The notes under the pieces are model-generated. The model saw only the letters and a program-made list of their open reading frames with translations, was not told the DNA's origin and ran no database searches. Below are positions 1-33,385 of a stretch of DNA of 33,385 bases, in pieces; position 1 is the first letter of the stretch, and each line of letters starts with the position of its first letter. The position numbers and the translations under genes were made by a program. The DNA comes from an uncultured Treponema sp. (lineage in GTDB: Bacteria; Spirochaetota; Spirochaetia; Treponematales; Treponemataceae), in contig CAMHLH010000004.1 in NCBI GenBank assembly GCA_946185925.1, positions 1 to 33,385 of the forward strand. The letters are read 5' to 3'.

Positions 1-2
1 GC

Positions 3-638
3 ACCAAGTCCTTCATCGCCGAGGGGAGGTTCGAGAACGTCCTCAAAAATTTGATGCCGGGCGACTATGCCTTGATTCAGTTCGGGCACAACGACGAGAA
101 AATCAACGACCCCAACCGCTACACAAGCCCTGCCGAGGACGGCGAATTCAGGCGCAACCTTGAGTATCTGGTCGTGAATCTCTGGGCGAAAAAGTGCCGC
201 CCAATCCTCCTCACGCCGGTCGTCAGGAGAAAGTTCATCGACTCCGACGGAACTCGCAAGGTCGAGAACACGCACAAGGAATACCAGGAGGCGATAATCG
301 AGACCGCCAAGAGAATCGGGTGCCCCTGCATCGACGTGACGAAACTCACGACGGAGTTCATAGAGGACGTGGGCGAGGAAAAATCCGTGCGTTTCTTCAT
401 GAACTTCGAGCCTGGTCTCTACACGAACTATCCCGACGGCAAGGACGACAACAGCCATCTCCGCCCGGACGGAGCCTACGAGGTTTCGAGAATCACGGCG
501 ATGGAGCTTGCGAAGCTTGGGGACTCTTTCGATGAATACAAGGAACTTTCAGAGTCGATTGTCGGCGCCGTCGAGGAAAAATCCGGAAGCGACAGGGAAA
601 TCGACGACGAGTTCATGGTCTTCAAGGGCAAAAACTGA
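3..638 (+). CDS. SGNH/GDSL hydrolase, rhamnogalacturonan acetylesterase-like (5' truncated by window edge)
   Basis: Frame stays open to the window edge (TKSFIAEGRFENVLKNLMPGDYALIQFGHNDEK); GHND block and late DNSHLRPDGA (D-x-x-H-like) motif typical of RGAE-type SGNH hydrolases. Confidence 0.8.
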   Translation, partial: TKSFIAEGRFENVLKNLMPGDYALIQFGHNDEKINDPNRYTSPAEDGEFRRNLEYLVVNLWAKKCRPILLTPVVRRKFIDSDGTRKVENTHKEYQEAIIETAKRIGCPCIDVTKLTTEFIEDVGEEKSVRFFMNFEPGLYTNYPDGKDDNSHLRPDGAYEVSRITAMELAKLGDSFDEYKELSESIVGAVEEKSGSDREIDDEFMVFKGKN

Positions 639-658
639 TTGGAAATTGGAGTTTGAAA

Positions 659-1936
659 ATGGAAAGGGGAACTTACACAGAACAGGAAGCGATGCAGTAC
701 ATCAGGGAGAACGATGTCCGCTTCATAAAGCTTTTCTTCACGGACGTATACGGAAGCATAAAGTCGATTTCAATCCAGCCGAGCGAGCTTGACAGGGCCT
801 TCTCACAGGGAATCTCGTTCGACGCGAGCGCGGTCAGGGGCTTCTTGAGCGTGGCGAAGTCCGATCTCTTCCTCGTGCCCGACCCCGCGACTTTGTGCAT
901 CCTTCCGTGGAGGCCGCAGTCAGGTCGTGTCGTCCGCTTCTTCTGCAACATACGCTACGCCGACGGAAGCCCGTTCGAGGGTGACTGCAGGAAAATGCTC
1001 TCCGACCTCGTGGAAAAATCGTGGAAGAAGGGCTATTCGTTCAACATCGGAACCGAGTGCGAGTTCTACCTCTTCAAATGCGACGACAAGGGAGAGCCGA
1101 CGCACGAGCCGTTCGACAACGCCGGCTACTGCGACTTGGCTCCCCGCGACAAGGGCGAGAACGTGCGCCGCGAAATCTGCCTGACTCTGGAGCAGATGGG
1201 GGTCCACCCGGAGACTTCCCACCACGAGACGGGACCTGGGCAGAACGAGGTCGATTTCAGGTATTCGGATGTCTTGAACGCCGCGGACAATTTGCAGACT
1301 TTCAAGACGGTCGTGAAGACGATTGCCGCGAGAAACGGACTTTTCGCCTGCTTCCTTCCAAAGCCGCTTGGTGGAAAGCCTGGAAACGGACTCCACATTA
1401 ATATCTCCCTCATGAAGAACGGAGAGAACCTCTTCGGCGACGAGATGGGCGACGAGGCAAAGTCCTTCCTGGCAGGAATCCTCCACAGGGCTGTCGAGAT
1501 GACGCCTTTCATGAACCCGATTCCGAACTCTTATTTCCGCCTCGGCGAATTCGAAGCCCCCAAGTATGTGAGCTGGAGCCGCCAGAACAGGAGCCAGCTC
1601 GTCAGAATCCCGGCCGCCCGCCACGACGGAACGAGAATCGAGTACCGCGCATCCGACCCGGCGAGCAACCCCTACATGGCAATCTATGCCCTGCTCTCAG
1701 CCGGCCTTGAGGGAATCGAGGAGAAGCGCGAGCTCATGCCGTCTTCCGACATCGATTTGTACAAGGCCTCAAAAAAAGACGTGGAGAATTTCCAGACGCT
1801 TCCGGCAAGCCTTGGAGATGCGTTCGAGGCCGCCACGAAAGGCGACTTCGCCAAAAAGATTTTCCCGAAGGTCCTCATGGATTTTTTCGACAGCGCAAAG
1901 GACGAGATTTCCGACCCCGAATTCGGGGAAATTTGA
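659..1936 (+). CDS. glnA: Glutamine synthetase (GSI type)
   Basis: FFTDVYGSIKSISI, GTECEFYLF, HHETGPGQNEVDF, NGLHINISL, RIEYRASDPASNPYMAIYALLSAGLEGI motifs; ATG at 659 preceded by GGAG. Confidence 0.95.
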   Translation: MERGTYTEQEAMQYIRENDVRFIKLFFTDVYGSIKSISIQPSELDRAFSQGISFDASAVRGFLSVAKSDLFLVPDPATLCILPWRPQSGRVVRFFCNIRYADGSPFEGDCRKMLSDLVEKSWKKGYSFNIGTECEFYLFKCDDKGEPTHEPFDNAGYCDLAPRDKGENVRREICLTLEQMGVHPETSHHETGPGQNEVDFRYSDVLNAADNLQTFKTVVKTIAARNGLFACFLPKPLGGKPGNGLHINISLMKNGENLFGDEMGDEAKSFLAGILHRAVEMTPFMNPIPNSYFRLGEFEAPKYVSWSRQNRSQLVRIPAARHDGTRIEYRASDPASNPYMAIYALLSAGLEGIEEKRELMPSSDIDLYKASKKDVENFQTLPASLGDAFEAATKGDFAKKIFPKVLMDFFDSAKDEISDPEFGEI

Positions 1937-1939
1937 TTA

Positions 1940-2058
1940 AACCTGTTCGGAAACTTCAGTTTCTGAACAGGTTACTCTGAAATGCGAGAATTGAATCGCA
2001 CTATTTTTGCGATTCAATTCTCGTCGACCTGAGCGATAACGAAGTTATCGAACAGGTC
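1940..2058. repeat. Composite palindromic intergenic element: three hairpins, terminal inverted repeats ACCTGTTCG...CGAACAGGT
   Basis: Hairpin 1 1940-1973 (15 bp stem including one G-T, TTCA loop); hairpin 2 1985-2023 (perfect 16 bp CGAGAATTGAATCGCA/TGCGATTCAATTCTCG, 7 nt loop); hairpin 3 2026-2058 (GACCTG..CGATAAC-GAA-GTTATCG..CAGGTC). 1941-1949 is the exact reverse complement of 2049-2057. Confidence 0.85.
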
Positions 2059-2087
2059 TATTCTGCCATAAAAATCAGAGGTAGCTT

Positions 2088-2657
2088 ATGGACAGTGTTT
2101 TTATCGTTTCGAACACCAGTTCGACGATGCAGATAATATCGGGCCTTTTCATCTCCCAGCCGATTTCGAGGATTGCCACCGCGCAGAGCTGCACTGAAGC
2201 GCGGCGCACCCTCCTCGAATCCGAATTCGATTTGATAATCATAGACACCCCGCTTCCCGACGAGTTCGGCGACGATTTCGCGCTCCATGCGTCCGATTCG
2301 TCCCGGAGCGGCATAATAATCCTCGTGGACAGCACGAAAATCGACGATTTCGGCTCGATTCTGGAGGACGCGGGCATTTTCGCGGTCCCCAAACCGGTGT
2401 CGCCTGAGTTCTTCAACCAGGCCGTGAAGCTTCTTGTCGCCAGCCGCCGCCAGATTCAGAAACTCGAATCCGAGAACATGAGGCTGCAGTCGAAAATCGA
2501 GGAGCTTCGCATGGTGGACAGGGCGAAGTGCGTCCTGATTCAGACCCTCAAGATGACGGAGGCGCAGGCCCACCGCTACATCGAAAAGCAGAGCATGGAT
2601 TTGCGCCTGACCAGAATCGCGGTGGCCGAGCAGGTCTTGAGGACTTACGAGCGGTGA
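2088..2657 (+). CDS. Response-regulator-like protein with C-terminal ANTAR RNA-binding domain
   Basis: N-terminal receiver-like fold (FDLIIIDTPLPDEFG), coiled linker (QIQKLESENMRLQSKIEELRMVDRAKCVL), then ANTAR-like MTEAQAHRYIEKQSMDLRLTRIAVAEQVL. Confidence 0.85.
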   Translation: MDSVFIVSNTSSTMQIISGLFISQPISRIATAQSCTEARRTLLESEFDLIIIDTPLPDEFGDDFALHASDSSRSGIIILVDSTKIDDFGSILEDAGIFAVPKPVSPEFFNQAVKLLVASRRQIQKLESENMRLQSKIEELRMVDRAKCVLIQTLKMTEAQAHRYIEKQSMDLRLTRIAVAEQVLRTYER

Positions 2658-2673
2658 AAAATATTTCATTGGA

Positions 2674-2688
2674 TACAATTTAATTTTT
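2674..2688. promoter_or_regulatory. Candidate OhrR/MarR operator 1
   Basis: TACAATTTAATTTTT, 12/15 match to the B. subtilis OhrR box as recalled (TACAATTAAATTGTA), just upstream of the -35. Confidence 0.4.
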
Positions 2689-2697
2689 ATAAATGTA

Positions 2698-2726
2698 TTG
2701 ACGAGTTTTTGTTTGGGGTGTATATT
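2698..2726 (+). promoter_or_regulatory. Sigma70-type promoter of gpx-ohrR-trxB-trxA
   Basis: TTGACG - 17 nt - TATATT. Confidence 0.7.
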
Positions 2727-2747
2727 TCTGATTGTAAATTGATTGAA

Positions 2748-2762
2748 CACAATTAAATCGTA
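2748..2762. promoter_or_regulatory. Candidate OhrR/MarR operator 2
   Basis: CACAATTAAATCGTA, 13/15 match to TACAATTAAATTGTA, between the predicted start site and the gpx SD. Confidence 0.55.
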
Positions 2763-2781
2763 ATAGATTAAGGAGCGAACC

Positions 2782-3324
2782 ATGATTTACGACTACACAT
2801 TCAAGGACAGAAAAGGAAACGAAGTTTCAATGCAGGACTACAAGGGAAAAGTTCTCTTGATAGTGAACACGGCGACTGGATGCGGCTTCACTCCGCAGTA
2901 CAAGGAACTTCAGGAAATATACTCCGAGCTTCACGAAAAGGGACTTGAGATTCTCGACTTCCCTTGCGACCAGTTCGGGCACCAGGCTCCGGGAAGCGAC
3001 GAGGAAATCCACTCGTTCTGCACTGGAAGATTCGGAATCGAATTCCCCCAGTTCTCGAAAATCGAGGTCAACGGCGAGAACGCACTCCCGCTCTTCAAGC
3101 ACCTCACTGCGAACACGAAATTCGAAGGCTTCGAGGACGCAAATCCGCTCTCGAAAATCCTCATGAAGATGCTCGGAATCGGAAAGAAGGATTTCTCGAC
3201 TTCAAGCGACATCAAGTGGAACTTCACCAAGTTCCTCATCGACAGGGAAGGCAACATCGTAAGAAGATTCGAGCCTACTGCCAACATGGACAAGGTGAAG
3301 AAAGAAATTTGTGATATTCTGTAA
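2782..3324 (+). CDS. gpx: Glutathione peroxidase family protein (Cys-type, probably thioredoxin-dependent)
   Basis: NTATGCGFTPQYKELQEIY, FPCDQFGHQAPGSDEEI, IKWNFTKFLIDREG motifs; AAGGAG SD. Confidence 0.93.
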   Translation: MIYDYTFKDRKGNEVSMQDYKGKVLLIVNTATGCGFTPQYKELQEIYSELHEKGLEILDFPCDQFGHQAPGSDEEIHSFCTGRFGIEFPQFSKIEVNGENALPLFKHLTANTKFEGFEDANPLSKILMKMLGIGKKDFSTSSDIKWNFTKFLIDREGNIVRRFEPTANMDKVKKEICDIL

Positions 3325-3327
3325 CGC

Positions 3328-3771
3328 ATGGAAAGTCAGAATTATGAACAGCTAAAATTGTCGAATCAACTTTGCTTCCCCCTCTATGTCTGCTCGAAGG
3401 AGATAGTCAGGCGGTACAAGCCTTTTTTGGACGAAGTTGATTTGACATACACACAGTACATAGCGATGATGGCGTTTTGGGAAAAGAGCGAGATGAACGT
3501 GAAGGACCTTGGAAAAAGGCTTTTCCTCGATTCGGGGACGCTCACTCCGGTCCTCAAGACGCTTGAGTCCAAGGGGTTCATCACAAGGGAAAGGTCGAAA
3601 GAGGACGAGCGCAACTTGATTGTCAGAATCACTGACGAGGGCATGGCCCTGCGCGAGAAGTGCGCTTCGATACCTGCGAAAGTGGGCTGCTGCGTCCGAA
3701 TGGAGCCGGAAGAGTTCAAGGCTCTCAAATCCATCCTCGACAAGTTCCTGATGAACTTCCAGGAAAAATGA
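3328..3771 (+). CDS. ohrR: MarR-family regulator of the OhrR (organic peroxide sensor) type
   Basis: Reactive-Cys context NQLCFPLYVCSKEI; LFLDSGTLTPVLKTLESKGFITRERSKEDERNLIVRITDEG winged helix; begins 4 nt after gpx ends. Confidence 0.85.
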   Translation: MESQNYEQLKLSNQLCFPLYVCSKEIVRRYKPFLDEVDLTYTQYIAMMAFWEKSEMNVKDLGKRLFLDSGTLTPVLKTLESKGFITRERSKEDERNLIVRITDEGMALREKCASIPAKVGCCVRMEPEEFKALKSILDKFLMNFQEK

Positions 3772-3794
3772 TTCCAATTTTGTAAGGAGAAAAA

Positions 3795-4670
3795 ATGGCA
3801 GGGACGAACGAACTTTACGATGTTGCGATTCTTGGAACAGGGCCTGCAGGCGTTTCTGCCGCGATAACCCTCAAGATTCGCAACAAGAGCATAATCCTGC
3901 TTGGAAGCCGCAATCTCACGGACAAGATGGGAAAAGCCCACGAGATTCAGAACTATCCGGGATTGCCGGCGGTGAAGGGCGACGAGCTCCAGGCTGCGTT
4001 CAAAAAGCATCTGGACTCTCTCGGCATCGAAATCACCGAGGATCAGGTGACCGCCTGCTACGCCCTGGGCGACAAGTTCAGCATGACGGCGAAGAGCGGC
4101 AAGACCTACTCGGCGAAAAGCGTCATAATCGCCACGGGCGTGAGTTTTGGCAAAGCCTACGAGGGCGAGGAGCAGTTCCTCGGCCGCGGAGTCAGCTACT
4201 GCGCCACCTGCGACGCTCCGCTCTACAAGGGCAAGAAGGTCGCCGTAATCGCCCAGACCGAAAAGGAAGAGGAAGAGGCGAAATTCCTTGCGGAAGTCTG
4301 CGAGAAAGTTTCCTACATTCCGCTCTACAAAAAAGAAGAATTCGAGTTTTCTGGAAACGGAAAAATCGAGATAATCAAGGACGTTCCGCTTTCGTTCCAG
4401 GGCAGAATGAAGGCCGAAAAGCTCGTGATGAAAAACGGGGAAGTCGAAGCGGACGGATTCTTCATCCTTCGCGATTCGATTTCGCCAAAACAGCTTGTTC
4501 CAGGGCTTGAGCTTGACGGAAACCACATCGCGGTGAACCGGAAGATGGAAACGAACATAAAAGGCTGCTTCGCGTGCGGAGACATAACGGGTCTTCCATA
4601 CCAGTATGTGAAGTCGGCCGGAGAAGGAAACGTGGCTGCGTTGAGCGCGGTTGCATATTTGTCAAAATAG
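3795..4670 (+). CDS. trxB: Thioredoxin reductase-like flavoprotein with degenerate pyridine-nucleotide-binding motifs (FFTR-like)
   Basis: FAD motif ILGTGPAGVSAAI, redox CATC, ETNIKGCFACGDITG; lacks GxGxxA (VAVIAQTEKEEEEA instead) and HRRxxxR; SD AAGGAG. Confidence 0.85.
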   Translation: MAGTNELYDVAILGTGPAGVSAAITLKIRNKSIILLGSRNLTDKMGKAHEIQNYPGLPAVKGDELQAAFKKHLDSLGIEITEDQVTACYALGDKFSMTAKSGKTYSAKSVIIATGVSFGKAYEGEEQFLGRGVSYCATCDAPLYKGKKVAVIAQTEKEEEEAKFLAEVCEKVSYIPLYKKEEFEFSGNGKIEIIKDVPLSFQGRMKAEKLVMKNGEVEADGFFILRDSISPKQLVPGLELDGNHIAVNRKMETNIKGCFACGDITGLPYQYVKSAGEGNVAALSAVAYLSK

Positions 4671-4680
4671 GAGGCAAAAG

Positions 4681-4995
4681 ATGGTAAAAGCAATTTCAGA
4701 GTCAGAGTTCGATGAAGCAGTGAAAGAGGGACTTTCGGTCGTCGATTTTTCAGCCACATGGTGCGGCCCTTGCCAGATGCTCAAGCCCGTTCTTGAGGAC
4801 GCTTCGGGCGAGTTCGACGGAAAGGTGAAGTTCTTCGCGGTCGACGTTGACGAGGCCGAGGACTTGAGCCGCAAGCTCGGAGTGATGGCTGTTCCTTCAA
4901 TCTTCGTGTTCAAGGACGGAGAGCAGGTCGCCATGACCACAGGCTTCCAGCCGAAAGACGCCCTTGTGTCCTGGGTGAACGGAGCGATTGCCTGA
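4681..4995 (+). CDS. trxA: Thioredoxin
   Basis: VVDFSATWCGPCQMLKPVLEDAS; VMAVPSIFVFKDG; SD AGGAGG precedes ATG at 4681. Confidence 0.95.
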   Translation: MVKAISESEFDEAVKEGLSVVDFSATWCGPCQMLKPVLEDASGEFDGKVKFFAVDVDEAEDLSRKLGVMAVPSIFVFKDGEQVAMTTGFQPKDALVSWVNGAIA

Positions 4996-5006
4996 GCCTT
5001 CTCTCG

Positions 5007-5035
5007 TTGAACAAAACTCGCATTTGAGGTACTAT
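5007..5035 (+). promoter_or_regulatory. Candidate sigma70 promoter for asnB
   Basis: TTGAAC - 17 nt - TACTAT. Confidence 0.5.
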
Positions 5036-5046
5036 TTTTTTGAACG

Positions 5047-5096
5047 AAGGCGTTCATTCGACACTCGAATTGTGTCCGAATGGACGCCTTTTTTTT
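5047..5096 (+). terminator. Rho-independent terminator after trxA / possible attenuator in asnB leader
   Basis: AAGGCGTTCATTCGACAC / GTGTCCGAATGGACGCCTT stem with one bulge, then T8. Confidence 0.85.
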
Positions 5097-5131
5097 ATTT
5101 AAATTGATTTTTTTTCCATCCGGGGGTTTTT

Positions 5132-6871
5132 ATGTGTGGATTTGTGGGCGCGTTTGATTTGAGCGTTGGCGGCCAGCCGATTGGCGATGCGTTGAAAGAG
5201 GAGCTTAGGAAGCAGATTTTGGAGCAGTCAAAGACGATTCGGCATAGGGGGCCGGACTGGTCGGGCGTGTACACGGGAGAGAACGCGATTTTGAGCCACG
5301 AGAGATTGGCGATTGTGGACCCGCTTTCAGGAAAGCAGCCGCTCGTTTCCGACGACGGAAAGATAATCCTCGCCGTGAACGGTGAAATCTACAACCACAA
5401 GGAAATCAGGGCGGAGTTCGAGGGAAAGTACAGTTTCAAGACGAAGAGCGACTGCGAGGTCATCATTCCTCTCTACAAGACTTACGGAACGGAATTCCTC
5501 GAAAAACTTTCCGGCATCTTCGCGTTCGCCCTCTACGATTCGGAGAAGGACGTGTATTTGATTGGACGAGACGAAATCGGCGTGATTCCGCTCTATCAGG
5601 GCTGGGACAAGCACGGCCGCTACTATGTCGCAAGCGAGTTGAAGGCGCTTGAAGGCTACTGCACTTCAATAGAAGAATTCCCGAATGGACACTATTTCTA
5701 CTCGAAAGACTCCAAGCCGACCCGCTGGTACAAGCGCGACTGGGAATCATTCTGCAACGTGAAGGACAATCCAAAAGCGACTGACGACAAGGGAGATGTC
5801 ATCAATCCTTCCGTCATAGAAAAAGTGAAGAACGGACTTGAGCAGGCTGTGAGGCAGCAGCTCATGTCGGACGTTCCATACGGCGTTCTCCTTTCTGGCG
5901 GACTGGACTCTTCGATAATTGCCGCGATAACGCAGAAATTCTCCAAGAAGAGAATCGAATCCGACGGAAAACAGGCCGCCTGGTGGCCGCAGCTCCACTC
6001 GTTCGCGGTGGGCCTCGAAGGCTCTCCAGACTTGCTTGCCGCGAAAAAAGCCGCCGACTACATCGGGACGATACACCACGAAGTCCACTTCACGATTCAG
6101 GAGGCGTTGGACGCGCTCCGCGATGTCATCTACCACATCGAGACCTACGATATCACGACAGTGCGCGCTTCCACTCCGATGTACCTTTTGGCGCGCGTCA
6201 TAAAGTCGATGGGCATAAAGATGGTGCTTTCGGGCGAGGGCAGCGACGAGCTTTTCGGCGGCTACCTCTATTTCCACAAGGCTCCGAATCCTCAGGAATT
6301 CCACGAAGAGCTTGTTCGGAAGATGTCCAAACTCCACCTCTACGACTGCCTCCGCGCGAACAAGTCGCTCATGGCGTGGGGAGTTGAAGGCCGCGTTCCA
6401 TTCCTGGACAAGGATTTCATCGACGTCGCCATGAGGCTGAATCCGTGCGACAAGATGAACATCCGCCTCTCCGACGGAAAACAGCGCATCGAAAAGTGGA
6501 TTCTCAGAAAGGCTTTCGAGGACATGCTCCCGGAGAGCATCGTCTGGCGGCAGAAAGAGCAGTTCTCCGACGGCGTTGGATACAACTGGATTGACACGCT
6601 CAAGAAGATGACCGAGGAGAAGGTTTCTGACGCGGAATTCGAGCGCAGGGAGAAGCGTTTCCCCATCAACACTCCGAAGACGAAAGAGGAATACTACTAC
6701 CGCGAAATCTACAGCGAGCTTTTCCCGTCCGACAGCGCGGCAAAGGTCGTCCCGCACGAAGCCGGCGTCGCCTGCTCCACCGCGAAAGCCCTCGAATGGG
6801 ACGAAGCCTGGAAGAACATGGACGAGCCGAGCGGCCGCGCCATCTCCGGCGTGCACGACAAAGCGTACTAG
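5132..6871 (+). CDS. asnB: Asparagine synthetase, glutamine-hydrolysing
   Basis: N-terminal Cys MCGFVGAFD; IRHRGPDWSG; NGEIYNHKEIR; LSGGLDSSIIAAI; GEGSDELFGGY. Confidence 0.95.
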   Translation: MCGFVGAFDLSVGGQPIGDALKEELRKQILEQSKTIRHRGPDWSGVYTGENAILSHERLAIVDPLSGKQPLVSDDGKIILAVNGEIYNHKEIRAEFEGKYSFKTKSDCEVIIPLYKTYGTEFLEKLSGIFAFALYDSEKDVYLIGRDEIGVIPLYQGWDKHGRYYVASELKALEGYCTSIEEFPNGHYFYSKDSKPTRWYKRDWESFCNVKDNPKATDDKGDVINPSVIEKVKNGLEQAVRQQLMSDVPYGVLLSGGLDSSIIAAITQKFSKKRIESDGKQAAWWPQLHSFAVGLEGSPDLLAAKKAADYIGTIHHEVHFTIQEALDALRDVIYHIETYDITTVRASTPMYLLARVIKSMGIKMVLSGEGSDELFGGYLYFHKAPNPQEFHEELVRKMSKLHLYDCLRANKSLMAWGVEGRVPFLDKDFIDVAMRLNPCDKMNIRLSDGKQRIEKWILRKAFEDMLPESIVWRQKEQFSDGVGYNWIDTLKKMTEEKVSDAEFERREKRFPINTPKTKEEYYYREIYSELFPSDSAAKVVPHEAGVACSTAKALEWDEAWKNMDEPSGRAISGVHDKAY

Positions 6872-7013
6872 GGCGAATTGAACTAAAATGAAAGAATCCT
6901 GAAAAGAGGCTTTATCAACTACTTTTTTTTTGTATAGTATGTTGTTCGGTGCTCTCGGTGCTGAACCGGCGTTTTGTTTTGAATGCCGATTTTTCTTTTC
7001 AGGAGGTCTTTTC

Positions 7014-7478
7014 ATGAAATTCTTTGGAAAGGCTATTTCAGTTTTACTCGCGGTTGCGGCTTTGTCTTTTGGTTTTTCTTCGTGCTCCGATGACGACGAT
7101 GAAGAAGAGTTGAAAGTTGTCGCGACTTACTATGGATTTGCGACAGGCAACGTTGACGATGTTCCGATGATTGTAAAATCGACAGTAAGATTCTACAACA
7201 GCAACGAATACACGAACGATATCGATATGACCGCTGTCGCAGGTGCATCTGTCTATTCTTTGACAGGAACGATAGAAATTGGCACTTACACTGGAGACCC
7301 GACAAAAGACGGCACTGTGAAGATGACTGCGACAAAAGAATACGATGACGACGCTAAAAAGCTCAAGGACATCGCCGCCGCCGACAGGGAAACGGAGGAT
7401 TTCGTAATCTCTGGCGGAAAAGTGACGGAAGATGACGTCTTTGACGACGGCACAGGAATCACGCTCGAAAAACAGTAA
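7014..7478 (+). CDS. Small acidic predicted lipoprotein, no recognised family
   Basis: MKFFGKAISVLLAVAALSFGFSSC lipobox-type signal peptide followed by SDDDDEEE; AGGAGG SD just upstream of ATG 7014. Confidence 0.75.
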   Translation: MKFFGKAISVLLAVAALSFGFSSCSDDDDEEELKVVATYYGFATGNVDDVPMIVKSTVRFYNSNEYTNDIDMTAVAGASVYSLTGTIEIGTYTGDPTKDGTVKMTATKEYDDDAKKLKDIAAADRETEDFVISGGKVTEDDVFDDGTGITLEKQ

Positions 7479-7482
7479 AAAC

Positions 7483-7524
7483 GTTTGGAAACTTCGTTTT
7501 CTGACCAGTCTATTTTGAAATGCG
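7483..7524. repeat. Diverged partial copy of the 1940-2058 element
   Basis: Ungapped alignment with 1945-1986: 34/42 identical, including GGAAACTTC and TTTCTGA and TGAAATGCG blocks. Confidence 0.65.
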
Positions 7525-7525
7525 G

Positions 7526-7556
7526 AACGGCGGCTTTGAAAAAGGCTGCCGTTTTT
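7526..7556 (+). terminator. Rho-independent terminator
   Basis: AACGGCGGCTTT-GAAA-AAGGCTGCCGTT (12 bp stem with wobbles) followed by T-run. Confidence 0.85.
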
Positions 7557-7649
7557 CTTTTGAATTCAATTGTCTGTTTTGTCTTTTCCTGTTCCTTTAA
7601 CATCTAAAAGGTTTTCTGTGATAATATAGAATCGAAAGGGAATTTTTTT

Positions 7650-9545
7650 ATGGAAAGGGAAAAAAGACCGGGCTCAATCATTTTTGCCGCGATGGTCATT
7701 TTTTTGATTTGCATCGTCATCAATTTTTGCACACTCATATATACAACGAACAAATACAACTCGAAGGAGCGTTTCACAAAGGCCGGAGAGGACGGCGAAT
7801 GCACGGTGGAGCTTTATCCGCGCGGGGGTGTCGCCGATTCGTGGGACAAGATGGACGTTGAGGTCGCTGGAAAAATCATATCGTTCACGGGGACGACTTA
7901 CGACTGCGACGTGAAGAATTTCAGCGATTCAAAGGTTTCCGATTGGTCAATGCGCATAGACATAGAAAAACCGTGCTACATCAACAACTCATGGTGCGGA
8001 ATGGTGGAAGTCCATCAGCGGCTTCCCGGTTCCGACAACGAGCTTGTGCAGACCATCGACCTTCGCGACTACGACAAGGACGATTTGCACGTCAAGCACT
8101 TCTTTGTCTCGCAGGATTTGTACATTCCTCTTGAGGTGGGCGACTACCTTATCTACCACCCCTCTGTCGTCTCTGGTGAATATCCGATTGCGAGCTTCAA
8201 CGGAACGCCCGGAAAAATCGAGGTCGGCTTCATCTTCTACCATCTACGGGGATTTGATTTGTCTTTCTCTGCTTCCATGACGTACAAGCTTTCAAAGAGC
8301 TATTTGCAGGGGACTAGGCCGAAGATTCTGCTTTTTTGCCTGGCTGTCTGGGTTCTCCTCTTTGTGGTGCGGGTCACGTTCATCCTCACGACTTCGAACC
8401 TCAAGAGGGAAAACGCCTCCGTCATCCACGCCATATCGAAAATCTACTACAACCTCTACAAGACAGATTTGCAGAAGGACAGTTTCCAGGAAATCCGCGC
8501 ATCCACTTCCGTCCACAAATTCTTCGAGCAGTTCACGAGCGCGAGCGCGGCATTGAAAAATCTCCCCGACGCGATGTACTGCCACGACGACATGATTTCC
8601 GTGAGGGAATTCTACAACATGGAGAACTGGAAGAAGATGCTCAGCGACACCGACAGCTGCAGCGCAGATTTCAAGGCGAAGAAGAATTCCGGAAAGGACA
8701 GCAGGTGGATTCGCACGAACCTCATTGTCTGCCGTAGGGACGAGAGGGGAGTTCCTACCGAGGTGATTTGCGGTCTGCAGGACGTTGACGAGGAAGTGCG
8801 CGAGAGGGAGCAGAACAAGATGATGATTGAGCGGTTCGCCTCCGACTTGAGCAACGAGGTCGCCGAACAGACGCTCCACATTCAGGAAATACAGCGGCGC
8901 GTCGTCTCACGGCTCGCCGACATGATTGGCTCCCGCGACGGAAACACGGGCGGACACGTGAAGAGGACGAGCGACATCATGAAGATTCTGGTGGACGAGA
9001 TAATCAAGCGAAACTGGTCGAGCGACGCAAATCCGAAATTCAGCTCGATAACGGAGCGGGTGGGCGAGGACATCGTTCGCGCGGCTCCAATGCACGATTT
9101 GGGGAAGATTTTCATCGACAAGAACATTCTCTGCAAACCCGGAAAATTGACCGACGACGAGTACCGGATAATGAAGACGCACTCCGAGCACAGCGGCGAA
9201 ATCGTCAACCTGATTCTCCGCGACGTGGAGGAGGAGGCTTTCGTGGACATCGCCTTCAACATAGCCCGCTACCACCACGAACGCTGGGACGGTCTCGGCT
9301 ACCCGGAGGGCGCGGCCGGCGGAAAGGTGGGCGAGGGCATCCCGCTTGAGGCCCGAATCATGGCGGTGGCGGATGTCTACGACGCTCTCGTGAGCAAAAG
9401 ATGCTACAAGGAGCCGATGAGCTTCGACATGGCCTGCAAGATAATGCTCGAAGGAATGGGAAAGCAGTTCGACCCTGACATGGAAGAGATTTTCTTGGCT
9501 TGTAGGGATGAACTTGAGAACTACTACATCGACGCTTCCGAATGA
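7650..9545 (+). CDS. Membrane-anchored HD-GYP domain protein (probable c-di-GMP phosphodiesterase) with large N-terminal extracytoplasmic domain
   Basis: N-terminal TM, about 190-residue ectodomain, second TM (ILLFCLAVWVLLFVVRVTFIL), HDLGKI, THSEHSGEI, HHERWDGLGYPEG, ARIMAVADVYDALVS. Confidence 0.9.
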   Translation: MEREKRPGSIIFAAMVIFLICIVINFCTLIYTTNKYNSKERFTKAGEDGECTVELYPRGGVADSWDKMDVEVAGKIISFTGTTYDCDVKNFSDSKVSDWSMRIDIEKPCYINNSWCGMVEVHQRLPGSDNELVQTIDLRDYDKDDLHVKHFFVSQDLYIPLEVGDYLIYHPSVVSGEYPIASFNGTPGKIEVGFIFYHLRGFDLSFSASMTYKLSKSYLQGTRPKILLFCLAVWVLLFVVRVTFILTTSNLKRENASVIHAISKIYYNLYKTDLQKDSFQEIRASTSVHKFFEQFTSASAALKNLPDAMYCHDDMISVREFYNMENWKKMLSDTDSCSADFKAKKNSGKDSRWIRTNLIVCRRDERGVPTEVICGLQDVDEEVREREQNKMMIERFASDLSNEVAEQTLHIQEIQRRVVSRLADMIGSRDGNTGGHVKRTSDIMKILVDEIIKRNWSSDANPKFSSITERVGEDIVRAAPMHDLGKIFIDKNILCKPGKLTDDEYRIMKTHSEHSGEIVNLILRDVEEEAFVDIAFNIARYHHERWDGLGYPEGAAGGKVGEGIPLEARIMAVADVYDALVSKRCYKEPMSFDMACKIMLEGMGKQFDPDMEEIFLACRDELENYYIDASE

Positions 9546-9671
9546 TTTTTTTCTGTCTTCTCTGAAACTTTCAAGAGTTCCTTGGTTTATAAAAGATTGA
9601 TTTTTTCAAAAAATGAAATATCATTTTATATCAATGCAAAATTAATATTTTTTTAATTGCAAGGGAGCCTT

Positions 9672-11753
9672 ATGAAAAGCATCAAACAAAAACTTATTTT
9701 TGCCAATGTCGGCATAATTCTTTTTTCTGTTTTTTTGATAGCGATTCCAGTGCTCGTCATGCAGTGCAAAAGCAAGACTGCTGATGTCGCTGAGGATGCT
9801 TCTGATAAAATCACTCAGGGACACTTGGAAATCAACTTGTTCATGAGGGAGCCGTTAGGAATCGTATACAACTCCAGCAACTATTTGAAGACGCATGAAG
9901 ATGACCAGGAACACATCGAAAATTTTTTCGCTTCTGTTCTGAATGGAAAGACGAATTTTTCAGAGCTGTACTATGCCAGCTCAACACCTGTGAGGGACGG
10001 TGGATTCTTCTGGGCAAACGACAGGTGGGAGCCTCCTAGCGACTACGACCAGACGACCCGCGCATGGTTCAAGGCCGGTCAAAAAGCGGGCAGGGGAACG
10101 ATTGCTGTGTCGGATCCCTATCTCGACAGCGTTACGAATTCGATGGTCGCCGCCATTTCCACGAGTGTCGACAGAAACGGAGTGTTCGCCGGTGTCGTGG
10201 CTCTGGACATGCAGCTCAAAGGCTTGAACGAACTTGTTTCTCCAATAAAACTTTCAACTTCTGGTCAGTCGTTCCTCCTCGACAAGCAGGGGCGCTACGT
10301 CACAAACCCGGATTCAGCAAAGCTCATGAACGCCAACTTCTTCGAGGAATTTGGACTTTCAGACTATAAGAGCAAGATTTCCGGCAATGAGATTCTCTTT
10401 TTGGAGGATGTCGGAAACGGAACATACTTTGCCGCCAGAATCATCTCTCCTGAAACAGGTTGGATTTTCGTCACTGTCGGTCCTACAAAAGAGCTTTTCG
10501 TTGAAGTGCAAAGAAGCGTGATGCTCATCTTGACGCTTTCGTTGCTCGCTGTCCTGATTGGCGTGGCAATCGCGTTCGTCATCGCCCATACAATCGTCGA
10601 GCCGATAATCATCGTCAAGGACACCATCAACGGAATCGCGGAAGGAAACGCGGATTTGACAAAGCGCATCCCGCTCAAGGGGCACGACGAGGTCGCGGCT
10701 CTGGTCGGCGGCTTCAACAGGTTTGCGGAAAAACTCCAGCACATCATCTCCGACGTGAAGGATTCCAAGGAGATGCTCTCCGCCGCCGGAAGCGCTCTTG
10801 ATTCGAGCATGCACGAGACGGGAGCCTCGATAACGGAGATTATCGCGAACATCGAAAGCATGCACGGCCAGATAAGCAACCAGAGCGACAGCGTTTCCCA
10901 GACTGCGGGCGCGGTTAACGAAATCGCCTCGAACATCGATTCTCTTGAGCGCATGATTGAGAACCAGTCTCAGGGCGTTTCCCAGGCTTCTTCTGCGGTC
11001 GAGCAGATGATTGGAAACATCGCTTCCGTGAACCAATCCGTCGACAAGATGGCCGATTCGTTCGATTCTCTTTCTTCTCAGGCGATGAACGGCGCGCAGA
11101 AGCAGAAAGACGTGAACGACAGGATTCAGGAAATCGAGGAGCAGTCGCAGATGCTTCAGGAAGCGAACTCGGCGATTGCGTCCATCGCGTCCCAGACGAA
11201 CCTCTTGGCGATGAACGCCGCAATCGAGGCCGCCCATGCCGGCGACGCCGGAAAGGGATTCGCGGTCGTAGCGGACGAAATCAGAAAGCTTTCGGAGACT
11301 TCCACAACGCAGTCGAAGACAATCGGCGACCAGCTCTCAAGCATCAAGGCTTCCATAAACTCCGTCGTTTCGGCGTCACAGGAGTCGAGCGAGGCGTTCG
11401 GAATCGTCGCCGAAAAGATTCGCGAGACCGACCAGCTCGTCCGCCAAATCAAGAGCGCGATGGAGGAGCAGCAGGAAGGTTCTAGGCAGATAACGGATTC
11501 CCTCCACACGATGAACGACAGCACAATCGAAGTTCGCACGGCTTCCGAGGAGATGTCGATTGGAAACAAGCAGATTCTCGACGAGGTTCGCCGCCTGCAG
11601 GATGCGACACTTGTGATGAAGTCCAGCATGGACGAGATGTCCATCGGTGCCAAGAAGATAAACAACACAGGCGCGATGCTTTCAGAAATCGCTGTAAAAA
11701 TGAAGGGTTCAATAAGCCAAATCGGCGACCAGATAGACCAGTTCCATGTCTGA
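9672..11753 (+). CDS. Methyl-accepting chemotaxis protein with dCache-type sensor
   Basis: TM-sensor-TM-HAMP architecture; signalling tip [40 protein letters not shown]; sensor segment YDQTTRAWF...VSDPYLDS. Confidence 0.93.
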
Positions 11754-11757
11754 TGAC

Positions 11758-11812
11758 AAAAAAAATCCACATGAACTTAGGTGAAGTGCCCTTGTTCGTG
11801 TGGATTTTTTTT
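11758..11812. terminator. Bidirectional terminator between convergent genes
   Basis: A-run + ATCCACATGAAC ... GTTCGTGTGGAT + T-run. Confidence 0.85.
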
Positions 11813-11828
11813 GCATTTGCTTTTTCGT

Positions 11829-13058
11829 TTAGTCGTCCAGGAAAAGGGCTGCCAGTGTCTCCGCGTCCAATGCGATGTTCTTTATCCAGCAGTATTCGTT
11901 CGGCTGGTGGCACACTTCGTCCATGGTCGACCAGATTGCGGCGTTGAAGCCCATCGTCCTGAGTTCGGCTCCGACTGTTCCGCCTCCGATGCCGATTGGT
12001 CTCGCCTCGATTCCGTGCGCCGCTTTTATGGCCGCCGAAAGCTTCTTCACCACAGGCGCGTCCACAGGTGTGGCGGGCGATTCCTTGTGCTGCAGTTCCT
12101 CAATCGAAACTTTCACGCCGTATTTCTTCTCGACTTCAAGGACTCGCTCGTCGATTGTCTTTCTGACTTCCGAGAGCGTGTATCTTGGAAGGATTCGGCA
12201 GTCCATGTAGAACACGTCGTCGCCGGGGATTATGTTTACGGTCTCCACGTTCGACTCTTTCTTTGTCGGCTGGAACGTCGAGTAGCTTGGAGTGAACATC
12301 TCGTCCCTCTCGTTGAAGACGTTCTCCAAATCGTTGAGCCTGAGCGCCAGGTCGGATGCCGCCAAGAACGCGTTCCTTCCCCTGTCCGGCATCGAGCCGT
12401 GGCTCTGGAGTCCCTTCGTGTGCAGCTTGAGCCAGAGGATGTTCTTCTCCGCCACCTCGATTGTCTCTCCCTTCGCATCTCCGCCGTCAGGAATGAGGAT
12501 GATGTCGTCCTTGCCGAAAAGTTCCTTGTGCTTCCTGAGCAGGAATTTTATTCCGTATTCCGAGCCGCATTCCTCGTCCGCCATGAAAAGGAGCTTCACC
12601 GTGTGCTTGGGCTTTATCTTGTTGTCGATGAGAGCCTTCGCCGCGAAAACGCCCGAGACAAGCCCCTGCTGGTTGTCCTCGACTCCGCGCCCGATGAGCT
12701 TTCCGTTCTTTTCGATTACGGTCCACGGGTCGCTGTCCCACATCTTGAGGTCGCCCGGCGGGACTACGTCCATGTGCGCCATTATCCAGATGTTGTAGTC
12801 CGATTTTTCGCCCTCGATTGTCGCTATCATGTTCGGCCTGATTCCAGAAGAGACCCTGCCGTCCTTCGCGTCGTAGCGTTCGAGTTTGTCCAATCCGATT
12901 GAGCGGAGGTATTCAGCGAGCTTCTCGCATTTTTCAAGTTCTCCGTCTCCGCCGCTTTCCGGTGCCATGGCAGGAACCGAGGTCAAAAGCTTTTCCAGCG
13001 CGACCATGTTCGGAATGTCCGAGTTGATTGTTTCCTTCAACTTTTCAAAATCTGTCAT
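11829..13058 (-). CDS. M20 family metallopeptidase (PepV/DapE/ArgE-like dipeptidase)
   Basis: IMAHMDVVPPGD, GRGVEDNQQGLVSG, MADEECGSEYG, IGGGTVGAELRTMGFNAAIWS. Confidence 0.9.
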   Translation of the reverse strand: MTDFEKLKETINSDIPNMVALEKLLTSVPAMAPESGGDGELEKCEKLAEYLRSIGLDKLERYDAKDGRVSSGIRPNMIATIEGEKSDYNIWIMAHMDVVPPGDLKMWDSDPWTVIEKNGKLIGRGVEDNQQGLVSGVFAAKALIDNKIKPKHTVKLLFMADEECGSEYGIKFLLRKHKELFGKDDIILIPDGGDAKGETIEVAEKNILWLKLHTKGLQSHGSMPDRGRNAFLAASDLALRLNDLENVFNERDEMFTPSYSTFQPTKKESNVETVNIIPGDDVFYMDCRILPRYTLSEVRKTIDERVLEVEKKYGVKVSIEELQHKESPATPVDAPVVKKLSAAIKAAHGIEARPIGIGGGTVGAELRTMGFNAAIWSTMDEVCHQPNEYCWIKNIALDAETLAALFLDD

Positions 13059-13078
13059 TATCTACTCCCAATAATTGA

Positions 13079-13879
13079 TTAAAAATGTCCTGAGTGGTGC
13101 GAGCCGCCGCCCCCGCTGCCACCACTTCTTGAGTTGTTGCTTTCCTGGTGGTGGATTACCTGCACCGTCCTGTGTGTGAACCTGTCGTATCTAGAAGAGA
13201 AATCCACGCCCCTGCTCGATTCGTATCTGTCGGCGTCGGTCGCTGTCGCTATGTTGTTGAGTTTCCTCTTCTCCTTGAAAAAGAGCGCGAGTGCGATGAT
13301 GAGGCTGATGATGAGTATCGCCGCGATTATGATGAGCAAGTATGTCGTCTGCTCGTCTGTCAGGTTCGCATAGTCGAAGCCGCTTCTGCTCGCGCTTCCG
13401 CCGCTTTCAAGATTCGTGCTGTCCATCGTGTATTCGACCTTTGATATGAACTTGTCGAATCCAACGAACCATGCGTCGTTCTTGAAACTTGGAATGAAGG
13501 AATTCTCCACGCTTCTTCCATTGCCCAAAAAGTAAGTGTTCATCTTTGGACCGTGCGAGTAGAGGTCGAAGCTCCTGTCTTCCATCGAAAGAAGCATCAA
13601 ATAGCCTTCGGCGTCCTCTCCGTAGCCTAAGTTAAGCTGCCGGTAGATTGCCTCCGCCGCCGATTCGATGCTGTAGCCGTATTTTCCGAAGTCCTTCACG
13701 GTTATGATGTAGATTCCCGCTTCGTGGCTTTGGGACACTTCCGCAAGCCTGTTCTCTATCTGGGCCGCTTCGTTCAGCGAAAGAAGTCCCGCCTTGTCTA
13801 TGAAATGCTCCGAATGTGCAGCGTTCGCCGACACGAGAAGAAAAATGGAGGCAATGAATAGAATGAGTCGTTTTTTCAT
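13079..13879 (-). CDS. TPM-domain membrane protein (YgcG/YdjH-like)
   Basis: Signal peptide MKKRLILFIASIFLLVSANA; HFIDKAGLLSLNEAAQIENRLAEVSQSHEAGIYIITV TPM-like start; one TM; Gly/Ser/His-rich tail. The ORF-track start at 14749 is spurious; ATGA overlap with the upstream gene. Confidence 0.85.
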   Translation of the reverse strand: MKKRLILFIASIFLLVSANAAHSEHFIDKAGLLSLNEAAQIENRLAEVSQSHEAGIYIITVKDFGKYGYSIESAAEAIYRQLNLGYGEDAEGYLMLLSMEDRSFDLYSHGPKMNTYFLGNGRSVENSFIPSFKNDAWFVGFDKFISKVEYTMDSTNLESGGSASRSGFDYANLTDEQTTYLLIIIAAILIISLIIALALFFKEKRKLNNIATATDADRYESSRGVDFSSRYDRFTHRTVQVIHHQESNNSRSGGSGGGGSHHSGHF

Positions 13880-15066
13880 CACATGTTCTCCGAGATTTTC
13901 AGAATGAGGAAGAAGATGAGTCCGCCCACCACCGATGAAATCAGGAAATTCTTGAGCGTATACAGAAACGCGAGTTTTCCGCTCATCGGGAGTTTGCCAA
14001 CGACCTTGCCCGTCTGTCCGTTCACCGCGAAAAGGTACTTCTCGTCGTGCCATTTCGTGTAGAGGAGGTAGACTGGGACGAGGCCGTAGTTGACTTTTCC
14101 GCTCTTGAGCTTGATGTTCTTGTGGATGAGCGAGACCGTGTCGTATCCGTTCACCGAAGCCCTGAAATCCGAGAGAAGCGTTTGTGCGCATCTCGTGTTG
14201 GCTCTCGGAAAGCAGTTTTCCACTGTGTCGTCGTACTTGTCCGCGAGGTAGCCCGGAAGATACGCCGTGGAGAATTCCTTGAGCTCCTTGTAGTTGAACG
14301 GTTCGAGAGAATCCATCATGTCGTTTGGCATCTTCTTCGACGCGTCCACCGGCACCATCTTGAAGTCGAGCGTTCCTTCGCGGTAGCAGCTGTAGTGGTT
14401 CGTCGTGATTGTCTCCGTGTTGCCGCTTCTTGAACTGTGCCGCCTGGTCGTCTTGAAAGTGGCGTTTCCGATTGTGGTTCCGTTGAAGAACCAGAACGGA
14501 ACGTAGATGCCCTTCGTCTCTTCCAGGTGGTTTTCGTTGGAGAAGGCTTTTGGGAGAAGCTTCTTTCCATTGTAGAATTTCTTGAGGGCCTCGATTGCGT
14601 CCTTTTTTGTCAGCTTGAACGGAATCACATAGTCCGGCTTGAGGTTGCCCGCGAACTGCTTTTCGATGACGGTCGGATTGTCGCAGTATGGGCAGCTCGT
14701 GGCCGCCGTGGTTTCCTCGCAGATGAGCGAGGCTCCGCACGATGGGCACGAATATTCCTTCATCTTGGAGCCGTCGCTGCCCCAGTCGGAACTCAATCCG
14801 TCAGTGTCCCATTTCGTGTCGCCGGAGTCGAAGCCCTCGTTGTTCACGCTGGAATCTTCGTTTTCGGCTTCGTTCTCGGATTTTTCAACCTGCTCGTCGC
14901 TTCCGCTGATTTCCGCACTCTTCTCGTCGGGACTTCCGTATGCCTTCTCTATCTCCTCGATTGTGTATTTGGAGTCGCAGTATTCGCACACGACCATCCC
15001 GGCCTTCGGGTCGAACTTGACTCCTCCTCCGCAAGCGAGGCATTTGTAGTTGTTGATGTTCTTCAT
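13879..15066 (-). CDS. Zinc-ribbon membrane protein (YdjG-like)
   Basis: Two zinc ribbons (CLACGGGVKFDP..CEYCDSKY; CPSCGASLIC..TSCPYCDN) flanking an acidic linker; C-terminal TM (FLISSVVGGLIFFLIL). Confidence 0.85.
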   Translation of the reverse strand: MKNINNYKCLACGGGVKFDPKAGMVVCEYCDSKYTIEEIEKAYGSPDEKSAEISGSDEQVEKSENEAENEDSSVNNEGFDSGDTKWDTDGLSSDWGSDGSKMKEYSCPSCGASLICEETTAATSCPYCDNPTVIEKQFAGNLKPDYVIPFKLTKKDAIEALKKFYNGKKLLPKAFSNENHLEETKGIYVPFWFFNGTTIGNATFKTTRRHSSRSGNTETITTNHYSCYREGTLDFKMVPVDASKKMPNDMMDSLEPFNYKELKEFSTAYLPGYLADKYDDTVENCFPRANTRCAQTLLSDFRASVNGYDTVSLIHKNIKLKSGKVNYGLVPVYLLYTKWHDEKYLFAVNGQTGKVVGKLPMSGKLAFLYTLKNFLISSVVGGLIFFLILKISENM

Positions 15067-15145
15067 TCTGCCTTCCGAATTTTGAAAAGCCTGCCCGGAA
15101 ACTGGGCGCCTTTTTGGAACTGCTGTTCCCGGGCGGGCTTGATTT

Positions 15146-16486
15146 TTATTTTACGATGTCCGAATCGTCGAACGGGTCTCCGCATTCCGGGCAGAATTTT
15201 GGAGGGTTCTTCGGGTCTTTCGGTTCCCAGCCGCACTTGTCGCACTTGTAGAGAGGAGCGCCCGCTGGCTTCGGCTTTCCGCATTCCTGGCAGAATTTTC
15301 CCTTGTTCACGGCACCGCACGAGCAGGTCCAGCCGATGTTGTCCGCCGGCTTCGGTTTTCCGCAGTTCTCGCAGAATTTTCCAGTGTTCGTAGTTCCGCA
15401 CCCGCATTTCCACGCCGAAGCCGCTGGAGCCTGTGCCGGAGCCGCCTGCTGCTGCATCTGGGCCGCCTGCGCCTGCTGCTGCTGTCCCATCGCGAAGAGG
15501 TTCTGCGCGTTGAAACCGCCTGCATTTCCCGCCATGTTCATTCCGACGAAGCCGTGCATGGCTCCGTTCGCGTTGCCGGCTGCCGTCTCCATCGCCGCTG
15601 CCTGCGCCCCCACGAGACGGGCGGCGGCCATTGTCGGGTCTGTGTAGGCGGCCATCTCCTGCATCTGCTTGATTTTCTTCGCGTCCTCTTCGTCGGCTGT
15701 CACGGAAGACACGCCGAACGAGACGACCTCGATTCCCCTCAAGTCCTTCCACTTGGCCGAAAGCTGCTGGTTCAGGTAGACCGAGATTTCCTCCGTGTGG
15801 CCGGGGAGGGCTGAGTAGCGGATTCCCTTTTCGGAAAGGAGAGCGAACGTCGGCTGGAGAGCCGTCAAAAGCTCCGTCTTCAGCTGGCTCGCGATTTGGT
15901 CCCTGGTGAATTCGTCCGTCACGTTCGCACAGACGTTCGTGTAGAAGAGAATCGGGTTCGTTATCTTGAAGCTGTACTCTCCGAAGCACTTTATCGCGAT
16001 GCCCATGTCGATTCTGGCGCGCGCGTCCACAACCCTGAACGGAACCGGGGAGGCCGTTCCGTACTTGTTTCCGATGATTTCCTTCATGTTCACGAAGTAG
16101 ACCCTCTGGTCCTTCGCCGGCTCTCCTCCGAACGTGAACCTCTCCCACATGTCCTTTATCGTGCTCTTGAGCCCTTCGACGAATCCGCCAGAGAAGAGGG
16201 AAGGGGAAGTTCCCGTCTTGTACTCGTACGCGCCCGGCTCAGAGATGATGTTGAAGATTTTTCCCTGGTCCACTGTGATTGCGCACTGTCCGTCCGCCAC
16301 AATCAGCTTTGAACCGTCCGTGATGATGTTGTCGGTTCCAGAAGTGTTGGAGCTCCTGCCCCCCGCCTTGTGCTCCGCCTTCTTGACGAGCACGTCCGCA
16401 CTGAGCGAGTCGCAGCAGAAATAATCCTTCCATGAATCGGCCAATGTTCCACCGGCAGCGCCTGCCGCAGCTTTCAAAAATCCCAT
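15146..16486 (-). CDS. SPFH-domain 'virion core protein'-type protein with three C-terminal zinc ribbons (YdjI-like)
   Basis: N-terminal LADSWKDYFCCDSL, SPFH body, Gln/Ala-rich linker MGQQQQAQAAQMQQQAAPAQAPA, then CGCG..CENCG, CSCG..CQECG, CDKCG..CPECG. Confidence 0.88.
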   Translation of the reverse strand: MGFLKAAAGAAGGTLADSWKDYFCCDSLSADVLVKKAEHKAGGRSSNTSGTDNIITDGSKLIVADGQCAITVDQGKIFNIISEPGAYEYKTGTSPSLFSGGFVEGLKSTIKDMWERFTFGGEPAKDQRVYFVNMKEIIGNKYGTASPVPFRVVDARARIDMGIAIKCFGEYSFKITNPILFYTNVCANVTDEFTRDQIASQLKTELLTALQPTFALLSEKGIRYSALPGHTEEISVYLNQQLSAKWKDLRGIEVVSFGVSSVTADEEDAKKIKQMQEMAAYTDPTMAAARLVGAQAAAMETAAGNANGAMHGFVGMNMAGNAGGFNAQNLFAMGQQQQAQAAQMQQQAAPAQAPAASAWKCGCGTTNTGKFCENCGKPKPADNIGWTCSCGAVNKGKFCQECGKPKPAGAPLYKCDKCGWEPKDPKNPPKFCPECGDPFDDSDIVK

Positions 16487-16563
16487 AGTTTTTCCTCCGT
16501 TTTTTTTGTGTCAATTTTGAATTTTAAGGCTAGAAGTATGAATTCTCAATCTTAAATTCAAGT

Positions 16564-17316
16564 TCATTTAAAATTTGAATTTTCCATTTCTTCCCTTGTC
16601 TTCTTCAGGTGCTCCGAAAGTTGTTCCCTGAAATTCAGGCTTTCGGATTTGAACGTTAGCAGGAAGTGCTTCTTTTCTTCCAGTTCCTCGTTCTTCTTCC
16701 GTATCGATTCCTTGAAATTCTCGATTCTGACGACGATTTCGTTCTCCGCTGCGAATTTTCGGATTTTGACGAGAATCTGCATAGAATAGCAGAGGTCGAT
16801 GATGAAGACTCCGTAGAACATTCCCACGAAGAAGGAGAACGACAGGTTCTCGGACAGCCAGTAGAGCCAGTCGAGGACTTCCGGGTGGATGAGGAAGTAG
16901 TACACCGCGCTCAAAATCCACCAGAAGAAAGTGTATTTCGGGCAGATTATCCCCTGGATGTTCCCCCAGCAGCTTGAATAGTCCCAGAGTTTGACCTTCA
17001 TTCCCTTTATGAAGATGAGTCCCGCGATGTACTCGATTGCCGTTATGACAAGCGCCATGACCGCGAAGAGAATCGCCTTCTGGAAATGGTAGTCGAGTGC
17101 CGGGAAAAGTTTTTCCACCGGGATGAACGACATGAGGCAGAGGATTGTGAGCGAGAATCCGTAGAGCGGCAGGTAGGGGCCGATTAAGAATCCCGGATTT
17201 ATCCATTTGCGCTCGGGATTGTTCGACGAGAAGAACCTTCTCCAGACGAGTTCGATTCCCCAGCCAATCAAGGAGCCTGCGAAAAAAAGGAATGCGAGGA
17301 CGAGGGAAAGTTTCAC
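16564..17316 (-). CDS. Multi-pass membrane protein of PF06541 type (putative ABC-transporter type IV) with C-terminal coiled coil
   Basis: SLIGWGIELVWRRF, KWINPGFLIGPYLPLYGFS, LWDYSS-WGNIQGIICPKYTFFWWIL; GTG start overlaps TGA stop of the ABC-F gene. Confidence 0.8.
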   Translation of the reverse strand: MKLSLVLAFLFFAGSLIGWGIELVWRRFFSSNNPERKWINPGFLIGPYLPLYGFSLTILCLMSFIPVEKLFPALDYHFQKAILFAVMALVITAIEYIAGLIFIKGMKVKLWDYSSCWGNIQGIICPKYTFFWWILSAVYYFLIHPEVLDWLYWLSENLSFSFFVGMFYGVFIIDLCYSMQILVKIRKFAAENEIVVRIENFKESIRKKNEELEEKKHFLLTFKSESLNFREQLSEHLKKTREEMENSNFK

Positions 17317-19292
17317 GAAAGAGCCTCCAGTTTCTCTTCCGCTTCCATCCATTGAAGGTTCAGTTCCTCAAGCTTCTCTGAAAGTTCGTTTATTTCCTTT
17401 TGGACGGCCTTCGCCTTCTCTCCGTTCGAGTAGACTTCCGGGTCCGCCATCTTGTTCTCCGCTTCCGCCTTCGCCTTCTCGGCCTTTTCGATTTCCGCCT
17501 CGATTGCGGCGACGGCCTTCTCCGCCTTGCGCCTTTCTGCCTCCGCCTTCTTCTGCTCTTCCCAGCTCATTTTGGAGGCGGAAACCGCCTTCGCCGCTGT
17601 GGCCACGCTCTCTTTCTGTGCTTTGTCCGCCGCTTTCGGGACGGCAGTTCCTGCGTTGAATTCCCCCACGACTCCGTTCTTCTCGTCCTCAAGACGCTGC
17701 ATGTAGTATTTGTAGTCGCCCGGGAAAATCCTGAACGCGCCCGGCGTGAGTTCGAGGACGCGTGTGGAGAGGTCTTCGATGAAGCCTCGGTCGTGCGAGA
17801 CGAAGATGACAGTTCCTCCGAAATCCTTGAGAGCCTGGAGAAGCACGTCCTTCGAGTGCATGTCCAAGTGGTTCGTAGGTTCGTCGAGGATGAGAAGGTT
17901 GACCGGCCGCAAAAGAAGTTTCAGCAGCGCGACCCTCGATTTCTCGCCTCCTGAGAGCATGTCGATTTTCTTGAACACGTCGTCGCCCCTGAACAGAAAG
18001 GCTCCGAGCATGTCGCGCACTTTCGGAATCAGTTCGAGTGGGGCTTCCGCCTCTATCGCTTCAAGAACCGTCTGGCTTCCCTTGAGTGATTCCGCGTTGT
18101 CCTGTGAGAAGTAGCCGATTGAGACGCCCGCTCCGAGTTTCACGTTTCCTTCAAAATTCGGGTCGACCCCGGCGATAATCCTCAAGAGTGTCGATTTTCC
18201 GGCTCCGTTGTGGCCCGCCACCACCAGCCTGTCGCCGTTTTCGAGCACGAGGTCCAGGTTGTCGATAACTTTCCTCTGCCCGTCGTAGGACTTCGTGATT
18301 CCTTCGAGGGTGACGACGAGCCTGCCCGAATGTGGAGCCGCCGGAAACTTGAAGTGGATTTTCTTCATCGTCTCTGGAATCACGATTTCGTTTTCGAGGA
18401 TTTTGTCGAGCTGCTTCTGCCTTTCCTGCGCCTGTGCCGCCTTCGTCGCCTTCACCCCGAACCTGTCGATGAATTCCTGCAGGTGCTGGATTTCCGCCTG
18501 CTGTTTCTCGTATTCCCTCATCAAGGTCTCAAGTTCCACTTCGCGCACCTTCTCGTAGTGGCTGAAGTTGCCCGAATACTTTTTGAGGTCGCCGTTGAAA
18601 AGCTCGTAGACTTCGTTGATTGTGTGGTCGAGGAAGTAGCGGTCGTGGCTTACGAGCAAGAATCCGCCCTTGAAATTTCCGAGGAAGGTCTCAAGCCATT
18701 CCCTCGCGTCGATGTCGAGATAGTTCGTCGGCTCGTCCAGAAGAAGAATGTCCGGGTTCACCATCAGGCTTTTCGCGAGCGCAATTCTCATCTGCCAGCC
18801 GCCGGAGAATTCCTCGCAGTTCCTGTCCAAATCCTCCTGCTTGAAGCCAAGTCCGATGAGAACCTGCTCGGCGAGGACGTTCCTCCTGTTCCAGCCCGAA
18901 TCCTCAAGCTCGTTGATGATTTTGTCGTGCCGTTCGAGCAGTTCCGCCTGGTCGTCCGTGTTCTCCTTCAACTTGTCGCCGATTTCGTCGAGTTCCTTCT
19001 GCAAGTCGTATCCGAACTGGAAAGCCTTGTCCGCTTCCTCGCGAATCGTGCAGCCGTGGTGCGTGAGGCCGCTCTGCGGAAGGTAGGCGACGCGCGCTCC
19101 TTTTTCCGCGATTCTCTTTCCGTCGTCGGGCTGCACGAGACCCGCCATGACCTTTATGAGCGTCGATTTTCCGGCTCCGTTCGCGCCTGTCAGAGCCGCT
19201 TTCGTGCCCGATTGAAGGTTTACAGAGACGTTCTTGAGTATGTCCCTGTCGCCGAACGCGAGCGAGACCTGGGAAAATTGTACGAATGCCAT
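17313..19292 (-). CDS. ABC-F family ATPase
   Basis: Two Walker A (GANGAGKST, GHNGAGKST), FSGGWQMRIALAKSL / LSGGEKSRVALLKLL signatures, DEPTNYLD / DEPTNHLD, no TM, C-terminal coiled coil. Confidence 0.95.
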   Translation of the reverse strand: MAFVQFSQVSLAFGDRDILKNVSVNLQSGTKAALTGANGAGKSTLIKVMAGLVQPDDGKRIAEKGARVAYLPQSGLTHHGCTIREEADKAFQFGYDLQKELDEIGDKLKENTDDQAELLERHDKIINELEDSGWNRRNVLAEQVLIGLGFKQEDLDRNCEEFSGGWQMRIALAKSLMVNPDILLLDEPTNYLDIDAREWLETFLGNFKGGFLLVSHDRYFLDHTINEVYELFNGDLKKYSGNFSHYEKVREVELETLMREYEKQQAEIQHLQEFIDRFGVKATKAAQAQERQKQLDKILENEIVIPETMKKIHFKFPAAPHSGRLVVTLEGITKSYDGQRKVIDNLDLVLENGDRLVVAGHNGAGKSTLLRIIAGVDPNFEGNVKLGAGVSIGYFSQDNAESLKGSQTVLEAIEAEAPLELIPKVRDMLGAFLFRGDDVFKKIDMLSGGEKSRVALLKLLLRPVNLLILDEPTNHLDMHSKDVLLQALKDFGGTVIFVSHDRGFIEDLSTRVLELTPGAFRIFPGDYKYYMQRLEDEKNGVVGEFNAGTAVPKAADKAQKESVATAAKAVSASKMSWEEQKKAEAERRKAEKAVAAIEAEIEKAEKAKAEAENKMADPEVYSNGEKAKAVQKEINELSEKLEELNLQWMEAEEKLEALS

Positions 19293-19295
19293 TTT

Positions 19296-20603
19296 TTATT
19301 TCTCCAAGAAGATTACAGTTGCCGATGATGATTTTGCCTTCAAGATGTTGTCCTCGATTTTTCCCCGGACGGCATCCTCAAGCCTGAGTCCGCTGTCGGT
19401 GAGCTTGTAGAGGAAATTCACCTCGTAGTCTCCGCCGAAGTCGAACGTGAGAAGCCCGTCGTAGCTTGACTTCATGGAATCTGGAATCAGGTATTTGATT
19501 GCGACCGTTCCGCTTGTCTTCGCCGAGCTTGGAATGACCGCCGGCTGCAGAAGCGCGAAATTCTGCCAGTTGAACTTGTATTCGTCGCCGCTTCCGGAAG
19601 AGAACACGAGCGTTCCGTAGTTCTCGCTTGAGAAGCGTGGCCCGAGAGACGCGATTTTTTCCATTGCGCCAATCCTTCTGTTCCGCTCCTTCTCGATTAT
19701 TCCGTCCACGTCCTCGCCGAAACTGTTGAACACGACATTTTTCGGCTTTCCCGCCTCGACGTACTGGAGGACGATTTCCTCGTCGTTCTTCACAGTCACG
19801 TTCACGTTCGCGCCCTCGAAGAGAATCTGTTTGCCGGAAATCTTCTTTATGCCGCTGTAGTCCCAGCTTCTTTCGTCCTCGCTGTTCGCGAATGAGATTT
19901 TCTTCTCCGCTTCGTCCAGGAAGAAGCCGAAGCTGCTCTTCATCTTGTTCAAGTCGTAGATTTTTTTCTTCAATAAATATCTGTACTCGTTCGGATACCA
20001 TTTGTGGCTTCTTATCGTCTGCAGGTTCGCATCGTCGGCCTGCACTTCGTCGTTCTTCTTCGCGACTTGAACTTCCCGTTTTCCGCCGTTCTCCGACTCA
20101 TAGATGTCGAGGTTGTAGGAGAAGCACCAGCCCTGCGTCCCCTCGGACGTGAGCACCCTGTACCATTCTCCTTCCATTGAATTCACCTTCGCCCCCTCGC
20201 CTTTGAAGAGGACCTTGATGATTTCGTTTTTTCTGAGCCTGTAGACCTGCTTCGCCGTGTTGATTGCCTCCGCCCTTATCGGAAGCCCGTCCAGTTTTAC
20301 AGAGGCGAACGAATTCGCGTACTCGCTTATGATGAGCGACGTCTTCTTCGCCTTCGATTTCGATTCAGGCTCTGAAAGCTGCCAAAGTGGAATTTCCTTT
20401 TTTTCCTTCGTCTTTGGATTTTCGATGATGTAGGTGTGCGTGATGTTGGACCTAACGAGCACTTTCACAATTTCGCCGTTGTCCAGCTGGTTCTTCTCGT
20501 CGCCCCAGAGAACGACGGAATAACCGATTGTCTTCTTGCATGAGGCGATTGACAGACATGCCAGGACGGCAATCGCCATGTATTTAATATTTCTGATTCT
20601 CAT
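19296..20603 (-). CDS. Predicted lipoprotein with SH3-like domain
   Basis: MRIRNIKYMAIAVLACLSIASC lipobox; SH3-like LDGLPIRAEAINTAKQVYRLRKNEIIKVLFKGEG..GEWYRVLTSEGTQGWCFSYNL. Confidence 0.8.
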   Translation of the reverse strand: MRIRNIKYMAIAVLACLSIASCKKTIGYSVVLWGDEKNQLDNGEIVKVLVRSNITHTYIIENPKTKEKKEIPLWQLSEPESKSKAKKTSLIISEYANSFASVKLDGLPIRAEAINTAKQVYRLRKNEIIKVLFKGEGAKVNSMEGEWYRVLTSEGTQGWCFSYNLDIYESENGGKREVQVAKKNDEVQADDANLQTIRSHKWYPNEYRYLLKKKIYDLNKMKSSFGFFLDEAEKKISFANSEDERSWDYSGIKKISGKQILFEGANVNVTVKNDEEIVLQYVEAGKPKNVVFNSFGEDVDGIIEKERNRRIGAMEKIASLGPRFSSENYGTLVFSSGSGDEYKFNWQNFALLQPAVIPSSAKTSGTVAIKYLIPDSMKSSYDGLLTFDFGGDYEVNFLYKLTDSGLRLEDAVRGKIEDNILKAKSSSATVIFLEK

Positions 20604-20628
20604 GCGGAAATTATATACAAAACTGAAT

Positions 20629-20675
20629 GTAAAAAAAATCCGCAAACATGGACTGAATCCAAATGTCGCGGATTT
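20629..20675 (-). terminator. Rho-independent terminator downstream of mraY
   Basis: On minus strand AAATCCGC...GCGGATTTTTTTT with inner stem ACATTTGGA/TCCATGT. Confidence 0.8.
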
Positions 20676-20711
20676 GAAAGCTGACTTTTGTCGACTGGTG
20701 GAATTTTCCGC

Positions 20712-21782
20712 CTATCTGATTTTGAATATGACTCCGAGAATCGCCAGCGTGACCAGAATCTGAATCATCATGAATTTGAGCAGAACCTGGGTCGGACTCC
20801 AGCCGTGGTTTTTTCTCATGTGGTCGTGCAGAGGGAAGCGCACGTTCGGAAAGAACGAGATGTGGAGGAAGCGTTTGAGCGCGACCTTCAAGAGTCCCAT
20901 TCCGCCGTTGATGAAAATAACGGACGACGTCGCGAGAATCAGGAACGGATTGCCGGAGACCATGACCCCGATTCCGATGAAGAATCCGAGAGCGCGGCTT
21001 CCTGCGTCGCCCATGAGGACGTGGCTTGGGTAGGCGTTGTGCCAGAGGTAGCCCATCAGAACGCCTGAGAGGCAGAACGTCATCACCGCCCAGGATGCGC
21101 CGTCGGAAATGTGCGGAACGAGAAGATACGCCGCGATGTCCTTGTGTCCGAGTATGAAGTAGAAGACTGAGCCGAGCGTTATGAGCGCGACCAGCACGAG
21201 GGTGGAGCTGAGCCCGTCCACGCCGTCCGTGCAGTTCGTCGTGTTGACGCTGGCCCAGAGCACGACTGTGGATATGATTATGAAAAGCCAAGGAGCGATT
21301 GAAATTTTGTTCGCGATGAACGGCAGCCAAAAGTAGATTTTTTCATCCCCCGACTGCTCCTTCAGGTAAATCGCCAAAACCACCGAGGCCGCGACGCTCA
21401 GGAAAAGGTCGAGCATCGCCTTTCTGTATTCGCCCCAGGAAGCCTTGCTCGCGTCGTCAAGATAGCCCGTCATCATCATGAGCCAAATCAAGACCAGCAC
21501 GGCGCATTTTTCCCAATCCAGTGGAACGAAAATGAAACTCAGGATGACGAACGCTGTCACCCAGACAACCCCTGAGCCTGTTGGTTTGCCCTTCGCGGCC
21601 TCGGCCGAGATTGTGAATTCCCGGCCCCTGTCGTGGGGAAGCCTGTCGTAGAAGTGCGGCAGACCGTAGCGAATCAAGAGAAAGCCCGTGTAAAGGGCGA
21701 GGACGATGAGGACCGTGTAGGACTGCAAAAGTCTGGCCGGTCCAAAGTACTGGGTTAGAATTCCACCAAGATAGTAAAGCAT
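20712..21782 (-). CDS. mraY: Phospho-N-acetylmuramoyl-pentapeptide-transferase
   Basis: GYLDDASKASWGEYRK, NTTNCTDGVDGLSS, LMGDAGSRALGFFIG, FPLHDHMRKNHGWSPTQV; polytopic. Confidence 0.95.
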   Translation of the reverse strand: MLYYLGGILTQYFGPARLLQSYTVLIVLALYTGFLLIRYGLPHFYDRLPHDRGREFTISAEAAKGKPTGSGVVWVTAFVILSFIFVPLDWEKCAVLVLIWLMMMTGYLDDASKASWGEYRKAMLDLFLSVAASVVLAIYLKEQSGDEKIYFWLPFIANKISIAPWLFIIISTVVLWASVNTTNCTDGVDGLSSTLVLVALITLGSVFYFILGHKDIAAYLLVPHISDGASWAVMTFCLSGVLMGYLWHNAYPSHVLMGDAGSRALGFFIGIGVMVSGNPFLILATSSVIFINGGMGLLKVALKRFLHISFFPNVRFPLHDHMRKNHGWSPTQVLLKFMMIQILVTLAILGVIFKIR

Positions 21783-21825
21783 AATAAATTCATTATCGGT
21801 TTATGAAGAATCGAATTAACTAAAA

Positions 21826-23487
21826 TCAATTTCTAGCGGAGATTTCGTTCTTTTTTTCCAACTTTACCACGTTCGGAATTTTTTGCTTGTAGTCCTTGAA
21901 GTAAAGATATTTGTATGGATGAATGTCCAGGGCGTTTGTGTACCAGCCGCCCACCGCGTTCGTGTTGACTGCGTTGAGGGACATCGAGTGCCTGATTGGC
22001 ATCACGACCCCGTCGTCGAGCAGGGCGGTTTCGGCCTGGGAGAGCAGCTTGTTGTGCGTGTCGCTGTCGGTCGTCTCGGCGGCCTGTTTCAGCAGATCGT
22101 TGAATTTCTCGTTCTTCCACACGGTCTGGTTCAGCGTGGAGCCGTCCTTGAAAAGTTCCAGGAAGGCCAGCGGGTCGGCGAAATCCCCAATCCACGAGTA
22201 CACGAACAAGTCGGCTTCTGATTCCGAAATCGACTCCACATACCTGTAGTCGTTTGTTATGGACGCTTCAAGCTCCACTCCCAGCGGCTTCCACGCGTCG
22301 CTCAGAATCTGGAAGAACTCCTTCTGCCTGTCGGAGACCGCCGTAAGCTCGAACTTTATCTTGAGTTTGTCGCTCTCCTTCATGCCGGCGCTCTTCTTCG
22401 CCTCCTGCATCAAGTAGATTGCCTCCTCCGCTTCCGTGTCGGTGAGCCCATCCACTTTCGGGTAGCCCGCGAGCGGATAGACGAGCGTCGTGGCCGGCAC
22501 CAGGATGTTCTTCCTGAGAGCCGCCCAAGGGACAGCCGCCATGAGCGCGTTCCTGAAATCGGCCCTGTCCCACGGAGGATTCTGGCATTTGAAGAATATG
22601 TATTCTGTTCCGAAAATCGCCGAAAGATGAACCGCGTTCGGGTTCAATATCTTTTTCGCGTTGAAGACGGACGCTATCCAGTCGATTTCACCCGCGTTGT
22701 ACTTCCATGCGTTGTCGGTGATTTCGTCCGATGTGGTTATTCGTATCGAAGGAATCTGCACGTTCTCCGCATCCCAGTAGTTCTGGTTCTTTTCGAGAAG
22801 AATCGTGTTGTCCGCCCTTTCCTTGATGACGAAAGCTCCCGAGAACACGTTGTCGGAGCCGGTTTTGACGGAGAACGCGTGGTGGCAGAGAATCTTGTTC
22901 AAATGCGAGGCGGGGTAGAGCAGGTGGAGCACAAGAGTGTTGTCGTCCCGCGCGATGATTCCGACTTCGCTTTCGGAGACCTTGCCGTTCCTGAATTCCT
23001 TGACGCCCTTCACGCAGTCGAGGAACGAAGCGTATGGGGCGTTCGGGGTGGAGAGCAGCATGAGCCATGCGTTCCGCACCGAGTATGCGTTTATTGGGCT
23101 TCCGTCGCTGAATTTCGCACCCTTGCGTATCTCGTATGTGTGCCTTTTTTTGTCCCTGGAGATTTTGCATTTTGTGGCGAGGGCGTTCTTCGGCTCTAGC
23201 GTTCGCGGGTCGTATGAATAAAGCCCCTCGTAAAGCCCGTCAAGAATCTGCGCCTCCATCGAATATGCGGCCGTGTGCGGATTCAAATTGAAATTCGTTG
23301 ATGCTATGGCTATGTTGAATTCCCTTTGAATGTCAGCGTTTATGTCGGAAGTCTTCTTTGTCTCTTCCGTTTTCTCGGACTCGGCCTTGCCCTCAAGTTC
23401 ATCCTCCGCTTCGTCTGCGAAAACTGGATTCAACGTGAAGGTCAAAAGCGCGGTCAGCAATACCTTTTTGAATATCTTCTTCAGCAT
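21826..23487 (-). CDS. Oligopeptide/dipeptide ABC-transporter substrate-binding protein (SBP family 5)
   Basis: Signal peptide; NLNPHTAAYSMEAQILDGLYEGLYSYDPRTLEPKNALATK, KFSDGSPINAYSVRNAW, DLFVYSWIGDFADPLAFLELF. Confidence 0.92.
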   Translation of the reverse strand: MLKKIFKKVLLTALLTFTLNPVFADEAEDELEGKAESEKTEETKKTSDINADIQREFNIAIASTNFNLNPHTAAYSMEAQILDGLYEGLYSYDPRTLEPKNALATKCKISRDKKRHTYEIRKGAKFSDGSPINAYSVRNAWLMLLSTPNAPYASFLDCVKGVKEFRNGKVSESEVGIIARDDNTLVLHLLYPASHLNKILCHHAFSVKTGSDNVFSGAFVIKERADNTILLEKNQNYWDAENVQIPSIRITTSDEITDNAWKYNAGEIDWIASVFNAKKILNPNAVHLSAIFGTEYIFFKCQNPPWDRADFRNALMAAVPWAALRKNILVPATTLVYPLAGYPKVDGLTDTEAEEAIYLMQEAKKSAGMKESDKLKIKFELTAVSDRQKEFFQILSDAWKPLGVELEASITNDYRYVESISESEADLFVYSWIGDFADPLAFLELFKDGSTLNQTVWKNEKFNDLLKQAAETTDSDTHNKLLSQAETALLDDGVVMPIRHSMSLNAVNTNAVGGWYTNALDIHPYKYLYFKDYKQKIPNVVKLEKKNEISARN

Positions 23488-23510
23488 ATACTGATTTTAT
23501 ATGCAAATAA

Positions 23511-23555
23511 AAAAAACGGAAAGGACGAAAAAATCTCTTTTCCGTTCTTTCCGTT
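23511..23555 (-). terminator. Rho-independent terminator downstream of hypothetical gene
   Basis: On minus strand AACGGAAAG ... CTTTCCGTT followed by T-run. Confidence 0.7.
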
Positions 23556-23571
23556 CTTCCCTTTCTTGAAT

Positions 23572-24987
23572 CTAAATGCTTATCCCCAGCCTCTTCATCT
23601 GCTCGACTTCCTCGATGTAGCTCGCGTAGTCGGCGCGTTTCTGGTTCGTCTTGATGACGAGGTTCTTCATGTTGGTGATGTCGATTTTCAAGCCCTTTAT
23701 GCGGGTCTTCTCCTGCGGTGTCGCCACGGCCTTGAAGTAGTCGTCGAGGGAATTCAGCAGGACCAAGAGCCTGTTGCAGTCCGTCACCTGGGCGGAGAGG
23801 AAGTCGAAGAGCTTCGGCTCCTCCATCGAAACTATCTTCGAGTAGCCCTGCGACTTTTTCTGCGTGAAAATCGTGTATCGCTTCGCCTTTGTGGCTATGT
23901 CGGCTATGAACTGGTTGTAGTTTATCTTCTCGTGCTTCTTCGCGCCCGTTCCGTGCTCCACGATGATGATTGGATAGTAGAGTGGCGGTTCCTCCAAGTT
24001 GAACGCCTTCCTGAGCATCCTCTTGAACTTTTCGAACATCGTCGTGTGCGAGGCTTCCAGAAGGTCGTGGTTGGCCTTCACTTTTTCGAGAATCGCCTGC
24101 AGGACAGACGGAAGACCGCCGAGCGTGAGCAGCGATTCCAAAAGCATTGCCTTCGTGTCGACCTTCTTCTCCTGCTTTGTGCTCTGCTTTTTTGAGGTGA
24201 TTGACATCTTGGCGAGCGTCTTGTTCCTTGCCTCTTCCTTCTTTTCTCCCTGGTCTTCCTGGATTATTTCTTCTATCAATTCGCTTATGAACGCGGCTTT
24301 TCCCATTCCGGCGGCGAAATTCTTCTTTATCTGGTTCATCTCCTCCATCGGAGAGCTGAACGCCTTCTCCGCGCTGAAGCCGGACTGCGAGAACACGTTC
24401 CTTCTTATCTGTCCCTTGTAGAATTCCTTCCTGAATTCCGTGTAGTCCTTGAGAATCGCGTTGATGTCGTTCATCGCCTTAGAGGCTTTTGAAAGACTGT
24501 CGCCTATCATGCTGGAAGTGAGCGTGTCGCTGCTCTGCCTTCCCTCCGCGACTATGTTTGCGAGGACCCTCGTGTTGGTCTTGCTGTTGTTTATGGTGAA
24601 ATTCGCCCAGTGAAATGAATTGTTCAAATCGTTGAGCTTTTTTATGTTCGTGAGACTGAGGTGCGCTGTAGAGAACTTGTAGTAGTTGCTCAGAAAGTCG
24701 AGCATGCTTTCGTAGTCGGAAAGCCTCTGCCCCATGACAGTGGAGCGCTCTGTTTCCACAAACTGTTTCCCGTCGGGAGCCTTTATGTCGTTGATTTTTT
24801 TGTCGAGTTTATAAGGGTCTGGCGTTATCAGGGATTTCTTTACTAGAAAATCAAACAAACTCTTCACGCATGCGTGGAGAAGACGATATCCCTCCAAAAG
24901 CCTTGGCAATTCTTCCGTGTCGTACCATTTCGCTTTTTCGTCCAGAAGAGGAATTATTTTTGTTGTGAAATTTTCTGAGTTTTCCAT
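23572..24987 (-). CDS. Hypothetical cytoplasmic, helix-rich protein (471 aa), probably spirochaete-specific
   Basis: MENSENFTTKIIPLLDEKAKWYD... to ...QMKRLGISI; no signal peptide; the ORF-track N-terminal extension (to 25767) runs antisense into thrS and is rejected. Confidence 0.75.
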   Translation of the reverse strand: MENSENFTTKIIPLLDEKAKWYDTEELPRLLEGYRLLHACVKSLFDFLVKKSLITPDPYKLDKKINDIKAPDGKQFVETERSTVMGQRLSDYESMLDFLSNYYKFSTAHLSLTNIKKLNDLNNSFHWANFTINNSKTNTRVLANIVAEGRQSSDTLTSSMIGDSLSKASKAMNDINAILKDYTEFRKEFYKGQIRRNVFSQSGFSAEKAFSSPMEEMNQIKKNFAAGMGKAAFISELIEEIIQEDQGEKKEEARNKTLAKMSITSKKQSTKQEKKVDTKAMLLESLLTLGGLPSVLQAILEKVKANHDLLEASHTTMFEKFKRMLRKAFNLEEPPLYYPIIIVEHGTGAKKHEKINYNQFIADIATKAKRYTIFTQKKSQGYSKIVSMEEPKLFDFLSAQVTDCNRLLVLLNSLDDYFKAVATPQEKTRIKGLKIDITNMKNLVIKTNQKRADYASYIEEVEQMKRLGISI

Positions 24988-25076
24988 ATCATCTAATATC
25001 GGAAAAATACAATTGAAAAGTGAGCGAGAAAATATTGAAATTAAGACGGTTTTTTGCTCTCCGAATTTATTGAGAA

Positions 25077-25105
25077 TTGAGAGTTTTCCAACAAAGTCAT
25101 AGAAT
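25077..25105 (+). promoter_or_regulatory. Sigma70-type promoter for thrS
   Basis: TTGAGA - 17 nt - TAGAAT. Confidence 0.6.
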
Positions 25106-25137
25106 GGCAGAATCTTATTTATTATTGGAGAACAAAA

Positions 25138-26901
25138 ATGGCTGAAAACGAACAGCTTCAGACGATTCGCCACAGTTGCGCCCACGTCATGGCAGAAGCT
25201 ATCATGCACCTTTTTCCTGGAACGAAATTCGCAATCGGTCCAGCAATCGACAATGGATTTTACTACGACTTTGACTTCACCCAGACCACGACCGGCACAA
25301 AGCCTACCGAGACCGATTTTCCAGCTATCGAGAAGGAGATGAGAAAAATCCTTGCGGGAAATTTCGAATTCAAGAGGACGGAAGTCTCGAAGGACGAGGC
25401 GTTGAAGATTTTCGCCGATCAGCCTTACAAGATTGAGTTGATAAACGATTTGCCGGCCGATGCCGTCATCACGACTTACCAGCAGGACGACTTCATCGAT
25501 TTGTGCCGCGGCCCGCACGTCGCGACCACGAAGGAAATCAACCAGCAGGCGTTCAAAATCGCCAAGATGGCCGGAGCCTACTGGAGAGGCGACGTGAAGC
25601 GCCCCCAGCTCGTCAGAATCTACACCTACTGCTTCGCGAAGCCGAACGACCTCAAGGACTACCTCAAGATGCTTGAGGAGGCCGAGAAGCGCGACCACAG
25701 AAAGCTCGGTGTCCAGATGGACTTGTTCCACATCGACCCTGAAGACCCGGGCCAGATTTTCTGGCACCCGAACGGATGGGCGATGTACACGACAATCCAG
25801 GACTACATGAGGAAGATGGTCATAGCGGACGGCTACAAGGAAGTCAACACGCCTGCCATCATGCCGAAGTCGCTTTGGGAGCGTTCAGGCCACTGGGGCC
25901 ACTACCAGAAGAACATGTTCATCACGGAGTCCGAGAACAGGACTTTCGCCATAAAGCCGATGAACTGCCCGGGCGCGCTTGAGATTTTCAAGTCGAAGTC
26001 CCGCTCCTACAAGGAGCTTCCGCTGCGCCTCGCCGAATTCGGCCACGACGTGAGGAACGAGCCTAGCGGAACCCTCCACGGAATAATGCGCGTCCGCGGT
26101 TTCGTCCAGGACGACGCGCACATCATCTGCACGGAGGAGCAGGTGGCTTCGGAGGTCGCGAAGTTCTGCAAGCTCTTGAAGAGGGTCTACCACGATTTCG
26201 GATTCGACGACTTGACTGTGAAATTCTCCACGATGCCTGAGGACCACGTCGGAGACTTGGCGACATGGGAGCGCGCCGAGAAGGCTTTGTCTGACGCCTG
26301 CCACGAAGCCGGCCTTGATTACGAGATTCAGCCGGGCGAGGGCGCGTTCTACGGTCCGAAGCTTGAGTTCAAGCTCTTCGACTGCCTCGGACGCGAATGG
26401 CAGTGCGGCACGATTCAGGCGGACTTCCAGCTTCCTTCCGCGGAGAGGCTCGACGCCACCTACATCGGAGCGGACAACCAGAAGCACCATCCGGTCATGC
26501 TCCACAGGGCCGTCCTCGGTTCCCTCGAACGCTTCCTCGGAATCTTGATAGAGAACTTCGCGGGCGCGATGCCGCCGTGGCTCCACTTCGAGCAGGTCGC
26601 CGTCGTTCCTGTCGGCGCCGACTTCAACGACTACGCCGAGCAGGTCGCGACTGATTTGCGCGTCGCCGGTTTCAGGGCGGAAGCCTACACGAACGGCGAC
26701 AACATGAAGAGCAACATCAAGTACATCACGAGCGAGCACAAGACGCCTTACATCCTCGTCGTCGGCGCGAAGGAGAAGGAGTCCGGCTCTGTGAACGTGC
26801 GTTTCCGCGCCGATTCCGGCCTTCAGCAGAAGACCATGACCTTCGACGAGTTCAAGGCCTATCTTTCAGACAACGTGAGCAACCACAAGATTTCGCTTTG
26901 A
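25138..26901 (+). CDS. thrS: Threonyl-tRNA synthetase lacking the N-terminal TGS domain
   Basis: Begins directly in editing domain ([36 protein letters not shown]); [20 protein letters not shown]-terminal anticodon-binding domain. Confidence 0.97.
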
Positions 26902-26959
26902 TTTTTTTTCATTATAATATCCTTTCACATATGGAAAAAACTTTGAAAAAGTGAAAGAG

Positions 26960-27000
26960 TGCTGGCTTCGAGACTTGTTCTTGAAGCCAGCATATTTTTA
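26960..27000 (+). terminator. Rho-independent terminator after thrS
   Basis: TGCTGGCTTC / GAAGCCAGCA perfect 10 bp stem then TATTTTTA. Confidence 0.75.
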
Positions 27001-27147
27001 TGGCAGTGATATTTGGCCATTATTTTTTCCCAAAAAGACCCAAAATTCAGAATAAGTTGTTGAGAAAATCTCCAAAATCTCTAAAATCTCTAAGAAGGGA
27101 TTTTATACAATTTTATAAAGCTCAATGTCATAAAACCGGAGTTGAAA

Positions 27148-30100
27148 ATGAACCGAAAGACCTTATCGTTCGCATTGATTCTGATGTTCCTGGTCTCATA
27201 CCAGATTTTTGCAAAAAGGGACATCACAAAACGCGAAGTCGAGAAGATGGACAGTTGGAAGGAGGAATTTGACCTTTCATCCAAGAAAACTGGAAAGTAC
27301 AATGTTATTGTCACTGCGAAGGACAAGGGCGGCAATGTCGCCTATGGAGGCCCCTTCAACATCTACATAGATCCGGAGTCGGACAGGCCTGTTTCTGGAA
27401 TCACGAATCCGCAGCCGAACATGCGCGTTCCGGGCAACTTGAACATTGTCGGAACATGTATAGACGACGACAACGACGGAAAGCCTGCCCGCGTCTGGCT
27501 CATTTTCGACGGCGACGAGGAGCACAAGGTTCTCGCGAACGGAACTCAGTTCTGGTCGTACTATCTGGACACGACCGAGCTTGAGGAAGGCCCCCACACG
27601 ATAGAAGTCTACGGCGAGGATTTCCAGGTGGACGAGGGAAAGAAAGAGGGCGTCGGAAAGCGCGTCAAGGTCACTTGGAACCTGGACAGAAGGCAGCCTG
27701 TGACTGAAATCTCCAACCACGGAATCGGAGAGCTTGTGTCGGGCAAGGTTACTCTCAAGGGAACTGTCCACGATGGAAACGGAATCGATTCACTCGCCTA
27801 TTCTGTGGACGGCGGCGACGAGTTCTATTCGGTCAAGCTCAAGTACGACAAAAAAGAGAAAATCTGGAAGTTCGAGATGCCCGTCGACACGAGGGATTTC
27901 CCAGACGGACCTGCCGTAATCTGGTTCAAGGCGTTTGACAAGATGGGGTCTTCTTCCGTTTATTCTTATCTCTATTTCATAGACAACACAAAGCCGGACG
28001 TGAAGATTCTCTCTCCCGCGGAGGGCGAGGTCAGCAACGGAATCTTCGGAATCGCCGGTTACGCGAAGGACAAGATTGGAATCTCCAAGCTTTCATGGAA
28101 ATTCGGAAACGAAACCGGGGATTTTGAGCTCGTTCCAGGAAATCCGTATTTCTACAAGGAAGTCGACACCAGGGGAATCTCTGGAAAATCCGCGGAAATC
28201 GAGATAACCGCCTGGGACACAATCGGAAACTCCACGACATTGAAGAAGGAGCTTCTGCTCAATCAGGAATTGGACAAGCCGTCTGTGAAAATCGACTTTC
28301 CCGCTTCTGGCGAGGCGGTGGATGGAAATCCGTCCTCATGCTATCTCAGCGGACTTGCGAGCGACGACGACGGAGTGGCTTCTGTCTCCTACCGCGTCGA
28401 CGGGGGGGAGGAGCTAACTGTGGAGACCCACGGAAGCTTCCATGTTCCTCTTTCGGACAAGGCCCTCAAATATGGAAAGCATTCTGTTTCTGTCTATGCC
28501 ACCGACATTCACGGAGTGAAGGGGCATACTTCCGATGTTGAATTTGTCTCCAAGGGCAAGGCTCCTGTCTTCGAGACGAACGTGATGTACGGACAGAAGT
28601 TCCACCCGGAGGACAATCCCCGCTTTGATTTGAAAGTAAAGTCGGACGCTGTCTTGGCGAGCGTGAAGTACGCAGTTTCTGGCGGAAGCGGCTTTTCGTT
28701 CGAGGATGAGGTTGCTCTGCAGCCGGGAGTCCGCGAGCTTCCTGTTTCGATTCCTCTTTCCTCGGCTCCTTGGGGCATGGTGAAAATCAGAGTCCTCGCC
28801 ACTGACGAGTACGGGCGCGTCTCTGTCTTCCGGTCGCTCGTGAGCATGAAGAACCTTACGAGAATCGAGACCGAGCAGCCGAAGGTCGTTTTCGACGACT
28901 CAAGGATTCTTCCGGGCAACGACGGCTCTTCGATAATCATCAACGACAAGAACAACCCGGTTACGGGATATTTCCTCAATTCTACGGACGTCGGAAACAT
29001 AAAGACGGTCTCTTTGGTTCCGAACACCAGTTTCGCCACGGTAGAATTCAAGAACAACGTAATCTACTTGAAGGCGGGGGCTGCCGATGGAGACTCCGCG
29101 CCTGTCGTGGTGCGCGTGACGACCGACCAGAACCGGACTTTCGACAGCCAGCCGTTGGTGTTCAGGTCGAAGATGGAAGTCGATGTGCCTGAGCTTCATT
29201 TGGACGAGTCTTTGCAGGCGTTCGATGTGGAAAAAATCGTGCGCGAGGCTACTGAAGCCGCAAAGGCCGAAGCTGACGCGAAATACGAAGCCGATGTTGC
29301 CGCCGCCCTCGCGGAAAATCCAGAGGCCGAGGTTCCTGCGAAGCCGGAATTCGTGCCTCCTGTCCAGAGCCTCAAGTTCAATGGAAGAATCAAGTCTGTG
29401 GCGGCGGTGAAATCGCTCGGCTACAGAATATATTCTTTCGGCTGCGGATACGATTCCGCCTCTGGAAACAAAATGTCCAAACTCCCGGAAGCCGCTTCCG
29501 TTGGAGAGTTCGTTGCTCTGCCGCTTCCTTCCGGCCGCTCCGGCGAGAGTGAATTCTCGTTTGAGCTGCCTTGCTCGGCGTTCCCGGACGGGGTTTCCGT
29601 TGTGGAGGTCGTCTTGGACAACGGGGAAAAGGCGACGGATGCATTCTTCGTGTCCAATGTGAAGAAAATCGGAAGGGACGCCAAGGGCAAGAAGGTCAAC
29701 GCCGACGCTCCTCAAATCAGGTGGGTCGATGCCGAGGAAATCTACTACGCAACGGCCTTCCAGGGAGAGAATGAACTTTCAGGGGCTTTCGGAAGATTCT
29801 CAAGGAACGAGATAAACACGGCCGTGAAGAAATTCACCGCTTCAGTCTCCTACGGGGCCAAGCAGCCGGCAGTCTCCGACCACGAGGTGAGGGCTGTGAG
29901 CGACGCGAAGGTTTTCATCAAGAAAATCGGGGATTTTGAATTCGCGAACGGAATGTTCTTCAAGATGGCAAAGGATGCCGATGGAATCCCTGTGTCCGTC
30001 GAAATCGAGTCGAAAATTCCTGTGAAGTCTGTTTCGTTCAAAGTGGATGGCGAGAAGGCTCCCGGAGGGGAGGCGTCTTCCTCTGGAAAAGAGATTCCAG

Positions 30101-33100
30101 TCTCGCTCGTCTCTGAGAATTTGTATTCTGCCCAGTTCAACATCGGAAAGCAGCCTTCTAGGCTCTCCGTCATAACCGTGGACGCAATCACCGACTTGGG
30201 GACTGCCAGCTGCAGGGGAACTGTAGCCATCGTCCGCGATATGGACTCTTCAAAAATCGATGATGCGGCGAAAGTCTACTGGACTCCGAGCAACGCCGAA
30301 TACGCCTCTTCGGACGACCAGTGGATTCTGAGCGATTCCTTTGAGTTCGAGGGCTTCGCGAATGTCTACGGACCTGTCACTGTGTCTTTGGCGGGTTCCC
30401 CGGCAGGCGTGTCCGTCGTCACCGGCGACTACATCGCCCCTGTCACCGAGCTTGAGAACGCGGACGGCGCGCCTATTGACGCGAAGGCGCCGAATGTGGC
30501 GGAAAATCCAAGGAAGATAATCGTCAAATTCGAAAAGGACGGTCTCTATAGAAATATCTCAGTGAAGGTGAAGGATTCAATCGGAAACGAATACGCTTCC
30601 GCGCCTGTCAACATTCTCGTGGACAACGAGGCTCCGGTCGTCAAAATCAATTCTCCGATGAACCAGCAGTGGGCGCAGAATTCTGTGAAGCTTTCCGCCG
30701 AGGCTACAGATGTGAACGGAATCGCCGCCATCGAATATTCCATTGACGGAAGCACTTGGACTCCGCTCAGGGCCGGCGACGTCGATGTGTCGCTTGCGAA
30801 TTCTCCTGAAGGCTTGAATTTGATTTATGTGCGCGCCACCGACAAGTCCGGCAAGACGACTGAGGAATCCGTGGGAGTGCAGAAGGATGTCACGCCTCCT
30901 GAAGTCGGCGTCGTGATTCCGGCTCCCGAGGACGTGATAAACGGCGAGACCACAATCGCGTTCATAGCAAAGGACAACGGAAACCTCGTCAAGTCCGAGT
31001 ATTCGTTCAAGGACGCCAAGGCCGAAGTGGAAATCAGCCCGATGGTGAACACCCATGTGGGAACCGCCGACAAGCCGCTCGACCAGGAGATGGCCTTCAC
31101 GTTCACGGACGAGGCCGGAAACGCCACGAAACTGGACAAGTGGGATTTCGTTGTGGACCAGCAGAGCGACCTTCCAATCGCTTCAATCGACTTGCCGGAG
31201 GAGGAGGCCGTCCTCACCAGGGACTTCAACATCTCTGGAACTGTCTTGGACGACGACGGAAAGAGCAAAATCTCTTGGAAGATAGACGACGGAGCTTACC
31301 AGGAGCTTCCTGAATACGACAACAGCTTCTCAATCGACATTCCAATAAAGTCGATGACGGACAACGAGCACACCGTCACCATCTTCGCGGTGGACATCAA
31401 CGGCGTGAAGGGACAGGAAGTCTCCAGGGAATTCTGCATCTCGCTCGAAGAGCCGAAGGGCCAGCTCTTGACCCCGCCAATCACCGAGACTGTCAGGAAC
31501 ACAATCACCCTCACGGGCGAAGCCACCGACGAGAACGGAATAAAGATGGTCTATGTCTCCTTGGACAACGGCAACTCCTACGACGAGGCGGTTGGAAACT
31601 ATTCCCACGAAGAGAAGAAGTGCAACTGGAGCTACGAATTCGACACGAGGGTAATAGAGGACGGAACTCATGTAGTCTTCATCAAGATTGTCGACTGGTA
31701 CGGAATCGAAGGGCTCTACTCTTCGCTCATCAACATTGACAACACGGCTCCGGAAATCGAGCTTGAGCTTCCTCTCGATGATTCTGTCTCGACCGGAAAC
31801 CTCTTCTTCTCTGGACAGACTATCGACAACATCAAGCTCACCGAGCTCTTCATCACCGTGAGGAGCCTTGACGGAAAGCGAGTTCCTGCCGAGCTTTCAA
31901 AGACAGAGCTTTCTCCGTCTGAAATCATCACGCAGGTGCTCAACATTTCCTCTCTCGAAGACGGATTCTACAACATCGAGCTTACGGGAAAGGACGCGGC
32001 TGACAACATCACCCGCGTGAGCCGCAATGTCCGTCTGGACAAGACCTCTCCTGTCGCGAAGGTCGATTTGCTCTATCCTCTGAACGGAGAGCACGTCCAG
32101 TCCGTCTTCAACATCTACGGAACCGCCACTTGTGCGGCCGAGAGGAAAATCAACACTCTCAAACTCTACTCGGACGGAAATGAAATCGCCGAGACTGTCT
32201 TGAGCGACAGCGGCTACTACAAGTTCCGTGTGAACAACGAGCTTATGGCCGAGGGACAGCACAGAATAAAGGTCGTCGCGAATTTGGACAACGGACAGTC
32301 AATCGTCTCGAACGAGCAGTATCTCATCTACAATCCGATTGGACCGTGGATTACGATAGACAACTTCACTTACGGCGACTTCGCTGTGGACCGCCCGTAC
32401 GTCCGTGGAAAGGCCGGCTATGTCGTCTCCGAGGAGGAGAAGGCGCTCGCAAAGGACAAGTCGGTTTCCAAGAGGAAGCAGAAGGAAAGAAAGGATGCGC
32501 TTGAGGCGAAGTCCATCGACTCCATCCAGATAAGCCTGGACAACGGAATGACATGGGAGACCCTTTCGGAGAAGTCCGACTGGAAGTACAGGGTGGAGAA
32601 CGAGGATATTGCCGAGGGCTTCCACTTCCTCCTTGTGAGGGCGAAGATGAAGAACGGTGAAGTCGCCGTTACCCGCTGCATCGTACAGGTGGACAGCACG
32701 AAGCCGACTGTCAAGCTCATCAGTCCGGGTGTCGGAGGCCGCTACAACCAGACCCTCGACTTCAGCGGATTGTCGCACGACGATATCGAGCTTAAGAGCG
32801 TGGAGCTTGCCTTGAGAAAGGGCGACAAGGCTTCCTACGAGATTCCGGGCTTCATCCAGGGCCTGTACTTCGACGCGCAGTTCTGGGGAGCGACGCTCTT
32901 CTCTGTTGGCGCGGGTCTCTCGTTCTTCGACGACAACGTAAAGCTTCAGGTGCAGTTCGGCCAGTTCACGCAGGCACAGCGCGACATCTTCACGAAGACG
33001 AACCTCCGCTACGGCGGCAACGTCTTCGGCGTGAAGCTCTTGGCGAACGTCCTTTACATTCCGTTCCGCTACTACTTCGGCCCTGACTGGGAATGGCTCA

Positions 33101-33354
33101 GCTTGAACCTGTCCCTCGGAGCCAACTTCAGCCACTTCAGCGAATCGGGTTCCGGCACCGACCAGATTTTGAGCGCGATGCTCGTCCAGCTCGAATTCCC
33201 GAAAGTGACGAGGGACAGGCACGCCACGAAGTTCAGGACGTTCTCGATGTACACGGAGGGCCAGTTCTGGTTCATTCCGTCCGACGTTTCGAGCGCCGAC
33301 ATTCCGACACTCGTTCCTCAAGTGTCTCTCGGACTCCGGGCATACGTGTTCTAG
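27148..33354 (+). CDS. Very large secreted protein: tandem Ig-like (FN3/Big-type) domains plus C-terminal outer-membrane beta-barrel
   Basis: Signal peptide MNRKTLSFALILMFLVSYQIFA; repeated VDNxxPxVKIxSP..GxVxLxGxAxDDxGI..V.YSIDGG units; C-terminal amphipathic strands ending ...SLGLRAYVF*. Confidence 0.85.
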   Translation: MNRKTLSFALILMFLVSYQIFAKRDITKREVEKMDSWKEEFDLSSKKTGKYNVIVTAKDKGGNVAYGGPFNIYIDPESDRPVSGITNPQPNMRVPGNLNIVGTCIDDDNDGKPARVWLIFDGDEEHKVLANGTQFWSYYLDTTELEEGPHTIEVYGEDFQVDEGKKEGVGKRVKVTWNLDRRQPVTEISNHGIGELVSGKVTLKGTVHDGNGIDSLAYSVDGGDEFYSVKLKYDKKEKIWKFEMPVDTRDFPDGPAVIWFKAFDKMGSSSVYSYLYFIDNTKPDVKILSPAEGEVSNGIFGIAGYAKDKIGISKLSWKFGNETGDFELVPGNPYFYKEVDTRGISGKSAEIEITAWDTIGNSTTLKKELLLNQELDKPSVKIDFPASGEAVDGNPSSCYLSGLASDDDGVASVSYRVDGGEELTVETHGSFHVPLSDKALKYGKHSVSVYATDIHGVKGHTSDVEFVSKGKAPVFETNVMYGQKFHPEDNPRFDLKVKSDAVLASVKYAVSGGSGFSFEDEVALQPGVRELPVSIPLSSAPWGMVKIRVLATDEYGRVSVFRSLVSMKNLTRIETEQPKVVFDDSRILPGNDGSSIIINDKNNPVTGYFLNSTDVGNIKTVSLVPNTSFATVEFKNNVIYLKAGAADGDSAPVVVRVTTDQNRTFDSQPLVFRSKMEVDVPELHLDESLQAFDVEKIVREATEAAKAEADAKYEADVAAALAENPEAEVPAKPEFVPPVQSLKFNGRIKSVAAVKSLGYRIYSFGCGYDSASGNKMSKLPEAASVGEFVALPLPSGRSGESEFSFELPCSAFPDGVSVVEVVLDNGEKATDAFFVSNVKKIGRDAKGKKVNADAPQIRWVDAEEIYYATAFQGENELSGAFGRFSRNEINTAVKKFTASVSYGAKQPAVSDHEVRAVSDAKVFIKKIGDFEFANGMFFKMAKDADGIPVSVEIESKIPVKSVSFKVDGEKAPGGEASSSGKEIPVSLVSENLYSAQFNIGKQPSRLSVITVDAITDLGTASCRGTVAIVRDMDSSKIDDAAKVYWTPSNAEYASSDDQWILSDSFEFEGFANVYGPVTVSLAGSPAGVSVVTGDYIAPVTELENADGAPIDAKAPNVAENPRKIIVKFEKDGLYRNISVKVKDSIGNEYASAPVNILVDNEAPVVKINSPMNQQWAQNSVKLSAEATDVNGIAAIEYSIDGSTWTPLRAGDVDVSLANSPEGLNLIYVRATDKSGKTTEESVGVQKDVTPPEVGVVIPAPEDVINGETTIAFIAKDNGNLVKSEYSFKDAKAEVEISPMVNTHVGTADKPLDQEMAFTFTDEAGNATKLDKWDFVVDQQSDLPIASIDLPEEEAVLTRDFNISGTVLDDDGKSKISWKIDDGAYQELPEYDNSFSIDIPIKSMTDNEHTVTIFAVDINGVKGQEVSREFCISLEEPKGQLLTPPITETVRNTITLTGEATDENGIKMVYVSLDNGNSYDEAVGNYSHEEKKCNWSYEFDTRVIEDGTHVVFIKIVDWYGIEGLYSSLINIDNTAPEIELELPLDDSVSTGNLFFSGQTIDNIKLTELFITVRSLDGKRVPAELSKTELSPSEIITQVLNISSLEDGFYNIELTGKDAADNITRVSRNVRLDKTSPVAKVDLLYPLNGEHVQSVFNIYGTATCAAERKINTLKLYSDGNEIAETVLSDSGYYKFRVNNELMAEGQHRIKVVANLDNGQSIVSNEQYLIYNPIGPWITIDNFTYGDFAVDRPYVRGKAGYVVSEEEKALAKDKSVSKRKQKERKDALEAKSIDSIQISLDNGMTWETLSEKSDWKYRVENEDIAEGFHFLLVRAKMKNGEVAVTRCIVQVDSTKPTVKLISPGVGGRYNQTLDFSGLSHDDIELKSVELALRKGDKASYEIPGFIQGLYFDAQFWGATLFSVGAGLSFFDDNVKLQVQFGQFTQAQRDIFTKTNLRYGGNVFGVKLLANVLYIPFRYYFGPDWEWLSLNLSLGANFSHFSESGSGTDQILSAMLVQLEFPKVTRDRHATKFRTFSMYTEGQFWFIPSDVSSADIPTLVPQVSLGLRAYVF

Positions 33355-33375
33355 CGGATTTATAAGATTTAGCGC

Positions 33376-33385
33376 ATGAAAAAAA
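33376..33385 (+). CDS. Possible start of next gene (MKK...), truncated by window edge
   Basis: ATGAAAAAAA at the window end, 22 nt after the previous stop; only three codons visible. Confidence 0.3.

Follow-up and report, generated by a model that had tools for sequence, protein, structure and literature searches.

FFTRs are ferredoxin-linked thioredoxin reductases that do not depend on pyridine nucleotides, and they have been described for cyanobacteria and Clostridia. In Gloeobacter, the enzyme reduces thioredoxin (Trx) from ferredoxin, not from NADPH, and cyanobacteria with an FFTR as their sole thioredoxin reductase are already known (PMC12796991). Clostridial FFTRs are recognised by the loss of the same NAD(P)H motifs considered below, pairs of trxA and fftr genes are already known from Clostridia, and most FFTR-bearing Clostridia also have the NAD(P)H-using type of thioredoxin reductase (NTR) (PMC10880999). 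For example, in the trxA1-trxB1 locus of Clostridioides difficile, an FFTR adjoins its thioredoxin and the stress response is implicated (PMC10880999). A different kind of precedent is the gpx-ospR operon of Pseudomonas aeruginosa, where gpx is co-transcribed with an OhrR-family repressor and is inducible by organic peroxide (PMC4999210).

Here we describe FFTRs in a spirochaete genus, Treponema, in many species of which an FFTR is apparently the sole thioredoxin reductase and in several of which its gene shares an operon with those of a peroxidase and the cognate peroxide sensor. The window (the whole stretch of DNA that we analysed, 33,385 nucleotides) comes from an uncultured, gut-type Treponema sp. 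Its FFTR shares with the Clostridium acetobutylicum enzymes (6GNA-6GND) a clade, the CATC redox centre, the absence of NAD(P)H motifs, the absence of a C-terminal tail, an open conformation (modelled, in the window's case) and 52-53% identity (53% to 6GNA and 52% to 6GNC, versus 28-39% to NTRs). It differs from them in belonging to Spirochaetota, in sharing its operon with genes for a glutathione-peroxidase-family enzyme (GPx) and OhrR, and in being apparently the only reductase. As in C. difficile, the gene adjoins that of a thioredoxin; the C. difficile operon, however, is controlled by a sigma factor, is described with no mention of GPx or OhrR, and occurs alongside NTRs. The likeness to Gloeobacter and Prochlorococcus FFTRs is that of a cell's sole, ferredoxin-fed thioredoxin reductase (PMC12796991), whereas identity to them is about 25% (by structural alignment) and their Trp tail is missing from the window protein. 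The P. aeruginosa operon, for its part, is described as gpx-ospR only, without thioredoxin reductase or thioredoxin. A literature search on FFTRs in spirochaetes or Treponema found no earlier report within its coverage, which left out most subscription papers, and as far as we have checked, an FFTR has not been described before either as the sole reductase of a spirochaete or within an OhrR-gpx module.

The gene itself (3795-4670, + strand) is an intact ORF of 291 aa with an ATG start, a TAG stop and no internal stops, and its product has the low-molecular-weight thioredoxin reductase fold. The earlier note had reported that the FAD motif, CATC centre and C-terminal GD motif are intact, and all three can be located: an N-terminal FAD GxGxxG motif (GTGPAG, residues 14-19), the redox-active CATC disulfide in the second domain (4200-4211, + strand; residues 136-139; invariant across 33 aligned homologues) and CGDITG near the C-terminus (residues 261-266). 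The segment after CATC, within which NTRs have their GxGxxA and HRRxxxR motifs (4233-4349, + strand), reads KKVAVIAQTEKEEEEAKFLAEVCEKVSYIPLYKKEEFEF, just as the note had quoted it, and inspection of the aligned protein found neither motif; all 15 NTRs used for our tree have GxGxxA and HR[RK]xxxR. A PDB search returned the four C. acetobutylicum FFTR entries as top matches (E=1.9e-92, 310 bits) and a best NTR far behind (E=1.8e-35, 126 bits), E-values which rule out chance as the source of the FFTR likeness. The protein also misses the cut-off of the NCBIfam equivalog model for thioredoxin-disulfide reductase (TIGR01292; 193 bits against 343). Judged by its sequence, the gene encodes a clostridial-type FFTR. 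One practical consequence is that NADPH should not be assumed as the thioredoxin donor wherever a gene is annotated "trxB".

The FFTR gene is part of a head-to-tail operon, gpx-ohrR-fftr-trxA, with gaps of 3, 23 and 10 bases. Its other genes, all on the + strand, encode a Cys-type GPx (2782-3324; Pfam and residue inspection), an OhrR-type MarR repressor (3328-3771; Pfam and NCBIfam) and the thioredoxin TrxA with its WCGPC motif (4681-4995; Pfam and NCBIfam), and an intrinsic terminator (5047-5097, + strand; a long hairpin, core 5072-5087, then a T run) ends it. The spirochaete peroxide operon that had been proposed as the setting is confirmed, and Pfam and NCBIfam bear out GPx, OhrR/MarR and TrxA as the neighbours. 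In the GPx, Cys34 is the peroxidatic residue and Cys80 the likely resolving one, a further cysteine is Cys62, and Q68, W146 and N147 of the catalytic tetrad are conserved. A Trx-dependent GPx should pair its peroxidatic Cys with a resolving one located in the loop that follows FPCNQF, and each of the four treponemal GPx sequences that we read has both C34 and C80. A search with a single family model for GshF/gamma-glutamylcysteine ligase gave no match in seven FFTR genomes but did match three of its control genomes, which favours thioredoxin as the likely GPx donor.

The control region suggests regulation by the operon's own repressor. A sigma-70-like promoter (TTGACG-17-TATATT; 2698-2726, + strand) is flanked by two OhrR-box-like palindromes, TACAATTTAATTTTT (2674-2688) upstream of the -35 element and CACAATTAAATCGTA (2748-2762) between the -10 element and the gpx start codon, both resembling TACAATTNAATTGTA, the consensus shared by the OhrR proteins of B. 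subtilis and A. tumefaciens (PMC6034001). With up to three mismatches allowed, the window holds five box matches against 0.16 expected, four of which come from these two sites, each matched once per strand. The repressor has the MarR fold, an N-terminal reactive-type Cys16 in LCFPLY, further cysteines at positions 22, 112, 121 and 122, and a score of 179 bits against the NCBIfam OhrR model, for which the cut-off is 200.

To look for other thioredoxin reductases, we surveyed 130 genomes of the genus, i.e., the window's own genome and others at least 85% complete. FFTRs are carried by 34 of the 130, with scores of 358-534 bits (the next class starts at 195 bits), and eight genomes have no match to any flavin thioredoxin reductase. 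By hand count from our table, 16 of the 34 FFTR genomes have no TrxR-type match besides the FFTR, and 18 have another. The window's own genome belongs to the former kind, its only other TIGR01292 match being a 58-bit partial, but with 74.5% completeness over 355 contigs the absence of an NTR from that assembly is weak on its own. The window's subclade (support 100/99; G000, which is the window's own genome, and G001, G012, G031, G338, G397 and G418) gives a broader view: the assemblies of all seven members contain no other TrxR-type gene. A separate search of seven FFTR-only genomes found no iron-sulfur FTR (PF02943) that could act as a second reductase. One could still suppose that the FFTR is an accessory, peroxide-specific enzyme and that an NTR lies in the unassembled part of the genome, as the low completeness of that genome and the 18 FFTR genomes with a second TrxR-type gene would allow. 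However, the seven concordant subclade assemblies include some of high completeness (G397 98%, G001 97%, G418 95%, G012 93%), and incomplete assemblies weaken single cases but hardly all seven together. We therefore regard an accessory role as improbable; the window's lineage probably has no thioredoxin reductase but the FFTR.

We consider it very probable that this FFTR feeds a chain from ferredoxin through TrxA to GPx, that the chain is induced through OhrR, and that the enzyme is the subclade's only reductase, gained from Clostridia before the NTR was lost. In such a chain, a low-potential ferredoxin charged by PFOR would pass single electrons to the FAD, which is exposed, and a swing of the disulfide domain would then let the FAD reduce the CATC disulfide. 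The resulting dithiol would reduce TrxA, the product of the next gene, which in turn would reduce the Cys34-Cys80 disulfide of GPx, allowing GPx to remove organic hydroperoxides and H2O2. Oxidation of Cys16 by organic peroxide would make OhrR release the two promoter boxes, so that all four genes are induced together. Where the FFTR is alone, as in the subclade, the whole thioredoxin pool would be fed by ferredoxin, not NADPH.

The donor itself is inferred. The window's own genome encodes a clostridial-type 2[4Fe-4S] ferredoxin (G000:C270, MAYKIDAGTCVNCGTCEPDCPVGAIS...), which would probably be the donor, and the beginning of a PFOR gene (G000:C70; 817 bits over 489 positions) that runs to the end of its stretch. 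An FFTR-family member could instead draw on another low-potential carrier (e.g., flavodoxin) or on a different flavoprotein. Two other loci lend this some substance: a flavodoxin-like ORF lies upstream of the FFTR in G030 (L034 4831-5247), and in G127 an NrdI/flavodoxin-like ORF (L125 5865-6287), a possible partner or alternative donor, overlaps the FFTR end. No flavodoxin adjoins the FFTR in the window, though, a ferredoxin is present in its genome, and the characterised relatives use ferredoxin (PMC12796991, PMC10880999), so a different donor seems unlikely. Ferredoxin is an awkward fit with an oxidative-stress role in one respect, because oxygen inactivates PFOR and a ferredoxin-fed system would then lose its donor. 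The locus would offer a natural case of an anaerobe whose oxygen defence runs on a donor whose supply oxygen shuts down.

Phylogeny and structural modelling, the two computational checks that the earlier note had proposed, both place the protein with FFTRs and so bear out its reading of the motif pattern as FFTR-like. In a maximum-likelihood tree of 112 rows (FFTR and NTR references, a Treponema class without the HRR motif, and Lokiarchaeal sequences), it falls inside an 88-row clade with both C. acetobutylicum FFTRs (6GNA and 6GNC; support 100/98), separate from every NTR and from the other two groups; clustering with canonical NTRs, which had been named as the refuting outcome, was not seen. 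An AlphaFold2 model (mean pLDDT 90) was matched by Foldseek along its entire length to 6gnc (TM 0.87, rmsd 2.4 Å), less closely to the Gloeobacter FFTR (TM 0.77) and poorly to NTRs (TM about 0.56, rmsd 11-16 Å), the last being expected if the two domains of NTRs are rotated differently. The model, a prediction and not a structure, has the open (flavin-reducing) domain arrangement, unlike the NTR crystal forms. In cyanobacterial FFTRs, a C-terminal tail bears a Trp that stacks on the partner subunit's FAD (PMC12796991); the window protein ends ...VAALSAVAYLSK with no such tail, making it the clostridial type. It is scarcely credible that the protein is an NTR which goes on using NAD(P)H through a diverged pyridine-nucleotide site. 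The shared fold and CATC might suggest this, as might a separate Treponema class that lacks HRRxxxR while keeping GxGxxA, but the loss of both motifs, the position in the tree, the FFTR-like domain orientation and the missed NCBIfam cut-off speak against it. Motifs, tree and model likewise rule out a canonical or degenerate NTR.

The HRR-less Treponema proteins are a third TrxR-like class in the genus, with the motif CA[VI]CDxFFYRKK and a 100/100 clade of their own among those sampled in the tree (L009, L010, L012-L014, L016, L017, L022, L023 and L026). All lack HRRxxxR and most keep GxGxxA, with L009 and L010 lacking both. In the Lokiarchaeal TrxR-like proteins (L106, L107 and L112-L114), IGGSDSAAKEA replaces GxGxxA and YRGxxIRAEP replaces HRRxxxR.

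Treponemal FFTRs do not form one clade but are scattered among Clostridia. Forcing them into one costs 74 log-likelihood units, and the AU test (p=0.004) rejects a single ancestral treponemal FFTR. This polyphyly suggests that the gene was acquired several times from gut Clostridia, and horizontal gains of this kind with NTR loss in some lineages appear to be the simplest account. The window's FFTR was probably acquired from Clostridia, which may have been of the gut or rumen, and the NTR would have been lost afterwards. A second route may exist in the genomes without a flavin thioredoxin reductase, seven of the eight having a match to PF02943, the FTR catalytic chain (L196, L197 and L209-L213; genomes G006, G021, G386, G408, G385, G143 and G211), which had no match in the 34 other genus genomes searched. 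The two of these mini FTR-like proteins that we read have 65 aa with CPC...CMC...CHC, and this iron-sulfur protein looks like a second way, unrelated to the FFTR, in which thioredoxin reduction was switched to ferredoxin. On balance, we lean towards a general view in which ferredoxin has repeatedly taken the place of NADPH in the thioredoxin system of Treponema, through two or more unrelated enzymes (horizontally acquired FFTRs and the 65-residue FTR-like protein), with the entire thioredoxin system of the window's lineage and this peroxide defence made ferredoxin-dependent under an OhrR switch.

Linkage of the FFTR to GPx, OhrR or TrxA recurs across the family: among 35 FFTR loci, TrxA is nearby in 11, GPx in 10 and OhrR in 8. 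The full set of four is present in the window, G339 and G345; G401 has it too, with GPx on the opposite strand. With only 8 of 35 loci linked to OhrR and 10 of 35 to GPx, peroxide defence is not the FFTR's sole setting. Just six loci (those of the window, G012, G418, G391, G001 and G397) have an OhrR box with at most two mismatches immediately before the FFTR operon; such boxes are not a general trait of FFTR operons. The order in G012 is fftr-gpx-ohrR, and a similar promoter region with both boxes precedes fftr. Beyond the operon, the window continues with an asparagine synthase gene, AsnB (5132-6871), and a copy 82% identical to it lies 75 bases upstream of the FFTR in G387 (L232). Despite this similar neighbour, the FFTRs of G387 and the window lie on different branches of the tree.
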